63,936 nt of DNA from Acidobacteriota bacterium (lineage in GTDB: Bacteria > Acidobacteriota > Thermoanaerobaculia > Multivoradales > Multivoraceae): the NCBI GenBank assembly GCA_003388555.1, contig QQVD01000073.1, positions 1-63,936 of the forward strand. The letters are read 5' to 3'. A program made the translations under genes and the position numbers. Positions 1 to 63,936 of this stretch are shown piece after piece (within the stretch, counting starts at the first letter, position 1; each line of letters opens with the position of its first letter). The notes beneath the pieces were generated by a model. That model was given only the letters and a program-made list of their open reading frames with translations, was not told the DNA's origin and did no database searches.

Positions 1-223
1 GCACCGCGTCGACTGCGGCTTCGTCCTTGGCCGCCGAGCGGCGCCCGATCACACGCTCGGCGAGCACCGTGGCGAGCTCGCGCGCGGTGGCGGCCTCGAG
101 TCCCGCCGTCGGCGCGTCGAGGGTCAGCGCCAGCGGCAGGGGGATGCGCGGCCCCGGCAGCTCGAGGCCCCGCGGCCGCGGCAGCAGCAGGTCGGCAGCC
201 CGGCGCGCCGGGTCCTCAGCCAT
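1..223 (-). CDS. 5' fragment of an unidentified gene, cut by the window edge
   Basis: First 74 codons of a gene running off the left edge. Its ATG at 223 lies inside the end of the upstream VOC gene (8-base overlap), so the two are probably translated together. The visible part has a Leu/Pro-rich opening that includes LLPRPRGLEL, then an Ala/Arg-rich helix. That opening recalls the N-terminal domain of family 20 beta-N-acetylhexosaminidases, but no catalytic segment is in view, so the family is only a suggestion. Third codon positions are almost all G/C, as in the neighbours, which supports real coding. Confidence 0.55.
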   Translation of the reverse strand, partial: MAEDPARRAADLLLPRPRGLELPGPRIPLPLALTLDAPTAGLEAATARELATVLAERVIGRRSAAKDEAAVDAV

Positions 224-1010
224 CGGCCTTCCGCGGAGCGGACTGCAGCTCCACCTGGACTCCGCCGGGCGCCTCGATGCGGGCGCCGCGAACGCCGTCG
301 AGCTCGCCGGGCGCCTCGATCAGGGGCGCTCCCGAGCGCTCAAGACGCCGCGCCGCCTGGTCGACGTCGCCGACCCGGAACACGATGCGGTCGACCACCC
401 GGCCGGCGGTCGGCGCCAGCGCGTCGTCGGTCTCGCGGAAGAGCAGCCACCAGGCGCGGCCGGTGGCTCCGGCGACGGCGAAGCGCAGGCCGGGCAGCAG
501 GCCGTTGAACTGCCGCGCCTCGCCGCCGAAGCGCCGGTGCCACCAGTCGCGGTGCTCGCCGGCCTCGGGCACCAGCAGGTGCACGTGGTGCCAGCCGAGC
601 AGGTCGGCGTCGGCGAGCAGCTCGAGCTTGCAGCCGAAGGGATCCTCGAGGAAGGAGATGCGCAGCCGCCGGTCGCCGATCTCCATCGGCTCCTGCAGCG
701 AGGTGCAGCCGGCCGCGCAGAGCCTGCGGTGCCAGCCGTCGAGGTCGGTCACCGACCAGCCGTAGTGGTCGAGGGTGCTGCCGATCGAGCGCGCCGGCGC
801 CTTGCCGGTCGCGGCGTCCCACACGAAGAGCGGGCCGGTGGAGTCCTCCGCGCAGTCCGCCGGCGGCGGGCGCAGCGCCGGGGCGCCACCAGCCGTCGGT
901 CCTGCCACGGGTACGCACCCGAAGTGCTCGCGGTACCAGCTCGCGGCGGCACCGGGGTCCGCGGCGCGCATGTGCAGGTGGGAGAAGCGGGCTTCGACGG
1001 TCGGCGTCAT
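216..1010 (-). CDS. tandem VOC (glyoxalase-fold) protein
   Basis: A 264-residue protein with two vicinal-oxygen-chelate modules, about residues 5-130 and 135-258. Module one shows the metal-ligand pattern SHLHMR, DHYGW and CKLELL. Module two shows HHVHLL, DRIVFRV and VQVELQ. This is the layout of two-domain glyoxalase/dioxygenase-like proteins, which bind a divalent metal and act on small substrates; the substrate cannot be told. The ATG at 1010 puts the first strand right after a short leader. In-frame ATGs up to 1034 are possible and would add up to 8 residues. It is divergent from recD2 across 73 bases and overlaps the next gene. Confidence 0.8.
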   Translation of the reverse strand: MTPTVEARFSHLHMRAADPGAAASWYREHFGCVPVAGPTAGGAPALRPPPADCAEDSTGPLFVWDAATGKAPARSIGSTLDHYGWSVTDLDGWHRRLCAAGCTSLQEPMEIGDRRLRISFLEDPFGCKLELLADADLLGWHHVHLLVPEAGEHRDWWHRRFGGEARQFNGLLPGLRFAVAGATGRAWWLLFRETDDALAPTAGRVVDRIVFRVGDVDQAARRLERSGAPLIEAPGELDGVRGARIEAPGGVQVELQSAPRKADG

Positions 1011-1083
1011 CGCCCGCATCATAGGCGACGGCATCGGCGGCGGACGGATGCGTCGCGGCGGCCGCCGCTGCTACCGTGCCGCC

Positions 1084-3390
1084 ATGCGAACCCAGGGGCG
1101 AGGCAGGGCCGCCGGCGGACGCTCGGCGGAGGAGCGCCGCGCCGAGCGTGAGGCCCTCGCCGGCTCGGTCGAGCGGGTCACCTTCCACAACCCCGAGAAC
1201 GGCTTCTGCGTGCTGCGGCTGCGGGTGCGCGGCCGGCGCGAGCTGGTCACCCTGCTCGGCCACGCCAGCTCGATCAGCCCGGGCGAGTTCGTGCAGGCCT
1301 CGGGGCAGTGGCAGAACAGCCCCGAGCACGGGGTGCAGTTCCGCGCCGAGCTGCTCGAGGTGACGCCGCCGAGCACCGCCGAAGGCATGCAGCGCTACCT
1401 CGGCTCGGGGATGATCCGCGGCGTCGGCAAGGAGCTGGCGAAGCGCCTCGTCGCCGCCTTCGGCGAGCGCGTCTTCGACGTCATCGACGAGCACCCCGAG
1501 CGCCTGCGCACGGTCGACGGCATCGGTCCGGTGCGCCTGCGACGCATCCTCGAGGGCTGGCGCGAGCAGAAGCAGGTGCGCGAGATCATGGTCTTCCTGC
1601 AGTCGCACGGCGTCGGCACCTCGCGCGCGGTGCGCATCTACAAGACCTACGGCGCCGACGCGGTGCCGCTGATCTCCGAGAACCCGTTCCGCCTGGCGCG
1701 CGACATCCGCGGCATCGGCTTCCGCACGGCCGACCAGATCGCGCAGCGCCTCGGTATCGCCAAGGACGCCGAGGTGCGCGCCCGCGCCGGCCTCTCCTAC
1801 ACCCTGCTGCAGGCGGTCGGGCGTGGCCACTGCGGCCTGCCCGAGCCGGAGCTGCTCGAGCAGGCCAGCGAGCTGCTCGAGATCGATCACGAGCGGCTGC
1901 GCCTGGCGCTGCTCGCCGAGCTGCAGGAAGGCGAGCTGATCGCCGACGCCCTCGACGGCGAGCGGGCGATCTTCCTCACCGGTCTGTGGCAGGCGGAGTC
2001 GACGGTTGCCGAGCGGCTGGCGGCGCTGGCGGTGGGGGAGCCGAGCTGGCACGTGCGCGACGTCGACGCCGCGATCGGCTGGGTCGAGTCCGGCCTCGGC
2101 TTCGAGCTCGCCGCCAGCCAGCGCCGCGCCGTCGCCATGGCGCTCGCCTCCAAGGTGCTGGTGATCACCGGCGGGCCGGGTGTCGGCAAGACCACCCTGG
2201 TCAACGCCATCCTGCGCATCGTGCAGGCCAAGGACGCGCGGGTCGCCCTCTGTGCGCCCACCGGCCGTGCCGCCAAGCGCCTCTCGGAGAGCACCGGCCG
2301 CGAGGCCAAGACGATCCACCGCCTGCTCGAGAGCGATCCGCGTCGCGGCGGCTTCAAGCGCGGCGCCAGCGACCCGCTGGAGTGCGACCTGCTGGTGGTC
2401 GACGAGACCTCGATGGTCGACGTGCCGCTGATGTCGGCGCTGTGCCAGGCCTTGCCCGACGCGGCGGCGCTGCTGCTGGTCGGCGACGTCGACCAGCTGC
2501 CGTCGGTGGGGCCGGGGCAGGTGCTGAGGGACCTGATCGAGAGCGGCGTCTTCCCGGTCGCGCGGCTCACCGAGATCTTCCGCCAGGCGGCGCGCAGCCG
2601 CATCGTCACCAACGCCCACCGCATCAACCAGGGCCAGCTGCCGGAGCTCCCGGAGAGCCGCGGCGACGGTGGCGAGTCAGCGTCTTCGGGAGCGGGCGCC
2701 GGTCCCGGAGACGGCCCCGGCGAAGACTTCTTCTTCGTGCCCGCCGCCGACCCCGAGGACGCGGTGGACAAGGTCGTGCGCATCGTCGCCCAGCGCATCC
2801 CGCGCAGCTTCCGCCTCGATCCACGCCGCGACGTGCAGGTGCTCTGCCCGATGAACCGTGGCGGCCTCGGCGCCCGCTCGCTCAACCTGGCGCTGCAGCA
2901 GGCGCTCAACCCGCCGCGACCGGGCGTCGCCTCGGTGGAGCGCTTCGGCTGGACCTACCGCGTCGGCGACAAGGTGATGCAGATCGAGAACGACTACGAC
3001 CGCGACGTCTACAACGGCGACATCGGCCAGATCTCGGCGATCCACGCCGAGGAGCAGGAGCTCGAGGTGCGCTTCGACGGCCGCGCCGCCTCGGCCGGGT
3101 CGGGCTCCGCCGTGGTCTACGGTTTCGCCGAGCTCGACCAGCTGGTGCTCGCCTACGCCACCACCATCCACAAGTCGCAGGGCTCCGAGTACCCGGCCGT
3201 GGTGCTGCCGATCGCCATGCAGCACTTCGTCATGCTGCAGCGCAACCTCGTCTACACCGGCGTCACCCGCGGCAAACAGCTCGTCGTGCTGGTCGGCGAG
3301 ATGCGCGCCCTCGCCCTCGCCGTGCGCGGCCGCGAGGCGCCGCGTCGCCACTCACGCCTGCTGGCGCTGCTGGCCGAGAAGGTGGGCTAG
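1084..3390 (+). CDS. recD2: RecD2-type 5'-3' DNA helicase
   Basis: A 768-residue superfamily 1B helicase of the RecD2 (RecD/TraA-like) family, which unwinds DNA in 5'-3' direction without RecBC. The N-terminus has the family opening ERVTFHNPENGFCVLR, followed by a helix-hairpin-helix part (GIGPVRLRRIL). Then come Walker A GGPGVGKTT near residue 362, Walker B LLVVDETSMVD near 436, LLVGDVDQLPSVGPG, TEIFRQA, and motif VI-like segments KSQGSEYP and YTGVTRGK near the C-terminus. A Gly/Ser/Glu-rich insertion around residues 525-545 separates helicase domains 1A and 2A. I chose the ATG at 1084 because the protein family begins about there; the frame is open upstream to 775, but that part antisense-overlaps the VOC gene. 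Confidence 0.95.
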   Translation: MRTQGRGRAAGGRSAEERRAEREALAGSVERVTFHNPENGFCVLRLRVRGRRELVTLLGHASSISPGEFVQASGQWQNSPEHGVQFRAELLEVTPPSTAEGMQRYLGSGMIRGVGKELAKRLVAAFGERVFDVIDEHPERLRTVDGIGPVRLRRILEGWREQKQVREIMVFLQSHGVGTSRAVRIYKTYGADAVPLISENPFRLARDIRGIGFRTADQIAQRLGIAKDAEVRARAGLSYTLLQAVGRGHCGLPEPELLEQASELLEIDHERLRLALLAELQEGELIADALDGERAIFLTGLWQAESTVAERLAALAVGEPSWHVRDVDAAIGWVESGLGFELAASQRRAVAMALASKVLVITGGPGVGKTTLVNAILRIVQAKDARVALCAPTGRAAKRLSESTGREAKTIHRLLESDPRRGGFKRGASDPLECDLLVVDETSMVDVPLMSALCQALPDAAALLLVGDVDQLPSVGPGQVLRDLIESGVFPVARLTEIFRQAARSRIVTNAHRINQGQLPELPESRGDGGESASSGAGAGPGDGPGEDFFFVPAADPEDAVDKVVRIVAQRIPRSFRLDPRRDVQVLCPMNRGGLGARSLNLALQQALNPPRPGVASVERFGWTYRVGDKVMQIENDYDRDVYNGDIGQISAIHAEEQELEVRFDGRAASAGSGSAVVYGFAELDQLVLAYATTIHKSQGSEYPAVVLPIAMQHFVMLQRNLVYTGVTRGKQLVVLVGEMRALALAVRGREAPRRHSRLLALLAEKVG

Positions 3391-3432
3391 CGAACGACCT
3401 AGCCGTCGTCGGTGGAGTCCGATAGAAGGGAA

Positions 3433-3456
3433 GAACCGGATGGCGAGCTCCGGTTC
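3433..3456 (+). terminator. possible stem-loop after recD2
   Basis: Inverted repeat GAACCGGA / TCCGGTTC with an 8-base spacer, starting 43 bases after the recD2 stop. There is no U-run, so it is only a candidate terminator or RNA-stabilising hairpin. Confidence 0.3.
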
Positions 3457-3594
3457 CGAAGCGAGTACCGACCTCGCTCCCGGTCCGCCCTTCCCGGGTA
3501 GGCGGCGATCCAAGGCCTGGTGGCTGGGCGGAGACGATGCGCGGTGCCACGAATGCGGTGCCACGGACCGGATGACTGGGAAACCCCCACCCAG

Positions 3595-3614
3595 CCTCCC
3601 CCTGAAGGGGGAGG
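3595..3614. repeat. strong hairpin CCTCCCCC-TGAA-GGGGGAGG
   Basis: Perfect 8-bp stem with a TGAA loop, 38 bases before the next start codon. Similar C-run/G-run hairpins are common intergenic repeats in GC-rich genomes. Only this copy was recognised in the window, so its repeat status is an inference. Confidence 0.35.
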
Positions 3615-3651
3615 GGTCGGGAGGTGCCCTCGCAGCGGGTATCGTCCCCCC

Positions 3652-5265
3652 ATGGCCCTCCGCCCCCTGACCGCCGGACCCTCGCTGCGGTTCGTTGCCG
3701 TCTTGGCTGCCCTGATCGCGCTGCTGCCGGCACTCGCCGCCGCCCAGCAGGCCCGTCTGGCCGGCACCGTCTACGACCTCGAGGGCGCGGTGGCGGGGGC
3801 GGTGGTGCGGCTGGTCGACGCTGGCGGCGGGCGCAGCGAGGCCACCACCGACGGGGCGGGGGCGTACCTGCTGGCAGGGCTCGGGTCGGGTCGCCAAGCG
3901 ATCGAGGTCACCAAAGCCGGCTATCAGCCGTCGGTCGGCGAGGTGGTGCTCGCCGAGGGCGAGGCTCCGACCCGCCTCGACGTCGAGCTGCGGCGGCTCG
4001 ACGAGCGCGTCCCTGGCGGACCGGCGAGCGGCGTCGACGCGACGCTGGCGGCGGCGGTGCGTCGCTGGCTCGAGCTCGGCAACCGGCTGCTGGAGCAGGG
4101 GCGTGGCGAGGCGGCGCAGGCCGAGTTCGAGAAGGCTCTGCCCTGGCTCGATCCGGCGGGCGCCGCCGAGGCCCACCGGGCGCTGGCCCGCTGCCGCTAC
4201 CTCGCCGAGGACGTCGAAGGAACGGTCGGGCAGCTCGAGCAGGCCGTCGGCGCCGAGGTCCGCGCCGGGCTGGAGGCTGGCGAGCTCGGCCAGAGCTCCT
4301 CCTACCAGCTCCTGCGCACCCTGCTCGAGCAGCTCGGCCGCACCGACGAGCTCGAGCAGCGCGTCGAGGCCGCCACCCGCGACGCCTCGGATGCGCTCGC
4401 AGCGGCTGCCCCACCCGCGCCGCGAGCGCCGTCCAGGGAGCCGGAGGCGCCGGTACGGCTCACGCGCGACGCCACCGGGCGTCTCCGTGTCGCCATACCC
4501 TCCGGCACCACGGCTCCCGACGTCGCCGAGCTGCGCCGCCGCCTCGGCGACGCCCACTTCGCGGCCGAGAGCTCGCCGCGCGGCGCGAGGGGAGGCGCAC
4601 TGGACCTCAGTGACGAGAGCCTCGCGCTGTTCGTGCCCGCGGTCTATGGCGAGGAGGGTGCGGCGCGGCGACAGGACGAGCCCTGGGGGCTGCTGGTGTG
4701 GGTCAGCCCGACGCCAGGCGGCATGCTGCCGGCCGATCCGGCGCTCGAGGAGCTGCTGGCGCAGCGCAGGGTTCTCTGGGTCGGCGCCGAGCGCAGCGGC
4801 AACCGGCGTCCGTCGTGGCAGCGCGCCGCGCTCGCCCTGGTCGCGGCCGACGTCGTCCTGGCGCACTACGACGTCGATCCCGAGCGCGTCTGGGTGGGCG
4901 GCTACTCGGGCGGCGGCCGCATGGCCTCGGCGCTGGTCTGGCGCTGGCCGGAGCGCTTCCGGGGCGGCATCTTCTGGTTCGGCGCCGATTTCTTCGCCGA
5001 CCTGCCGGTGCCGTTCCGCCCCGGCGCACGCTGGACGGCACGCTTCCCGTCGCCCGGCCGCGACGAGCAGCGCCTGCTGCGGCAGCGGCGCTTCGTCTAC
5101 GTCACCGGCGAGCGCGACTTCAACCGCAGCGAGACCCTGGTGGTCTCGCAGGCGGCTCGCGAGCGCGGCTACGAGGGCGTCACCTACCTGCAGGTCCCCG
5201 GCGCCGACCACTACCTCGGGCTCGACGCGGAGTGGCTGGGCCGGGCCCTCGAGGCGGTGGAGTAG
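3652..5265 (+). CDS. secreted carboxypeptidase-regulatory / TPR / esterase fusion
   Basis: A 537-residue protein with a signal peptide (about residues 1-28, cut near AAAQQ). Next is a carboxypeptidase-regulatory-like beta-sandwich (LAGTVYDLEGAVAGAVVRL to about residue 115), then a helical TPR-like section to about residue 245. The C-terminal alpha/beta hydrolase resembles polyhydroxybutyrate-depolymerase/phospholipase-type esterases. The nucleophile elbow is GYSGGG, a likely acid lies in GERDFN, and the His is in GADHYLG near the end. The ATG at 3652 gives a normal signal peptide; upstream in-frame sequence is hairpin-rich noncoding DNA. Substrate unknown. It probably acts in the periplasm or outside the cell. 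Confidence 0.75.
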   Translation: MALRPLTAGPSLRFVAVLAALIALLPALAAAQQARLAGTVYDLEGAVAGAVVRLVDAGGGRSEATTDGAGAYLLAGLGSGRQAIEVTKAGYQPSVGEVVLAEGEAPTRLDVELRRLDERVPGGPASGVDATLAAAVRRWLELGNRLLEQGRGEAAQAEFEKALPWLDPAGAAEAHRALARCRYLAEDVEGTVGQLEQAVGAEVRAGLEAGELGQSSSYQLLRTLLEQLGRTDELEQRVEAATRDASDALAAAAPPAPRAPSREPEAPVRLTRDATGRLRVAIPSGTTAPDVAELRRRLGDAHFAAESSPRGARGGALDLSDESLALFVPAVYGEEGAARRQDEPWGLLVWVSPTPGGMLPADPALEELLAQRRVLWVGAERSGNRRPSWQRAALALVAADVVLAHYDVDPERVWVGGYSGGGRMASALVWRWPERFRGGIFWFGADFFADLPVPFRPGARWTARFPSPGRDEQRLLRQRRFVYVTGERDFNRSETLVVSQAARERGYEGVTYLQVPGADHYLGLDAEWLGRALEAVE

Positions 5266-5361
5266 CTGCGCCAGGGCGCACGACGTTGGAAGAGCCGAGC
5301 CCGCTCTCCGGTTCTCATCCTTTCGGCGGCAACCGCCCGCCGGCTCCGCGCGTACCTCGCA

Positions 5362-6582
5362 GTGGAGCTCTGCCGGAGGGCAACGGTCATTTCCCACGTC
5401 AGCAAATCGAGTCTCGTCTCCGCTCTCGCCCTGGTCGCGGCCCTGGCTGGCTGTGCCACGGTCAAGGATGTCGGCCTGCGGCCGCTCTACGTCGAGTCCG
5501 ATCTCGACGGCACCTTCGAGGTGCGTCTCGACGTGGCCTACCGCAGCGATCCCGAGGCGCACCCGCAGAAGCACCGGCTCGACCTCTTCCTGCCGCACCG
5601 GGCGGGATTCCCGCTGCTCGCCTTCGTGCACGGCGGCTCGTTCGAGAACGGCGACAAGGGCGTCTCGCTCGCGGGCCTGGACATCTACGGCAACATCGGC
5701 CGCTTCTACGCCGCCCGCGGCGTCGGCGTGGCGCTGATCAACTACCGCCTGCAGCCGGAGGTGCACTGGCCGAGCCAGGTCGACGACGTGGCGCGTGCCG
5801 TGGCCTGGCTGGCGCGCCACCAGGAGGAGCTGGGCGGTGACGGCCGGCTCTTCCTCTCCGGGCACTCCGCCGGCGCCTGGCTGGTGTCACGGGTGGCGCT
5901 CGATCGCGACCTGCTCGAGCGCCCGGGCGTCGATCTGGCGGGGGTCGCCGGCGTCATCAGCGTCAGCGGCTCCGGCTTCGACATGACCGACGAGCAGACC
6001 TGGGAGATGCTCGGCGGCCCGTTCAGCGAGGCGGAGTGGGCCGAGCGCTTCGATCCGGGCCGCGAGTGGGACGCCGAGGGGTGGAAGTCCGCCGCCTCGA
6101 TCGTGCCGCTGGTGCGGCCCGAGGCGCCTCCCTTCCTGATCGTCTGCACCAGCCGCGAGCTCGAGGCGCTGCAGCGCCAGAACCGGCTCTTCCACCGCGC
6201 TCTCGGCGAGGCCGGGGTGCCCAGTCACTTCGAGGTCGTCGGCACCGACAGTCACCGCCGCATGGCGCTGGCGATGAGCCACCCCGACCGCCTGTTGCCT
6301 CAGCTGGTGCTCGACTTCGTGAGCGGCGGCGCGGCGGAGCTGGCGGCGGCGTGGAGCGCGCGGGCCGAGCCCGGCGACGAGGGACGCGCGGCGTTGGCTC
6401 GAGCGACTCGCGGGGACCGGTTCGAGCCGGATCCCTTCGAGCCGGACGACCTGGTCGGTCCACCGGCTGCGGCGGCGGGCTCCCGGTGGCTCTCAGAGCA
6501 GAGCTACGGTGCGCTCGACGGTCCAGTAGGCGGCGATCAGGCCGATGGCGTGGATTGGCAGCCGCCGCACGAAGAGCGGTAG
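5362..6582 (+). CDS. lipoprotein alpha/beta hydrolase (carboxylesterase-like)
   Basis: An esterase of the BD-FAE/carboxylesterase type, about 400 residues, probably lipid-anchored: the leader ends in the lipobox LAGC. The oxyanion loop is HGGSF, the nucleophile elbow GHSAG, and DSHRRM near the C-terminus may carry the catalytic His. The usual-codon start is GTG at 5362, which has no good ribosome binding site. A strong GGAGGG at 5375-5380 sits 8 bases before an in-frame ATT at 5389, which would give a textbook lipoprotein leader, so an ATT start is possible. The last 90 bases overlap the 3' end of the convergent hupE-like gene, so the final 30 residues are encoded antisense to it. Confidence 0.8.
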   Translation: MELCRRATVISHVSKSSLVSALALVAALAGCATVKDVGLRPLYVESDLDGTFEVRLDVAYRSDPEAHPQKHRLDLFLPHRAGFPLLAFVHGGSFENGDKGVSLAGLDIYGNIGRFYAARGVGVALINYRLQPEVHWPSQVDDVARAVAWLARHQEELGGDGRLFLSGHSAGAWLVSRVALDRDLLERPGVDLAGVAGVISVSGSGFDMTDEQTWEMLGGPFSEAEWAERFDPGREWDAEGWKSAASIVPLVRPEAPPFLIVCTSRELEALQRQNRLFHRALGEAGVPSHFEVVGTDSHRRMALAMSHPDRLLPQLVLDFVSGGAAELAAAWSARAEPGDEGRAALARATRGDRFEPDPFEPDDLVGPPAAAAGSRWLSEQSYGALDGPVGGDQADGVDWQPPHEER

Positions 6583-7584
6583 CCGGGTGAGGCGCTCGCC
6601 GAGCAGCGCCAGGGCGAGCAGGATCACCGCCACCACCAGCAGCTGACCGATCTCGACTCCGAGGTTGAACAGGAACAGGCTGAGGGCGATGGCGCCCTTG
6701 GGCAGCCCGATCTCGGCCAGGGCGCCGGCGAAGCCGAAGCCGTGCAGCAGGCCGAAGCAGAAGGCGAACAGCCACGGCCGGTCGCGGGTCAGCGCCGAGC
6801 GCCGCTCCTCCGGGTGCAGCAGCTCGACCGCCAGGAAGAGGATGCTGAGCGCGATCGTCGCCTCCACCGGCCCCGACGACAGCCGCACCAGCTCCAGGGT
6901 GGAGAGCGCCAGGGTGATCGAGTGGGCCACGGTGAAGGCGGTGATCGTCTGCACCAGGCGCCACGGCGAGCGCACGAAGAAGAGCAGCCCGATGACGAAC
7001 AGGATGTGGTCGAAGCCGAACAGCAGGTGCTCGACGCCGAGCACCAGGTAGGCCGGCACCGCGGCGCCGCTGGCGCCGCCCAGAGGCGTCGAGGGCGCGG
7101 CGGGCTTGAGCAGGTGGCGCTGCGATTCACCGTCCAGCCGCTCGACGTGCACCATGACGTCGGTGATGGTGCGCTCGAGGCCGTCGATGCGCAGGGTGCG
7201 CGCGGCGAGACCCGGGCCCGGGGTGCCTTCTGGGGTGTCGCCGGACGCATCGCCGGACGCGTCGCCGGCGGCTGCGTCGGCCCCGGCGCCGGAGCAGTCG
7301 AGCGTGGTGCGGTGCACCACCGCGCTGCCGACGCCGCTGGTGATCTCCGGCGCCTCACTGGCGACCTCCACGCACGGCGGCTCGAGCAGCGGCTCGAGGC
7401 GCAGGATGCGCCCCTCGAGCAGCGGCTGCTTCCACAGCATCTCGAAGCGCTCCGGCGCCGTCTCGCGCAGCTCGAGGTAGGCCGGACGCACCTCGTGGGC
7501 GGCGAGGGGAGAGGCGGCGAGAAGCAGGATGGCGAACGGCAGCAGGAGCGGGGGCCGTCCGCCCAGCCACTTCCGAGGTGTCAC
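6493..7584 (-). CDS. HupE/UreJ family membrane protein
   Basis: A 363-residue protein starting at GTG 7584, which overlaps the parvulin stop as GTGA. It has a signal peptide (ending near SPLAAHEVRP), a soluble beta-rich N-terminal domain of about 150 residues, and a C-terminal block of about six hydrophobic helices containing GVEHLLFGFDHILFVI and LLHGFGFAGAL. These His/Asp/Gly motifs are typical of the HupE/UreJ family, whose members are linked to nickel or cobalt uptake. The large N-terminal ectodomain marks the subgroup that occurs beside PpiC-type isomerases. An Ala/Gly/Asp repeat (ASGDASGDT) interrupts the ectodomain. The metal and direction of transport are not shown by the sequence. Confidence 0.85.
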   Translation of the reverse strand: MTPRKWLGGRPPLLLPFAILLLAASPLAAHEVRPAYLELRETAPERFEMLWKQPLLEGRILRLEPLLEPPCVEVASEAPEITSGVGSAVVHRTTLDCSGAGADAAAGDASGDASGDTPEGTPGPGLAARTLRIDGLERTITDVMVHVERLDGESQRHLLKPAAPSTPLGGASGAAVPAYLVLGVEHLLFGFDHILFVIGLLFFVRSPWRLVQTITAFTVAHSITLALSTLELVRLSSGPVEATIALSILFLAVELLHPEERRSALTRDRPWLFAFCFGLLHGFGFAGALAEIGLPKGAIALSLFLFNLGVEIGQLLVVAVILLALALLGERLTRLPLFVRRLPIHAIGLIAAYWTVERTVALL

Positions 7585-8546
7585 GGCGCCCGGCCTCCCG
7601 CCGCCGCGGCTGCACCGTCGCCCCCGTCGTCGCGGACGGCCTCCGAGTCGTCTCCCGGATCCACCAACGGCTCGATCTCCACCTCGTAGCGGGCGCGCAG
7701 ATCGCGGTAGGCCTGCTCGTTGGCCTCGCGCCGGCGCTCGCGGCGCCACTCCTCGAGCACCTGGGCCCGCACCTCCTCGAAGCCACGCTGACGCGGCGGC
7801 GAGGTCGCCACCACCTGGACCAGGTGCAGGCCGAGGGCCGAGCGCACCGGACCGAACCACTCCGCGTCCGCGCCTTCTCCTGAGGTCGCCAGCGCGTCGG
7901 CGAAGCGCCGGCCGAACAGCTCGCCGACGTCCTGCGCGGTGCGCTCGGCGTACTCGCGCTGCAGCATGAAGGGATCGCCCAGCGAGCGCCACGCAGGTGG
8001 CGATGCCGAACGCAGCCGCTCCAGGACCCCCGTCGCGTCGGCCTGCGCCTGCTGCTCGCCGCGCCGGTCGACGCTGAAGTAGACGTGACGGAACGACCAG
8101 CGCGGCGGCTCCGCCCAGCGCTCGGCGCGCCCCTCGAACCAGCGCCGGAGCGCCGCCTCGTCCGGGTCCTCCAGCCGCGTCGTGTCGTCGAGCAGGAAGC
8201 CCATCTTCTGCGCCAGGCGGCGGCGAATGATCGTGTCGTCCTGGTCGAGCCCGAGGCGCAGCGCCTCGCGGAAGAGCACCTCCTCGCGCACCGTCGCCTC
8301 GACCAGTCCTGCCAGCTCCTCCGGCGTCGGCGCACGGCCCGACTGCGCCTCCCACAAGCCCGCCAGCCGCGCCATCTCCGCCCGCGAGACGACGATGTCG
8401 CGGTCGACCTCGCCACCGCCGCGCCAGGCGTCGAGCGCGAACAACCCGGCGCCGATCAGCAGGAAGACGACGAAGGGGTCACGGAGGAGGCGGAAGCGGC
8501 GCTTTCGGGGCGTGGAGTTCTGTTCTGGCGACGTTTCGCTGGTCAT
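7581..8546 (-). CDS. membrane-anchored PpiC/parvulin-type peptidyl-prolyl isomerase
   Basis: A 321-residue protein with a basic N-terminus, one membrane helix (about residues 25-42, FVVFLLIGAGLFAL), a SurA-like helical arm, and a parvulin/rotamase domain around residues 150-270 (WSFRHVYFSV, EWFGPVRSALGLHLVQV). It should face the periplasm and help fold exported proteins. It overlaps the HupE-like gene by four bases, so the pair is co-translated. Known families show this coupling too, which suggests that the isomerase serves the HupE ectodomain. It is divergent from the PKD gene across 154 bases that must hold both promoters. Confidence 0.85.
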   Translation of the reverse strand: MTSETSPEQNSTPRKRRFRLLRDPFVVFLLIGAGLFALDAWRGGGEVDRDIVVSRAEMARLAGLWEAQSGRAPTPEELAGLVEATVREEVLFREALRLGLDQDDTIIRRRLAQKMGFLLDDTTRLEDPDEAALRRWFEGRAERWAEPPRWSFRHVYFSVDRRGEQQAQADATGVLERLRSASPPAWRSLGDPFMLQREYAERTAQDVGELFGRRFADALATSGEGADAEWFGPVRSALGLHLVQVVATSPPRQRGFEEVRAQVLEEWRRERRREANEQAYRDLRARYEVEIEPLVDPGDDSEAVRDDGGDGAAAAAGGRAP

Positions 8547-8700
8547 CGTGATACTCGTCTCGGGCGCGTTTCGAGAGGAGGGAGTCTACCGGCGCTCGTC
8601 CTGGCCGCTCCGATAGGCTCGAGAGGGGGCGCCGGACCGGAGGCAGCGGATCGCCGAACCGGGGCTGAGGCGTCGCAACGACTGCAGCCGAGGAGACGAG

Positions 8701-10137
8701 ATGCACCGTACGAAGAGATTCGTGGGCGCGGCTCTAGTCGCCGCCGCGCACGCCCACAGCCCGCTCTTGGCCGAGAGCTCCGACGAGATCGTCTCGCGCC
8801 TCGTCGAGAGCACGGCTGCGATGCAGACTCTCGAGTCCCGGACCTTCTACACAGGAGCGCTGCAGTGGTACTTCCAGGCGTCCTCCCTGGGTTCCCTGTC
8901 AATGAGGGGCCACGATTCGACTCTCTTCGGTGGCACGGTGACCAGCGTCACCGGTTGCTTCTACAACGAGTCAGCCTTCCAGCGGCGCTTCGAGGCGTCG
9001 ATGTCGGTGCGGCAGGACGGCCGGACGATCGAGTCGATCCCCTTCGGCCGCTTCTTCCCGTCGCAGCAGTTCACCTGCCACACCCTCACCGGCTTCGACG
9101 CCGATCTCGAGCCGGGCGACTTCGAGATCGTCGTCTCGTACGACCGCGGCAACGGTGACAACTTCTGGGCGGGACTCGGCGCGACGACTGGCGGCCAGAC
9201 GTTCGATGTGCAGATCGGATCCCAGAGACCCCCTAGCGTCGACGGCCCGCAGGGTCCGCAGCCGATTCGCGGTATCGGCATCCGCTACTCGCTGCTCACC
9301 AACGACGCGCCGCCGCCGCCCGAGCCCGACTTCGAGTTCACCACCTCGGGGTTGATGGTCAGCTTCGACAACACCACTCCCGGAGCGGCGGCCTTCGCCT
9401 GGGACTTCGGCGACGGCGGCACCAGCGCCCTGGCGAATCCCGTCCACACCTACGGTGCGGCGGGCAGCTACGACGTCACGCTGACCGCGACCACTGCGGC
9501 CGGATCCGGTTCGATCACCAAGACCGTCACGGTTCAGGGGCCGCCGCCTCCGGTGGCCGACTTCTCCTACTCGGCGAGCGGTCTCTCCGTTGCGTTCATC
9601 GACCAGAGCCTAGTCGAGGGTGCCCCGGCCTACCTGTGGGAGTTCGGCGACGGCTCGACCAGCTCGTCCTTCCAGCCGACTCACGAATACGCTGAACCGG
9701 GCAGCTACGAGGTCGTCCTGACCGTGTCGAACTCCACCGGCAGCGATTCGATCAGCCGTACCGTGACGGTGGCGACGCCTCCTGGGACCCTCAGCTTCGG
9801 GCCCCTGGTCTCGCTCCGGAATTCACGCTTTGAGGTGTCGGTGACCTACCGCACCGCCACGGGCGCCGTCCGCCAAGCCCAGGGGGCGGCGTACGAGGAT
9901 GCATCCTCCTTCTGGCACTTCTTCGGCGAGGAGAACATCGAGGTGTTCGTCAAGGTGCTCGACGGTTGCGTTCTGAACGGGCACTTCTGGGTCTTCGCCG
10001 CGGGTGCGACCGACGTCGGCGCCACCATCGACGTGCTCGACACCACGAACGATCGGAGCTGGACCTACTCCAACCCCGATGGCAGCACCTTCGCGACGGT
10101 CACCGACACGGCGGCGCTTCCCTGTGTGACGCCCTGA
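8701..10137 (+). CDS. secreted protein with two PKD domains
   Basis: A 478-residue exported protein. Signal peptide is about residues 1-25. An N-terminal domain of unknown type runs to about 200. Two PKD beta-sandwiches follow (about 212-280 and 285-358), each with the signature WDFGDG or WEFGDG and a following H.Y turn. The C-terminal domain of about 105 residues has the pattern FWHFF, VKVLDGC, NGHFWVF and NPDGSTF. I recognise this tail as recurrent in secreted Acidobacteriota proteins, but know no function for it. GAGGAGAC precedes the ATG at good spacing. The role may be adhesion or carbohydrate binding; this is a guess. Confidence 0.8.
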   Translation: MHRTKRFVGAALVAAAHAHSPLLAESSDEIVSRLVESTAAMQTLESRTFYTGALQWYFQASSLGSLSMRGHDSTLFGGTVTSVTGCFYNESAFQRRFEASMSVRQDGRTIESIPFGRFFPSQQFTCHTLTGFDADLEPGDFEIVVSYDRGNGDNFWAGLGATTGGQTFDVQIGSQRPPSVDGPQGPQPIRGIGIRYSLLTNDAPPPPEPDFEFTTSGLMVSFDNTTPGAAAFAWDFGDGGTSALANPVHTYGAAGSYDVTLTATTAAGSGSITKTVTVQGPPPPVADFSYSASGLSVAFIDQSLVEGAPAYLWEFGDGSTSSSFQPTHEYAEPGSYEVVLTVSNSTGSDSISRTVTVATPPGTLSFGPLVSLRNSRFEVSVTYRTATGAVRQAQGAAYEDASSFWHFFGEENIEVFVKVLDGCVLNGHFWVFAAGATDVGATIDVLDTTNDRSWTYSNPDGSTFATVTDTAALPCVTP

Positions 10138-10274
10138 ACCGACGCGCCTTCGCATTGTCACCGGCACCGGATCCGTCGCGTTGGCGGCTGTCGCTGCGGC
10201 GCAGCCTAACGGGGAGGTCGAAACCACACTCCGAGCCCTCAGCATTCGGAGCGAGCCTGCCCACTCTCGGCCCG

Positions 10275-10454
10275 GTGCAGCTCGTCGCCGCCGGCGAGGG
10301 ACTCTTCCTGCACTCGGGCACCGCCGGAGCCTGGTGGATCCCCTGGGAGAAGCTCGAGGCACACGCCTGGCGCGAGGTCACCGAGGGCATCACGCTGGAC
10401 GGCGTACCGCTGGAGCGGTCTGGCGAGAGCGAGGAGGCCTCGCGCGGCCGCTGA
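10275..10454 (+). CDS. small unidentified ORF, possibly a gene remnant
   Basis: GTG-started reading frame of 59 codons in a 370-base gap between the PKD gene and the DUF5615 gene. Roughly 90 percent of its third positions are G or C, the usage of real genes here, and the peptide has a conserved-looking core (LFLHSGTAGAWWIPWEKLEA). No clear ribosome binding site is present. The frame is open further upstream, but codon bias falls off there, so this may be the 3' end of a decayed gene. No family recognised. Confidence 0.35.
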   Translation: MQLVAAGEGLFLHSGTAGAWWIPWEKLEAHAWREVTEGITLDGVPLERSGESEEASRGR

Positions 10455-10507
10455 CCGGCCGTGTCCGAGGCATTGCGAGGGGTGCTGGACCGCGCGCCTG
10501 AAGGGCG

Positions 10508-10840
10508 TCAGTCCAGTGCGAGGAAGGAAGCCTCGGGGTTCTCTGCGAAGAGCAGGATCTCCGGATGTCGGGTTCGGAGCAGGTTTGCGATGTCGGCCGT
10601 GGAGCAGTTTCCGCGGCGAATCCAGACGACCTTCGGCGGATGACCGACCACGAAGCTCAACTGATGGAAGTCGGCGTCTTTGGAAACGATGGTGAAGCCG
10701 CCGACCTTGGCGAAGCGCCACACCTCCAGGTCATCCGCTCTGGCCAGACCGGCTTCGCGGACGTGGGTCGATCCAGGGTAGAGCTCGACGAGCGCCGCGA
10801 TGAGCCGAGGGGACAGGTTCTGGTCGAGGAGGAGCTTCAA
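10508..10840 (-). CDS. DUF5615 PIN-like toxin-type protein
   Basis: A 110-residue protein with the DUF5615 (Mut7-C/PIN-like) hallmarks. The opening MKLLLDQNLSPRL carries the first acidic residue, KDADFH the central Asp pair, and the core ends with a PKVVWIRRGN strand. Members are thought to be nucleases and usually sit downstream of a DUF433 gene, as here with a 4-base ATGA overlap. The length is normal for the family. Toxin activity is inferred from family and context only. Confidence 0.85.
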   Translation of the reverse strand: MKLLLDQNLSPRLIAALVELYPGSTHVREAGLARADDLEVWRFAKVGGFTIVSKDADFHQLSFVVGHPPKVVWIRRGNCSTADIANLLRTRHPEILLFAENPEASFLALD

Positions 10841-11094
10841 CCCGCCGGAACCGTGACGAACCTCCGCTCTCTGTCCGCCGCGAAAGCAAGGCAGGCGCGG
10901 AGGTCTTCGCTGGTCAGGTCCGGAAAGTCTCGCAGGATCTCTTCCTCGGACATCCCGGACGCCAGATACTCGAGGACGTCGTACACCGTGATGCGCAGGC
11001 CGCGGACGCAGGGCTTGCCGCCGCGCTTACCGGGCTCGATCGTGATGATCTCGGAGTAGCTCACGGTTGCAGAGTACTCACGGTCTCCGGCCAT
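10837..11094 (-). CDS. DUF433 antitoxin-type DNA-binding protein
   Basis: An 85-residue protein if started at ATG 11094; a GTG at 11064 would give 75 residues, closer to the usual family size. The core reads ITIEPGKRGGKPCVRG then RITVYDVLEYLASGMSEEE, the standard DUF433 pattern of a short beta element plus a helix-turn-helix of the VapB-like type. It is coupled by ATGA to the DUF5615 gene. It likely binds and neutralises that protein and represses the pair. Confidence 0.85.
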   Translation of the reverse strand: MAGDREYSATVSYSEIITIEPGKRGGKPCVRGLRITVYDVLEYLASGMSEEEILRDFPDLTSEDLRACLAFAADRERRFVTVPAG

Positions 11095-11154
11095 CGTCAA
11101 ACGACGGAGGTCGAAGCTCAGAGGTTCGGAGGGAGGAGTCGAGCGGAGCACCTC

Positions 11155-11994
11155 TCAGTCCCCTGTCACCACCAGCTCCACTCTCCGCGGCAGCAAGGCG
11201 ATCTTCGGCAGCAGCGCGGCGGCGTATCCGGCCCCCTCGTTCGACCACTCGGCCTGCGGCACGTAGCGCACCTTCGACGACTCCTCGGCCAGCGCGGTGT
11301 CGGCGAGGTGCCAGCGGCCGCCTTGCCACACCTCGGCCCAGGCGTGGCCGAGGGTCGCGAAACGCGGCGCGTCGGATGGCAGCTCGTCGAGCACCGCTGC
11401 ACCGTCGACCAGCACCCAGCCGGTCACGACCCGCGCGGGGAAGCCCCGGGCCCTCGCCAGGGCGGCGGTGACCACCGCGTGCTCGGTGCAGTCGCCGCCG
11501 CCGGCGCGCACCGCCTGCGAGGCGATCAGCAGGCCGTGACGGCTGGTCTTCTCGGGCAGCAGCGCGTCGACCTCCTGCTGAAGTCTGGCGACGAGTGCCG
11601 CCGGGGTCGAGATCGATAGGTCGAAGTCCATCGCGGCGGCCGACGCCAGCTCCGGCTGGTCGAAGTCGACCACCCAGGTGGCCTGCAGGTGGCGCTCGAC
11701 CGGCTCATCGGGCAGGAAGGGGTCGATAGGAAGGGTGAGGGCGACGAGCTCCTCGCCGAGAATCCGTGCGCCCGGGATGTCGAAGGAACGTGCGAAGCGC
11801 TCGGCGTCGGCGACGTGGAAGCGCAGCTCGACCCCTTGCGGTCGCGCGAGGTCGACCGCGCCCTGCGCCGAGGTCTCGATGACGTGCAGGGAGAGGCTCA
11901 CCTGCGCGCCAGCCGCCAGGGCCGCCGGCGGCGCCAGCGCCAGCAGCAGGGTCGCGAGCGGGCTGAGGCCCCGGTGGCCCCGGTGCCTCGTCAC
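11155..11994 (-). CDS. secreted transglutaminase-like protein
   Basis: A 279-residue protein started by GTG 11994 inside the stop of the preceding gene (GTGA). It has a signal peptide (about 1-27) and an N-terminal beta-rich domain, then a transglutaminase-like core. The likely triad is Cys in GGGDCTEHA, His in LGHAWAEVW and Asp in LADTAL, in the correct order and spacing. Such periplasmic cores may be protein cross-linkers, proteases or binding proteins. Strict coupling to the upstream secreted protein suggests that this is its partner or substrate. Confidence 0.8.
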   Translation of the reverse strand: MTRHRGHRGLSPLATLLLALAPPAALAAGAQVSLSLHVIETSAQGAVDLARPQGVELRFHVADAERFARSFDIPGARILGEELVALTLPIDPFLPDEPVERHLQATWVVDFDQPELASAAAMDFDLSISTPAALVARLQQEVDALLPEKTSRHGLLIASQAVRAGGGDCTEHAVVTAALARARGFPARVVTGWVLVDGAAVLDELPSDAPRFATLGHAWAEVWQGGRWHLADTALAEESSKVRYVPQAEWSNEGAGYAAALLPKIALLPRRVELVVTGD

Positions 11995-13322
11995 CGGCCT
12001 TCTGCCGCGTCGGCGGCCGCGCGCGCCGCGCGGCTCGCCTCGAGGGCCGCGTCGAGCTCCGCCTGCCCCTGATGCAGCACGCGCTCGATGAGCATCGCTC
12101 CGTCGACTGCTTCCATCCGCACCGGGTTGCCGAACTCGTCGGTGGTCACCTGGACCTCGATCCCCGACAGATCGAGCACGAAGGAGCGCTCGCCGTCGGC
12201 CGGCCGGATCGCCACCTCGGTGGGGGCCGTGGGGTCTGCGTCGGGCTGCCATTGGCGCAGCACCACGGGCTGGCGATCGGCCCGGGGCTTGTCCAGGAGG
12301 TCGCGCGCCGCCAGCAGGATGGCGAACTCTCCGGTCAGCGCTCCGCTGGGGGCGCTGGGGGCGATCGAGGCCTGCAGCTCCTTGCCCTGGAAGGTCCCCT
12401 CGACCCGCCAGCGATCGGCCTCGAGAGGTAGCAGCGAGAGGTTCATGGTGATCTCGCCGTTCTCCGCTTCAACCGTCGTGCGGTTGATCACCAGGCCGTC
12501 GGGCCCGGCCCACTCGGAGGTCGCCGAGTCGGTCGCCGAAAGCGTCGTCTCGTCGACCGGGATCGCCATCGCCTGGCGGGTGAAGTACTGGAAGTCCCCC
12601 TCGTCGTCGACGTCGATCGTGGTCTCCGAGTAGCCGACCCGCAGCCCCTGCATGGTGACCAGGCTGACCTCCCGGAAGAGCGGCTGCGACGGCGCGCCGC
12701 GGGTCCGGACGAGAGAGCCCAGGAGGGTCTCAACCACCGCCACGAAGGTCTCCCGGTAGCCCAGCTCGCCGTGCGAGCACACCACTCCGAGCTCCTGCGG
12801 TCCCGCGGTCGCCAGCTTGAGGGCGCCGACCTGCGGGCTCTCCTCCGCACCGGCGGTGTACCACCACTCGGCGGCGAGGTACGGCACCCCGGCGGCCAGT
12901 CCGCCTCCCATCGCCTGGATCTGGCGCCAGAGGACCCCACCGAACGGTTCGGCGAGCAGAGTCACGAAGCGGTCGCCGAGCTCCTGAAGCAGCGCCGCGA
13001 CGTTCATCTCGTTGTCGTAGACGTAGCATTCGATCGGGAACTCACTGTCGACGCCGAGCTGCACGTAGTCGTAGCCGTCGTAGCTCTCGCGGCCGAGCAC
13101 CTTGGCTGGCGCGGTCAGCTTCACCATTCCGTCGAGCAGCTCGAAGCCCTGCGGCTCCGACAGCTCGCCCTCACGCGCCAGGGCCTCGACCAGGAAGGCC
13201 GGCAACTCCTCGCCCTCCGGCTCGGGCTGCGTTGCGCTGAGCGGTGCCGTCAGGGCGATCGCGCCGAGCAGGAACGAGAGCGGACCTCGCGGCTGAGCCC
13301 GCAGCCAGCGACCGTGTCGCAT
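11991..13322 (-). CDS. secreted protein of unknown function coupled to the transglutaminase
   Basis: A 443-residue exported protein. Start ATG 13322 has GGAGGTGA at ideal spacing; a leader of about 33 residues ends near PLSATQPEP. The body is mixed beta-rich with no motif I recognise. It has few Cys (one in ECYVYD, one in VVCSHGE) and ends in an Ala/Arg/Glu-rich helix. Its placement directly before a transglutaminase-like gene, with a GTGA overlap, implies a two-gene operon. It is divergent from the cytochrome/copper protein across 151 bases. Confidence 0.7.
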   Translation of the reverse strand: MRHGRWLRAQPRGPLSFLLGAIALTAPLSATQPEPEGEELPAFLVEALAREGELSEPQGFELLDGMVKLTAPAKVLGRESYDGYDYVQLGVDSEFPIECYVYDNEMNVAALLQELGDRFVTLLAEPFGGVLWRQIQAMGGGLAAGVPYLAAEWWYTAGAEESPQVGALKLATAGPQELGVVCSHGELGYRETFVAVVETLLGSLVRTRGAPSQPLFREVSLVTMQGLRVGYSETTIDVDDEGDFQYFTRQAMAIPVDETTLSATDSATSEWAGPDGLVINRTTVEAENGEITMNLSLLPLEADRWRVEGTFQGKELQASIAPSAPSGALTGEFAILLAARDLLDKPRADRQPVVLRQWQPDADPTAPTEVAIRPADGERSFVLDLSGIEVQVTTDEFGNPVRMEAVDGAMLIERVLHQGQAELDAALEASRAARAAADAAEGR

Positions 13323-13473
13323 GTCCTCACCTCCAGTCATTCGAGCAGGCAAGCACCCACTTTACCCGCCCGAGTCACGGCAGACGTTCGTGGACGTGCT
13401 CGCGGTGGCTTGGGCCCTGGCGCTCTCTGGTTCATCATTCGAGGGTCCCGCTGATTCTCGTCGAGGTATCGCC

Positions 13474-14748
13474 ATGGAGCTCCGCCCGCTGCCTCTCTCG
13501 TTTGGCTCTCCGCCGGGCGTGGCCCCGTGGGCATTCCCATGGGCACTGCTCGCCGCCATGCTGGTGTCGAGCCCGGCCACCGCGGCGGGCACCGCCGCCA
13601 ACGCAGAGGTCACCTGGGCGCGCGACGTCGCGCCGCTGATCCAGGCGAAGTGCCAGGAGTGCCACCGGCCGAAGGGGCTGGCGCCGTTCAGCCTGGTCGA
13701 GTACGAGCAGGTGCGGGCCTGGTCGCGGTCGATCCGCCGCGAGGTCGGCCGCGGCACCATGCCGCCGTGGGGCCTGGACCCGGAGGTCGGCGAGTGGGCG
13801 AACGATCCCACCTTCACGCCCGAGGAGCGTCGTCGCCTCTTCGCCTGGCTCGAGGGCGGCATGCCGTTCGGCGACGAGGCCGATCTGCCGCCGCCGCGCG
13901 AGTTCCACGACGAGTGGTCGATCGGCAAGCCCGACATGGTCTTCGAGATGCCGCGCGAGGTGACGGTGCCGGCCGAGGGAGTCGTCGCCTACCAGCACTT
14001 CGTCACCGAGCTCGGGCTGGACGAAGACCTCTGGGTGCAGGCGGCGGAGGTGATCCCGGGCAACCGTCAGGTGGTGCACCACGTGATCGTCTTCCTGCAG
14101 CCGCCGGGCGGCAGGTCCTCCGGCGACGGCTTCACCAACACCATGCTCGACGTCTATGCGCCGGGCTCGCCGCCGGGGATCACCCCGCCGGGAGTGGCGC
14201 GCAAGATCCCGGCCGGCTCGAAGCTGCTGTGGCAGGTCCACTACACGCCGACCGGCGAGGAGCAGCGCGACCGCTCGAAGTTCGGCATCGTGCTCGCCGA
14301 CGAGCCGCCGCGCCAGATCCTGCGCACCGCGACGGTGGTCGACACCGACTTCGAGATCCCGCCGTACGCCAGCGACCACCGGGTCGAGGCCGAAGCGACG
14401 ATCCCGCGCGACGCGACGATCTACTCGTTCACGCCCCACATGCACTACCGCGGCAAGTCGATGGACTTCCTCCTGGTCTACCCCGACGGCCGCGAGGAGC
14501 TGGTCTGCTCGATCCCCGACTACGACTTCGACTGGCAGCTCGACTACCGGCTGAAGACGCCGCTCGAGGTGCCGGGCGGCACCCGGCTGCGGGTGGTGGC
14601 GCACTTCGACAACTCGCGCGACAACCCCGACAACCCCGATCCGAGCCAGAGCGTGCGCTGGGGCGAGCAGACCTGGGAGGAGATGATGATGGGCGGCATC
14701 TTCCTCTCCTGGGCCGAGGACGGCGAAGCGCCGGCGGCCGGCGATTGA
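13474..14748 (+). CDS. heme c domain fused to copper type II monooxygenase-like domains
   Basis: A 424-residue exported protein. A signal peptide (about 1-38) is followed by one cytochrome c motif, CQECH, in a short heme domain with a possible distal Met in GTMPPWG. Two beta domains of the copper type II, ascorbate-dependent monooxygenase fold follow. VVHHVIVF supplies a His pair for one copper site, and FTPHMHYRGKSM supplies the HxH plus Met type ligands of the other. The ATG at 13474 has GAGG upstream and follows a divergent promoter region. Proteins of this kind are common in Acidobacteriota and Planctomycetes; the substrate is unknown. Confidence 0.8.
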   Translation: MELRPLPLSFGSPPGVAPWAFPWALLAAMLVSSPATAAGTAANAEVTWARDVAPLIQAKCQECHRPKGLAPFSLVEYEQVRAWSRSIRREVGRGTMPPWGLDPEVGEWANDPTFTPEERRRLFAWLEGGMPFGDEADLPPPREFHDEWSIGKPDMVFEMPREVTVPAEGVVAYQHFVTELGLDEDLWVQAAEVIPGNRQVVHHVIVFLQPPGGRSSGDGFTNTMLDVYAPGSPPGITPPGVARKIPAGSKLLWQVHYTPTGEEQRDRSKFGIVLADEPPRQILRTATVVDTDFEIPPYASDHRVEAEATIPRDATIYSFTPHMHYRGKSMDFLLVYPDGREELVCSIPDYDFDWQLDYRLKTPLEVPGGTRLRVVAHFDNSRDNPDNPDPSQSVRWGEQTWEEMMMGGIFLSWAEDGEAPAAGD

Positions 14749-14869
14749 AACCTGCGGCCCTCGCGCCCGTGACGCGGCGGTGACGTAGCGGCCCGTCTCG
14801 CTGCGTAGGGTGTGACTTGGCGGCTGCCGAGGCGGTCGCTCTCACCCTCACCGCAGCCGAGGAGAGACG

Positions 14870-15634
14870 ATGGCCGCCGAACAGACCCCCGGGCTCGTCC
14901 ACTACCTGCCGATAGCCAGCACGGTGCTGTCGGCGATCTTCTGCAGCGTGCTGCTGCGCCGCTGGCTGGTGCGCCGCTCGGGCGCTCACCTGCTCTGGTG
15001 GGGGATCGGGATCTTCTTCTACGGCCTGGGAACCGGGCTCGAGAGCGCCATCACGCTGTTCGGCAACACCGCCTGGCTGACCAAGACCTGGTACGTCGCC
15101 GGCGCGCTGCTCGGCGGCTATCCGCTGGCTCAGGGCACCGTCTTCCTGCTGCTCCGGTGGCGCACGGCGTGGATCCTCACCGCCATCACGCTGCCGTTCC
15201 TCGCCGTAGCTGCCACGTTCGTGTTGCTCTCGCCCGTCGATCTGGCGCAGCTCGAGGCGCACCGCCCGAGCGGCAGCGTGCTGGTGTGGAGCTGGGTGCG
15301 GCTGCTGACGCCGTTCATCAACCTCTACGCAGTGGTCTTCCTGATCGGCGGCGCCATCCTCAGCTCGATCCGCTACGCCCGTGGCCGCACCGCCGCACAC
15401 CGTGCCCGGGCGCTCGGCAACGCCTCGATCGCCTTCGGCGCCATCCTGCCCGGCATCGGCGGCAGCATGGCCAAGGCCGGCCTCGTCGAGGCGCTCTACG
15501 TCGGCGAGCTGATCGGTCTGCTGTTCATCTGGGCCGGCTTCGCGCTCTGCGTGCGGGCGCCGATGGGCGCCGGAGCTTCCGCCGACGCCGAGGCGCGCCG
15601 GACGGCGGACGATCCCGCTCCCGCCGCCGCCTGA
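14870..15634 (+). CDS. polytopic membrane protein, about seven helices
   Basis: A 254-residue hydrophobic protein with about seven membrane spans between residues 10 and 230, then a short Ala/Asp-rich cytoplasmic tail. GAGGAGA precedes the ATG. No catalytic motif is visible. Charged residues are confined to loops, and a GIGGSMAKAG segment lies before the last helix. No family recognised; it could be a sensor or redox-module membrane part given the cytochrome genes on both sides. Confidence 0.65.
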   Translation: MAAEQTPGLVHYLPIASTVLSAIFCSVLLRRWLVRRSGAHLLWWGIGIFFYGLGTGLESAITLFGNTAWLTKTWYVAGALLGGYPLAQGTVFLLLRWRTAWILTAITLPFLAVAATFVLLSPVDLAQLEAHRPSGSVLVWSWVRLLTPFINLYAVVFLIGGAILSSIRYARGRTAAHRARALGNASIAFGAILPGIGGSMAKAGLVEALYVGELIGLLFIWAGFALCVRAPMGAGASADAEARRTADDPAPAAA

Positions 15635-15822
15635 CCAGGTCCTCGGCGGCCGGGTTTCTCGAACCGTCCGTGTTCCACTCCTCCCTTCCCGCTGTCTCAA
15701 CGGGCGCAGGGGAGCGGGCGCCTTCCTGACCCCTCTCGGGAGCGCCTCCCCCTGCGACCCGTCGTCTCGCCGCCGAGCTCCTCGGCCGTGGGGACGCTCG
15801 GGGATAGAACACGGAGGCGGGA

Positions 15823-17511
15823 GTGGCCGCAGCGCAGGTGGGACGCCGGGGAGACCGGGGTCCCGGATCGATCGTCAGTGCAGCACGCCGCGCGGTGCGG
15901 TGGGGGAGGGGTGCGCCGGCCGCGGCGCTCCTCCTGGTGGCGGCACAGATCGCCCTGCCGCCGGGCGCCGCCGCCGCCGAGGTGCGGGTGTCGCACGCCA
16001 ACGGCCGTGCCGTCTATCTCGACGGCGGACGAGCCGAGGGCCTGGCCGTCGGCGACCGCATCGACGTGCTGCGCGAGGGCCGCGCGGTCGCCCTGCTCGA
16101 GGTGGTGCATCTCACCGAGCACTCGGCCTTCTGCCAGCTGGTCCACGGCTTCAGCGAGGTCGCGGCGGGCGACCTGGCGTTCCCCTCGTCGCTCGACGAG
16201 GTGACGGTGACCGGTAGCGCCGAGCCGCTGCCGCCACCCGAGACGCCGGCCAACCTGCCTCGCCTGGTCGAGCGGCGCCGACGCGAGTCGGTGGTGCACC
16301 TGCCTTCGGTCACCGGCAGCGCCTTCTTCCGCCACCAGGTGCGCACCACGTCGGTAGCCGGCGACGGCTCCCAGCGCCAGTGGCAGGACTCGACGGCGCG
16401 GGTCAGCGTGCGCGGCCGCAACCTCGGCGGCATGCCGGTCTCGCTGCGGGTGCGCGGCCGGGCGCGCACCCGTCAGCGCGACTTCGGCGCCGACCCCGGC
16501 GGCGACCAGCGGATCTACGAGCTCTCGGTCGGCTACGAGCCGCAGGACCACCGCTCGTGGTGGCAGGTCGGCCGCCTCGGCTCACGCCAGGAGACCGGCG
16601 TCGGCTTCCTCGACGGCGCCGCCGGTCAGTGGGGCTTCGGCGGCAACTGGGGCGTCGGCGGCTTCGCCGGCGTCGACGCCGAGGTCGACGACGACCTGTT
16701 CTCGTCCGAGGGCACCAAGGCGGGGGCCTTCATCAGCTGGGCGACGCCGCGCGGCCAACGCCGTTACGGCGAGTTCCTGCTCTCGGCGATCGGCGAGTAC
16801 GCCGCCGGCGAGGTGAGCCGCGAGTACGTCTACCTGCAGTCGCGGGTCGGGCGTCGCGGTCGCTGGTCGATCTACCAGCAGGCCGAGGTCGACTTCCACC
16901 GCGACTGGCGCGCCGAAGTCGCCGAGGCGAGCTCGCAGCTCTCCAACCTGTCGCTCTCCGGCTCCTTCGAGGTCAGCGAGCGGGTGCGCATGACCCTCTC
17001 GTACGACCTGCGCCGGCGATTCCGCGACTACGAGACCCGTGACATCCCGGAGGAGCGCTTCGACGACCTGCTGCGCGAAGGCGCTCGGGCGACGCTCTTC
17101 TACCGCGGCGACGGCGGCCTGGCGCTGTCGTTCGGGGTCGGCTCGCGGGGAGGGGACGGCGACGTCGCCTCGCTCACCTCTTACACCGCCTCGGCCAGTC
17201 ACGGCGACCTCTTCGGCACCAGGGTCTTCGGCGGCGTCGACCTGTCGGCGTTCTCCGGCGATCAGGCCGAGGGCTACCTGGTGACGGTGCGCGCCCGCCG
17301 CGGACTGGGGCGGGGCCGCGACGTCGGCATCACGCTGGGCGACTCGCGTTCCTCGAGCCTGTTCTCCGAGCAGGACCTGGCGCTGCGCTGGGTGCGCGTC
17401 GACGGCAGCGTGCAGCTGCCGCGCGATCTCTACCTGACCCTTGAGCTGGAGTTCGGTCTCGGCGCCGAGTCCGAGGACCGCCAGATGCTGCAGCTCGGAT
17501 ACCGCTTCTGA
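15823..17511 (+). CDS. probable outer-membrane beta-barrel with N-terminal FlgT/SH3-like domain
   Basis: A 562-residue exported protein started at GTG 15823 with GGAGG just upstream. A leader of about 50 residues is followed by a small beta domain (VRVSHANGRAVYLDGG, then GLAVGDRIDVL), like the FlgT C-terminal/SH3-like fold. The long C-terminal part has alternating polar/apolar strands and Tyr/Trp/Arg-rich turns. The protein ends MLQLGYRF, a typical outer-membrane insertion signal with a terminal Phe. No heme motif. It stands 44 bases before the multiheme operon on the same strand, which makes it the natural candidate for the porin of a porin-cytochrome conduit. Confidence 0.7.
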   Translation: MAAAQVGRRGDRGPGSIVSAARRAVRWGRGAPAAALLLVAAQIALPPGAAAAEVRVSHANGRAVYLDGGRAEGLAVGDRIDVLREGRAVALLEVVHLTEHSAFCQLVHGFSEVAAGDLAFPSSLDEVTVTGSAEPLPPPETPANLPRLVERRRRESVVHLPSVTGSAFFRHQVRTTSVAGDGSQRQWQDSTARVSVRGRNLGGMPVSLRVRGRARTRQRDFGADPGGDQRIYELSVGYEPQDHRSWWQVGRLGSRQETGVGFLDGAAGQWGFGGNWGVGGFAGVDAEVDDDLFSSEGTKAGAFISWATPRGQRRYGEFLLSAIGEYAAGEVSREYVYLQSRVGRRGRWSIYQQAEVDFHRDWRAEVAEASSQLSNLSLSGSFEVSERVRMTLSYDLRRRFRDYETRDIPEERFDDLLREGARATLFYRGDGGLALSFGVGSRGGDGDVASLTSYTASASHGDLFGTRVFGGVDLSAFSGDQAEGYLVTVRARRGLGRGRDVGITLGDSRSSSLFSEQDLALRWVRVDGSVQLPRDLYLTLELEFGLGAESEDRQMLQLGYRF

Positions 17512-17555
17512 CACCCATCGAAGAACCACGAGATGAAGCCCACCGGAGGTGACCG

Positions 17556-18431
17556 ATGAACCGACCGAGCCATGAGACGACGCACCAGGCGAGCGGCGAG
17601 ACGACCCGCGAGCTGTCGACTGGGCCGGCGCCGCCGACCGATCGTCGACAACGACTCCTCGCGGCCGCGCTCACCACCTTCGCGGTGACGGCCACCTTCG
17701 CCGCCGCCTTCTGGTTCGGCTCGGTGGTGCCCGGCGACGGAGCGGGCGTCGACGTCGGCGCCGCCGCCGCCGCGTCGCAGAGCCGCGCCTCGAACGCCCA
17801 GGCGATGACGCGACCGGGCCCGGCCGCGGTCGCGGCACACGCCGGTGGCGGTCTCGACCCGCAGCAGAGCCGCCAGATCGCCGCGCTCGAGCAGGCGGTG
17901 CAGGCGGATCCAGCCGACCTCGCGCCGCGCCGGCGGCTGGCGCGCGCCCTGGTCGAGGCGGAGCAGTACATGCCCGCCTACCAGCAGGCCAGCGAGCTGC
18001 TGCGCTCGCATCCCGACGATGCCGAGGCGCTCTACGTGCTCGGTGCGGTGCGCCTGCGCATGGGGCGCACCCGCGATGCACTCACCGATCTCTCGCGCGC
18101 CATCGCCTCCGATCCTGAGCACGTCGACGCGCTGCTCGCCTACGGCCTGGCCCAGCTGCGCATCGGCGACAGCGGTGGGGCGGTCGCCACCTGGAGCCGC
18201 GGTCTCGCCGCCGCCGGCGGCGAGCATCCCGAGCTGCAGCGGCTGCTCGCGGTGTCGCGCGCGGCGCGGGCGGAGAAGCAGCGCCAGCAGGCTGCTGGCG
18301 GCGGCGCCGGCAGCTCCGGTGGCTCGGCCGCTTCCGGTCGGAGCGAGCACGGCGGTGGCAGCGGTCGCGGTGGTCTGAGCGCCTGGACCGCCTACGAGAG
18401 CTCTGCGCCGAGGGAGCGGGGCGAGGGTTGA
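17556..18431 (+). CDS. membrane-anchored TPR protein (CcmH/NrfG-like)
   Basis: A 291-residue protein: a polar N-terminus of about 30 residues, one membrane helix (about 35-55), an Ala-rich linker, three or so TPR motifs (about 105-225, such as ALYVLGAVRLRMGRTRDA), and a Gly/Ser-rich C-terminal tail. The strong GGAGGTGACCG site fits the ATG. The shape is that of the CcmH/NrfG TPR subunit which holds apocytochrome c during heme attachment. The next gene, overlapping its stop, encodes 37 heme motifs, so a role as dedicated apocytochrome handler is attractive but inferred. Confidence 0.75.
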   Translation: MNRPSHETTHQASGETTRELSTGPAPPTDRRQRLLAAALTTFAVTATFAAAFWFGSVVPGDGAGVDVGAAAAASQSRASNAQAMTRPGPAAVAAHAGGGLDPQQSRQIAALEQAVQADPADLAPRRRLARALVEAEQYMPAYQQASELLRSHPDDAEALYVLGAVRLRMGRTRDALTDLSRAIASDPEHVDALLAYGLAQLRIGDSGGAVATWSRGLAAAGGEHPELQRLLAVSRAARAEKQRQQAAGGGAGSSGGSAASGRSEHGGGSGRGGLSAWTAYESSAPRERGEG

Positions 18432-21250
18432 GGCGGCTGCTGGCGGTGCTGTCGCGCCTCGTTGGGGGCTCGGTGGGGGCGGCCTGCTCGGCCCTCCTGG
18501 CCGTGCTCTGCCTGGGCGCGGCCCCAGCCGCCGCCCAGCAGCCGACCCAGAACCCGCACGGCGACGTGCAGCTCGACTGCGCCAGCTGCCACACCGCCAG
18601 CGGCTGGAAGCCGCTGCGCGACCCACTGAGGTTCGACCACGACGACACCGGCTTCGAGCTGCGTGACGGCCATCGTGGCCTGGCCTGCGCCGACTGCCAC
18701 GAAGCGCTGGACTTCGCTCCCCCGGAGACCGGGCCGCGCGCCTGCGACGCCTGCCACCGCGCCGACTTCGACGCCACCATCGACCCCGACCACCGTCAGG
18801 CCGGATTCCCCGTCACCTGCTCCTCCTGCCACTCTCTGCGCGGCTGGCAGCCGGCGCGCGAGTTCGACCACGCGGCGACCGGATTCCTGCTCGACGGCGG
18901 TCACCGCGGCGTCGAGTGCATCAGCTGCCACCAGACGACCTTTGCCGGCACTCCCGCGAGCTGCTTCTCCTGTCACGAGCCCGACTACTCCGGCGCGGTC
19001 GACCCCAATCACGTGCAGGCCGGTTTCGAGACCACCTGCGAGTCGTGCCACACCACCCAGGCCTGGCAGCCCGCCGCCTTCGATCACGGCCGCACCGCCT
19101 TTCCGCTCACCGGCGGCCATCGCAATGTCGACTGCTCGTCGTGCCACCAGGAGGGCTACAGCGGCACGCCGACCGAGTGCTACGCCTGCCACGACGCCGA
19201 CTTCGGCGCCACGGTGGACCCCAACCACGTGCAGGCCGGCTTCGAGACCACCTGCGAGTCGTGCCACACCACCCAGGCCTGGGAGCCGGCGACCTTCGAC
19301 CACAACCTGACGGCGTTCGCGCTCACCGGCGGTCACCGGGGCGTCGACTGCGTCGCCTGCCACCAGGACGGCTACAGCGGCACCCCGGTCGACTGCTACT
19401 CCTGCCACGAAGCCGACTTCGCCGGCGTCGCCGATCCCGACCACGTCGCCGCCGGCTTCGACACCAGCTGCGAGTCGTGTCACACCACCCAGGCGTGGCA
19501 GCCGGCGACGTTCGACCACAGCTCGACGGCGTTCCAGCTCACCGGAGGTCACCAGGGACTCGAGTGCGCCGCCTGCCACGCCGACGGCTACGACGACACG
19601 CCGGCGGAGTGCTACGCCTGTCACGAGGCGGACTTCGGCGCCACGGTGGATCCGAACCACGTGCAGGCCGGCTTCGAGCTCGCCTGCGAGTCGTGCCACA
19701 CGACGCAGGCGTGGGAGCCGGCCACCTTCGAGCACGATCTCACCGGCTTCACCCTCGACGGCGGCCACCAGGGCCTCGACTGCGTCTCCTGCCACCAGGA
19801 CGGCTATGAAGGCACGCCCAGCGAGTGCTTCGCCTGCCACGAGCCCGACTTCGCCGCCACCGTCGATCCGAACCACGTCGCCGCCGGCTTCCCGACCGAC
19901 TGCGAGTCGTGCCACACCACGCAGGCGTGGCAGCCGGCCACCTTCGACCACGACCTGACGGCGTTCGCGCTCACCGGCGGCCACCGCGACGTCGACTGCA
20001 TCTCGTGTCATCAGGACGGCTACAGCGGCACGCCCAGCGAGTGTTTCGCCTGCCACGAGCCCGACTACCTCGGCACCACCGACCCCAACCACGCCCAGGC
20101 CGGGTTCGAGGTCACCTGCGAGTCGTGCCACACCACGCAGGCGTGGCAGCCGGCCACCTTCGACCACGACGCCTCGAGCTCGTTCCCGCTCACAGGTGAG
20201 CACCGCAGCGTCGACTGCGTCGCCTGCCACCAGGACGGCTACGACGGCACGCCGACGGAGTGCTTCGCCTGCCACGACGACGACTACGCCGCCGCGGCCG
20301 ATCCCGAGCACGCCAGCGCCGGCTTCCCGACCAGCTGCGAGAGCTGTCACACGACCGGTGGCTGGACCCCGGCCGACTTCGAGCACGACGCGACGATGTT
20401 CCCGCTCACCGGCGCGCACCGGCAGACCGACTGCATCGCGTGCCACGACAGTGGCTACACCGGCACGCCGACCGAGTGCTTCGCCTGCCACGAGGCGGAC
20501 TACTCGTCGGCCGCCGATCCCGAGCACGCCAGCGCCGGCTTCCCGACCAGCTGCGAGAGCTGCCACACGACCGTCGCCTGGGCGCCGGCCGACTTCGACC
20601 ACGCGGCGACCTCGTTCCCGCTCACCGGCAGGCACCAGCAGGTCGACTGCGTCTCGTGCCATCAGGAGGGCTACGCCGGCACGCCGAGCGACTGCTTCTC
20701 CTGCCACCAGGCGGAGTGGAACCAGACCACCGATCCGGTGCACGCCGACGCCGGCTTCCCGACCAGCTGTGAGTCCTGCCACACCACCAGTGCCTGGCAG
20801 CCGGCGACCTTCGACCACGCCGCCACCGCCTTCCCGCTGCGCGGCGAGCACCGCTTCGTCGACTGCGCCGAGTGCCATGCCGACGGCTACTCCGGCACGC
20901 CGACCGACTGCTACTCGTGCCACCTCACCGACTACCAGACGGCCGACGATCCCGACCACCGCGACGCCGGTTTCCCGACCAGCTGTGAGAGCTGCCACGA
21001 CGAGAGCGACTGGAACGACGCCAACTGGGACCACGACGCGCTCTACTTCCCGATCGACTCGGGAGAGCATCGCGGCGAGTGGAACCAGTGCCAGGACTGC
21101 CACGTGACGCCGAGCAACTACCGCCACTTCGAGTGCATCCTCTGCCACGAGCACCGTCAGTCGGAGATGGACGACGAGCACGAGGACGTCGGCGGCTACC
21201 GCTTCGAGAGCCGCTCGTGCCTCTCCTGCCACCCGGACGGGGAGGAGTGA
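18428..21250 (+). CDS. 37-heme c-type cytochrome built of tandem triheme modules
   Basis: A 940-residue exported cytochrome. I count 37 CxxCH motifs. The TTG at 18428 overlaps the upstream stop; an internal GTG at 18443 is an alternative. A leader of about 37 residues ends at AAAQQ. From residue about 50 the protein is 12 consecutive triheme modules followed by one last CLSCH. The typical module is 72 residues: CESCHTTQAW, FDH, then F.LTGGHR..DC.SCH, then GTP.ECFACH, DPNH, with extra conserved His that can serve as distal ligands. There is no membrane anchor or lipobox. Every feature fits a soluble periplasmic or extracellular wire. This repeat grammar is related to the Geobacter/Anaeromyxobacter-type CxxCH repeat cytochromes. 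Confidence 0.9.
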   Translation: MRRLLAVLSRLVGGSVGAACSALLAVLCLGAAPAAAQQPTQNPHGDVQLDCASCHTASGWKPLRDPLRFDHDDTGFELRDGHRGLACADCHEALDFAPPETGPRACDACHRADFDATIDPDHRQAGFPVTCSSCHSLRGWQPAREFDHAATGFLLDGGHRGVECISCHQTTFAGTPASCFSCHEPDYSGAVDPNHVQAGFETTCESCHTTQAWQPAAFDHGRTAFPLTGGHRNVDCSSCHQEGYSGTPTECYACHDADFGATVDPNHVQAGFETTCESCHTTQAWEPATFDHNLTAFALTGGHRGVDCVACHQDGYSGTPVDCYSCHEADFAGVADPDHVAAGFDTSCESCHTTQAWQPATFDHSSTAFQLTGGHQGLECAACHADGYDDTPAECYACHEADFGATVDPNHVQAGFELACESCHTTQAWEPATFEHDLTGFTLDGGHQGLDCVSCHQDGYEGTPSECFACHEPDFAATVDPNHVAAGFPTDCESCHTTQAWQPATFDHDLTAFALTGGHRDVDCISCHQDGYSGTPSECFACHEPDYLGTTDPNHAQAGFEVTCESCHTTQAWQPATFDHDASSSFPLTGEHRSVDCVACHQDGYDGTPTECFACHDDDYAAAADPEHASAGFPTSCESCHTTGGWTPADFEHDATMFPLTGAHRQTDCIACHDSGYTGTPTECFACHEADYSSAADPEHASAGFPTSCESCHTTVAWAPADFDHAATSFPLTGRHQQVDCVSCHQEGYAGTPSDCFSCHQAEWNQTTDPVHADAGFPTSCESCHTTSAWQPATFDHAATAFPLRGEHRFVDCAECHADGYSGTPTDCYSCHLTDYQTADDPDHRDAGFPTSCESCHDESDWNDANWDHDALYFPIDSGEHRGEWNQCQDCHVTPSNYRHFECILCHEHRQSEMDDEHEDVGGYRFESRSCLSCHPDGEE
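18578..21200 (+). repeat. in-gene tandem array, 216-bp unit (72 codons, three heme motifs each)
   Basis: Start positions of the CESCH codons are 19037, 19253, 19469, 19685, 19901, 20117, 20336, 20552, 20768 and 20984. The spacing is 216 bp except for one 219-bp step (an extra Ser in the 20117 unit). Two more divergent units precede these, starting at 18578 and 18818. Neighbouring units differ in many synonymous positions, so the array is old or maintained by selection and is not a recent amplification. Confidence 0.9.
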
Positions 21251-21252
21251 CG

Positions 21253-22146
21253 GTGCGATCGGGCGGTTCGAGGGGGGGCTCGGCGCACCGCGTGGCGCTC
21301 GCCGGCGCCTACCTGCTGCTGGCCGCGACCTGGGCGGCGCTGGCGCTGCACGGCGCCGGCTACTACCTCACCGACTGGGGCGAGCGGGCGCGGCATCCCG
21401 GCTACTGGGACCTCAAGCCCGGCGGCCGCCTGGGCCTGCTCTACGGCTATATCGGCGCGGCGATGATGACGGTGCTGCTGGTCTACTCGCTGCGCAAGCG
21501 GGTCAAGGCCCTGCGCCGTCTCGGAACGCTCTCGAAGTGGCTCGACTGGCACATCCTGCTCGGGGTCTTCGGGCCGCTCTTCGTCGTGCTGCACTCCTCA
21601 CTCAAGGTCGGCGGCCTGGTTTCGATCGCTTTCTGGTCGATGCTGACCGTGGCGCTCAGTGGCGTCTTCGGCCGCTTCCTCTACCTGCAGATCCCACGCT
21701 CGCGCAGCGGCCAGGCGCTGTCGCTGGACGAGATCGAGCAGCGTCGCGGCGAGCTGGAGGCCGAGCTGCGCGAGAACGCCGGCGAGCCCGCCGAGGCCGA
21801 GCGGTGGCTGGCCGGGCTCGACGACCTGGTCGAGCGCTCGGTGCGGCGCGAGGTGTCGCTGCCGCGGCTCGCGGTGTCGCTGCCGGTGCAGGTGGTGCGC
21901 TCGCGGCTCGCGGCGCGCCGCCTCACCCGCTCGTGGGACGTGGCTCCGGTGCTGCGCCGGCGGGTGGCGCGGTTGGCGGTGGCGCAGGTGGCCCTGCGCC
22001 GGCGCATGCTGCTGCTCGAGCGGCTGCAGCGCCTCTTCTTCTGCTGGCACGTCTTCCACAAACCGTTCGCGGTGATCCTCTACTGCCTGATGGTGGTGCA
22101 CGTCGCCGTCGCCTGGGCCACCGGCTACCGCGGACCGCTGGGATGA
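21253..22146 (+). CDS. bis-heme b membrane protein (ferric-reductase-like)
   Basis: A 297-residue integral membrane protein. GTG 21253 follows GGAGGAG by 7 bases; an earlier GTG at 21247 overlaps the upstream stop. Membrane spans by eye are about 13-33, 60-79, 97-115, 121-142 and 266-290, with a charged helical region (about 145-255) between the last two. His100/His114 in the third span and His269/His283 in the fifth are both spaced HX13H, the pattern by which ferric reductase and NADPH-oxidase families hold two stacked b hemes. It lacks their FAD/NADPH domain, but a flavoprotein is encoded two genes downstream. The location between two multiheme cytochrome genes suggests trans-membrane electron transfer. 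Confidence 0.75.
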   Translation: MRSGGSRGGSAHRVALAGAYLLLAATWAALALHGAGYYLTDWGERARHPGYWDLKPGGRLGLLYGYIGAAMMTVLLVYSLRKRVKALRRLGTLSKWLDWHILLGVFGPLFVVLHSSLKVGGLVSIAFWSMLTVALSGVFGRFLYLQIPRSRSGQALSLDEIEQRRGELEAELRENAGEPAEAERWLAGLDDLVERSVRREVSLPRLAVSLPVQVVRSRLAARRLTRSWDVAPVLRRRVARLAVAQVALRRRMLLLERLQRLFFCWHVFHKPFAVILYCLMVVHVAVAWATGYRGPLG

Positions 22147-24002
22147 ACCGTGTGCGTGCGCAGTCCTTTGATGCCGGCTGGTTGCCGAGAGCGCTGGGAG
22201 CCCTCGCGATGACGGTGGCCTGCATGCTGACGCCGGAGCCGGCCTCGGCCCAGCTCTCGCCGGGCCCCCTCAGCGAGGCCCACGCCGGGCTCGAGGGCAG
22301 CCGCTCCTGCCTCGCCTGCCACTCCGGACGCCGCGGCGTCGATCCGGAGCTGTGCCTGGAGTGCCACGGCGCCCTCGAGGCCCGCATCCAGGCCGGACAG
22401 GGGCTGCATGCAGGCAGCGAGTTCGGCGCCTGTGAGCGTTGCCACATCGAGCACCAGGGACGCGACTTCGAGCTGGTCTGGTGGGGCGACGGCGGTCTCG
22501 ACGGCTTCGATCACGAGCGGGTCGGCCACCGGCTCGACGGCGCCCACGCCGAGGCCGGGTGCCGCGACTGCCACCGACCCGGCCTGCTCTCTCTCGCCGG
22601 CGATCCGTCGGCGCTCGGCGTCGACCCCGAGAGCACCTTCCTCGGCCTCGACCGCTCCTGCTCCTCCTGCCACGCAGACCCGCACGCCGGTCAGTTCGCC
22701 GGACGCGACTGCGACGCCTGCCACGACAGCGACGGCTTCGAGGCGGCAACAGGCTTCCCCCACTCGCAGACCCGCTTCGCGCTGCTCGGCGAGCACGCCG
22801 ACGCGCCTTGTGGGAGCTGCCACCCGCAGGCCTCCCGGACGGCGGACGATCGAGCTGCCGCGGCAACGCTGGTCGGCGGCGCCGAGCTCGCGGCGTCACG
22901 CTCGACGACCCGCTACGCCGGCGTCGACTTCGCCGACTGTTCTTCCTGCCACCGCGAGGATCCCCACCAGGGACGGCTCGGCGGGCGCTGCGCCAACTGC
23001 CACCAGCCTTCGGGTTGGAGCGACGGCGCCCGGAGCGGTTTCGAGCACTCGCGCACCGGCTTCGACCTGCGTGGCGCCCACCGCGAGGTGGCCTGCGAGA
23101 GCTGCCACGGCGACGGCCTGGCGCTGGCACGTCCGCCGTCGGGCGAGTGCACCGACTGCCATCTCGACGTGCACTTCGGCGCCTGGAGCCGCAGCGATGG
23201 GGCCTCCGCCGACTGTGGCGGATGCCACCGCGAGACCGGGTTCACCCCTTCGACTTACGACGTCGCGGCGCACGCCGGCAGCGCCTTTCCCCTCACCGGG
23301 CGGCACGCGGCGATCGCCTGCGAGCGCTGCCACGTGCCGGTGCCGCTCGCCCAGCTGGCCGGCGCGGCCGAACCGGCCGACCCGGCCGGCGATCTCGGCG
23401 CCCGCCGTCGCGCGCGGCCTCCGCACGCACCGCCGCCGCGCTTCGCTCCGCTCACCACACCGCCGAGCGAGAGCTGCACCTCGTGCCACACCGATCCGCA
23501 CCGGGCGAGCTTCGCGGCGGTGGCGGAGGAGTGCGTCGACTGCCACGACACCAGCTCCTGGTCGAGCGTCGGCTTCTCCCACCGCGCCACCGGCTTCCTG
23601 CTCGAGCTCGGCCACCGCGGTGTCGGTTGCCGCGACTGCCACGACGTGGAGGGCTCGTCGCAGGACGACCGGAACGCCACCGTGGACCTGCTCTTCGACG
23701 TCGTTTCCACCGAATGCGCGGCCTGCCACGTCGATCCTCACGGCGGCCAGTTCGCGATCCCGTCCGCGGCCGAGAACGGCGTCGCGACCACCTGCGAGCG
23801 GTGCCATCCGCGGCCGCGATTCGCGCCGGCCGAGCTCGACCACGACGACGCCCGCTTCGCGCTCGAGGGCGCCCATGCCGCGGTGGCCTGCGCCGCCTGC
23901 CATCCCACGGTCGAGACCGCGACGGGCCCGCGGGTGCTCTATCGGCCGTTGCCCCACGAGTGCTCCGACTGCCACGACGGCGGTGGGGAGCGGCTGCGAT
24001 GA
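22143..24002 (+). CDS. 20-heme c-type cytochrome
   Basis: A 619-residue exported cytochrome with 20 CxxCH motifs by my count and a signal peptide of about 38 residues (ending PASAQLSPG). It overlaps the preceding gene by ATGA. The motifs are less regular than in the 37-heme protein. They recur as CSSCH..DPHxGxF, C..CH, FxHxxTGFxLxGxH, C..CH blocks typical of multiheme repeat cytochromes, interrupted by Pro/Arg-rich linkers (about residues 400-440). No lipobox or anchor. It could be the periplasmic carrier between the membrane heme b protein and the outer barrel. Confidence 0.88.
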   Translation: MNRVRAQSFDAGWLPRALGALAMTVACMLTPEPASAQLSPGPLSEAHAGLEGSRSCLACHSGRRGVDPELCLECHGALEARIQAGQGLHAGSEFGACERCHIEHQGRDFELVWWGDGGLDGFDHERVGHRLDGAHAEAGCRDCHRPGLLSLAGDPSALGVDPESTFLGLDRSCSSCHADPHAGQFAGRDCDACHDSDGFEAATGFPHSQTRFALLGEHADAPCGSCHPQASRTADDRAAAATLVGGAELAASRSTTRYAGVDFADCSSCHREDPHQGRLGGRCANCHQPSGWSDGARSGFEHSRTGFDLRGAHREVACESCHGDGLALARPPSGECTDCHLDVHFGAWSRSDGASADCGGCHRETGFTPSTYDVAAHAGSAFPLTGRHAAIACERCHVPVPLAQLAGAAEPADPAGDLGARRRARPPHAPPPRFAPLTTPPSESCTSCHTDPHRASFAAVAEECVDCHDTSSWSSVGFSHRATGFLLELGHRGVGCRDCHDVEGSSQDDRNATVDLLFDVVSTECAACHVDPHGGQFAIPSAAENGVATTCERCHPRPRFAPAELDHDDARFALEGAHAAVACAACHPTVETATGPRVLYRPLPHECSDCHDGGGERLR

Positions 24003-25369
24003 ACCTGTCGCCCGAGAGCCTCGACTGGCTGACCACGAGCGGCGTCTGGTTGCTCGCGGTGCTGCTCGCGGCGGGTGTGCTCGGCGCCTATCTGCTGCGC
24101 TTCCGGCGCCGGCTGGCGCAGCATCGCGAGCTCTACGAGGAGGTCAGCGAGGTCGGCGCGACGCGGCCGATGGGGCAGTTCCCCTACATCGATCCGTCGC
24201 TGTGCATCGGCTGCGGCAACTGCGTCGCGGTGTGCCCGGAGGGCGACGTGCTCGGCCTGGTCGGCGGCCAGGCGGTGGTGCTCAACGGCGCCCGCTGCGT
24301 CGGTATCGCCAACTGCCAGGAGGCGTGCCCGGTCGGCGCCATCGAGGTCGGTCTCGGCGACATCAAGGGCCGCGCCGACCTGCCGGTGCTCGACGAGAAG
24401 CAGCAGACGACCATCCCCGGCGTCTACATCGCCGGCGAGCTCGGCGGTCTGTCGCTGGTGCGCAACGCCATCGTGCAGGGGCGCGAGTGCGTGCTCGAGA
24501 TCGCCGGGCGGCTGGACGGCTGCGGAGCCCCCGCCCCCGGGGCTGGTGGCGGTGCCGAGGACGAGGCGCGCACCTGGGACCTGCTGATCGTCGGCAGCGG
24601 TCCGGCGGGGATGAGCGCCGCGCTGACGGCGCGGGAGAAGCAGCTCGACTTCGTCGTGCTCGAGCAGGAGGAGAGCCTCGGCGGCACCATCGACCACTAT
24701 CCGCGGCGCAAGATCGTGCACACCCAGCCGGTGGAGGTGCCGCTCTACGGCTGGGTGAAGAAGACCGAGCAGTCGAAGGAGGAGCTGCTCGAGATGTTCA
24801 CCGGGCTGCACGAGCGTCACCAGCTGCCGATCCGCTTCGGCCAGAGGGTGACCGGCTTCGCGCCCGAGGACGGCGGCGTCGTCGTGGTGCACACCTCGAA
24901 GCGGCGTTTCCGCTGCCGCAACCTGGTGCTGGCGATCGGCCGCCGCGGCACGCCGCGCAAGCTCGGGGTGCCGGGCGAGGAGCTGCCCAAGGTCTTCTAC
25001 CAGGTGCGCGATGCCGAGCAGTACCAGGGGCTCAAGATCGTCTGCGTCGGCGGCGGCGACAGCGCCGTGGAGGCGGCGATGGGCCTGAGTGCCCAGCCTG
25101 GCAACGAGGTGCTGATCTCCTACCGCAAGCCGCGCTTCTCGCGCATCAAGAGCAAGAACCAGACGCGCATCGACGACGAGATCCGCACCGGCAGGGTGCA
25201 GGCCCTGTTCGAGTCGAACCTGCGCGAGATCCGCGAGGACCAGGTGCTGATCGCCGGTCCCGAGGGCGAACGGTGGATCGATAACGACCTGGTCTTCGTC
25301 TTCGCCGGCGGCGAGCCTCCTTACCCGCTGCTGCGCGAGGGCGGGGTGCGCTTCGGGGACCAGCTGTGA
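23999..25369 (+). CDS. membrane-anchored ferredoxin-FAD/NAD(P) oxidoreductase
   Basis: A 456-residue protein with one N-terminal membrane helix (about 16-34). A ferredoxin-like segment follows: Cys69, 72, 75 and 79, then Cys100, 106 and 110, with Ile at the place of the expected second Cys of motif two. Next come an FAD site (IVGSGPAGMSAA, about 195-208) and a nucleotide site (VCVGGGDSAVEAA, about 348). The segment PGVYIAGELGG (about 140-150), which resembles the C-terminal FAD motif of thioredoxin-reductase-like enzymes, lies before the FAD domain, so the order looks permuted. It overlaps the 20-heme gene by ATGA. It likely passes electrons between NAD(P)H and the membrane heme b protein from the cytoplasmic face. 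Confidence 0.85.
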   Translation: MNLSPESLDWLTTSGVWLLAVLLAAGVLGAYLLRFRRRLAQHRELYEEVSEVGATRPMGQFPYIDPSLCIGCGNCVAVCPEGDVLGLVGGQAVVLNGARCVGIANCQEACPVGAIEVGLGDIKGRADLPVLDEKQQTTIPGVYIAGELGGLSLVRNAIVQGRECVLEIAGRLDGCGAPAPGAGGGAEDEARTWDLLIVGSGPAGMSAALTAREKQLDFVVLEQEESLGGTIDHYPRRKIVHTQPVEVPLYGWVKKTEQSKEELLEMFTGLHERHQLPIRFGQRVTGFAPEDGGVVVVHTSKRRFRCRNLVLAIGRRGTPRKLGVPGEELPKVFYQVRDAEQYQGLKIVCVGGGDSAVEAAMGLSAQPGNEVLISYRKPRFSRIKSKNQTRIDDEIRTGRVQALFESNLREIREDQVLIAGPEGERWIDNDLVFVFAGGEPPYPLLREGGVRFGDQL

Positions 25370-25401
25370 ACGGGGCCGACGGGGAAGCAGGGAGGACCGA
25401 G

Positions 25402-26592
25402 ATGAGCCGCAGGAAGACCTTGCATTCGCTGGCCGCCGCCTGGGCGATGGCCATCACGCTGGCGCCGGCCGCCTCCGCGGCGCGCCTCGAGTTCGATCGC
25501 GAGGCCTACGAGTTCCGCGAGGATGCCGGCATCGTCTTCGCGACCCTGCGCCTGGTCGACTGCGCCGCGCCGCGTCCGTCCGGCTCGGTGAGGGTCGAGG
25601 TGGTGGCCGCCGACGGCAGCGCCCGCGAGGGTGTCGACTTCTACGGCTACGCCGCCGGGCCGATCGGCACTCCCGACGACGGGCAGTCGCCCTCCGGTGC
25701 GCCGCGCAGCTTCCGCACCCTCGAGGTGCCGATCCAGATCGTGCACGACGAGGAGAGCGAGGGCGACGAGAGCTTCGAGCTGCGGGTGCGAATGCCGGAG
25801 CAGGCGGCCCTCGGCTGCGACGACTCGGCCTCCGCCGCGCCGCTCTCGACCAGCGCCGCGGCGACGGTGACGCTGGTCGACGTGCCGTTCGATCAGTCGA
25901 CCGTCGGCTTCCTGCGCTCCGAGCTACGCGTCACCGAGACCGATCCGCCGCAGCGGCGCATGGCGCGCTTCGTCGTCGAGCGCACCAGCGGCCGGCAGCC
26001 GATCAGCGTCGTCTGCCAGACGACTCGTGGCGGCAGCGCCGCCGAGGGCGAGGACTTCGCCCCGGTCGCCGAGGTGCTGGCCTGGGGCGAGGGCGACTCG
26101 TCGTCGCGCGACTGCCTGGTGCCGGTGCTCTCCGACGACCTCGGTGAGACCGCGGAGACGGTCGCCGTGGCGCTGCAGGTGGTCGCCGGCGAGGCGGTCG
26201 CCCTGGCGGCCTCGCGTGCCACCCTGCACATCGACGACGACGACTCGCCCGGGCGGGTGCAGTTCGAGAGCACCCGCTTCCTGGCGCGCGAGTCCGACGG
26301 CCGGGCGGTCGTGCGGCTGCTGCGCCGTGGCGGCACCGAGGGCGCCGTCGAGGTGCGTGTGCTGGCGCTCGGGCGTGAGGCCGAAGAGGGGGTCGACTAC
26401 CTGCCGCCGCGTTCGACCGCGCGCTGGGAGGACGGCGAGCAGGGACCGCTCGAGGTCGAGCTGCCTCTGGTGCGCGACGCCGAGCGCGAGCCCTCCGAGA
26501 GCATCGTGCTGTCGCTCGAGATGGTCAGCGCCGAACCGCTGCTCGGCGACCTGCGCAACGCGATCATCGAGATCGAGGACCGCGGCGACTGA
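25402..26592 (+). CDS. secreted Calx-beta repeat protein
   Basis: A 396-residue exported protein: signal peptide (about 1-27, ending PAASAARLEF), then three Calx-beta domains (about 28-155, 165-280 and 285-395). Each has the calcium-binding style pattern of an early E.AG or E.DG, a mid EGVDF or EGVDY, and a late strand with DxxxExxE. ATG 25402 has GGAGG seven bases upstream; the GTG at 25366 overlaps the previous stop but has no such site. It is the last gene of the cytochrome operon and may be a calcium-dependent surface or scaffold part. It ends 28 bases from the convergent acylase gene. Confidence 0.8.
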   Translation: MSRRKTLHSLAAAWAMAITLAPAASAARLEFDREAYEFREDAGIVFATLRLVDCAAPRPSGSVRVEVVAADGSAREGVDFYGYAAGPIGTPDDGQSPSGAPRSFRTLEVPIQIVHDEESEGDESFELRVRMPEQAALGCDDSASAAPLSTSAAATVTLVDVPFDQSTVGFLRSELRVTETDPPQRRMARFVVERTSGRQPISVVCQTTRGGSAAEGEDFAPVAEVLAWGEGDSSSRDCLVPVLSDDLGETAETVAVALQVVAGEAVALAASRATLHIDDDDSPGRVQFESTRFLARESDGRAVVRLLRRGGTEGAVEVRVLALGREAEEGVDYLPPRSTARWEDGEQGPLEVELPLVRDAEREPSESIVLSLEMVSAEPLLGDLRNAIIEIEDRGD

Positions 26593-26620
26593 ACAGGCGC
26601 CGCGTCAGCGGGTGCGCGCG

Positions 26621-28897
26621 TTACGGCGCCTTGTCGAGCACCGTCCGGCTGGTGGTGTGCCCGGCCAGCTCCTCGGGGCGCCAGCGGGTCGGCTTGAGCT
26701 CGCGCTGACTGAACAGCTTCTCCGCCTGGTCGGCGAAGTGCGGCGAGTCGGGGCGGTCGCTCTGGCCCAGCGGCAGGTACATCCACGACTGCGGCGGCTC
26801 GGTCATCACCACCACCTGGGTCGAGGTCTGGCCGCTGCGGCCCCAGCGGGTGAAGTCGTCGCGCTCGGCGCCGTAGCCCATGTTGCGCAGGGTGGTGGTG
26901 CCGCCGCGGCCACCGCCACCGCCGACCGGCCACGACTGCTCGCCGCGGCCCACCCGGTAGCGGTCGCCGTAGGTCGCCTGCAGCGAGCCGTACTTTTCGA
27001 CCAGCACGTCCATGGCGCGGGCGAAGGCGTCGACCAGCAGACCCGATTCGGCGGCGTCGAGCTCGATCTCCGGCGCCTCGCGGCGCTGCACCGCGGTCAG
27101 GTAGAGCTGGTCGATCTCGTCGCCGAGCGCGGCGCCGGCGTCGCGGTTCTCCTCGGCGAAGACCTGCTCCTTCCACAGGTCGAACTTCAGCGCGCCGCTC
27201 GAGTCGGCCTGCAGCGCGCCGTTCCATCCCAGCAGGTCGTCGATCGCGGCGTCGTAGTGCTGGTGCTCGGCGTAGCGCGCCTCGCCGACCGCCTCGTGCG
27301 CCTGGCGCAGCGCCTCGAGCCAGCGCTCGGCGCCGTAGGGCTGCACGTCGTTGATGTAGGCCATCGCCTCCTCGGCGGTCACCGAGTCGTCGCCGGCGAG
27401 CAGCTCGACGGCGCGCGCTCCGCGCTGGTTGGTCCAGCCGGCGCGCTCGCGGCCGTAGCCGGGGCCGCTGAACAGGTAGTCGACGTGGTCGGCGAGCTGG
27501 AACGGGCTCTCGGGCATCATCGCGTCGGGCGGGATGTTGCAGTTCTGCATCCAGCCCTGGCGTGGGTTGAGGACCTGCAGGTGATCGCTCGCCGGATGGA
27601 AGCCGTTCCACTCGCTGGCCGAGGTGCTGCCGTCCACCGGCAGGCTCCAGTCGAAGCCCGCGGGGCGGCGCGGCACCCGACCGGTGCGCTGGTAGTAGAT
27701 GTTGCCCGAGGTGTCGGCGACCATGACGTTCTGGGGGAAGAGGGTGAGGCTGTCCATCGCCGCCACCGCGCCGGTGTAGTCCTCGGCGAGGTTGAAGGTG
27801 CGCCACGCCTCGAGAGTCACCAGGTCGCCGTAGGCGATCCTGGCGGCGAACGCCTCGTCGCCCTGCTGGGCGATCAGCGGCCCGTGATGCGGCGAGAACC
27901 ACAGGGTGTGGGTCTGCGCTCCGGCGCCCTGGACCGCCAGCTCCACGGTGCGCGCTTCGAGCGGCAGCCACTGCCCGTCGTAGAGCATCTCCGGCGCCGG
28001 CTGCTGGTCGGCGGTCGAGTCGCCCGACAGGTTGCGCACCTTCAGGCGGTAGACGTCGGCGGTGTCGGGGCCGCCGGTGGTCATCGCCCAGGCGACGTCC
28101 CGGTTGTGGCCGAGGCCGATGTAGGGCGATCCGGCCAGCGAGACGCCCGAGCCGACCAGCTCGCCGGCGTGCACCCGCAGCTCCCAGAAGCGTGACGGCC
28201 CCTCCCAGGCCAGGTGCGGATCGATGGCGAGGATCGCGGCGCCTTCGGCGCTGCGCTCGGGGGCGATCGCGAACTGGTTCGAGCCGCGCGCGGTGCGCTC
28301 CCATTCGGGACGCACTCCGGAGCGCACCAGATCCTCGTAGGCCTCGTCGATCGACCAGTTGTAGAGGAAGAGGCGGCCGAAGGCGAGCACCATCGCCTCG
28401 TCGACCTGGCGTCCCCGCCACCACTCGGGCACGTCGTCCGGGTGGGCGACGTAGAAGTCGTTGATCCCCCGCGTGAAGGCGGCGATCTCGGCGCGCAGCG
28501 GGTCCTGCATCTCGGCGAAGCGCCGCTGGCCGATGGCGTAGTGGTCCCACATGTGCGCCCGCAGGTCCGAAGGCACCGCGGCCTCGCCGACCACCGAGGC
28601 GTACTCGCCGATGGCGATCATCAGGTTGTGCAGCAGCTGGGTGGGCCGGTCCTCCGCCTGCGCCCATCCCATCGCGTAGAGACCGCCGACGATCGTCGGC
28701 GAGTAGATGTGGGCGACACCCCACTCGTCGCGGTAGAGCACCGTCTGGCCGGCGTCGTCACCGGCGCCGGGCAAGGCCTGGCCGTCGACTCCGCCACCGC
28801 GATCGCAGGCGAGCGGCAGCGCCAGCGTCAGCAGCGTCAGGAGGGCTGCCGCGCGAGCGGCGACGGGGGAGGCGGTCGGGTGGCTCGGCGACGGCAT
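26621..28897 (-). CDS. penicillin-acylase-family Ntn hydrolase lipoprotein
   Basis: A 758-residue protein of the penicillin amidase/acyl-homoserine-lactone acylase family. Start ATG 28897 has GGAGG at good spacing. The leader ends in lipobox LPLAC, so it is probably lipid-anchored. The alpha part carries GVAHIYSPT and GWAQAEDR. The predicted autocatalytic nucleophile is Ser about 206 in ARGSNQFAI, where the precursor would be cut, and the beta part has SPYIGLGHNRDVAWAMT. Substrates may be acyl amides such as quorum signals or acylated peptides; the sequence does not decide. It is a full-length family member. Confidence 0.88.
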   Translation of the reverse strand: MPSPSHPTASPVAARAAALLTLLTLALPLACDRGGGVDGQALPGAGDDAGQTVLYRDEWGVAHIYSPTIVGGLYAMGWAQAEDRPTQLLHNLMIAIGEYASVVGEAAVPSDLRAHMWDHYAIGQRRFAEMQDPLRAEIAAFTRGINDFYVAHPDDVPEWWRGRQVDEAMVLAFGRLFLYNWSIDEAYEDLVRSGVRPEWERTARGSNQFAIAPERSAEGAAILAIDPHLAWEGPSRFWELRVHAGELVGSGVSLAGSPYIGLGHNRDVAWAMTTGGPDTADVYRLKVRNLSGDSTADQQPAPEMLYDGQWLPLEARTVELAVQGAGAQTHTLWFSPHHGPLIAQQGDEAFAARIAYGDLVTLEAWRTFNLAEDYTGAVAAMDSLTLFPQNVMVADTSGNIYYQRTGRVPRRPAGFDWSLPVDGSTSASEWNGFHPASDHLQVLNPRQGWMQNCNIPPDAMMPESPFQLADHVDYLFSGPGYGRERAGWTNQRGARAVELLAGDDSVTAEEAMAYINDVQPYGAERWLEALRQAHEAVGEARYAEHQHYDAAIDDLLGWNGALQADSSGALKFDLWKEQVFAEENRDAGAALGDEIDQLYLTAVQRREAPEIELDAAESGLLVDAFARAMDVLVEKYGSLQATYGDRYRVGRGEQSWPVGGGGGRGGTTTLRNMGYGAERDDFTRWGRSGQTSTQVVVMTEPPQSWMYLPLGQSDRPDSPHFADQAEKLFSQRELKPTRWRPEELAGHTTSRTVLDKAP

Positions 28898-29020
28898 GGT
28901 GCATCCTCCTCGAGGAACGCACGGCGGCCGCCCGCCCTTTTGCCGGGTGGGCTCCTCCGACCGCGTTCTCACATGGCTGGTGCGCTTCAGCCTAGCAGCG
29001 CCGCGCTCGGCGACGTCGAC

Positions 29021-30223
29021 TCAGGCGGGCGCGGCGGCGAGCGCCATCGCCTGGCGGTGGGCCAGCTTCCACGCCTTCAGCGTGGCCGCGAACTCGCGCC
29101 GCACCTGGCGCAGCTTGGCCTCCACCTCGCGGCGCTGCTCGCTGCTGCGATGCATCTTCGCGCGCGCCTGGCGGGTCGACTCGTTGAGCAGGGTGCGCAG
29201 CTGCAGGTGCAGCTCCTCGGCCTTGGCGTCGAGCTCGCGCAGCCAGGAGGCGAGGGTGTCCGAGAGCTCGACGCGGTCCTCGGCGATTCGGCGCTCGATC
29301 TGGCGCTGGCGCTCGCGCAGCCTGGCGAGGCGGATCGTCTCGGCCGGGATGCGGCGGAGGTTCGAGGCCAGGCCGACCTTGGAGAGCGTCCAGATCACCC
29401 ACTTGGTGGGATCGAACTGCCAGAAGCGCACGCCGTTGCGGTAGTCGGTCTGGAAGGCGTGGTGGTAGTTGTGGTACCCCTCGCCGAAGGTGAACAGGGC
29501 GAGCAGGCCGTTGTCGCGCGACGACGCCTCGCTGTCGTACGGCCGCGAGCCGATCGAGTGCGCCAGCGAGTTGATGAACCAGGTCATGTGGTGCACCGCG
29601 ACGATGCGGATGGTGCCGCCGAAGAGGAAGCCGGAGAGCACGCCCACCAGCACGTCGCGCCCGGTGAAGGCGTACCAGCCGGCACCCACCGCCATCGGCA
29701 CGAAGAAGCCCATGACGATGGCGATCGGCACGTACCAGCGCTCCTGCCAGGCGAGGATCGGGTCGCGCCGCAGGTCCTCGACGTTGTCGTGGCGCAGCCG
29801 CGGGTCGACCTTCACCAGCAGCCAGCCCATGTGCGCCCACCAGAAGCCGCGGGCGATGCTGTGCGGGTCGTGCGGGTCGCCGTCCTGGTCGGTGTGCTTG
29901 TGGTGGTGGCGGTGCTCGGCGCTCCACTTCAGCGCCGACATCTGGAAGGCGCCGGCCCCGAACAGGCAGACGAACAGCCGCACCGGCCACTTGGCCTGGT
30001 AGGCGCGGTGCGAGAAGAGCCGGTGGTAGCCCACCGTGATGCTCATCCCGGTGAGATACATCATCGCAACGAAGAGGACGAGCTCGAACCAGCCCACCGG
30101 GAAGCTCCAGGCGAACCAGGGGCCGCCGATCAGCGAGACGACCAGGGTCGAGAAGAGGAAGATGGTGGTGACCCAGGAGATCCCGACGATCTCGAGCGGC
30201 TGGCGCGGCGATTCGCTGGACAT
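29021..30223 (-). CDS. acyl-CoA/fatty acid desaturase with C-terminal coiled coil
   Basis: A 400-residue membrane di-iron desaturase. The three His boxes are HRLFSH, EHRHHHKHT and EGYHNYHH, separated by four hydrophobic spans. The stearoyl-CoA delta-9 desaturase pattern is complete by about residue 288. A charged helical extension of about 110 residues (288-398), rich in Arg/Glu heptads, follows; most bacterial members lack it. It would introduce a cis double bond into membrane acyl chains, using an electron donor not encoded nearby. It stands alone on the minus strand. Confidence 0.9.
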   Translation of the reverse strand: MSSESPRQPLEIVGISWVTTIFLFSTLVVSLIGGPWFAWSFPVGWFELVLFVAMMYLTGMSITVGYHRLFSHRAYQAKWPVRLFVCLFGAGAFQMSALKWSAEHRHHHKHTDQDGDPHDPHSIARGFWWAHMGWLLVKVDPRLRHDNVEDLRRDPILAWQERWYVPIAIVMGFFVPMAVGAGWYAFTGRDVLVGVLSGFLFGGTIRIVAVHHMTWFINSLAHSIGSRPYDSEASSRDNGLLALFTFGEGYHNYHHAFQTDYRNGVRFWQFDPTKWVIWTLSKVGLASNLRRIPAETIRLARLRERQRQIERRIAEDRVELSDTLASWLRELDAKAEELHLQLRTLLNESTRQARAKMHRSSEQRREVEAKLRQVRREFAATLKAWKLAHRQAMALAAAPA

Positions 30224-30292
30224 GAGGGGTATCTTGTTCCTTGTCTGAGAGCGTTACTGGTGCCTTCCCACGCGGAACGTGGAAGCGTCGTC

Positions 30293-30313
30293 CTGCCGTC
30301 CTACGGATGGCAG
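30293..30313. other. near-perfect stem-loop between the sugar operon and the desaturase gene
   Basis: CTGCCGTCC / GGATGGCAG with a 3-base loop and one mismatched pair. It lies downstream of the DUF4910 stop and 70 bases upstream of the desaturase start. It has no T-run on either strand; it may be a terminator hairpin or a regulatory site. The remaining ~215-base gap shows no gene. Confidence 0.3.
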
Positions 30314-30438
30314 CGGCGAAATGGTTCGCGAACCCTCCTCGCGATCCCGCCGCCCGTGACCCCAGATCGTACCACCCGCGTCCGAGCCCTCGTCACGGGA
30401 CGGTCAGGCGACGTCGACACGGTCTCCGACCGGAGTCC

Positions 30439-31836
30439 TTACCCGTGGGTGCGGGGCGCCATTCCCGCCGCGCCGGCGGCCGGGCCGCGATCGCCGGCGC
30501 GCAGCAGCTGCGCCTCCTCCAGCGCCGCGGCGGCGTGCGCCAGGTCGGTGAAGGCGATCCCCGAGCGTTCGGCGACGTCGAGCAGCGAGCGGCCGCCGTC
30601 GCTCTGGTTGAGCATCCACAGCAGGGCCTGCTCGCGCTCGCGTCCCGAGCTGGCGCCGCCGAGGGACCCGTAGAGCCCGCGCCGTCCCAGTTGCGGCTCG
30701 CCGTAGGGGCTGAGGTTGCGGTAGCTGCGGTCTGCCTCGAGGGCGGCGAGCACGGCGAGGTAGGCCTGCACCGAGCGGCCGAGGCTGGCCGCGCTGACGA
30801 AGTCGAGGTCGTCACCCGAGGTGTGGTACTCGGGGTAGCGGCCCCACGGCGTGCGGGTCAGCGAACCGACCGGCAGATCGAAGCCCGGCGAGCAGTACTG
30901 GCGCTCGTCGTAGCCGAAGGGCGAGAAGGGCTCGATCTCGAGGGGCTGGTCGAGGGCGGCGAAGGCGCAGCGCACGGCGCGGTCGATGGGCGCCTCGCGG
31001 CGGCTGCGCTTGTAGTGGAAGCCGCCGCGGTCGCCGAGGTTCGCCGCCACCAGGCCGTGCGCCACCCTTCCCGAGCAGTCGGGGTTGCGCGCCAGCCAGC
31101 AGATCGCGCCGATGGTGCCGGGCACGAAGAGCAGGCGGTAGCTGAAGCGCCGCTGCGCCCGCTGCAGCTTCGCCAGCACCGCGGCGACCTCGGCGAGCAC
31201 CGCGACGCCCGAGAGATTGTCGTTGCACAGCTGCGGATGGCAGACGTGGGTCGACAGCAGCACCTCGCGCGGATCGGCGCCCGGCAGGAAGAGCTCGCCG
31301 TAGGTCAGCGACCCGGCCTCGTCGAGGGTCGAGTCGATGCACACCTCGTACTCGCCCTCCGGCAGCGCCTGACGCTGACGGTGGGTGAGGCAGAAGCCCC
31401 AGCGCCGGGCGTAGTAGGAGGTGCGGTAGGGGATGCGGTCGGGCTGCTCGGGCAGCGAGTGCAGGTGCTCGTCGAGCTCCTGGCGCGACACCCTGCCGCG
31501 GAACGGCTCGCTGTAGGAGAGCAGATGCAGGCCGTGCTCGGCGAGGTCGATCACCTTGTCGCCGCCGGGGCCGCGCACCCAGGCCTCGCGCACGTTCCAC
31601 TCGGGCGGCACCTCCCAGTCGAGTGCCCGGTCGCCGCTCGGCACCTCGTGGGTGATCCAGGCGTCGTTGCCGTTCAGCTCCAGTCCCTCGCGCACCGCCG
31701 CGAGGGTGGCGCGCACCCCGTCGCCGGTGATGCTGCGCAGGATCGGATAGAGCGACTCGACCAGGCCGAGCGCGCTGCGACCGGCGGCGTCGACGTCGAG
31801 CGCCTCCAGGCGCTCGAGCAGTGCCGGGACGGGCAT
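30439..31836 (-). CDS. DUF4910 aminopeptidase-like protein
   Basis: A 465-residue protein of the DUF4910 family, which has an M28-type zinc aminopeptidase fold with a swivelling insert and a C-terminal winged helix. Visible marks are STHVCHPQLCNDNLSG (His/Asp metal ligands), FGYDERQYCSPGFDLPVG, and EYHTSGDDLDF near residue 340. The last 80 residues match a winged-helix fold. It starts at ATG 31836, one base into the rfbC stop. Family members are found in cell-surface sugar clusters, as here, but their substrate is not established. Confidence 0.8.
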   Translation of the reverse strand: MPVPALLERLEALDVDAAGRSALGLVESLYPILRSITGDGVRATLAAVREGLELNGNDAWITHEVPSGDRALDWEVPPEWNVREAWVRGPGGDKVIDLAEHGLHLLSYSEPFRGRVSRQELDEHLHSLPEQPDRIPYRTSYYARRWGFCLTHRQRQALPEGEYEVCIDSTLDEAGSLTYGELFLPGADPREVLLSTHVCHPQLCNDNLSGVAVLAEVAAVLAKLQRAQRRFSYRLLFVPGTIGAICWLARNPDCSGRVAHGLVAANLGDRGGFHYKRSRREAPIDRAVRCAFAALDQPLEIEPFSPFGYDERQYCSPGFDLPVGSLTRTPWGRYPEYHTSGDDLDFVSAASLGRSVQAYLAVLAALEADRSYRNLSPYGEPQLGRRGLYGSLGGASSGREREQALLWMLNQSDGGRSLLDVAERSGIAFTDLAHAAAALEEAQLLRAGDRGPAAGAAGMAPRTHG

Positions 31837-32399
31837 CAGGTCGTGCCCCCGAACAGGTCCTTCTCGGGCAGCTCGCGCAGCCGCGGCAGGTCGCGGTCCT
31901 TCTGCGACAGGAGCTCGGGCTCGGCGGGCCAGCGCACGCCGATCTCGGGGTCGTCCCAGCGCACGCCGGCGCCGGCGTCCGGGGCGTAGGCGACGTTCAT
32001 CTGGTAGGCGATCCAGGTGTCGTCCGCGAGGGTGAGGAAGCCGTGGGCGCAGCCCTCGGGGATCCACAGCTGCCGCGGCCGCTCGGCGGTCAGCTCGACA
32101 CCCAGCCAACGCCCGAAGCTCGGCGAGTCCCGCCGCAGGTCGACGGCGACGTCGAAGAGAGCGCCGCGGATGCAGCGCACCAGCTTCGCCTCGGCGTGCG
32201 GCGCGCGCTGGTAGTGCAGGCCGCGCAGGGTGCCGCGACGCCGGTTGATCGACTGGCTGCACTGCTCGACGTGCGGGTCGAGGCCGTGACGGCGCATGGC
32301 GTCGCGGCAGAAGGTGCGCGCGAAGGCTCCCCGTTCGTCCTCGAACGTCTCCAGGTCGATCAGGAAGACCCCTGGGATCTCGAGCTCCTCGAACCTCAA
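31836..32399 (-). CDS. rfbC: dTDP/CDP-4-dehydro-6-deoxysugar epimerase (RfbC family)
   Basis: A 187-residue cupin of the RfbC family, which epimerises C3 and/or C5 of 4-keto-6-deoxy nucleotide sugars. Motifs: ETFEDERGAFARTF, QCSQSINRRRGTLRGLHYQ (with the substrate-binding Arg and catalytic His region), LWIPEGCAHGFL and YQMNVAY. TTG 32399 with GGGAG eight bases upstream gives the family length; an ATG at 32486 would overlap the methyltransferase gene by 52 bases and add unrelated residues. With rfbF rather than rfbA nearby, the true substrate is probably CDP-linked. Confidence 0.88.
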   Translation of the reverse strand: MRFEELEIPGVFLIDLETFEDERGAFARTFCRDAMRRHGLDPHVEQCSQSINRRRGTLRGLHYQRAPHAEAKLVRCIRGALFDVAVDLRRDSPSFGRWLGVELTAERPRQLWIPEGCAHGFLTLADDTWIAYQMNVAYAPDAGAGVRWDDPEIGVRWPAEPELLSQKDRDLPRLRELPEKDLFGGTT

Positions 32400-32434
32400 C
32401 GCCGTAGCTCCCCGTTTCGAAAGCGCCGCGGCTC

Positions 32435-33754
32435 TCAGTCGAGCACCGTCAGCCGCGGGACGGCGACCACGAACCGGCCGCCCCACGAGCGTACCGCGCT
32501 CATCTGCTCGGCGATCTCGGCGCGCAGGTTCCAGGGCAGGATGAGCACGAAGTCGGGCCGGGTCTCGGCGATCGCCTCCGGCGCTCGGATCGGGATGCGG
32601 CTGCCGGGCAGGAAGCGGCCCTGCTTGTGCGGCGAGAGGTCGACGGTGAAGGGCAGCAGGTCGGGCCGCACGCCGCAGTAGTTGAGCAGGGTGTTGCCCT
32701 TGGCGGGGGCGCCGTAGCCGACCACCGTGCGCCCGGCGTCGGCCTGCTCGATGAGGAAGCTCAGCAGCTGGCGCTTCACCGCCGCGACGCGCGGCGCGAA
32801 GTGGCGGTAGGTCGCGGGATCGTCGAGCCCGTACCGGCGCTCGCGGCGCAGCAGCTCGTCGACCGCGGGGCGGGTCGCCAGGCGCTCCGCGGTCTCGGCC
32901 TCGGGCGCGTCGTCGCGGCGGCAGAAGATGCGCAGCGACCCACCGTGCGTCGGCACCTCCTCGACGTCGAAGACCACCAGACCGTGCGCCGCCAGCACCC
33001 GCTGCGCGGCGAGCAGCGAGTAGTAGGAGAAGTGCTCGTGGTAGATGGTGTCGAACTGCACCTCGTCGAGCAGCCGCATCAGGTGCGGCGCCTCGATGGT
33101 GAGCACCCCGCCCGGCGCCAGCAGGGCACGCAGGCCGGCGGTGAAGTCGCGCAGGTCCGGCACGTGGGCGAAGACGTTGTTGGCCACCACCAGGTCGGCG
33201 GCGCGACCGAGGAGCGGCGCCGCGCTGCTGTCGAAGTGGCCGGCGTCGCCGCGGCTGTCGCAGCTCGGGTCGAGCTCGCCGGCGACCACCGCCGCGCCGA
33301 CCTCGGCGCCGAGGAAGCGGTTGATCGTCGGGATGCCCGCCTGCTCGGCGACCCGGGCGACGTTGCTCGCCGGCTCGATGCCGAGCACCGGAACGCCGGC
33401 GTCACGGAAGTACTGCAGCAGATAGCCGTCGTTGCTCGCCACCTCGACCACCAGCGAGCCCTCGTCGAGGCCGAAGCGCCGGCGTTGCGCCTCGGTGTAG
33501 CGGCGGGCGTGCTCGAGCCAGCTGCTCGAGTACGAGGAGAAGTAGGCGTAGTCGCTGAAGATCGCCTCGGCGCTCGCCATCGCCGGCAGCTGCACCAGCA
33601 GACACCCGGTGCACAGGAAGGTGCACAGGGGATGGTGCGCCTCGGGCTCCAGCAGTGCCTCGGGCTCGAGGTAGGAGTTGGCCAGCGGCGCCGCGCCGAG
33701 GTCGACGACCACCTGCTCGAGCGGCGCCGCGCAGAAGCGGCAGACGTAGCTCAC
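32435..33754 (-). CDS. nucleotide-sugar C-methyltransferase (TylC3-type)
   Basis: A 439-residue SAM-dependent enzyme with the three-part layout of sugar C-3 methyltransferases. An N-terminal zinc-binding part carries CRFC and CTGC (about residues 5-55). The SAM-binding domain has VVEVASNDGYLLQYF near 100 and IYHEHFSYYS near 205. A C-terminal domain includes VGYGAPAKGNTLLNY near 320. It adds a methyl to a 4-keto-6-deoxysugar to make a branched sugar. The start overlaps the rfbF stop by ATGA. Confidence 0.87.
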   Translation of the reverse strand: MSYVCRFCAAPLEQVVVDLGAAPLANSYLEPEALLEPEAHHPLCTFLCTGCLLVQLPAMASAEAIFSDYAYFSSYSSSWLEHARRYTEAQRRRFGLDEGSLVVEVASNDGYLLQYFRDAGVPVLGIEPASNVARVAEQAGIPTINRFLGAEVGAAVVAGELDPSCDSRGDAGHFDSSAAPLLGRAADLVVANNVFAHVPDLRDFTAGLRALLAPGGVLTIEAPHLMRLLDEVQFDTIYHEHFSYYSLLAAQRVLAAHGLVVFDVEEVPTHGGSLRIFCRRDDAPEAETAERLATRPAVDELLRRERRYGLDDPATYRHFAPRVAAVKRQLLSFLIEQADAGRTVVGYGAPAKGNTLLNYCGVRPDLLPFTVDLSPHKQGRFLPGSRIPIRAPEAIAETRPDFVLILPWNLRAEIAEQMSAVRSWGGRFVVAVPRLTVLD

Positions 33755-34542
33755 CAGGTCTTCCAGGGGACCTCGCCACCGGACCAGATCTCGTTCAGGT
33801 GCAGGTAGTCGCGGTAGGTGTCCATCGGGTGCCAGAACTGCTCGTGCATGTAGACCGAGAGCTGACCGTCGCGGGCCAGCCGGCGCAGCGGCTCGCGTTC
33901 GAAGAAGAGCTGCGGATCGGCATCGAGGTAGTCGAAGACGCCCCGCTCGAGCACGAAGAAGCCTCCGCTGACGACGCCCTCGGCGGCCGGCTTCTCACGG
34001 AACTCGAGCACCGCCCCGTCCTCGGTGCGCATCTCGCCGTAGCGCGACGTCGGCCGCACCCCGGTGACGGTGGCCAGCCTGCCCTGGGCGCGGTGGAACG
34101 CGAGCTGCGCTCCGATGTCGACGTTGCCGACCGCGTCACCGTAGGTGAAGCAGAAGGTGTCGCTCTCGATGTAGCCCCGCACCCGCGCCAGGCGCGCTCC
34201 GGTGCCGCTGTGCAGACCGGTCTCGACCAGGGTGACCTTCCAGTCCTCGTCGCCGACGGTGTTGTGGTACTGCACCGGATCGCTGCGATCGAGGGTGACC
34301 GTGAAGTCGCGGTGCATCTCGTTGTAGCGCAGGAAGTACTGCTTGATCTCCCAGCCCTTGTAGCCGAGGCAGAGGATGAAGTGCCGGTGCCCGTGCTGGC
34401 GGTAGATCTTCATGATGTGCCAGAGGATCGGGTGCGGCCCGATCTCGACCATCGGCTTGGGGCGGTACTCGGTCTCCTCGCGCAGGCGGGTGCCCTGGCC
34501 GCCGCACAGGATGACGACGGGGATCTGTTCGGCTGGGGTCAT
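33751..34542 (-). CDS. rfbF: glucose-1-phosphate cytidylyltransferase
   Basis: A 263-residue nucleotidyltransferase that makes CDP-glucose from CTP and glucose-1-phosphate. It shows the pyrophosphorylase loop GGQGTRLREET, the RPKPMVEIG Lys site, CLGYKGWEIKQYF, TFCFTYGDAVGNVDI and the C-terminal WHPMDTYRDY, all RfbF signatures. It is the first gene of a four-gene minus-strand operon (rfbF, methyltransferase, rfbC, DUF4910). The CDP-glucose 4,6-dehydratase (rfbG) that should act next is not in the window. Confidence 0.92.
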   Translation of the reverse strand: MTPAEQIPVVILCGGQGTRLREETEYRPKPMVEIGPHPILWHIMKIYRQHGHRHFILCLGYKGWEIKQYFLRYNEMHRDFTVTLDRSDPVQYHNTVGDEDWKVTLVETGLHSGTGARLARVRGYIESDTFCFTYGDAVGNVDIGAQLAFHRAQGRLATVTGVRPTSRYGEMRTEDGAVLEFREKPAAEGVVSGGFFVLERGVFDYLDADPQLFFEREPLRRLARDGQLSVYMHEQFWHPMDTYRDYLHLNEIWSGGEVPWKTW

Positions 34543-34624
34543 CGGCGTCGATCGTGACGGTCGTGAGGTGGCGTCGGGCGCGGACGCGGCATCCTACCGT
34601 GGCGACCGCGGCTCCCCGCCGCCG

Positions 34625-37027
34625 TCAGGGGTCCCATTCGATCTCGATGCGATCGATCGCCACGCCGTTGGTGACGCCGGGTGGCCCCTCGCCGCGTGGC
34701 GGCGAGGCGCGCACCGTGAGCTCGGCCCGCGCCGGCACCTCCGGCGGCCAGGCGAAGGGCTCGCTCGACACTAGCCGCCAGGCATCGGGCAGCGAGAACC
34801 GCATCGTGCCGACCGGTGTGCCGTCGAGCGCCAGCTCCAGCTCGAGGTCCGCGTCGCGGTTGCGGATGAAGCGGGACAGCACGTGTACCTGGAAGTCGTC
34901 GCCGCCGCGGCGCACCGGTATCGCCAGCTCGCCGCCGTCCGGCAGCACCCAGGCCTCGGGGAAGTTGGTGCGGTCGAACTGCCAGACCTGCGGCTCGACG
35001 TTTCCCGCCGTGCGCTCGACGAAGGCGGCCTCCGGCTCGATGCGCCAGGTCGGCACCGCGCGCATCGCCGCCGGAAGCGCCGCGAGGGCGACGAAGCCGA
35101 GGCCGATCGCGACCAGTACCGCCGGCAGCGGGTCGCGGCCCTTGGCCCTCCCCGGCCAGGGGAGCAGCCAGAGCAGCAGCACCGCGGCGGTCAGCGCCGG
35201 CGGAGTCAGCCAGCTGGCGAGACGGGGCCGCGTCGAGCTCGGCAGCAGCCGGCCGATGTCGACGTCCTGCGCCCGCTCCACCTGGTCGAGCAGCAGGGTG
35301 CGACCGTCGGCGAAGTTGTAGGTCCAGCCGGGCACCGCGACCCACAGCACGCCGAGCACCAGGGTCGCCACCAGCAGCGTCGCCGCGAGCCCGCGCCGCG
35401 GCGGCGTGGTGCGCTCGGCCAGCGCCAGGGCGACGAGCAGGGCAAGCCACGGCAGGGTCACCAGGGAGTATCGGAAAGGCGGCGACCAGCCGCCGTACCA
35501 CTCGCGTCGCGAGGCGGCGAGAACGAAGTAAGGGCCGTAGAGGAGCAGCCCGTGCAACAGAACGCCGCGGTTACGGCGCAGCGCCGCCAGGGCTCCGGGG
35601 ATCAGCAGCAGCCAGAGGGGAGCGGTGGCGAAGAGGCCGAAGGCGAGATCGAAGAACGGGCCACCGAGCCGCACCAGCAGGGTGGCGAGCGGGATCTCCT
35701 GGATCAGCAGCTCCTCCCACGAGTGGATGCGCAGCGGATTGCCGAAGCGGGCACGGTTGTAGACCAGCAGCGCGGCGACCGCGGCGACCAGCGCCCCGGC
35801 GATCACGGTCAGGGCCCCGAGGCGCTGGCGCAGCTGACGCCGCAGCAGGTACAGCACCACCAGCAGCAGGCCGCCCGAGAGCAGTGCGAAGCGCAGCTTG
35901 AGCAGCGGCAGCGCCAGCAGCGCCGCGAGCAGCAGTACCGCGTCGCTGGCCAGCAGGCGTCCCGAAGGGCGCTCGGCGAGACCCCGGGCGGCGCGGTAGC
36001 CGATCAGGCAGAGCAGGGCGGCCGGCACCTCCACCCAGATCTGGTGTGAGTAGAGCAGCAGCGGCGAGAAGGCGAACAGCAGCGTCCAGGCGGCGAGTGC
36101 GGCGCCGGCTGGAGGCTCCGCGGCGGCGCTGGCGACCACGGCGCGCCAGATCAGGTCGAGCGAGAGCCAGGCCAGCGCCGCGGTGAGCAGCGCGATGGTC
36201 AGGTAGGCGCCGAGGGCGCCGCCGAGCCGGTAGGGGATCGCCATCAGCACCGGCAGGGTGGGAGCGTGGCGCGAGACCTGCTGCCCCTGAGGGCCGACCG
36301 GATCGCCCGGCTGTGGCTCGATCGCACGGTCCATGAAGCGCAGCGAGTCACCGGCCTCGTAGTTGTTGCGCAGGTCGGTGTCGAGGTCGAACGCCAGGCT
36401 GTGCGCCACCAGCAGGTACCACGGCTCGTCGCCGTCGGGAGGACGCTGTTCGGTGCTCCACGGCAGCAGCGTCAGGTAGAGGGCGAGGGGAGCCAGGAAG
36501 AAGGCGATCCCCGGCCGCGCTCCCGTCGCGGGCAGCGTGGCGATCGCCAGCTTGCGCCGCGAGTAGAAGAACAGCAGCAGGGCCAGCCAGGCGAGCGGGG
36601 CGTAGAGGCGGTCGATCTGCAGCCAGCCGGCGACCTCGAGCACCAGGGCCGAGATGCCGAGCGCCGCCGCGAGGGCCCAGGGCGCCGCCGCGGCGATCCT
36701 GCCCGGCGCCGCGTGATGCGCATCGAGGCCCGAGGCGAGAGGTCGCTGGGCCGACGCGAGCAGCCAGCCGACCCAGGGCAGCACCGCCAAGGAGGTGGCG
36801 AGCGAGGACTCCGTCGGCAGCAGGAGCGACAGCGTCCAGCCGGCGGCACAGACGGCGGCGACCACGAGCAGCTCGCGGCGCAGCTCGAAGCCCTGCGGCG
36901 AGGCGCCGTCAGCCTCGCGGCCTGCGGCCGGGGAGCGCTGCGGCCGGCTGGTGGGCGAGGGCAACGGGTGAGGGTGGAGAGTGTGCGGAGGGCGGAGGCG
37001 GCGATCGACGCCTCGCCAGCATGCCAC
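34625..37027 (-). CDS. GT-C-like polytopic membrane glycosyltransferase candidate
   Basis: An 800-residue protein with about 12 membrane helices from residue 50 to 625 and a C-terminal soluble domain of about 150 residues, beta-rich and probably sugar-binding. A DGDEPWYLLVAH segment in the first large loop recalls the acidic catalytic pair of GT-C enzymes that use polyprenyl-phosphate sugars. The ATG at 37027 follows the hybrid kinase stop by 7 bases and has no clear ribosome binding site. The first 45 residues are Pro/Arg-rich and may be noncoding, so a later start is possible. Confidence 0.65.
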   Translation of the reverse strand: MACWRGVDRRLRPPHTLHPHPLPSPTSRPQRSPAAGREADGASPQGFELRRELLVVAAVCAAGWTLSLLLPTESSLATSLAVLPWVGWLLASAQRPLASGLDAHHAAPGRIAAAAPWALAAALGISALVLEVAGWLQIDRLYAPLAWLALLLFFYSRRKLAIATLPATGARPGIAFFLAPLALYLTLLPWSTEQRPPDGDEPWYLLVAHSLAFDLDTDLRNNYEAGDSLRFMDRAIEPQPGDPVGPQGQQVSRHAPTLPVLMAIPYRLGGALGAYLTIALLTAALAWLSLDLIWRAVVASAAAEPPAGAALAAWTLLFAFSPLLLYSHQIWVEVPAALLCLIGYRAARGLAERPSGRLLASDAVLLLAALLALPLLKLRFALLSGGLLLVVLYLLRRQLRQRLGALTVIAGALVAAVAALLVYNRARFGNPLRIHSWEELLIQEIPLATLLVRLGGPFFDLAFGLFATAPLWLLLIPGALAALRRNRGVLLHGLLLYGPYFVLAASRREWYGGWSPPFRYSLVTLPWLALLVALALAERTTPPRRGLAATLLVATLVLGVLWVAVPGWTYNFADGRTLLLDQVERAQDVDIGRLLPSSTRPRLASWLTPPALTAAVLLLWLLPWPGRAKGRDPLPAVLVAIGLGFVALAALPAAMRAVPTWRIEPEAAFVERTAGNVEPQVWQFDRTNFPEAWVLPDGGELAIPVRRGGDDFQVHVLSRFIRNRDADLELELALDGTPVGTMRFSLPDAWRLVSSEPFAWPPEVPARAELTVRASPPRGEGPPGVTNGVAIDRIEIEWDP

Positions 37028-37033
37028 AGCGGC

Positions 37034-39400
37034 TCAGCCCGGCGGATCCCGGCGGCGCGGCAGCTCGAACAGCGGCTCGAGGCGCACCGGCGCGCCGACG
37101 TTGCGCTCGATGACCTCGTAGAGATCGTGCGGCGTGATCGGCTTGGCCAGGTAGTCGTCGAGCCCGGCGGCGAGCACCGACTCGCGATCGCCCTTGAGGG
37201 CGTGGGCGGTCACCGCGACGATCGGTACCCGCGCGCCGCCTGGCAGATCACGGATCCTCCGGGTCGCCTCGAAGCCGTCGATCTCCGGCATCTGCAGGTC
37301 CATCAGCACGACGTCGAAGCGGCCGTCCTCGGCGAAACGCTCGATCGCGGCGCGACCGTCGGAGGCGACGACGACCTCGTAGCCGCCCTTCTCGAGGTGG
37401 CGACGCGCCACCTGCTGGTTGATCCGGTTGTCCTCGACCAGCAGCACCCGGTGGCGCGGCATCGCCTGCTGCAGCCGGTCGTGGTCGAGCAGCAGCTCGC
37501 TGGGCTCGTCGAGCAGCAGGCGCAGGGCGTGGGCGAGCTCGAACTCCTGCAGCGTGCGCGGCAACAGGCCCCTGGCCCCTGCAGCGAGCGCCCGGCGCCG
37601 CTGATCCTCGTCAGGCGGGCCCGGCGTCAGCACCAGCAGCGGCAGGCGCGCGAGCGCCGATCCGGCGCGCAGGCGGGGTACGACCTCGGCGAGACGCTCC
37701 GCGTCGACCATCAGCAGCTCGTAGGGTCGCTCGCGGTCCGCGGCGCGCTCGATCGCCTCGCTCAGCTTGCCGGCCTCCGAGGCCACGGTGATCGAGACGC
37801 CCCAGGCGCGCAGACGGCTCTCCACCACCTCGGGCTCGGCGGCGGTCAGCGCGGTGACCCGTCGCATGCGCAGCGGCAGCGAGCCGGTGGTGTCGCGCGA
37901 CGGTCTCTTGTCGGACACCTCGAGCGGTACGTGGAACCAGAAGGTGCTGCCCTCGCCCGGAGCGCTCTCGGCGCCGAGCTCGCCGCCCATCAGCTGGATC
38001 AGCTGACGGCAGATCGCCAGTCCCAGACCGGTGCCGCCGAAGCGCCTCGTGGTGGAGGCGTCGGCCTGCACGAAGGCCTCGAAGACCTCGTCGAGCTTGT
38101 CCGGCTCGATGCCGATCCCGGTGTCGCGCACCTCGAAGCGCACCCGGCGGATCCGCGCGTGCTCGCCGCGAGCCGACACCCGCACGTCGACCGAGCCTTC
38201 GGCGGTGAACTTGAGTGCGTTCGAGATCAGGTTGGTCAGCACCTGACGCAGACGGGCCGGGTCGCCGTAGACCCGCTCCGGGGCGCCGGGGTCGAAGTGC
38301 GAACGCACCTGGACCCCCTTCTTGGCGGCGGTGCTGCTGGCGGCGGTGACGTCGCTCACCAGGTCGCGCAGCGAGAACTCGATGCGCTCGGTCTGCAGCT
38401 TGCCGGCCTCGATCTTGGTCAGGTCGAGGATGTCGTTGAGCAGCGTCAGCAGCGCCTGCGCCGAGCCGCGCAGGGTGCTCAGATAGCCCCGCTGCTCGCG
38501 GTCGATGCGAGTGTCGTAGAGCAGATCGACCATGCCGACGATGCCGTTCAGCGGCGTGCGGATCTCGTGCGAGACGTTGGCCAGGAAGGTGTTCTTCGAG
38601 GCGTTGGCCTGCTCGGCCCTGGCGCGCTCGTCGCGTAGCAGCTCGGTCTGTTCCTCGAGCTCGCGGCCGCGCTCCTCGAGACGGCGCACCAGGGTGCGGG
38701 CGGCGCGCACCGCGCTGCGGGTGCGGTCGCGCAGGTAGCGGCTCGAGCGCGAGCGCAGCACCGTGTAGCAGCCGACCAGCAGGATGCCGGAGGCGACCAG
38801 GGCGATGCGCTCGAACGGCAGCGGCCGCACGTTGGCGTCGAACCAGGCCGCGGTGGCCAGGTAGAGGGAGAGGCCGACGGCGACGAACAGCGAGGTGCGC
38901 GCCGGGCCCTCGTCGGCCTGGTCGCTGGCGCGCAGCGCGACGAGCAGCGCCAGCCACTCGCCGAGGCCGTCGACGGCGACCAGGAAGAAGAGCACCGCGA
39001 CGAAGTCGGCGAGCTGCCACGTCAGCGCCAGGTCGAAGCGCCGGTCGGGGTGGTAGAAACGGTAGAGGGTCGCCCAGGAGACCGCCACGTAGAGCGCCAG
39101 GACCGCCGTGAAGGTGGCGGCGTCGACCAGCAGCGGCCCACCCGAAGCCGAGCTGCCCACCAGCTCGAAGGTCCAGCAGGCGAGCACCAGCAGCGACATC
39201 CCGGCGAGCCGGAACAGCGGCACCTGCCAGGTGTGCACGTTGCGCAGCCGCGCCAGCCGCCGCTTGGCGACGTCCTCGTCGGAGAACGAGAAGCCGCCGG
39301 AAGGCTGCCTACGCCCGCCGACCGAGCGCAGCAGCTGCCAGGAGTCGCGGACCTCGCCCGCCGAGTCGCCGCCGCGCGACCCGGACGAGGTTCCGTTCAT
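37034..39400 (-). CDS. hybrid sensor histidine kinase with two receiver domains
   Basis: A 788-residue protein. About six membrane helices (about 50-220) form the sensor part and a coiled coil follows. The HisKA box FLANVSHEIRTPLNG has its phospho-His near 278. The HATPase domain shows NLISNALKF, DTGIGI and GGTGLGLAI. Receiver one (about 525-640) is degenerate: its first strand lacks the acidic pair and the usual Lys-Pro is LPRT, although an Asp remains in LLMVDAE. Receiver two is intact, with VEDN, phospho-acceptor Asp about 701 in VLMDLQMPE, and KPI. It overlaps the HPt gene upstream by ATGA, so a His-Asp-His relay is encoded together. Confidence 0.92.
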   Translation of the reverse strand: MNGTSSGSRGGDSAGEVRDSWQLLRSVGGRRQPSGGFSFSDEDVAKRRLARLRNVHTWQVPLFRLAGMSLLVLACWTFELVGSSASGGPLLVDAATFTAVLALYVAVSWATLYRFYHPDRRFDLALTWQLADFVAVLFFLVAVDGLGEWLALLVALRASDQADEGPARTSLFVAVGLSLYLATAAWFDANVRPLPFERIALVASGILLVGCYTVLRSRSSRYLRDRTRSAVRAARTLVRRLEERGRELEEQTELLRDERARAEQANASKNTFLANVSHEIRTPLNGIVGMVDLLYDTRIDREQRGYLSTLRGSAQALLTLLNDILDLTKIEAGKLQTERIEFSLRDLVSDVTAASSTAAKKGVQVRSHFDPGAPERVYGDPARLRQVLTNLISNALKFTAEGSVDVRVSARGEHARIRRVRFEVRDTGIGIEPDKLDEVFEAFVQADASTTRRFGGTGLGLAICRQLIQLMGGELGAESAPGEGSTFWFHVPLEVSDKRPSRDTTGSLPLRMRRVTALTAAEPEVVESRLRAWGVSITVASEAGKLSEAIERAADRERPYELLMVDAERLAEVVPRLRAGSALARLPLLVLTPGPPDEDQRRRALAAGARGLLPRTLQEFELAHALRLLLDEPSELLLDHDRLQQAMPRHRVLLVEDNRINQQVARRHLEKGGYEVVVASDGRAAIERFAEDGRFDVVLMDLQMPEIDGFEATRRIRDLPGGARVPIVAVTAHALKGDRESVLAAGLDDYLAKPITPHDLYEVIERNVGAPVRLEPLFELPRRRDPPG

Positions 39401-39753
39401 GGGCTGGCGGCCAGCGCGTTCCGCAGCTCGGTCTCGAAGGTCTCGACCGAGTCGACGAGCTCCGTATACAGCGGCCTGGCGCCGTCGATGCGGCCGCTGT
39501 TGCCGAGGCTCTCGAGCTGCGCCGACAGCCCGACCAGCGGGTCGGCGGCGAAGTTGGCCACCGAGCCCTTGAGCGCGTGGGCGGCGTAGCGCAGCGCCTT
39601 GGCGTCGCCGAGCTCGATCGCTGCCTCGATGTCGGCCAGCATGCGTGGCGAATCCTCGAAGAAGAGCTCGGCGATCTCGCCGAGCAGCTCGGCGTCGTCG
39701 CCGACCTGCGCGAGGGCGCGGCTAGGATCGAAGGTGGATGGAGCCTGGCTCAT
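39397..39753 (-). CDS. HPt phosphotransfer protein
   Basis: A 118-residue all-helical protein with the HPt motif AAHALKGSVANF, phospho-His at residue 59. The length and helix pattern are those of a single-domain HPt, which would take phosphate from the second receiver of the kinase encoded next. The ATG at 39753 opens the HPt-kinase operon and faces the glpD-type gene across 151 bases. Confidence 0.9.
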   Translation of the reverse strand: MSQAPSTFDPSRALAQVGDDAELLGEIAELFFEDSPRMLADIEAAIELGDAKALRYAAHALKGSVANFAADPLVGLSAQLESLGNSGRIDGARPLYTELVDSVETFETELRNALAASP

Positions 39754-39828
39754 GAGGGTCGTCGACCGCGGTTTGGGTGCCGTCCGCTCCGTTTGCGAAC
39801 AAGGCTACCCGAAGCTCCGGTCGGTAGA

Positions 39829-39841
39829 GCAAGCAGCTTGC
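39829..39841. promoter_or_regulatory. GCAAGC-A-GCTTGC dyad in a divergent promoter region
   Basis: A perfect 6+6 dyad centred in the 151-base region between the HPt and glpD-type genes, about 75 bases from each start. Placement suits an operator serving either side; no known regulator is assigned. Confidence 0.3.
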
Positions 39842-39904
39842 CAGCCCTTGGGGCCGAAGGGGCCCGCGGCGGGAATCCCGGGTGATCGGGGAAGGAGTGC
39901 CGGA

Positions 39905-41533
39905 GTGCGACGCGACGAGATGCTCGAGCGGCTGACCGACGACAGCTGGCGGGGCGACGAGCCGTTCGACCTGCTGGTCGTCGGCGGCGGGGCGACCGGG
40001 GTCGGCATCGCGGTCGACGCGGCGGCGCGCGGCTACCGCACCGCCCTGGTCGAGCAGAGCGACTTCGGCAAGGGGACCTCGTCGCGCAGCACCAAGTTGG
40101 TGCATGGCGGCGTGCGCTACCTGCAGCAGGGCAACGTGCCGCTGGTGATGGAAGCGCTCAAGGAGCGCGGCATCCTGCGCCACAACGCGCCCCACCTGGT
40201 CACCGATCTCAAGTTCGTGGTGCCCAACTACGCCTGGTGGGAGGCGCCCTTCTACGGCATCGGCATGAAGGTGTACGACGCGCTGGCCGGCCGCTACGGC
40301 TTCGGCGCCTCGCGCAACCTCAGCCGCGAGGAGACCATCGAGCGCCTGCCGACGATCGAGACCGAGGGCCTGCGCGGCGGCGTCGAGTACCACGACGGCC
40401 AGTTCGACGACGCCCGCCTGCTCGTCGACCTGGCGCAGACGGCGGCCGAGCAGGGCGCCGTGGTGGTCAACTACGCACAGGTGGTCGGCCTGCTGCGCGG
40501 AGGCGACGGCTTCCTGCGGGGCGCCGTGGTGCGCGACGCCGAGTCGGGCCGCGAGCACGAGGTGCTCTCCCGCCTGGTCATCAACGCCACCGGCGCCTTC
40601 TCGGACGGCCTGCGCCAGATGGACGACGAGGCGGCGCCGGCGATGATCCGCCCCAGCCAGGGCGTGCACCTGGTGCTGCCCAAGCGCTTCCTGCCCGGCG
40701 ACGCCGCGGTCATGGTGCCGCACACCGACGACGGCCGGGTGCTCTTCGCCATCCCCTGGCTCGACCGGGTCGTCGTCGGCACCACCGACACGCCGCTCGA
40801 GTCGGTCGATCTCGAGCCCCGCGCGCATCGCGACGAGGTCGACTTCCTCGTCGCCCACGCCGCCCGCTACCTCGCCGACGACCCGACGATCGGCGACGTC
40901 TGCAGCGTCTTCGCCGGCATCCGGCCGCTGGTCGGCGGCGTCGGCGACCACGCCGAGACCGCCAAGATCTCCCGCGAGCACTCGCTGGTGGTCTCACAGA
41001 GCGGCCTGCTCACCGTCGCCGGCGGCAAGTGGACCACCTACCGCAAGATGGCCGAGGACGCGGTGGACAATGCGGCGCTGCTCGCCGAGCTGCCGTCGCG
41101 TGACTGCTCGACCAAGCAGCTCAACGTGCACGGCTTCCACCGCCACAGCGAGCGCTTCGGTGAGCTCGCCTCCTACGGCTCGGACGCGCCGGCGGTGCAG
41201 ACCCTGCAGCGCTCGGGAGAGGGGCTCGGAGAGCCGCTCGATCCCGCCCTGCCGATCACCCCGGCGCACGTGCTGTGGGCGGCGCGCGAGGAGATGGCGC
41301 GCACCGTCGACGACGTGCTGGCGCGGCGCACCCGCTGCCTGCTGCTCGACGCCGCGGCGGCCGCCCGGGTGGCCGAGCCGGTGGCGCGCCTGCTCGCCGA
41401 GGAGCTGCAGCGTGACGAGGCCTGGGCGCGTGGCGAGGTCGACGCGTTCCGCGAGCTCGCCGCCGGCTACCTGCCCGAGGAGCGGGCCGGCGAGGTGAAG
41501 GCGCCCGCCGCCGGCGCCTCGGACGCCGGCTGA
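39905..41533 (+). CDS. glpD: FAD-dependent glycerol-3-phosphate dehydrogenase
   Basis: A 542-residue GlpD-family flavoprotein. Rossmann motif VVGGGATGVGIAVDAAARG is followed by the family segment TSSRSTKLVHGGVRYLQ. WLDRVVVGTTDTPLE and VFAGIRPLVG line the active site. TVAGGKWTTYRKMAEDAV closes the FAD domain, and a C-terminal helical domain completes it. It oxidises glycerol-3-phosphate to dihydroxyacetone phosphate at the inner membrane and reduces quinone. GTG 39905 has AAGGAG seven bases upstream; ATG 39920 is an alternative. Its last 67 bases overlap the convergent glycosyltransferase gene. Confidence 0.93.
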   Translation: MRRDEMLERLTDDSWRGDEPFDLLVVGGGATGVGIAVDAAARGYRTALVEQSDFGKGTSSRSTKLVHGGVRYLQQGNVPLVMEALKERGILRHNAPHLVTDLKFVVPNYAWWEAPFYGIGMKVYDALAGRYGFGASRNLSREETIERLPTIETEGLRGGVEYHDGQFDDARLLVDLAQTAAEQGAVVVNYAQVVGLLRGGDGFLRGAVVRDAESGREHEVLSRLVINATGAFSDGLRQMDDEAAPAMIRPSQGVHLVLPKRFLPGDAAVMVPHTDDGRVLFAIPWLDRVVVGTTDTPLESVDLEPRAHRDEVDFLVAHAARYLADDPTIGDVCSVFAGIRPLVGGVGDHAETAKISREHSLVVSQSGLLTVAGGKWTTYRKMAEDAVDNAALLAELPSRDCSTKQLNVHGFHRHSERFGELASYGSDAPAVQTLQRSGEGLGEPLDPALPITPAHVLWAAREEMARTVDDVLARRTRCLLLDAAAAARVAEPVARLLAEELQRDEAWARGEVDAFRELAAGYLPEERAGEVKAPAAGASDAG

Positions 41534-42375
41534 CGGGGCGTGGCTTCTTCGCCGGGACGGGCTCTGTCGGCGCCGGGACATGGCCGCGACGGCACGGACT
41601 CCTGCGGCTGCAGGTCGAGGCGCCGGCGCAGCAGCCAGCGCACGCCGACCAGATCGTGCACGCCGCGCAGGGCGCGGCCACGGATCGCCGAGTAGCTGCT
41701 GTCGCCGGCGCGGCGCGGCCGATGGTTCACCGTCACCTCGCACACCCGTCGGCTGTCGCCGAGGCGGTGGAGCGCGAGAACCGGCAGGAAGCGGTGGGCA
41801 CCGTCGAACGCCGGCAGGTCGCGCAGCAGCTCGGCGCGGTATGCCTTGAGGGCGCAGCCGCTGTCGTGGAACGGATCTCGCAGCACCGCCCGCCGCACCC
41901 GGTTGGCGAAACCCGAGGCGACGCGGCGCAGCCACGAGTCGCGCCGCCGCGCCCGCACCCCCGACACCAGGTCGTAGCCGTCCGCCATGCGCTCCAGCAG
42001 GCGCGGGATGTCGGCCGGGTCGTTCTGCAGGTCCGAGTCGATCGTCACCACCACTCCGCCGCGCGCCTCCCGGATCGCACAGAGCAGCGCCGCCGACTGC
42101 CCCGAGCGGCGCGGCAGGTAACGCGCCCGCAGCCTGGGGTCGCTCCGCGTCAGCTCACTGAGCAGCTGCCGCGAGCCGTCGCTCGAGGCGTCGTCGACCA
42201 GCACGATCTCGTGGTTGGCCAGACCCTCGCCCGCCGCGCCGTCGAGCGCTTGGTGGATCTGTCGCACCAGCGGCTCCAGGTTCTCCACCTCGTCGTGCAC
42301 CGGGGCGACGACGCTGACCGCCGGCAGCTCGACGCCGTCGATTGTCGGGTCCAGCTCTGTCGAGGGATGGCTCAT
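41467..42375 (-). CDS. family 2 glycosyltransferase, dolichol-phosphate-mannose-synthase type
   Basis: A 302-residue GT-A enzyme. Motifs: SVVAPVHDEVENLEPLV at the start, VLVDDASSDGS, DSDLQNDPADI (DXD-like metal site), and DSGCALKAYRAELL. The core ends with DLVGVRWLLRR, matching soluble DPM1-like enzymes that load polyprenyl phosphate with a sugar. There are no C-terminal membrane helices. The last ~50 residues are Pro/Ala-rich and partly encoded opposite the end of glpD. It could supply lipid-linked sugar to a GT-C enzyme such as the one at 34625-37027. Confidence 0.85.
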   Translation of the reverse strand: MSHPSTELDPTIDGVELPAVSVVAPVHDEVENLEPLVRQIHQALDGAAGEGLANHEIVLVDDASSDGSRQLLSELTRSDPRLRARYLPRRSGQSAALLCAIREARGGVVVTIDSDLQNDPADIPRLLERMADGYDLVSGVRARRRDSWLRRVASGFANRVRRAVLRDPFHDSGCALKAYRAELLRDLPAFDGAHRFLPVLALHRLGDSRRVCEVTVNHRPRRAGDSSYSAIRGRALRGVHDLVGVRWLLRRRLDLQPQESVPSRPCPGADRARPGEEATPRQPASEAPAAGAFTSPARSSGR

Positions 42376-42555
42376 GGGAGCTCGGATGCGGCGGGCGTCG
42401 ACATCCTTCGCGCCTCGCCGCCGATCCTGAGGTGGAGTGAGCGCGGTGATCGCACGGCTGCGGCGCCGAGGTCGTCTCGCTCGAAGGAAGGAGTCGCGGT
42501 AGAGCAGAGACTATGACGTTCGCGCCGCGATGTCGCTCACCCGTTCAGGTGGGAG

Positions 42556-42571
42556 CACCGCCCGGGCGGTG
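42556..42571. other. 16-bp perfect palindrome CACCGCCCGGGCGGTG
   Basis: It lies about 50 bases past the stop of the diheme cytochrome gene (read on minus) in a 245-base gap. It can form a strong hairpin; no T-run follows. It may act in transcript termination or as a protein-binding site. Nothing else is seen in this gap. Confidence 0.35.
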
Positions 42572-42620
42572 ACGCGGCGGCTCCCCAGCGGACCACCGGG
42601 CACCCGGAGGTCCTTCCCCT

Positions 42621-43961
42621 CTACAGCAGGCGCAGGAAGGCGACGATGTCCTCGATGTCCTGCTCGGTCAGCTCGACGTTGCTGTCGGTGATGGGGAAGC
42701 CCACGTTGCTCTCGAACATGAAGTTGTACTGCTCCAGGACCTCCTCGAGGGTCTTGGCCGAGTTGTCGTGGAAGTAGGGAGCGGTGTCCGCGACGCCCCA
42801 GAGCTGCGGCGTCTTGTGCATGTTGACGAAGAAGGCCCGGTGCAGGATGCAGAACTGCTCGGGGGGCAGGAGCGCGACCAACTCGGGCAGGATGTCGTAG
42901 GGGCCGGTGAGCATGATTCCCGGATCGGACGACTCGACGGTCAAGGTCGTGCCGCAGAAGTCGGTGACGTCGTAGGACACGACGGGGTTGTTCAGCACGT
43001 TGCGGGTGCTGACGCCGATGTCGAAGGCGCGGAACCCGGGCGGCGCACCGGTCGGGAGCTCCACGAACTCGTTGGCGGTGTTGAGCATCGGGCCGCTGTG
43101 GCAGAAGGCGCAGAGGCCCTTCTTGCTCGGCGGGTCCCAGGGGGCGTCGACGAAGAACTCCCGACCACGCTGCTCCGAGGCGGTGCGGCCCAGCGGCAGT
43201 CGGGGCGCAGGGCCGCCGCGGGCGAACCTGCGCAGCGCCTCGCTGGAGAAGAACCGTCGGCCGGTCTGCTGGAACTCGGCGATCAGCTCGAGCTCGAGCT
43301 CGGTCGGCGGCACCGTGTTGAGGGCGTGCCCTTCGATCGCTCCCAGCGCCTGACCCTCCAGGGTGTGGTCGCGGAGGTCGTACATCAGGGCCGGGTCGAG
43401 CGCGGGTGTGTTGACGGTGCTCGGCACGCCGCGCGCCAGCACGACGCTGGTGGCCGCCGGATCGTGGGTGAGCTGCACCCACGGCGGCAGCTCGCGCCGC
43501 ACCAGGATGGTGGCGTGGGCCTCCAGCCGACTCGTGCCGCTGGTGAAGTCGTCGAGCCCGTCGTGGGTGAAGAGCTCGTCGTCCGGATCGAGCCAGAGCC
43601 GGAGGGCGACCTCGTCGGGATCGATCGTGCCGTCGCGGCCCGAGTGGCACGTCTCGCACGTTCGGCCGTTGCCGCCGAAGTGCTCGTCGTCGAACAGGCG
43701 CCGCCCTTCGAGGAAACGCGCGAATCGACAGCGGATCGCGCTCCACGGGGGCAGCAGGTCGGGGTCGCAGTCTGGATCGAGGAAACCGGGATGGAGGAAG
43801 CTGGCGGTGTCGGCCAGGCCGGGGTCGGGGCTGGGCGAGCGCGCGCCGCCTTGACTGGCGACGGCTGCGGCACCGGGGCCCTGGGCAGCCAGCGCGCCGA
43901 GAAGCAGCAGCAGCCCGGCGAGACTGCTCGCGATCAGGCAGTAGAGCGGCGGGTTTCTCAT
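42621..43961 (-). CDS. diheme cytochrome c peroxidase/MauG-like protein
   Basis: A 446-residue exported protein with a leader of about 26 residues and two heme motifs, CETCH near 101 and CAFCH near 276. It matches the two-domain layout of bacterial cytochrome c peroxidases (GRRLFDDEHFGGNGRTCETCH-type opening split by a long insert; later NTPALDP, FAFCH-type second heme, GVADTAPYFHDNSAKTLEEV). ATG 43961 has AGGAGGTGAG just upstream. It would reduce peroxide or oxidise a partner in the periplasm. Inserts around residues 120-170 and 330-370 make it longer than a classic CcpA. Confidence 0.82.
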   Translation of the reverse strand: MRNPPLYCLIASSLAGLLLLLGALAAQGPGAAAVASQGGARSPSPDPGLADTASFLHPGFLDPDCDPDLLPPWSAIRCRFARFLEGRRLFDDEHFGGNGRTCETCHSGRDGTIDPDEVALRLWLDPDDELFTHDGLDDFTSGTSRLEAHATILVRRELPPWVQLTHDPAATSVVLARGVPSTVNTPALDPALMYDLRDHTLEGQALGAIEGHALNTVPPTELELELIAEFQQTGRRFFSSEALRRFARGGPAPRLPLGRTASEQRGREFFVDAPWDPPSKKGLCAFCHSGPMLNTANEFVELPTGAPPGFRAFDIGVSTRNVLNNPVVSYDVTDFCGTTLTVESSDPGIMLTGPYDILPELVALLPPEQFCILHRAFFVNMHKTPQLWGVADTAPYFHDNSAKTLEEVLEQYNFMFESNVGFPITDSNVELTEQDIEDIVAFLRLL

Positions 43962-44062
43962 CTCTCACCTCCTGCGACCGGTCACTCTTGGGGGACAGGT
44001 CGGTCGAAACTCGGATGAGAGGACTTTGCCGTCGGGAGAAGTGATCGACCTGACCGCCTTCG

Positions 44063-44089
44063 GATCATCCGGTGATCAGGGCGCTGATC
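44063..44089. promoter_or_regulatory. cluster of TGATC/GATCA inverted elements
   Basis: GATCA-TCCGG-TGATC followed after 6 bases by another TGATC, giving two overlapping stem options, about 100-120 bases upstream of the peroxidase-like gene in a 231-base gap. Regular spacing suggests an operator; low certainty. No gene is seen in this gap. Confidence 0.25.
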
Positions 44090-44192
44090 GGCGCAGGACC
44101 TGCGCGCGCCGGCCTAGGCGACGAGACCGCCGCTGCCGAGATGGCCGCTCCCGTGCTCGCCCGGGGTCCCGGTGGGGTCGCGGCGGGACGAG

Positions 44193-45905
44193 TCAGCGAG
44201 AGTGCGGGAGAGCGAGGCGGCGGATCAGGGCCTGCGCTCGTGGATCGGCCCGGTAGGGCTCCAGCAGCGGCTCGCTCGCCAAGAGGGGCGCGTGCAGGCC
44301 CCTGCGTTCGAACGCTTCTTCCATCGCTTCGAAGAAGCTGTCGGAGTCTCCCCGCGCGGAGTGGACCATCGCCAGCGCGAGGGGTGGGGCCGCGCCGGCG
44401 GAGCTGAGCTCGCGCAGATTGGCCTCCAGGGTCTGCGCCTCGCGTTCCCGGCCGGCCCGCAGGTAGGCATGGGTGAGCACGCCGAGGAAGTCCGGGCGAG
44501 CGGTCGCCGCCGCCTGCTCCAGGTGGTCGATGGCTGCATCCACCCGGCCAGCGTGCAGGCAGGCGATGCCGAGGGTGAAGAGCGCGAAGGGTGCGCCAGG
44601 AGCCCGCGCGACGTTCGCCTCACCCACCCTGACCGCCTCCTCCGAATGGCCGGCCATGTGCAACGCCTGGGTGAGCCAGGCGTTGGCCATCGACGAGGTG
44701 CCGTCCACCGCGACCGCTCGCCGGGCGAGCTCCACTGCCCGCTCGCCACGACCGGAGAAGGCGCAGGACGCCGAGTAGTGGCCCCAGGTGTCGACGACGT
44801 TGGGCGCCAGCTCCACCGCCCGCTGGAACAGCCGATCGGACTCGCTCCAGTCCCAGTCGTACTCCCAGGCGACGGTCGCCAGGAACGACCAGGCGCTGCC
44901 GATCTGAGGATCCAGCTCGACGGCCCGCTGCGCCGCCTGGCGCGCCCGCTCGTAGTCGACGGCGGGATCCAGGCCCTGCCACGCGATGATGATGTTCGCC
45001 TCCGCGATGCTCACGAACGCCTGCGCGTAGCCGGGATCCAGCTCGAGGGCCCGCTCGAAGTGCTCGATGCTGCGCCGCGCCTCGTCGGGCACGATGTGAT
45101 CGAGCCCGAGGCGGCCGCGCAGGAAGTGGTGGTAGGCCCGGATGTCGTCGGTCCCGTGCCGGGCGAGGCGTGCGGCGTCGACGTGGTCGAGCTCCAACGA
45201 GACCGCCGCTGCGATCCGTCGACAGACGGCGTCCTGCACGTGGAAGACGTCCTCGAAGTCCTCGTCGTACTGCTCGGCGAGCAGCGCCCCGCCGTCGTCG
45301 CAGCGGAGCAGGCGAACCGACACGCGAATGCGCTCGCCCACTCGCTGCAGACTGCCGTCGACCACGGCGTCGACTCCGAGCTCGCGCCCGGCGGCCACCG
45401 GATCCTGATCGAGCGCCGTGAACCGTCGCGTCGTGCCGAGCGGCCGCACCACCAGCGCCCGCAATCCCGAGAGCCGCGTGATCAACGCGTCGGCCATGCC
45501 CAGCTCGAGTCCGGGGTCGCGCTGGTCGTCCTGGAGGGGGCGGAAGGGGAGCACCGCGAGGACGCGGACCCCGTCGGAACGCACCGTCCTGCCCGTCTGC
45601 TCGACACCCGCCTCGAAGCGATAACCGATCTTCGGGATCGTGCTGACGAAGCGCGGTGCCTTGGGGTCGTCACCCAGCGCCCGCCGCACCTCCTTCACAC
45701 AACGCGTCAGCGCCGCGTCGCCGACGAAGGTGTCGGGCCAGAGCTGCTCCTGGAACTCCTCCCGCGTGACGACCCGGCCCGGACGCTCGGCCAGGTAGCG
45801 GAGCGTCTCGAAGACCTTCGGCTGCAGCGACACCTCGACGTCCTCCCGCTGCAGCCGGCGCCGGCCGATGTCGAGCGAGAAGGGGCCGAAGCGAAGCACG
45901 CTCAT
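44193..45905 (-). CDS. winged-helix (OmpR-type) regulator with TPR array, CadC/HilA-like
   Basis: A 570-residue protein. Residues 1-100 form an OmpR/PhoB winged helix (FGPFSLDIGRRRL, LRYLAERPGRVVTREEF, ALTRCVKEVRRALGD, ISTIPKIGYRFE-like end). A linker is followed by a TolB/adenylate-cyclase-associated alpha-beta domain (VLAVLPFRPL to RVGERIRVSVRLL), then about eight TPR-like helical pairs (about 255-560). There is no membrane helix, so it is a cytoplasmic one-component regulator. Proteins of this layout are very common in Acidobacteriota. The target is unknown; the peroxidase-like gene downstream on the same strand is a candidate. Confidence 0.85.
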   Translation of the reverse strand: MSVLRFGPFSLDIGRRRLQREDVEVSLQPKVFETLRYLAERPGRVVTREEFQEQLWPDTFVGDAALTRCVKEVRRALGDDPKAPRFVSTIPKIGYRFEAGVEQTGRTVRSDGVRVLAVLPFRPLQDDQRDPGLELGMADALITRLSGLRALVVRPLGTTRRFTALDQDPVAAGRELGVDAVVDGSLQRVGERIRVSVRLLRCDDGGALLAEQYDEDFEDVFHVQDAVCRRIAAAVSLELDHVDAARLARHGTDDIRAYHHFLRGRLGLDHIVPDEARRSIEHFERALELDPGYAQAFVSIAEANIIIAWQGLDPAVDYERARQAAQRAVELDPQIGSAWSFLATVAWEYDWDWSESDRLFQRAVELAPNVVDTWGHYSASCAFSGRGERAVELARRAVAVDGTSSMANAWLTQALHMAGHSEEAVRVGEANVARAPGAPFALFTLGIACLHAGRVDAAIDHLEQAAATARPDFLGVLTHAYLRAGREREAQTLEANLRELSSAGAAPPLALAMVHSARGDSDSFFEAMEEAFERRGLHAPLLASEPLLEPYRADPRAQALIRRLALPHSR

Positions 45906-45953
45906 GCCTGCAGTCTATAGAGCGGAGCCGCCTCTCTTTCGCGAGCGCGGAGT

Positions 45954-45973
45954 TTCCTCAGAGGTTCCTCAGA
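45954..45973. promoter_or_regulatory. two direct TTCCTCAGA repeats, 11-bp period, before the winged-helix gene
   Basis: Identical 9-mers at 45954-45962 and 45965-45973, about 50-70 bases upstream of the regulator's ATG. OmpR-type proteins usually bind direct repeats of 10-11 bp period, so an autoregulatory site is possible. The second copy overlaps a dispersed GACTGGCAC-type element, which weakens the case. Confidence 0.3.
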
Positions 45974-45990
45974 TGACTGGCACCCCTCTT
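45967..45990 (-). repeat. dispersed GACTGGCAC element, copy A
   Basis: Member of a five-copy family in 45.9-51.3 kb with consensus CAGAYGACTGGCACYYCTC. This copy lies between the winged-helix gene and the small membrane protein gene, at the outer edge of the Rhs region. Confidence 0.5.
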
Positions 45991-46193
45991 CGTTCCCCTG
46001 CCCACCGACGGCCCGAGCAGCTCGTCGTCCTCGGCAGGAAGGTCCGCCAGCCACCGTGTGAAGAGGGTGGCCGTACCCTGGAGCCGCGTGGAGCCGTCCG
46101 GGTCAGAGGTTGTGCCTGCAGGTCTCGGGCGGGTACGGGCGAGAGGTGCAAGCAGTGCGATGGAGCCGATTGGGCCGGCTTTGAAAATGTCGT

Positions 46194-46541
46194 CTAGGCG
46201 GCCAGCGACCGCCCGCTAGCGACAGCGGCTACCAACGCCGCGCCGTTGAGGAGCGCTAGAGCGAGCACGAAGGATGACGCGCTAACCGCAGCGACTCGCA
46301 TTCTCGAAGTAGGGAGGATGCGCTCGAACAGGCCGCGGCTCACCAGGTGGACTGCGAACGCACCGACTATCAGCAGCGCTACGAACGGTAGCCAACCGGT
46401 CAATCTGAACCAAAGCATCGCGAGATGCGGCCAGAGTAGGAACGGCGACTCTCCTAGCAAGAGTGACGAGGCGGCAAATCCGCAGTACAGAGCCACCGGT
46501 AGTCGCTTCGCAACAAGGTGGTACCTGGGTTGTTCCTTCAT
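46194..46541 (-). CDS. small membrane protein after the orphan Rhs fragment
   Basis: A 115-residue protein with three hydrophobic spans (about 16-33, 38-62 and 85-108). ATG 46541 overlaps the Rhs fragment's stop by ATGA. Its codon use is less GC-biased than the core genes. Small genes directly behind Rhs 3' ends are normally immunity genes, and several known ones are membrane proteins. However, no toxin domain is left in the upstream fragment. Function unproven. Confidence 0.6.
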   Translation of the reverse strand: MKEQPRYHLVAKRLPVALYCGFAASSLLLGESPFLLWPHLAMLWFRLTGWLPFVALLIVGAFAVHLVSRGLFERILPTSRMRVAAVSASSFVLALALLNGAALVAAVASGRSLAA

Positions 46542-47554
46542 CTGACGCCGCCCTCGCTCTGGTAGGCGAGCCGCGGTGTGCCGAGGTGGTCGTGCGCCAT
46601 GCTGCGGCGCAGCTCGCCGTCCTCGTCGCCGTCGAAGCCGCCCGCGATCGTGATCTGGTGCTGGGAGCCGCGGTAGATGTAGTCGCGCTGCCAGCCGGCG
46701 TCGAGGCGCGTGAAGGTGCCGCCGCGTGATCCCGGGCAACCGGCTCCCGCGCAGTCGTTGCTCCAGGCGGAGAGATCGCCCGACTCGAAGCCGTCGGCGA
46801 AGATGAAGTCTCCGCGCAGGTCGAACTCGCTGAGCAGCTTGCCGCCGAGGTCGCGCAGGTAGAGGGTGACGTCGTTGTCTGGAGCGGCCTCGGGGCGGAT
46901 CACTTCGAGGCGCTCGTCGTCGGCGGTGTAGAAGTAGCGCCACTGACGGCTCTGGTGCGATTCCTCGATCTTCAGGTTGAAGGGATCGAAGGTCGAGCTG
47001 ATGGTCTGGCTGCTGGAGCCGGGGCGTTGGGTGACGTTGCCGGAAGCGTCGAAGGTGTAGCCGCCCATCAACCGGTTGGTCGCCGCGTCGACGCCGGGCT
47101 GCACGGTGTCCACTGGCAGGGGGTTGCCGCCGAGGGTGCCACGGCGGACTTCTGAGCGATTGCCGAACACGTCGTAAGCGTAGCTCTCGGCGAAATCGCC
47201 GGTGGTCTTCTCGGCCGCCACGCCGATGAGGCGGCCGGAGCCGTCGTAGAAGTACTCCTCCTCGTTGCCCAGCGGCCCTGCCGTGGCGACGTTGCCGGAA
47301 GCATCGTAGGTGAGCAGGAGGGTGATGCCTTCGCCGGAATCTGCGACGGAGTAGGACGCCGGGCGCTGCATGCCGCTCGGATCCTGGCCGTGGGAGTACG
47401 TCATCGTCACCCAGGTGCCGGGGTTGGCCTGGTCCTGGAACTCGTTGAGGGTGGCCTGCGCGAACATCCCGTTCGGGTGATAGCGGATCTCCGGGATGTA
47501 GGGGTGGGCGCCGAAGTCGTCCTCTACCGAGAGGAATCCCCAGACGACTGGCAC
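46538..47554 (-). CDS. orphan Rhs core fragment (5' and 3' truncated)
   Basis: 338 codons of Rhs/YD-repeat protein, nearly the same as part of the larger Rhs gene, with about 17 residue changes by my reading. It begins within a GACTGGCAC repeat (GTG CCA GTC), so the first ~9 residues come from the repeat. It stops one residue after LAYQSEGGV, before the conserved Rhs core end (GRFMGIDPI in the other copy) and so without a toxin tail. It has no signal peptide. It is probably a displaced, nonfunctional cassette that may serve as recombination partner for the intact core. Confidence 0.8.
   Translation of the reverse strand: MPVVWGFLSVEDDFGAHPYIPEIRYHPNGMFAQATLNEFQDQANPGTWVTMTYSHGQDPSGMQRPASYSVADSGEGITLLLTYDASGNVATAGPLGNEEEYFYDGSGRLIGVAAEKTTGDFAESYAYDVFGNRSEVRRGTLGGNPLPVDTVQPGVDAATNRLMGGYTFDASGNVTQRPGSSSQTISSTFDPFNLKIEESHQSRQWRYFYTADDERLEVIRPEAAPDNDVTLYLRDLGGKLLSEFDLRGDFIFADGFESGDLSAWSNDCAGAGCPGSRGGTFTRLDAGWQRDYIYRGSQHQITIAGGFDGDEDGELRRSMAHDHLGTPRLAYQSEGGVR
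46543..47529 (-). repeat. 987-bp Rhs duplication, copy 1
   Basis: Colinear with 48960-49946 at a constant offset of 2417 bases, with no net insertion or deletion that I can see. The left edge is at the TGACGCCGCC that follows the small membrane gene start; the right edge is 12-14 bases from a GACTGGCAC element. Confidence 0.85.
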
Positions 47555-47589
47555 TTCTCCTCCGCCCAGACGACTGGCACTTCTCCTCC
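47541..47589 (-). repeat. dispersed GACTGGCAC elements, tandem copies B and C
   Basis: CAGACGACTGGCACTTCTCC occurs twice with a 26-bp period (47541 and 47567). The pair sits exactly at the 5' end of the orphan Rhs fragment and supplies its apparent start codon. Confidence 0.8.
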
Positions 47590-47594
47590 CCCGG

Positions 47595-48176
47595 TCAATC
47601 GCTAGGTCCGAGAAGACTCCAGAAATACTGAGTCACGCTGCCTTCCACTTCGGGATCCGCCATCTGGACCCGAACGCATCGCACCCTTCCTTGCTCTCTC
47701 CAGAGAAGCCTCAGCTCCGCGCCGCCGATGAACTCAAGTTTCCCCGTAGAAGCGCCGAGGCGTTGTAGCGTCGCCATGAGAGTCTCCGTTTCCTTCGCGT
47801 CCAGCTCTCTCGTCTCGAGATTCGTCTGGGTGCGAACCCGGCTGTTCTTGACCGACCCGTCTTTCCTCACGGATTCCGCTGCAACGTTGACTGATGACCT
47901 GATCAGCTCGAGTTCTGCTTTCCCGTCGGCGCCCGATTCCCCGACAAAAAAGGCTACTTCTCCCAGCTGAGAGTTGGCCGGAAAGGCGAATCCTTTGACT
48001 ATCCAGGAGCGAAGCGGGTAGCTCTCCTGATCGAGTGCCTCTAGTCGCCGAGCCGCGAGCAGAGAATCGAAGGCTGATTGCTCGTAGAGGTACGGGCAGT
48101 CACTGACTACCTCGGCCTTGTGCGATCCAGCGGGAGCCAATGCGAGGAGTAAAAAAAGCGCAAGTTGCATAGTCAC
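47595..48176 (-). CDS. secreted protein, candidate immunity protein of the Rhs toxin
   Basis: A 193-residue protein with a signal peptide (LALFLLLALAPAGSHK) and an unrecognised mixed alpha/beta body containing two Cys. GTG 48176 has AGGA seven bases upstream; ATG 48170 is an alternative. It starts 10 bases after the stop of the Rhs toxin-tail frame, the usual place of an immunity gene. Codon use is less GC-rich than in flanking housekeeping genes, as expected for an exchanged cassette. An exported immunity protein would fit an externally acting metallopeptidase toxin. Role inferred from position only. Confidence 0.6.
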   Translation of the reverse strand: MTMQLALFLLLALAPAGSHKAEVVSDCPYLYEQSAFDSLLAARRLEALDQESYPLRSWIVKGFAFPANSQLGEVAFFVGESGADGKAELELIRSSVNVAAESVRKDGSVKNSRVRTQTNLETRELDAKETETLMATLQRLGASTGKLEFIGGAELRLLWREQGRVRCVRVQMADPEVEGSVTQYFWSLLGPSD

Positions 48177-48185
48177 GAAGTCTTC

Positions 48186-48542
48186 CTAGTAGGGCTTCTT
48201 CTTCGATTCACGTTGTTTGCGTCGCTCTTCTTTTCGGCGTTCTTTCATCGCCTTGCGCGATTGCTTGAACTCGGCCTTGATTTGCTTCGTGGTCCCTCTC
48301 GAATGATCTGTCTCGATTCCACCCTGCGAATCTACCGTAGCGCCCGGTCGGACCTCGGGATGCTCCCCGCTTTGGATCACTTCTTCAGCATGAGATATCT
48401 CGTGTCCTATTAGGATCGCGACCCCTTGCTCCCCGCCCGTTAGAGGGATGTGAACGGTACCCCTAACCGTGGTGTACGGGCCTCCAGGAGGCCCTATCCC
48501 CAGTCTGCCTTCAGCCTCTCGATTCGGAGCGAGCCGCCCGCC
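48186..48542 (-). pseudogene. Rhs C-terminal toxin tail in shifted frame, HExxH metallopeptidase-like
   Basis: This 118-codon stretch continues the Rhs protein in another frame. Dropping one G near 48540 (in GGGCGGGCGG) joins VIKAPTG to GRLAPNREAEGRL and onward. The tail holds GHEISHAEEV, an HExxH zinc motif preceded by a hydrophobic helix, and ends in a Lys/Arg/Glu-rich helix finishing KKKPY. This fits the zincin toxins seen at Rhs ends (for example M91-type). As the sequence stands, the Rhs frame stops at 48511 and the domain would not be made. Causes could be a mutation, programmed frameshifting or a sequencing error. Confidence 0.7.
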
Positions 48543-50898
48543 CGGTGGGGGCTTTGATGACCAGATCAACGCTGTCGGTGTTCCTGGCGAAGGACATGAG
48601 TTCCCTGAACCGAGCACTGTTTTCGATGCCGTAGTCCACCGCCGCTTGGTACTCCGGCGGATAGGTGCTCTTTCGACCATCCGGATCCACATAATTCACC
48701 GGGCTGTTCCGCACGTACGCATACCGGTTCCACGTCTGCGGCGCACCCGGCTTGGCCGAGTTGATCGGGTCGATCCCCATGAACCGCCCCAATACCGGCG
48801 AGCAGTGTCGGGCGTGCATGTAGTCGAGATCGTCGGTGGCGTCGTTCTCGTCGCCGAGGTCGCGCTCGTGGGAGGTGTAGCGCAGGGTCTGCTCGCGCTG
48901 GCCCTGCTCGAGCACCTGGCTGGGTAGCCTGCGGCCGAAGGGCAGCACGTAGTAGCCGGTGACGCCGCCCTCGCTCTGGTAGGTGAGCCGTGGTGTGCCG
49001 AGGTGGTCGTGCGCCATGCTGCGGCGCAGCTCGCCGTCCTCGTCGCCGTCGAAGCCGTTGGCGACGGTGACCTGGTGCTGGGAGCCGCGGTAGATGTAGT
49101 CGCGCTGCCAGCCGGCGTCGAGGCGCGTGAACGTCTCGCCGCGTGATCCCGGGCAACCGGCTCCCGCGCAGTCGTTGCTCCAGGCAGAGAGGTCGCCCGA
49201 CTCGAAGCCGTCGGCGAAGATGAAGTCTCCGCGCAGGTCGAACTCGCTGAGCAGCTTGCCGCTCAGGTCGCGCAGGTAGAGGGTGACCTCGTTGTCGGGA
49301 TCGGCCTCGGGCCGGATCACTCCGAGGCGCTCGTCGTCGGCGGTGTAGAAGTAGCGCCACTGACGGCTCTGGTGCGATTCCTCGATCTTCAGGTTGAAGG
49401 GATCGAAGGTCGAGCTGATGGTCTGGCTGCTCGAGCGGGGGCGTCCGTCGACGTTGCCGGAAGCGTCGAAGGTGTAGCCGCCCATCAACCGGTTGGTCGC
49501 CGCGTCGACGACGGGCTGCACGGTGTCAACCGGCAGCGAACTACCGCCGAGGGTGCCACGGCGGACCTCTGAGCGATTGCCGAACACGTCGTAAGCGTAG
49601 CTCTCGGCGAAGTCTCCAGTCGTCTTCTCGGCCGCCACGCCGATGAGGCGGCCGGAGCCGTCGTAGAAGTACTCCTCCTCGTTGCCCAGCGGCCCTGCCG
49701 TGGCGACGTTGCCGGAGGCGTCGTAGGTGAGCAGGAGGGTGATGCCTCCGCCGGAATCCGCGACGGAGTAGGACGCCGGGCGCTGCATGCCGCTCGGATC
49801 CTGGCCGTGGGAGTACGTCAGCGTCACCCAGGTGCCGGGATTGGCCTGGTCCTGGAACTCGTTGAGCGTCGCCTGAGCGAACATCCCGTTCGGGTGATAG
49901 CGGATCTCCGGGATGTAGGGGTGCGCACCGAAGTCGTCCTCCACCGCGACCAGGTAGCTCTGCCGGTAGTCGTAGTCGATCCGCCGACGGTGGGTGGGAG
50001 CGATTCCGGGCTCGCCGCCGGCTTCGACCCGGCCGCTGCGGCAGTTGGTGAGCTCGTCGTTGGCCAGGCAGGGGTAGCTCAGCTTCTTGGCGTTGCCGAG
50101 GTTGTCGTAGGTGTAGCGCTGGAGGAAGCGCCAGCCCTCGTCACTGCCGTCCGCGAACTCGACCTCGGTGGCCTTCGACGCGACGCGGCCGAGCGAGTCG
50201 TAACCGAGCGTCTCGGTGGCGCGAACGCGACCTCCTTCGGCCAGCGGCGGCGCTTCCGGAGGGGGTGGCGAAGAGGGGACAGCAGCCGGGACGTCGGTGA
50301 AGCGGGTGGCTGCCTTCAGGTGACCGCGCGCGGTGCCGGCGTTCGGGCCGTAGAAGTACTCGTACGCTTTGTAGGCCGTGGAGTCGATCTTGACGCTGTC
50401 GAGGTTCTCGAGCTCGTCGTAGGCGTAGGTCAGCACGTTGCGGCCGTCGTTCGATCGTCTCCGGTTGCCGCGACTGTCGTAATCGTAGGTGCGGGTGACG
50501 CCGGCGAATTCGGGGTGCGACTCGGAGACCAGGAAGCCGCGGCCGTCGTAGGTGAAGGTACGGGTCTGCTGTTGAGTGCCGGGCGTCTGAAGCCCAGTGT
50601 TGCGGTCGAACTCGAGCATGCGCACCGACTTGATCTCGCCGTGCGGTGCGTAGTCGTAGAGGGTGCGCGAACGCTTGGCGGTCGCGTCTGGCGTACCCGG
50701 AGTGCCGTCGTGGTCGACCTTGACGCCCAGATCTTCCAGCACCAGTTGGAGACGTCCGAAGCGGTCGTAGCCCTCGAACTTGCCGAACGTCTCCGGGGTC
50801 CCCACGAAGCTGGATGCCGTGGTGCCCTCATCGGCCTTCGAGACGACCGTGAAGTTGCGCTGCACCCCTTGGATGCCGCTGTAGTCGATGTCGACCAC
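48511..50898 (-). CDS. Rhs/YD-repeat protein, 5' truncated, frameshifted before its toxin domain
   Basis: 795 residues of Rhs core with many YD repeats (such as YDSLGRVASK, YDYDSRGNRRRS). The conserved core end is HCSPVLGRFMGIDPI followed by NRYAYVRNSPVNYVDPDGR, after which the variable tail begins. The start is GTG 50898, with no signal peptide or PAAR/TcdB-like N-terminus, so this is roughly the second half of a normal Rhs protein. A GACTGGCAC element lies 18 bases upstream of the truncation. An internal segment reads DFIFADGFESGDLSAWS, a motif also ending the neighbouring ELWxxDGT protein. Confidence 0.85.
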   Translation of the reverse strand: MVDIDYSGIQGVQRNFTVVSKADEGTTASSFVGTPETFGKFEGYDRFGRLQLVLEDLGVKVDHDGTPGTPDATAKRSRTLYDYAPHGEIKSVRMLEFDRNTGLQTPGTQQQTRTFTYDGRGFLVSESHPEFAGVTRTYDYDSRGNRRRSNDGRNVLTYAYDELENLDSVKIDSTAYKAYEYFYGPNAGTARGHLKAATRFTDVPAAVPSSPPPPEAPPLAEGGRVRATETLGYDSLGRVASKATEVEFADGSDEGWRFLQRYTYDNLGNAKKLSYPCLANDELTNCRSGRVEAGGEPGIAPTHRRRIDYDYRQSYLVAVEDDFGAHPYIPEIRYHPNGMFAQATLNEFQDQANPGTWVTLTYSHGQDPSGMQRPASYSVADSGGGITLLLTYDASGNVATAGPLGNEEEYFYDGSGRLIGVAAEKTTGDFAESYAYDVFGNRSEVRRGTLGGSSLPVDTVQPVVDAATNRLMGGYTFDASGNVDGRPRSSSQTISSTFDPFNLKIEESHQSRQWRYFYTADDERLGVIRPEADPDNEVTLYLRDLSGKLLSEFDLRGDFIFADGFESGDLSAWSNDCAGAGCPGSRGETFTRLDAGWQRDYIYRGSQHQVTVANGFDGDEDGELRRSMAHDHLGTPRLTYQSEGGVTGYYVLPFGRRLPSQVLEQGQREQTLRYTSHERDLGDENDATDDLDYMHARHCSPVLGRFMGIDPINSAKPGAPQTWNRYAYVRNSPVNYVDPDGRKSTYPPEYQAAVDYGIENSARFRELMSFARNTDSVDLVIKAPTGRAARSESRG
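48960..49946 (-). repeat. 987-bp Rhs duplication, copy 2
   Basis: Partner of 46543-47529, inside the longer Rhs gene. Substitutions cluster in a few short patches, for example around DNEV/DNDV and GNVDGRPRS/GNVTQRPGS, rather than evenly. Confidence 0.85.
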
Positions 50899-51317
50899 GC
50901 TCTGGTCCGGCTCCTCAGACGACTGGCACTCCTCCTCTCCCTCTCCTCGACCTGGATCTAGGTGTCAGTGGCAGTTCCTCTCCGCGATCAAGTCGATCTC
51001 TTCGAACAACGGACCTCGGTGGTCGTGCTCAGGACCTCAGCGAGGTGGCACGGTTCTCAGGATCCGAAAGCGAAGACCGCGTACCAGCTCGCGGCCGATG
51101 AAGGCGATCGCAGCACGGAAGACACGGAGTAGTGAGCCGTGTCTCGTCCAGCGGCGGTATCGAGCCAGGACCGACCATCGGACCATCGGGTACCGGCCCT
51201 GGAGCGGACCGTCTGCCATGAGATCCGCGGCGGTGCGGTTCAACTGGTCTCCAGAACGGGATTCTGGAACGACTGGCATCTTCCCTTCACCTCTCGTGGT
51301 TCCGCTTCGTGTGCCGC
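50899..51317. other. 419-base gap with GACTGGCAC elements D and E
   Basis: Between the truncated Rhs gene and the ELWxxDGT gene. It contains copy D (50916-50937, CAGACGACTGGCACTCCTCC) and copy E (51266-51287, GAACGACTGGCATCTTCCC, the most diverged). A minus-strand frame of up to 80 codons (51037-51279) starts in copy E, but codon bias is weak and no family is visible. Otherwise I see nothing here; probably decayed 5' Rhs sequence. Confidence 0.55.
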
Positions 51318-54095
51318 CTACCGGACCGCCGACCAGGCGCTCAGGTCGCCGGACTCGAATCCGTCAGCGAAGAGCTCACCCATCCGGACCGCCCACAGCT
51401 CCTGTCCGTTCACGCCATCCGAAGCCGGGAAGAGAATCTGATCGCCGAGGGCTTCGGTGTACGAGATCACAGAGGGCTCCATGCCGGGCCGGATATCCGT
51501 GAGCTGGGTGGTTTCTCCCGTCCGAGCGTCGGTCCGGTACAGCTCCTGGCCGTGCAGCAGAGAAAAGGCCGTGAAGACCAGGCTGCCGTCACCCGCCAGC
51601 ACCGGCGGGCCGAGTGCTTCCAGTTCACTACCGGTTCGGCGAGCCACGGTTCCGGCGGCCGGATCCACCTCCCACAAGGCCTCCCGGTTGGAGGCGAAGA
51701 GCTTCGATCGGGAGACTGGCCCGTAGAAGCCGGACAACGTGGTGGGCCGATCACCCGCGAAGTCGAGACGGTCCACCCGTCCTTCCGCCGGCCAGATCGA
51801 GAAGATCTCGAGGCTCTGATCGTCGACCGCGATCCAGGCCCCGTCGACCTTTCTAATCGGTCTCTTCCCCAACCAGAAGTCGCTGGTGGCGAGAGGGAGT
51901 GTGCCTTCGATGGTGCCATCGGTCTCCCAGTACCACCTATCCTCGTAGGGTCCGTAGCTGATCAGTGGCGTGGAATCGAAGTCTGAGACCCAATTGACAG
52001 GTGAACCCGTGGGACCGGGAAGCTCGATCGACTCCAGCGACTCCACGTCGAGAGACCGGACGACTCCGGCCTCTTCCGGCACCAGGAGGAGGTTTGTGCC
52101 GGCCCGAGCGAGCCTCGCCTCGGCGATCGACTGGAAGACCACGGCCGTGCCTGCCAGCGATCCATCGGAGAACCAGAGGTCGTGCTCGGGTGCCAGTCCG
52201 GGGCTCTGGTCACGGGAGACCAGGAAGGCGAGCCGATCGTCCAGCGCGACCAGCTCCTCGAGCGTGGCGCCGGGTTCGAGGTCCGCGGCAGAGAGCACCT
52301 CGCGGGTCCCGTCCACGGTGCCGTTCGAGAACCAAAGTCCTCCTCCGAGGAGGAACGCGATCTCGTCCTGTATGGGAACGACGATCTCAGGATCCTCGCT
52401 CGCCACCCTCACGGTGTTCTCGTTCTCACCGTCCGTGTACCAGAACCCCGGTTGTGGCGGCGATGCCTCGAAGAACACACCACCGGCGCCGGGCCAGAGC
52501 CATGTGCTGTTCGACCTGAGCGTCGGGCCGTCGTCGGGCGTTCCGACGAACCGGGTGCCCTCTGGCGTGCCGTCGGAGACTCCCACACCATTTCCCGTCA
52601 GAGGCGACCAGCCCGTGAAGAAGACCTTGTCGCCGACGCGCTTCGGATCGATCGGACCCGAGTGGTAGGGAGCCTGGACATCCGTCAGTTGTCGTTGTTC
52701 TCCGTCGTGCGTGAGCTCGCGGAGCTCGTTGTCGAAAGCGGCAGGAACCGAGGGTGAAGAGCCGAACAGGAGACGGTTCTCCTCCGCCAGCAGAGGCGTG
52801 AAGGAGTAGCCGTACGACGGGACTTCGGCGATCAGCGTCTTCGAATCCGGCGAGCCGTCCGAATACCAGATCTTCTTCGTGCCGGAGCCTGCCTGGTGAA
52901 AGTACAAGTCGGCTTCGTCATTGCAGATCCACTGCGAGTTGCCCTCTTCCTCCGTCCAGGTGGCGAGTCTGTAGGTGTTCTGGCCGTCGGTACGCCAGGT
53001 TTCCCAACGTTGGTTCTTGCCCGGGGGAGCGGCGGTTGCGAAGAGGAGCACCTCGCCGCACGCGGAGAACATGTCTGCGAAGGCGGAGTCAGGGCCGGGG
53101 ATGCGATCGAAGAAGAGATCGGTGCCCTGGTTCGTGGCGTCGCTCACCCAAAGCTCGCGGCCGTCGTCGGGTGTGGTGGCCACGAAGAAGAGCCGGCTAT
53201 CGAAGATGCCGAAGGGCCAGATCGAAGAGCTCGCGGGCCCCGGGTAGATGTCACGGACGAGAGCGGCGGTGGAGGCGTCGCGGCCAACGGACCACAACTC
53301 TTGTCCGCTACCGGGAGCGTAGGCACTGAAGAGGTATCGATCTCCTACCTTCCCGAGCGGGTTGGAGTGGCTGTCGTGAAGAAGCGTCGGGCGGCGGGAT
53401 TGCCGATCGTAGAGCCAAAGTCCAGAGGCGCTGCCGATCGTTCCCGAAAACAGAACCCCGTCCTCGACCTCCACGAAGTCGTCCCCGTTCGCCGGTTCGT
53501 CGACGATCGCGTGTGTGCCTGCGGTGGTTCCGTCGCTCACGTAGAGGAACGTCTCTTCGCTGACGAGAGCTTCGAAGATGGCGAGGCCACTTTCGAAGGC
53601 GCGGAAGCGAGTCTCACGCGGCACCGAAACCTCCTGATCGGCGAGCAGGAACGTCCCGGCCGCCGTGCCGTCGCTTCGCCAGAGTCGCTGGCGTTGGTCG
53701 CCACCTCTGCCGAGCAGGAAAGCGAAGTCTCCCGCGCGAAACGGTCCGACGCCGTCGTAAGGGGGGCCACCGATGTCTGAGGAGACAACGCTGGCGGGCC
53801 CGGGCAGAGGCTCCAGTTGTTGGGAGCTCAGATCGAACGTGTAGAAGTCCCATCCATAGGTGTCGTGGTGATCGGCTCCGAGCAGGATGAGCCGATCTCC
53901 TATCCTCGCCGCCCGTAAGGGAGCCAGGCCGGAGTTCGGGGCCGAGCCGGGATAGAGGTCGCGCAGCATTCGCGGCTGCGATGCCGTCGCCTCGGTCGGC
54001 GTCCCGGCGAGCAGCATCGCAGCGCTGGCGCAGAGGAGGAGCGGCGCTGCCGCGGGACGGAATGGTGTCCCGATCTCGAGTGGCGATACGTTCAT
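51318..54095 (-). CDS. large secreted ELWxxDGT-type repeat protein
   Basis: A 925-residue exported protein. Signal peptide is about 1-38. The body has many repeats of the ELWxxDGTxxGT kind (LWRSDGTAAGTFL, LYVSDGTTAGTH, ELWVSDATNQGT, LWFSNGTVDGTRE), which form a propeller-like or hyalin-like beta structure. It ends FADGFESGDLSAWSAVR, a short tail I take to be a sorting or anchoring signal. GGAGG lies seven bases before the ATG. Similar proteins are common on the surface of Acidobacteriota and Myxococcota; no activity is known. Confidence 0.82.
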   Translation of the reverse strand: MNVSPLEIGTPFRPAAAPLLLCASAAMLLAGTPTEATASQPRMLRDLYPGSAPNSGLAPLRAARIGDRLILLGADHHDTYGWDFYTFDLSSQQLEPLPGPASVVSSDIGGPPYDGVGPFRAGDFAFLLGRGGDQRQRLWRSDGTAAGTFLLADQEVSVPRETRFRAFESGLAIFEALVSEETFLYVSDGTTAGTHAIVDEPANGDDFVEVEDGVLFSGTIGSASGLWLYDRQSRRPTLLHDSHSNPLGKVGDRYLFSAYAPGSGQELWSVGRDASTAALVRDIYPGPASSSIWPFGIFDSRLFFVATTPDDGRELWVSDATNQGTDLFFDRIPGPDSAFADMFSACGEVLLFATAAPPGKNQRWETWRTDGQNTYRLATWTEEEGNSQWICNDEADLYFHQAGSGTKKIWYSDGSPDSKTLIAEVPSYGYSFTPLLAEENRLLFGSSPSVPAAFDNELRELTHDGEQRQLTDVQAPYHSGPIDPKRVGDKVFFTGWSPLTGNGVGVSDGTPEGTRFVGTPDDGPTLRSNSTWLWPGAGGVFFEASPPQPGFWYTDGENENTVRVASEDPEIVVPIQDEIAFLLGGGLWFSNGTVDGTREVLSAADLEPGATLEELVALDDRLAFLVSRDQSPGLAPEHDLWFSDGSLAGTAVVFQSIAEARLARAGTNLLLVPEEAGVVRSLDVESLESIELPGPTGSPVNWVSDFDSTPLISYGPYEDRWYWETDGTIEGTLPLATSDFWLGKRPIRKVDGAWIAVDDQSLEIFSIWPAEGRVDRLDFAGDRPTTLSGFYGPVSRSKLFASNREALWEVDPAAGTVARRTGSELEALGPPVLAGDGSLVFTAFSLLHGQELYRTDARTGETTQLTDIRPGMEPSVISYTEALGDQILFPASDGVNGQELWAVRMGELFADGFESGDLSAWSAVR

Positions 54096-54385
54096 GCCTC
54101 AACCTCCGAAGACTCGGCTCTAAGACGAGTCCATCTCCCAGAGCCCGCTCGATATCGAGTGAGTGTGCGGCCCCGGGCGCTTCCCTTGTACAACGGAGTG
54201 TAGTCCCTCAGGGCGAAAGGACCCGTTCCCGGCGGTCTGAGACCTTGGTCTCTGCACCTCCCCCGAACCACTCTCCAACCACCCACGTAGAGTCCCTCGT
54301 AAGCTCTTCGAGCGGGGCGTAGAGTTCACGCGACGCCCGCCGTCGGGCTGCGTTCTGGGGATTCGGGTTTCGAGGAGAATCGGTC

Positions 54386-55882
54386 GTGGACGAGCGAGAC
54401 GAAGACAGGACGGGCGCAGCCGACGACCTCTTCCAGCGCACCGCCGACCTCGCCCGCTGGCTGGTGGAGCGCGACCGGCTGTCCCCGGTGACGCCGCCGC
54501 CTTCGCCGGAGCAGCTGCGCGCCGAGCTCGACCTCTCGCTGCCGGCGGAGCCGCGCCAGGAAGGGGAGTGGTTCGACGCGCTGCGCGAGGTGGTGGAGCG
54601 CACCCCGAGCACCTCGAGCCATCGCTTCTACAACCAGCTCTTCGCCGGCCGCATCCCGGCCGCGACGGTGGCGGAGGCGCTCACGGCGTTGCTCAACTCG
54701 TCGATGTACACCTACAAGGCGGCGGGGGTGCACACGCTGATCGAGCGCCGGGTGATCGCGCGCCTGTGCGAGCTGGTGGGGTACCGCTCCGGCGGCGGCA
54801 CCTTCGCGCCGGGCGGCTCGATGGCCAACCTGGTGGCGCTGATCGTGGCGCGCAACGAGGCCTTCCCCAGGGTGCGCGACGAAGGCGGCGCGGCTGCCGC
54901 CGGCGCGGTGGTCTACGTCTCCGACCAGGGGCACTACTCGATCCGCAAGAACGCCGGCATGCTCGGCATCGGCCGCGCCAACGTGCGCGCCGTGCGCAGC
55001 GACCACGAGGGACGCATGATCCCCTCGGCGCTGAGCGAGGCGATCGCCGCCGACCGCGAGGCCGGTCGCACGCCGCTGTGCGTGGTCGCCACCGCCGGCA
55101 CCACGGTGATGGGCGCCTTCGACCCGATCGACGAGATCGCCACCCTCTGCGAGCGCGAGCGGATCTGGCTGCACGTCGACGCGGCGTTCGGCGGCTCGTT
55201 CCTGCTGCACCCCGAGCTGCGCCAGCGCCTGCGCGGCGTCGAGCGCTCGAATTCCGTGGCCTGGTGCGCCCACAAGATGATGGGCGTGCCGATGCCCTGC
55301 TCGGCGATCCTGGTGCGCTACGCGGAGCGCTCCAGCTCTGGCTCTGGTGCGAGTCCAGGCGGCGAGGACCCCAACCTGCTGCGGCGTCACTTCAACGAGG
55401 CGGCCGACTACCTCTTCCAGCAGGACGAGGCCGACCTCAACCTCGGCCACGAGTCGCTGCAGTGCGGCCGGCGCAACGACGCCTTCAAGCTGTGGGCGGC
55501 GTGGCAGGCGCTCGGCGACCGCGGCTGGCGCGAGCGCCTCGAGCGCCAGCGCCATCTGGCGCTCACCGCGGTGGCGCGCATCGAGCGCGAACCGGCGCTC
55601 GAGCTGCTGCACCGGCCGGAGAGCCTCTGCGTGTGCTTCACGGTCTCCGGCGTCGCCAGCGACGAGCTGTGCGCCGAGCTGTCGCGCCGCGGGCTCGAGA
55701 GCGTCGGCTACGGCCTGGTGCGCGGCGCCAAGGCGGTGCGGCTGGTGACCTCGAACCCCGAGGTCACGGAAGGGGAGATCGAGCGCTTCTTCGACGATCT
55801 GCTGGCGGTGGCGGACGACCTGCGGCGTCGCGGCGGCGCCGCTGCGGCGACGACCGAATCGGTGGCGGCGACGCGCGAGTAG
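54386..55882 (+). CDS. PLP-dependent group II decarboxylase (CSAD/GAD-like)
   Basis: A 498-residue fold-type I PLP enzyme of the glutamate/cysteine-sulfinate/aromatic amino acid decarboxylase group. Marks: SSHRFYNQLFAGRIP near the start, FAPGGSMANLVAL (phosphate loop), SDQGHYSIRKNAGMLG, LHVDAAFGGSFL (Asp that pairs with the pyridine N), and AWCAHKMMGVPMPCS with the Schiff-base Lys near 297. GTG 54386 follows AGGAG by about 8 bases. SSHRFYNQLFAG is closest to vertebrate-type CSAD/GADL1 enzymes, so aspartate or cysteine sulfinate are plausible substrates; not proven. Confidence 0.87.
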   Translation: MDERDEDRTGAADDLFQRTADLARWLVERDRLSPVTPPPSPEQLRAELDLSLPAEPRQEGEWFDALREVVERTPSTSSHRFYNQLFAGRIPAATVAEALTALLNSSMYTYKAAGVHTLIERRVIARLCELVGYRSGGGTFAPGGSMANLVALIVARNEAFPRVRDEGGAAAAGAVVYVSDQGHYSIRKNAGMLGIGRANVRAVRSDHEGRMIPSALSEAIAADREAGRTPLCVVATAGTTVMGAFDPIDEIATLCERERIWLHVDAAFGGSFLLHPELRQRLRGVERSNSVAWCAHKMMGVPMPCSAILVRYAERSSSGSGASPGGEDPNLLRRHFNEAADYLFQQDEADLNLGHESLQCGRRNDAFKLWAAWQALGDRGWRERLERQRHLALTAVARIEREPALELLHRPESLCVCFTVSGVASDELCAELSRRGLESVGYGLVRGAKAVRLVTSNPEVTEGEIERFFDDLLAVADDLRRRGGAAAATTESVAATRE

Positions 55883-55892
55883 ACTGCCGGCG

Positions 55893-56747
55893 ATGAGCAG
55901 GCCGTCCCAGAGCGGGCAGGGCGCCGCGCCCACGCCCAGCGTGCGGCGCTCGGGCGACGACGTGCTGGTGCGCCTCGACTTCACCGACGAGGTCGCCTAC
56001 TACGCCTGGATCGAACGGCTGCGCTCGGCGAGCCCGATCCTGCGCCTCGCCGAGCGCCTCGACGAGGGGGCGCGGCTGCGCATCGAGTCGGTGCACGGCG
56101 CCCAGCGCGACGAGCTGGTCGCCGAGGTGCGTCAGGTCTTCCGCAGCGGCGCCGACCTGTGGGGCACCCTGATCGAGGTGTGCGAGGACGAGGCTGGCGA
56201 GGAGTCGCCGGACGGACCGCAGGAGAGCGCCGAGCCCTCCGCCGAGCCCGACGGCAAGCAAGGCGGGGAGGGCGAGGTCGAGGGCGACCCGGATCCGGAC
56301 GACGACGACGAGACGACCCGCCGCGGCGAGACCTACGGCGCCTCGGCCTTCTTCGAGCTGCAGAAGCTCAATCCCAACCAGAAGATGATGCTGGCGACCC
56401 GGGCCAACCGCCAGCAGCGCCAGCTGCTGCTGCGCGACACCTCGCAGGCGATCCAGATGGCGCTGCTGTCGAACCCGCGCCTGGAGTCGAAGGAGCTGCT
56501 CGAGATCGCCCGCAACCCGCAGACCACCGGCGGCGTGCTGCAGCGCCTCGCCAACGACCAGCGCTGGGGCAGCAACTACGAGGTGCAGCTGGCGCTGGTG
56601 CGCAATCCCCAGACGCCGAGCCCGATCGCCATCCGCCTGCTCGAGCTGATGCGCACCTCGGACCTGCGCTTCCTCGCCAAGTCGCAGGCGCTGCGCGAGA
56701 ACGTGCGTAAGGCGGCGCTGCGCGTCTACCTGAAGCGCGCTCCCTGA
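55893..56747 (+). CDS. unidentified protein with acidic linker and C-terminal helical repeats
   Basis: A 284-residue cytoplasmic protein. The N-terminal domain (about 20-95) is a beta/alpha element reminiscent of a PilZ-like fold (DVLVRLDFTDEVAYYAWIERL). An Asp/Glu/Pro-rich linker (100-145) follows. The C-terminal region (about 150-280) has helical repeats with NP turns (LLSNPRLESKELLEIARNP, LVRNPQTPSP), like leucine-rich-variant or HEAT repeats. It begins 10 bases after the decarboxylase stop. I recognise the type from Acidobacteriota genomes but know no function. Confidence 0.7.
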   Translation: MSRPSQSGQGAAPTPSVRRSGDDVLVRLDFTDEVAYYAWIERLRSASPILRLAERLDEGARLRIESVHGAQRDELVAEVRQVFRSGADLWGTLIEVCEDEAGEESPDGPQESAEPSAEPDGKQGGEGEVEGDPDPDDDDETTRRGETYGASAFFELQKLNPNQKMMLATRANRQQRQLLLRDTSQAIQMALLSNPRLESKELLEIARNPQTTGGVLQRLANDQRWGSNYEVQLALVRNPQTPSPIAIRLLELMRTSDLRFLAKSQALRENVRKAALRVYLKRAP

Positions 56748-56760
56748 GGTCGCATTGGCG

Positions 56761-58554
56761 ATGGCAGAGGTAGGGGCCCCGGGGCTCGGATGGCTCGATC
56801 TGGTGGTGCTGCTCGGGGTGCTGGTCGCGGTCACCGTGATCGCCGATCGGCTCGCTGGCCGGGCGCAGGGCGCGCGCGACTTCTTCCTCGGCGGGCGCCG
56901 GCTGCCGTGGTACGCGGTCAGCGCCTCGATCATCGCCACCGAGATCAGCGCCGTCACCTTCATCAGCCTGCCCTCGGTGGTCTACCGCCCGGGCGGCGAC
57001 CTGACCTACCTGCAGATCGTGCTCGCCTACGGGGTGTCGCGCTGCCTGGTCGCCTGGCTGCTGGTGCCGCGCTACCTCGAACGAGAGGTGTTCAGCCCCT
57101 ACGAGTACCTCGGCACCGTGCTGGGGCGGGGAGCGCGGCGCACCGCCACCGGCCTCTTCCTCTTCGGTGGCGTGCTCGCCCAGGGCGCCCGCGTCTACCT
57201 CACGGCGCTGATCCTGCAGGTGCTGCTCGGGCCGCAGCTCGAGTGGGTGCGCCAGCTCACCGGTCTGCCGACGCTGCTCACCGCGACGCTGATGGTGGTG
57301 GCGGTGGCGCTGCTGTGGACGCTGCTCGGCGGCATCGCGACGGTGATCTGGACCGACGCGCTGCTCTCGCTGCTCCTCGTCGTCGGGCTCATCGTGTCGT
57401 TGGTGGCGCTGACCGCGAAGCTGCCCGGCGACTGGGTGACGACCCTGCAGGCGGCGGGGGAGGCGGGCAAGCTGCGACTGCTCGAGCCGCAGCCGTCGTG
57501 GACGGCGCCGTACACCCTGCTCGCCGCCCTCCTCGGCGCCACCGTCGGCGGCGTCGGCGCCTTCGGCACCGACCAGCTGGTGGCGCAGCGCCTGTTCTGC
57601 TGCCGCTCGGTGCGCGAGGCGCGCTGGGCGATGGTGGCGAGCTTCGCCGGCATCGTGATCACCGCGATGGTGATGCTGCTCGGCCTCGGCCTCTGGCGCT
57701 ACTCGGCGAGCGCCGAGTGGGCCGCCGCGGGCAGCGCCACCGCCGCCTCGATCGCCGCCCAGCCCGACCGCGTCTTCCCGGTGTTCATCCTCTGGGACCT
57801 GCCGGCGGGCCTGCGGGCGCTGGTCATCGCCGGCGCGCTCGGCGCCGCGGTGTCGAGCCTCGATTCGATCCTCACCGCGCTGGCGCAGGGAACGCTGTCG
57901 CTGCTCGGCGACCGCGAGGCCTCGAGCAGCACCGACGCCACCGACAGCAGCGACGGCACGGACGATGCGGTGCACGCCGTGGACGGCGACGAGACGGGCG
58001 CAGCGGAGGCCTCCACCGGCGGCGACGGTCATCTCGGCAACGCCCGCACCTGGGTGGTGTTGTGGGCTGTGGTGCTCGGCGCCGTCGGCATGTCGATGGC
58101 GCCGCTGGCGGTGCGTTACCGCGCCATCCTCGATCTGGCGCTGGCGATGGCCGGGCTCACCGGCGGCGCCCTGCTCGCCGGCGTGCTGCTGGCCGTCTTC
58201 GGCGGTCGCGACCGGCGTCGCGGCGCGGTGCGCGGAGCGCGCTACCGCTTCGCCGCGCCGCTGTCGGCGCTGGTGCTCATCGGCGTCGTCGCCCACTCGC
58301 TGGCGGCGCAGGTCTTCATCGCCCTGCTCGGTGCGGCGCTCATCGCCTGGCGGATCTCGGTGTCGCGTCGCGGCGCGCTGGTCGACGGCCTGGTGCTCGC
58401 CGTCGGCGCCGTCGGCGCCCTGGCGCTGAGCCGCTGGGGGCTGAGCGAGGCCGGTGCTCCGCTCGCGTGGCCCTGGTACGTGCCGCTGGGCGCCGCGGTG
58501 ACCGCGCTGGCGGTGTGGGCGATGCGGCTCGATCCGCGGCAGGGGACGGCATGA
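56761..58554 (+). CDS. sodium:solute symporter (SSS family)
   Basis: A 597-residue transporter with 13 or more membrane spans. SSS signs are FFLGGRRLPWYAVSASIIATE with the GTDQLVAQRLFCC segment in span 7 or 8, and DLPAGLRALVIAGALGAAVSSLDS, where the Ser pair near the sodium site lies. A Ser/Asp/Thr-rich loop (about 380-415) is longer than usual. ATG 56761 has GAGGT upstream; TTG 56755 is possible. It overlaps the NamZ-type gene by ATGA. SSS transporters next to NamZ are known to take up N-acetylmuramic acid, which is the likely substrate here. Confidence 0.87.
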   Translation: MAEVGAPGLGWLDLVVLLGVLVAVTVIADRLAGRAQGARDFFLGGRRLPWYAVSASIIATEISAVTFISLPSVVYRPGGDLTYLQIVLAYGVSRCLVAWLLVPRYLEREVFSPYEYLGTVLGRGARRTATGLFLFGGVLAQGARVYLTALILQVLLGPQLEWVRQLTGLPTLLTATLMVVAVALLWTLLGGIATVIWTDALLSLLLVVGLIVSLVALTAKLPGDWVTTLQAAGEAGKLRLLEPQPSWTAPYTLLAALLGATVGGVGAFGTDQLVAQRLFCCRSVREARWAMVASFAGIVITAMVMLLGLGLWRYSASAEWAAAGSATAASIAAQPDRVFPVFILWDLPAGLRALVIAGALGAAVSSLDSILTALAQGTLSLLGDREASSSTDATDSSDGTDDAVHAVDGDETGAAEASTGGDGHLGNARTWVVLWAVVLGAVGMSMAPLAVRYRAILDLALAMAGLTGGALLAGVLLAVFGGRDRRRGAVRGARYRFAAPLSALVLIGVVAHSLAAQVFIALLGAALIAWRISVSRRGALVDGLVLAVGAVGALALSRWGLSEAGAPLAWPWYVPLGAAVTALAVWAMRLDPRQGTA

Positions 58555-59831
58555 GGTGTTCCTCGTGGCTGACGCTGGCGCTGCTGCTCGCCGCCTGCAC
58601 CCCACCGCAACCGCCGAGCGACGCCCCCGAGCCGCCCGGCCCCGCGGCACCGGCGGTGAGCACAGGCGCCGAGGTGCTGCTCGCAGAGCCTCCCGAGTGG
58701 CTGCGCCGCGAACGCGTCGCGCTGCTCACCAACCGCGGCGCCAGGGTCGGAGAGCGGCCGCTGTGGGAGGCGCTCGCCGAGGTCGCCGACCTGGTGCGCC
58801 TGTTCGCCCCCGAGCACGGACTCGACCTGGCGCTCGAGGCCGGCGCCGAGGTCGAGGACGCACCGGCCGAGGGGGCGAGGGTGGAGACGCGCTCGTGGTA
58901 CGGCGCCAGCCACGAGCAGCGGGTGAGCGACCTCGAGGGCGTCGACGTGCTGCTCTTCGACCTGCCCGACGTCGGCGCGCGCTACTTCACCTACGTCGGC
59001 ACCATGCACCTGGCGATGCAGGCCGCAGCCGAGGCCGGGGTGCGCTTCGTGGTGCTCGATCGCCCGAACCCGCTCGGCGGCGAACGCATGGCAGGCTGGA
59101 TCGTGGAGCCCGAGCTGCGCTCGCTGGTCGCGGCGCTGCCGGTGCCGGTCGTGCACGGGATGACCGTCGGCGAGCTCGCCGGCATGATCGTCGGCGAGGG
59201 GTGGCTGGAGGCGCCCCGCGAGGCCGCGCCGCTGGTGCTCGAGGTCGTCGCCGTGCGGGGCTGGCGTCGCGACATGTCGTGGCCCGAGACCGGTCTCACC
59301 TGGTGGGCTCCGAGCCCCAACCTGCCGACGTTCGAGGCGGCGCTGCTCTATCCCGGCACCTGCCTGCTCGAGGGCACCACCCTCAACGAGGGTCGCGGCA
59401 CCGAGCTGTCGTTCCTGCAGCTGGGAGCGCCGTGGATCGACGCCGAGGCCCTCGCCGCGGCGCTGGAGGGCCGGCTGCCCGGTGTGGTGGCGCAGCCGGT
59501 GCGCTACACGCCGCGGGCGCTGCCGGGCCGGGCCGAGAGCCCCCGCCACCTCGGCGCCGAGGTGGCGGGGGTGCGGCTCGAGGTGATCGATCCCGGAGCG
59601 GTCGATCCGCTCGGGCTCGGCGTCGTGCTGCTCGAGCGGATCCTGGCGCTCGACGGCGCGCCGCCGGCCGACGAGATCCTGGCGCCGGAGTGGCTGGCGC
59701 GCCTCGCCGGCACGCCGGAGCTGGCCGAGCGCCTCGCGGCGGGAGAGACGGCGGAGCGGATCGCCGGGTCCTGGCGTCGCGACGTCGAGGAGTTCGCGCT
59801 CCGTCGCGCCCCCTACCTGCTCTATCCTTGA
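58551..59831 (+). CDS. namZ: NamZ-type exo-beta-N-acetylmuramidase lipoprotein (DUF1343)
   Basis: A 426-residue protein with lipobox LLAAC and a Pro-rich linker, then the DUF1343/GH171 fold. Family marks are ALLTNRGARVGERPLWE, LFAPEHGLDLALEAG with the catalytic-region Glu-His, LFDLPDVGARYFTYVGTM, LDRPNPLGGERMAG and LNEGRGTELSFLQ. NamZ removes MurNAc from the non-reducing end of peptidoglycan fragments. Coupling to a sodium symporter makes a cut-and-import pair for wall sugar scavenging or recycling. No MurNAc kinase or etherase gene is in the window. Confidence 0.88.
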   Translation: MRCSSWLTLALLLAACTPPQPPSDAPEPPGPAAPAVSTGAEVLLAEPPEWLRRERVALLTNRGARVGERPLWEALAEVADLVRLFAPEHGLDLALEAGAEVEDAPAEGARVETRSWYGASHEQRVSDLEGVDVLLFDLPDVGARYFTYVGTMHLAMQAAAEAGVRFVVLDRPNPLGGERMAGWIVEPELRSLVAALPVPVVHGMTVGELAGMIVGEGWLEAPREAAPLVLEVVAVRGWRRDMSWPETGLTWWAPSPNLPTFEAALLYPGTCLLEGTTLNEGRGTELSFLQLGAPWIDAEALAAALEGRLPGVVAQPVRYTPRALPGRAESPRHLGAEVAGVRLEVIDPGAVDPLGLGVVLLERILALDGAPPADEILAPEWLARLAGTPELAERLAAGETAERIAGSWRRDVEEFALRRAPYLLYP

Positions 59832-59836
59832 GCGCC

Positions 59837-61486
59837 ATGCCCTATCCCCGTGCGCCCTACGACGAGCTGCCGCGGCGCGACGCCAACCACACGCCGCTGA
59901 GCCCGCTCTCCTTCCTGCCGCGGGCGGCCGCGGTGCATCCCGAGCATGCCGCGGTGCGCTACGGCGAGCGCACCTACAGCTGGGCCGAGACCTACCAGCG
60001 CTGCCGCCGGCTCGCCTCGGCGCTGCGGACCTGGGGCGTGCGGCGCGGCGACACGGTGGCGATCCTGGCCACCAACACGCCGCCGATGTTCGAGGCGCAC
60101 TTCGGGGTGCCGGCGACCGGGGCGGTGCTCAACGCGCTCAACTACCGGCTCGATCCGCCGGCGATCGCCTTCATCCTCGAGCACGGCTGCTCCGACGTGG
60201 TGCTGGTCGACCGCGAGTACGCGCCGCTGCTGGCCGAGGCGCTGCCGAAGGTCGAGCGGCCGCTGCGCGTCGTCGACCTCGACGACCCCGCCGCCCCGGG
60301 CGGCGAGCGCATCGGCGAGATCGAGTACGAGGACTTCCTGGCCGGCGGCGATCCCGAGGCGCCCTGGGAGCTGCCCGACGACGAGTGGCGCGCCATCGCG
60401 CTGAACTACACCTCGGGCACCACCGGCAACCCCAAGGGGGTCGTCTACCACCACCGCGGCGCCTACCTCAACGCGCTCGGCAACGCGCTCACCTGGAACA
60501 TGGGGCACCACCCGGTCTATCTGTGGACGCTGCCGATGTTCCACTGCAACGGCTGGTGCTTCCCGTGGACCCTGGCGGCGCTCGCCGGCACCAGCATCTG
60601 CCAGCGCAAGGTGGAGGCGGCCGACATCTACCGCGCCTTCGCCGAGGACGGGGTGACGCACCTGTGCGGCGCGCCGATCGTGATGCAGATCCTGCTGGCG
60701 GCGAAGGAGTCGGAGAAGCGCACCTTCCCGCAGCAGGTGCGCATGCTCACCGCGGCGGCGCCGCCGCCGGCGCCGGTGCTCGCCCGCATGAGCCGCGCCG
60801 GCATCGAGGTCACCCACGTCTACGGCCTCACCGAGACCTACGGCCCCGCCGTCGTGTGCGCCTGGAAGGACGAGTGGAACGGCCTCGAGATCGACGAGCA
60901 GGCGGCGCTCAAGGCCCGCCAGGGCGTCGCCTCGCTGCCGCTCGAGGAGCTCACGGTGGCCGACGCCGAGTCGCTGCAGCCGGTGCCTTCCGACGGCGAG
61001 ACGCTGGGCGAGGTGCTCTTCCGCGGCAACATCGTGATGAAGGGCTACCTGGCGAACCCCAAGGCGACGGAGGAGGCGTTCGCTGGCGGCGCCTTCCGCT
61101 CCGGCGATCTCGGCGTGCGCCATCCCGACGGCTACCTCGAGCTGCGCGACCGCTCGAAGGACATCATCATCTCGGGCGGCGAGAACATCTCGTCGATCGA
61201 GGTCGAGGGGGTGCTCTACGCCCACCCCGCGGTGACGGCCGCCGCGGTGGTGGCGATGCCGCACGAGCGCTGGGGCGAGACGCCGTGTGCCTTCGTCGAG
61301 CTCGATCCGTCGGCGCCGGCGCCGGAGGAAGCGGAGCTGATCGCCTTCTGCCGCGAGCGTCTGGCCCACTTCAAGTGCCCGCGCGCGGTCGTCTTCGGCG
61401 AGCTGCCCAAGACCTCGACCGGCCAGATCAAGAAGTTAGTGGTGCGCGAGCGCGCCAGAGCGCTGGCGACCAGCGCGAGCACCTGA
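59837..61486 (+). CDS. AMP-forming fatty acyl-CoA ligase
   Basis: A 549-residue adenylate-forming enzyme. P-loop YTSGTTGNPKGVVYHH, MFHCNGWCFPW (typical of the AlkK/AAE1 medium- to long-chain group), VYGLTETYGP, the hinge YLELRDRSKDIIISGGENISS, and the catalytic Lys in KTSTGQIKK at the end. It activates a carboxylate, probably a fatty acid, to acyl-CoA. It starts 5 bases after the namZ stop, so it may be co-transcribed, though it is not obviously part of the same pathway. Confidence 0.92.
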   Translation: MPYPRAPYDELPRRDANHTPLSPLSFLPRAAAVHPEHAAVRYGERTYSWAETYQRCRRLASALRTWGVRRGDTVAILATNTPPMFEAHFGVPATGAVLNALNYRLDPPAIAFILEHGCSDVVLVDREYAPLLAEALPKVERPLRVVDLDDPAAPGGERIGEIEYEDFLAGGDPEAPWELPDDEWRAIALNYTSGTTGNPKGVVYHHRGAYLNALGNALTWNMGHHPVYLWTLPMFHCNGWCFPWTLAALAGTSICQRKVEAADIYRAFAEDGVTHLCGAPIVMQILLAAKESEKRTFPQQVRMLTAAAPPPAPVLARMSRAGIEVTHVYGLTETYGPAVVCAWKDEWNGLEIDEQAALKARQGVASLPLEELTVADAESLQPVPSDGETLGEVLFRGNIVMKGYLANPKATEEAFAGGAFRSGDLGVRHPDGYLELRDRSKDIIISGGENISSIEVEGVLYAHPAVTAAAVVAMPHERWGETPCAFVELDPSAPAPEEAELIAFCRERLAHFKCPRAVVFGELPKTSTGQIKKLVVRERARALATSAST

Positions 61487-61520
61487 GAGGCGCGACAACT
61501 CCGGGCCGGGGGGCCCCGTG

Positions 61521-63936
61521 ATGCCTTCGACCGACGACTGGGAACGTCTCGAACCGCTGCTCGACGAGGCCATCGACCGCGTCGGCGCCGAGCGCGAGGC
61601 CTTTCTCGAGAAGCTGGCCGCCGAGGACCCGGGCCTGCACGCGCGGGTCGTCGAGCTGCTCGGTGCGGCGAGCAGCTCGGCGTCGATGATGATCGACCAG
61701 CCGCTCTCCCAGGTGGCGGCCGAGCTCGTCGAGCGGGTGCCCCTCGACCACTGGGACGCCGGCATCACCAGCGGCGACCGGGTGGGCCCCTACGAGATCG
61801 TGCGGCCGCTCGGCGGCGGCGGCATGGGCCACGTCTTCGTCGCCCGGGTCGCCGGCGAGCCCGACTCCGAGCTCGTCGCGCTCAAGGTGCTCAGCCGCAG
61901 CCGCGACCGCGAGGAGATGCGCCGGCGCTTCCAGCGCGAGCGCGAGATCCTCGCCAGCTTCGACCACCCGCTGCTGGTGCCGCTGCGCGCCGACGGCACC
62001 ACCCGCGACGGCAGGCCCTACTTCGCCATGCGGCTGCTCGAGGGCACCTCGCTGACCCGCTACTGCCGCGAGCACCGCCTCAGCATCGAGGAGCGCCTGC
62101 GCCTCTTCCTCGAGGTCTGCGACGCGGTCGGTTACGCCCACGCGCGCGGCGTCATCCACCGCGATCTCAAGCCCAGCAACGTGCTGGTGGAGGAGGACGA
62201 GAGCGGTGCGGTGCACCCCTACGTGCTCGACTTCGGCATCGCCCACGAGGGCGACACCCGCGACCTGACCCTGACCGGCCAGATCATGGGCACGCCGGGC
62301 TACATGGCGCCCGAGCAGGCACGTGGCGAGATCGATCGCATCGACCGCCGCAGCGACATCTTCTCGCTCGGCGCGATGCTCTTCGAGCTGCTCACCGGCG
62401 AGCGTGCCTACCGCGGCAAGAACCCCGCCGAGACGTTGATCGCGGTGGTCGAGAGCCCGCCGCCGAAGCTGCGCGAGACGGCCCCCGATCTGTCGCGCGA
62501 CCTCGAGGTCGTGGTCGACCGCTGCCTGGCCCAGGATCGCGCCGAGCGCTACGAGAGCGTCGCCGCGCTCGAGCGCGACCTGCGCGCCTACCTGGCGGGT
62601 CAGAAGCTGCCCAGCGTCGTCGGCACTGCCGGGCGGCGGGCGACCGGCGCCCGCGCCCGCGTCGTCGGGGGCCGACGCAAGCTGCCCGCTTGGTTCCCGC
62701 CCCTCGCCGCGGCCGCGCTCACCGCCCTGGTGCTGACCGCGATCTGGAGGCTGGCGCCGGAGCGCGCCCCGCCGCCTCCGGACCCGCACCGGCCGGCCGC
62801 GACCAGCACCCGCACCAGCCAGGATCTCGCCGAGGAGTACGCCGCCCGCATGCGCTTCGCGCACCTGGCGCAGCTGCACGATCTGCGGGTGGTGCGTCGC
62901 GATCTCGAGCCGCTGCGCCAGGTGCTGCAGCTGCGGGCGGCGCCACTCGGCGACGAGGTGGGAGCGCAGCCGTCGGCCGCCGACCCGGCGGTGCTGGCGG
63001 CTCTCGGCAGGGCGGAGTGGGCACGCCGCGACGTCTTCGCGGCGGCGACGCGGTTCGCCGACGCCGCCCGTCGCCCGGGAGCGCCGGCGGCCCTGGTCGG
63101 CGCCACCCGGGTCGACGCGCTCGCCGCCTGGACCCAGTACTGCCTCGACCAGGTCGAGCAGGCGCGGTGGATGGCCGAGGCGCTCGCCGATCCGGCGGCG
63201 GCCGCGCGGCTGGCCGCGGCGACCGAGATGGCGGGCCTGCCGGGCTGGGGTCGGATGCTGGGGGGACAGCCCGCCGCCGGCGGCCACGTGCTGGCGCGCT
63301 GCCGGCGACAGGCGGAGAGGCTGTCGCGCGGCGCCGAGAGCTCGCCGGTCGAGGCGACGCGGATCCAGCTCGAGATGTACACGGCGTTCTGGAGCGACGA
63401 CCTGGCGCGGGCGCTGCAGCTGGCCAGCAGCGCGGTGCAGCTGCATCCGTGGCTGTTCGAGGCCGAGATCGCCCGCGGCTCGTTCCTGATGTTGACCCCG
63501 GCCGCCGAGGCGCCCGCCGACGCCCTGGCTCAGGCCGCGAGCGCCTTCGAGCGCGCCACCCAGCAGGGGCGCAACGATCCGCTGGCCCACCAGCGACGCT
63601 GCCAGGTGCTCTGGTGGCGGGTGCAGGGAGCCTCGGCGCCCGGTGAGCTGGCGGAGCTGCTGCGGTCCGCCACCGACGCCTGCCTGGTGGCGCGCGCCGC
63701 CGACCTCGACCGCGCCGGGCCGGCGCTGCTGCTCAGCCGCATCGTCGGCCGCGGCGGTGCCGGCGCGGTGTCCGGCAGCGTTTCTGACGGATTCGAGGGC
63801 GCCGGGTCGACCGGCTCGGGGGAGGCGCCGTGCGGCGCCGCCGGGGGCTGGGCGCAGCGCGCCGCGACGCTCGACGGTGACGCGTCGGCGGCGCAGCTGG
63901 CGACGGCCCTGGCCTGCCTCTCGGCCGCCGGAGGCG
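61521..63936 (+). CDS. Ser/Thr protein kinase with membrane helix and helical extracytoplasmic domain, 3' end outside the window
   Basis: 805 codons visible, no stop before the edge. The N-terminal helical segment (WERLEPLLDEAIDR, about 1-85) is typical of PknB-like kinases in Acidobacteriota and Planctomycetes. The kinase domain runs about 95-360: glycine loop LGGGGMGHVFVAR, VALKVL with the ATP Lys, HRDLKPSNVLV with catalytic Asp, LDFGIAHE (DFG), GTPGYMAPEQARG and SLGAMLFELLTGERAYRG. One membrane helix follows near 390, then a helical, TPR-like region. All catalytic residues are present, so it should be active. ATG 61521 follows a GTG in phase at 61518; no strong ribosome binding site. Confidence 0.9.
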   Translation, partial: MPSTDDWERLEPLLDEAIDRVGAEREAFLEKLAAEDPGLHARVVELLGAASSSASMMIDQPLSQVAAELVERVPLDHWDAGITSGDRVGPYEIVRPLGGGGMGHVFVARVAGEPDSELVALKVLSRSRDREEMRRRFQREREILASFDHPLLVPLRADGTTRDGRPYFAMRLLEGTSLTRYCREHRLSIEERLRLFLEVCDAVGYAHARGVIHRDLKPSNVLVEEDESGAVHPYVLDFGIAHEGDTRDLTLTGQIMGTPGYMAPEQARGEIDRIDRRSDIFSLGAMLFELLTGERAYRGKNPAETLIAVVESPPPKLRETAPDLSRDLEVVVDRCLAQDRAERYESVAALERDLRAYLAGQKLPSVVGTAGRRATGARARVVGGRRKLPAWFPPLAAAALTALVLTAIWRLAPERAPPPPDPHRPAATSTRTSQDLAEEYAARMRFAHLAQLHDLRVVRRDLEPLRQVLQLRAAPLGDEVGAQPSAADPAVLAALGRAEWARRDVFAAATRFADAARRPGAPAALVGATRVDALAAWTQYCLDQVEQARWMAEALADPAAAARLAAATEMAGLPGWGRMLGGQPAAGGHVLARCRRQAERLSRGAESSPVEATRIQLEMYTAFWSDDLARALQLASSAVQLHPWLFEAEIARGSFLMLTPAAEAPADALAQAASAFERATQQGRNDPLAHQRRCQVLWWRVQGASAPGELAELLRSATDACLVARAADLDRAGPALLLSRIVGRGGAGAVSGSVSDGFEGAGSTGSGEAPCGAAGGWAQRAATLDGDASAAQLATALACLSAAGG

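What the first reader, a model, noticed from the sequence alone, without database searches (positions are those of the whole stretch)
18428..21250. A 37-heme cytochrome made of twelve perfectly phased triheme modules
The sequence shows 37 CxxCH motifs in 940 residues, with CESCH recurring every 216 bp for ten units (one step of 219). Very few bacterial cytochromes carry this many hemes at one per ~25 residues in such a regular array. The constant phase suggests a linear solenoid of stacked hemes, possibly a filament or an extended wire across the periplasm, and the unit count may vary among strains.
Basis: partly seen in the sequence, partly recalled or inferred. Interest (0 to 1): 0.88.

Follow-up and report, generated by a model that had tools for sequence, protein, structure and literature searches.

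The report
Variable-length heme wire of PCC3 conduit
This gene encodes a protein strung with 37 iron-carrying heme groups, built from repeated three-heme blocks whose number differs between related bacteria, and it sits in a gene set for passing electrons between the cell interior and the outside.

Summary
In detail: 940 codons, 37 CxxCH motifs, ten CESCH copies at steps of 216 bp (one of 219). Ten modules are in phase; the ends are distinct caps. Around it lie genes for a predicted 22-strand barrel, a diheme-b-type inner membrane protein, a 20-heme cytochrome and a membrane-anchored 4Fe-4S/flavin oxidoreductase. The inner membrane protein carries the hallmarks published for PCC3 porin-cytochrome clusters, so this is best read as a PCC3-type conduit, a known but untested kind, with the array as its 'extracellular' cytochrome. 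New here: 31 of 34 complete arrays have 3n+1 CxxCH; two others have CX3CH at the missing place and one an assembly gap. Arrays differ by whole modules gained inside while end modules stay orthologous; the partner keeps 20-24 hemes while arrays run 16-52. Partner and array, or flavoprotein and array, are fused in three genomes each. A cultured bacterium, Emticicia oligotrophica, carries the set on a plasmid with a 40-heme array. Heme geometry is untested: the structure prediction failed (pLDDT 43.7). Location and wire function are inferred.

The parts
15823..17511 (+). Outer-membrane beta-barrel protein (562 aa) with an N-terminal small beta domain (SH3-like by eye); presumed porin of the complex
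   Evidence: AlphaFold2 model of residues 52-562, mean pLDDT 79.3, 22 barrel strands by my count of the DSSP list; Foldseek/VIA-align matches are outer-membrane barrels; no Pfam or NCBIfam family; homologues lie next to the array in relatives
17556..18431 (+). TPR protein with an N-terminal hydrophobic stretch; role unknown
   Evidence: Pfam TPR families; homologues near the array in some relatives
18428..21250 (+). 37-heme array cytochrome (the finding)
   Evidence: 37 CxxCH, 39 other His; Pfam Cytochrome_C7 4.8e-37
18428..18535 (+). Signal peptide by eye (residues 1-36, LGAAPAAA/QQ), no lipobox
   Evidence: sequence; lipobox pattern scan; no signal-peptide program was run
18536..18817 (+). 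N-cap, 3 hemes, spacing 36/19/25, NPHG...C..CHT..GW.PL motif
18818..20983 (+). Ten triheme modules of 72-73 aa (30 hemes); protein identity between modules 49-76%
20984..21247 (+). C-cap, 4 hemes, spacing 35/15/28, FECI.CHEH...GY.YES..C.SCHP.G
   Evidence: 16-sequence alignment A1
21247..22146 (+). Inner membrane protein, read as five helices and two b hemes (PCC3/PCC4-type IMP)
   Evidence: WX3HX13H at residues 98 and 267, SGxxG at 138; conserved in alignment A5; weak Ferric_reduct match 0.018
22143..24002 (+). 20-heme cytochrome, presumed periplasmic partner (ATG at 22143 overlaps the preceding stop)
   Evidence: 20 CxxCH; Cytochrome_C7 1.2e-26; start from the bases shown
23999..25369 (+). 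Membrane-anchored oxidoreductase: N-terminal hydrophobic helix, two 4Fe-4S sites, FAD/NAD(P) domain (FNR)
   Evidence: Pfam Pyr_redox_3 1.8e-42, Fer4_10 1.4e-11; first cluster motif and nucleotide-binding motifs; helix and second cluster read by eye
25366..26592 (+). Next gene of the operon (stop-start overlap), Calx-beta-like by eye; no match in the relatives' loci
   Evidence: overlap; no match

Best explanation
The locus encodes a PCC3-type porin-cytochrome conduit. The 5-helix b-type membrane protein exchanges electrons with the quinone pool or with the Fe-S/flavin oxidoreductase; the 20-heme cytochrome carries them across the periplasm; the triheme array is the outer cytochrome, held at the barrel and reaching outward as a single-chain wire. 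Its ends are fixed contacts and its interior is a spacer that evolves by gain and loss of whole three-heme modules. Shown: gene set, module anatomy, enough His for two ligands per heme, whole-module length changes, nearly constant partner, fusions. Inferred: electron flow and its direction, barrel-array contact, outer location, wire-like heme packing.
For: Inner membrane protein has the published PCC3/PCC4 hallmarks in the window and all three motifs in 30 of 33 homologous frames. Array (E<=1e-3) and that protein (E<=1e-30) occur in the same 15 of 60 nearest genomes, the window's included; a sixteenth array match, G042, is weak (5e-8) and was dropped. Barrel gene next to the array: BLAST match in 23 of 33 loci with an array and flank (four of them over the N-terminal domain only), two more (L109, L113) by their ends. 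A named cultured bacterium, Emticicia oligotrophica DSM 17448, has the same set in a row on plasmid pEMTOL02: IMP with both motifs, FNR (38% identity), 23-heme partner, 40-heme array (42% over 921 columns), barrel (19%, 2e-8), after a cytochrome c assembly gene. Other His are at least as many as hemes in 34 of 34 complete arrays; in 239 heme triplets the distal-His columns are 100%, 100% and 90% His. CxxCH number is 3n+1 in 31 of 34; the rest are CX3CH (2) or a gap (1). First modules pair with first modules in 9 of 9 pairs, last with last in 7 of 9. Partner 20-24 hemes vs array 16-52 in 26 loci. Partner-array fusions in L102, L103, L115. Of 13 smaller cytochromes that I picked from similar gene sets of a second genome group, 7 have a convincing lipobox, as surface cytochromes do. 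By the published heme-number/length line (27 hemes per ~200 A; PMC7096707) 37 hemes would span about 27 nm.
Against: No model or structure of the array; heme spacing untested. No published PCC3 protein could be compared by sequence. Extracellular location is not shown; of 29 own-phylum arrays only one (L037, ambiguous) has a lipobox-like pattern. The barrel has 22 strands, fewer than many published PCC3 porins (up to 42 predicted), and in the window it is upstream of the array, with the TPR gene between. The published PCC3 set has no FNR gene, and in 3 genomes the FNR is fused to the array, which would tie the array to the inner membrane unless the joint is cut. In S. lithotrophicus ES-1 both PCC3 clusters went down on Fe(II) (PMC8788666), so the function of the kind is unproven.
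Confidence: 0.6

Rival explanations
1. Periplasm-spanning wire: the array itself bridges the inner membrane to the barrel.
For: About 27 nm expected for 37 hemes is near a periplasm's width; soluble signal peptide; FNR-array fusion in genus g17 places array and inner membrane together.
Against: A bridge should have a fixed length, yet arrays range 16-52 hemes and differ two-fold within a genus while the 20-24-heme partner is nearly constant and is the published periplasmic candidate.
Confidence: 0.2
2. Electron capacitor: a periplasmic or surface heme store whose capacity, not reach, is what varies.
For: Capacitor roles are proposed for GSU1996 and for PCC3 cytochromes; variable size with no fixed length would fit; 37 hemes hold 37 electrons.
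Against: Conserved caps at both ends, positional orthology of most end modules and fusion to the partner suggest end-to-end contacts rather than a loose store. Not exclusive of the best explanation.
Confidence: 0.15
3. Polymerising cytochrome nanowire of the OmcS/OmcE/OmcZ kind.
For: Regular heme array; a short profile match to OmcS (3.4e-4).
Against: The repeat is inside one chain, the ends are capped and differ from the modules, and the match covers 43 of 72 positions and stands among many c-type cytochromes. No polymer test was possible.
Confidence: 0.04

Closest known systems
PCC3 porin-cytochrome clusters (He et al. 2017, PMC5566968; Gallionellaceae, PMC10734462)
   Same: Porin, large repeat-rich outer cytochrome of variable heme number, large periplasmic cytochrome of few sizes, ~300-aa inner membrane protein with two WX3HX13H and SGxxG (passages; tested)
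   Different: Partner has 20 hemes (published 21, 24, 27); 22-strand barrel; FNR gene in the operon; strict triheme period with caps, whole-module length changes and two kinds of fusion, which the passages I read do not describe
GSU1996-type dodecaheme c7 polymer
   Same: Tandem triheme c7-like domains in one chain
   Different: GSU1996 has four domains and one His-Met heme per domain; here ten modules plus caps, two Met after the signal peptide, other His as many as hemes. PDB entries that I recall as its domains match only weakly (3oue 0.0072, 3ouq 0.079, 1rwj 0.082)
Karst PCC group with an FNR gene (PMC13264449)
   Same: Large cytochrome next to a ~20-strand porin, ferredoxin-NADP+ reductase gene close by in 7 of 11; Acidobacteriota among the PCC hosts (passages)
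   Different: Heme counts and sequences not seen; described as decaheme
MtrCAB and OmbB-OmaB-OmcB conduits
   Same: Barrel + periplasmic + outer cytochrome plan
   Different: 10 hemes each in Mtr; 5-14 periplasmic and 1-15 outer (typical motifs) in Pcc; no such array (passages)
Inner-membrane-protein modules without porin (e.g. Alteromonas and Bradyrhizobium plasmids)
   Same: Distant relatives of the inner membrane protein (2.3e-18 to 2.5e-23 by profile A5) and a 7-heme cytochrome related to the partner's first part
   Different: No array, no 20-heme partner and no barrel match in the stretches fetched

Membership tests
PCC3 | Inner membrane protein ~300 aa, five helices, SGxxG on helix 4, WX3HX13H on helices 3 and 5 | tested here: met
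   299 aa; W98-H102-H116, S138-G139-G142, W267-H271-H285; hydropathy peaks, partly overlapping, that I read as five helices; definition
PCC3 | Predicted beta-barrel porin gene in the cluster | tested here: met
   22 strands, pLDDT 79.3; barrel matches
PCC3 | Large periplasmic cytochrome (median 21; 21, 24 or 27 in Gallionellaceae) | tested here: met
   20 CxxCH in the window, 20, 23 or 24 in relatives: one below the published values; location not tested
PCC3 | Second cytochrome with many hemes in sequence repeats | tested here: met
   37 hemes, ~25 aa per heme, repeats
PCC3 | That cytochrome is on the outside of the cell | not testable with these tools
   lipobox-like signals in part of the relatives of a second genome group only
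PCC3 | Sequence homology to published PCC3 proteins (e.g. Slit_0867-0870) | not tested
   no published PCC3 sequence was reached; the plasmid searches found a full set in Emticicia (not said to be PCC3 in what I read) and small relatives
GSU1996-type triheme polymer | One His-Met ligated heme per triheme domain | tested here: not met
   two Met after the signal peptide for ten modules and caps; 39 non-CxxCH His for 37 hemes; feature
GSU1996-type triheme polymer | Tandem triheme c7 domains | tested here: met
   period of three CxxCH, Cytochrome_C7 4.8e-37
GSU1996-type triheme polymer | Hemes in a line with 3-5 A edge-to-edge gaps | tested here: inconclusive
   model failed, pLDDT 43.7
OmcS/OmcE/OmcZ filaments | Head-to-tail polymer with ligands shared between subunits (recalled) | not testable with these tools
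   no structure; the chain has as many other His as hemes
OmcN-type large Geobacter cytochromes | Surface Ig-like domain beside 34 hemes (from a cut-off passage) | tested here: inconclusive
   no such domain by Pfam in the window protein at 0.001; no OmcN sequence compared

The most novel reading that the evidence does not exclude
A protein wire whose length is an evolvable trait: fixed end-pieces plug into a constant conduit while the interior grows or shrinks by three-heme modules through recombination, so related species would carry wires of about 10 to 38 nm (by the published length line) on the same machinery. In one genus the wire is made as one polypeptide with its NAD(P)H/Fe-S flavoprotein, in other families as one with the periplasmic cytochrome, and in Emticicia the whole set travels on a plasmid.
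Probability: 0.3. Interest if true: 0.75.

Novelty: new variant of a known kind. Interest (0 to 1): 0.55.

Why it matters
PCC3 conduits are predicted in many bacteria, and the papers I read call their function untested. A strict module with fixed caps and natural arrays of 13 to about 52 hemes is a ready-made length series: one can ask directly how current, reach or charge storage scales with heme number in a single chain. The fusions give single-chain versions that fix the order of the parts, and Emticicia oligotrophica DSM 17448 offers a cultured host.

Tried and rejected
Structure of the array: AlphaFold2 on a 13-sequence alignment gave pLDDT 43.7; not used. Solved relatives: phmmer of the whole protein found none at 0.01; a module profile found only general c-type cytochrome matches, best nonaheme cytochrome 2.2e-7. 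Mtr/Pcc porins are not among the 50 listed fold matches; absence there shows nothing. Assembly collapse of repeats considered: the longest exact DNA repeat inside arrays is 14-115 bp (55 in the window), short against common read lengths, so gross collapse is unlikely but single-module errors are not excluded. High acidity as a functional trait rejected: net charge -122 in the window but near 0 or positive in some other families. DmsE decaheme family rejected: NCBIfam TIGR03508 scores 61 bits against a cut-off of 192. Phage origin: only two short PHROGs matches of unknown function. Rfam: none over gathering score. Chance for the 3n+1 rule: naive binomial 3e-12, overstated because arrays are related.

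Results against me, or dropped or mended. Three of 34 arrays are not 3n+1 as counted (39, 51, 39): G316 and G302 have a CX3CH in the C-cap where the motif is missing, G031b a run of N, i.e. an assembly gap of unsure length; I entered them as 40, 52, 40. One search's figures for G058b/G031b were out of register because of that gap and are replaced. Last modules do not pair with last in 2 of 9 pairs (G055/G081, G058a/G058b). The 239 triplets were picked by spacing and include some cap triplets and arrays cut by contig ends. Array loci without a barrel found next to the array: L117 and L103 none, L107 only a partial tblastn match; in L102, L115, L118, L119, L120 only the ends of the downstream gene were looked at. 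FNR was not found in L102, L103, L115, L118-L121. Genomes G001-G023 of the window's family lack array and inner membrane protein (23 of 23), and G039, a fourth g17 genome, has no array match. In the second genome group (phylum of G497; 90 of 377 have the inner membrane protein at 1e-20) I fetched 20 loci and looked closely at 13 smaller cytochromes picked; only 4 are 3n+1 and spacings vary, so the rule is claimed only for arrays with both caps as in the window. The lipobox pattern flags 8 of 13 there and 1 of 29 in the own phylum; I discount L158:8483 and call L037 ambiguous. In Spirosoma, Bradyrhizobium and Alteromonas plasmids the neighbours are small relatives without array or barrel; 42 of 52 plasmid records with a partner-like match were not listed and not looked at.
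Full report
What is there. The open frame at 18428-21250 (+) encodes 940 aa with 37 CxxCH motifs. Motif spacing is 36/19/25, then ten triplets of 32-33/15/25, then 35/15/28. Ten CESCH motifs stand at eight steps of 216 bp and one of 219. Shuffled proteins give at most 3 motifs in 1000 trials. The ten modules are 49-76% identical in protein and 63-81% in DNA to each other, so this is a diverged repeat, not a fresh expansion. Besides CxxCH there are 39 His and, after the signal peptide, two Met: enough His for two ligands at each heme. Across 239 heme triplets from 29 array frames, picked by spacing and including some cap triplets and broken arrays, the two inner distal-His columns are all His and the third is 90% His.

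Surroundings. From 17556 to 26592 six genes follow one another with five 4-base stop-start overlaps: TPR protein, array, inner membrane protein, 20-heme cytochrome, Fe-S/flavin oxidoreductase, and a Calx-beta-like protein. Upstream at 15823-17511 lies a protein predicted as a barrel of 22 strands with an N-terminal small beta domain (pLDDT 79.3); structure matches are outer-membrane barrels, and no Pfam or NCBIfam family covers it.

Relatives. With the array as query, 16 of 60 nearest genomes (the window's own included) match, one of them (G042) only weakly. With a profile of the last module and C-cap (alignment A1), 32 of 148 genomes of the class and 47 of 396 sampled genomes of the phylum match at 1e-20. 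I fetched 20 stretches (order level) and 20 (19 of those genomes are in the table, G142 only in that). The inner membrane protein profile (A5) hits 15 of the same 60 genomes at 1e-30, exactly those with a strong array match. The 23 same-family genomes have neither.

Length rule. I could define 34 arrays complete from N-cap to C-cap. Their CxxCH counts are 13 (1), 16 (2), 19 (5), 22 (5), 25 (3), 28 (5), 31 (2), 34 (1), 37 (2), 40 (2), 46 (3), and 39, 39 and 51: 31 of 34 are 3n+1. Of the other three, two have CX3CH in the C-cap at the missing place and one has a run of N there. The change is therefore by whole modules. Pairs of relatives show how: G058a and G031a modules pair as 1,2,3,4,5,6,6,7, G025 and G040 as 1,2,3,4,5,6,6,7; G058b and G031b, N-cap counted as 1, as 1-7,6,7,10,10,11,11,12 at 72-95% identity, as if two modules had been doubled together. 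In G477/G326, 5 of 8 and 6 of 9 modules resemble a module of their own array most. Over nine pairs the first module pairs with the first in 9 and the last with the last in 7. Ends are mostly fixed; the interior turns over. The partner, in 26 loci with both, has 20-24 hemes (SD 1.5) against 16-52 for the array (SD 9.2) (counts typed, three arrays corrected by one).

Gene order and fusions. In order-level relatives with flank the barrel gene follows the array in 13 of 13 by BLAST; in the wider set 10 of 20 by BLAST, four of these over the N-terminal domain only, two more by their ends. The inner membrane gene lies beside the 20-23-heme gene in the 13 order-level loci that show both. In L102, L103 and L115 the 24-heme part and the array are one frame of 51-54 motifs without a hydrophobic stretch between them, whereas in L118-L120 the array has its own signal-peptide-like start. 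In the three g17 genomes with an array (G045, G055, G081) the oxidoreductase runs in frame into the array through what elsewhere is the signal peptide. Three species sharing it makes a sequencing error unlikely; whether the joint is cleaved is unknown.

A named, cultured relative. tblastn of the array against the plasmid collection matches one record of 72,556, Emticicia oligotrophica DSM 17448 plasmid pEMTOL02 (Bacteroidota, warm spring water): 42% identity over 95% of the array. In a row it has a CcsA/ResB-type cytochrome c assembly gene, an inner membrane protein with both WX3HX13H and SGxxG, an FNR (38% identity), a 23-heme partner (30%), a 40-heme array with the same kind of caps (36/16/16/34/19/25 ... 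34/15/26) and a barrel-like protein (19%, 2e-8). 40 is again 3n+1. Its record is annotated only as 'cytochrome c3 family protein' and 'hypothetical protein'.

A second genome group. Using the inner membrane profile on the phylum of G497 (reached through L029, titled an uncultured proteobacterium; the tool does not tell whether this phylum differs from the window's, but none of the 110 genomes listed bore an earlier handle), 90 of 377 genomes match. Of 20 stretches fetched, several pair that protein with a 20-27-heme cytochrome and smaller ones. Some of these repeat with a three-heme period of about 70 aa and end in a similar C-cap motif; others do not, and only 4 of the 13 examined are 3n+1. 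Seven of 13 have a convincing lipobox, which suits an outer-membrane anchor.

Compared with what is known. He et al. 2017 (PMC5566968; passages) named PCC3: porin, extracellular cytochrome (median 34 hemes, up to 85, repeat-rich), periplasmic cytochrome (median 21) and a ~300-aa inner membrane protein with five helices, SGxxG and two WX3HX13H. The window's protein meets each motif. The Gallionellaceae pangenome paper (PMC10734462; passages) gives 21, 24, 27 and 10-35 hemes and reports long, mostly linear models. Edwards et al. 2020 (PMC7096707; passages) give the length rule of about 27 hemes per 200 A. A 2026 karst survey (PMC13264449; passages) notes an FNR gene beside a large cytochrome and a ~20-strand porin in 7 of 11 clusters. 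So the kind is known. I did not see the 3n+1 rule, the fixed caps, interior turnover or the fusions in those passages or in the listings of my ten paper searches; supplements were not available, and no search named Emticicia.

Mechanism. Shown: the parts, their conservation, co-occurrence and length behaviour. Inferred: electrons pass between NAD(P)H or quinone, the b-type protein, the partner, the array and the outside, in either direction. The nearly constant partner is the better candidate for the fixed periplasmic span, the variable array for a free-ended outer wire; by the published line 37 hemes would reach about 27 nm. Against a location outside: no direct evidence in the window's own lineage, and the oxidoreductase fusion in one genus. 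Heme packing remains untested because the model failed.

Verdict. Observation confirmed; interpretation partly supported; a PCC3-type conduit, not a new kind, with a modular variable-length array as its noteworthy feature.

Noticed in passing
L030:2725-8646, L034:3276-7844, L162:348-5111: In the three g17 genomes with an array the Fe-S/flavin oxidoreductase is in frame with the array, with no stop between.
   Followed up: partly
L102:4647-8873, L103:5878-10944, L115:6185-9964: Partner cytochrome and array fused into single frames of 51-54 heme motifs.
   Followed up: partly
L164 (NC_018749.1 75639-98356): Emticicia oligotrophica plasmid pEMTOL02 carries the whole gene set with a 40-heme array and a cytochrome c assembly gene.
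   Followed up: partly
L165:11243-12783, L166:8231-9783, L167:8075-9729: Plasmids of Bradyrhizobium, Alteromonas (beside a NiFe hydrogenase) and Spirosoma (near copper genes) carry small relatives: a Fe-S or FAD protein, a short inner membrane protein and a 7-heme cytochrome.
   Followed up: partly
window 18428-21250: The array has a single lysine and a net charge of about -122; not shared by distant relatives.
   Followed up: partly
L031:6887-12626, L033:13773-19059: Two tandem arrays of different length (28+46 and 25+39 motifs, the last with an assembly gap) in the two g12 genomes found.
   Followed up: partly
window 18392-21232 (-): 946-aa antisense open frame opposite the array, probably a by-product of G+C content.
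   Followed up: no
window 25366-26592: Calx-beta-like protein coupled to the end of the operon, without a match at the relatives' loci.
   Followed up: no
window 26621-28972 (-): Large protein that looks like a penicillin-acylase-type hydrolase by eye; not searched.
   Followed up: no
window 47539-47589: Perfect tandem repeat of a 26-bp unit, two copies.
   Followed up: no
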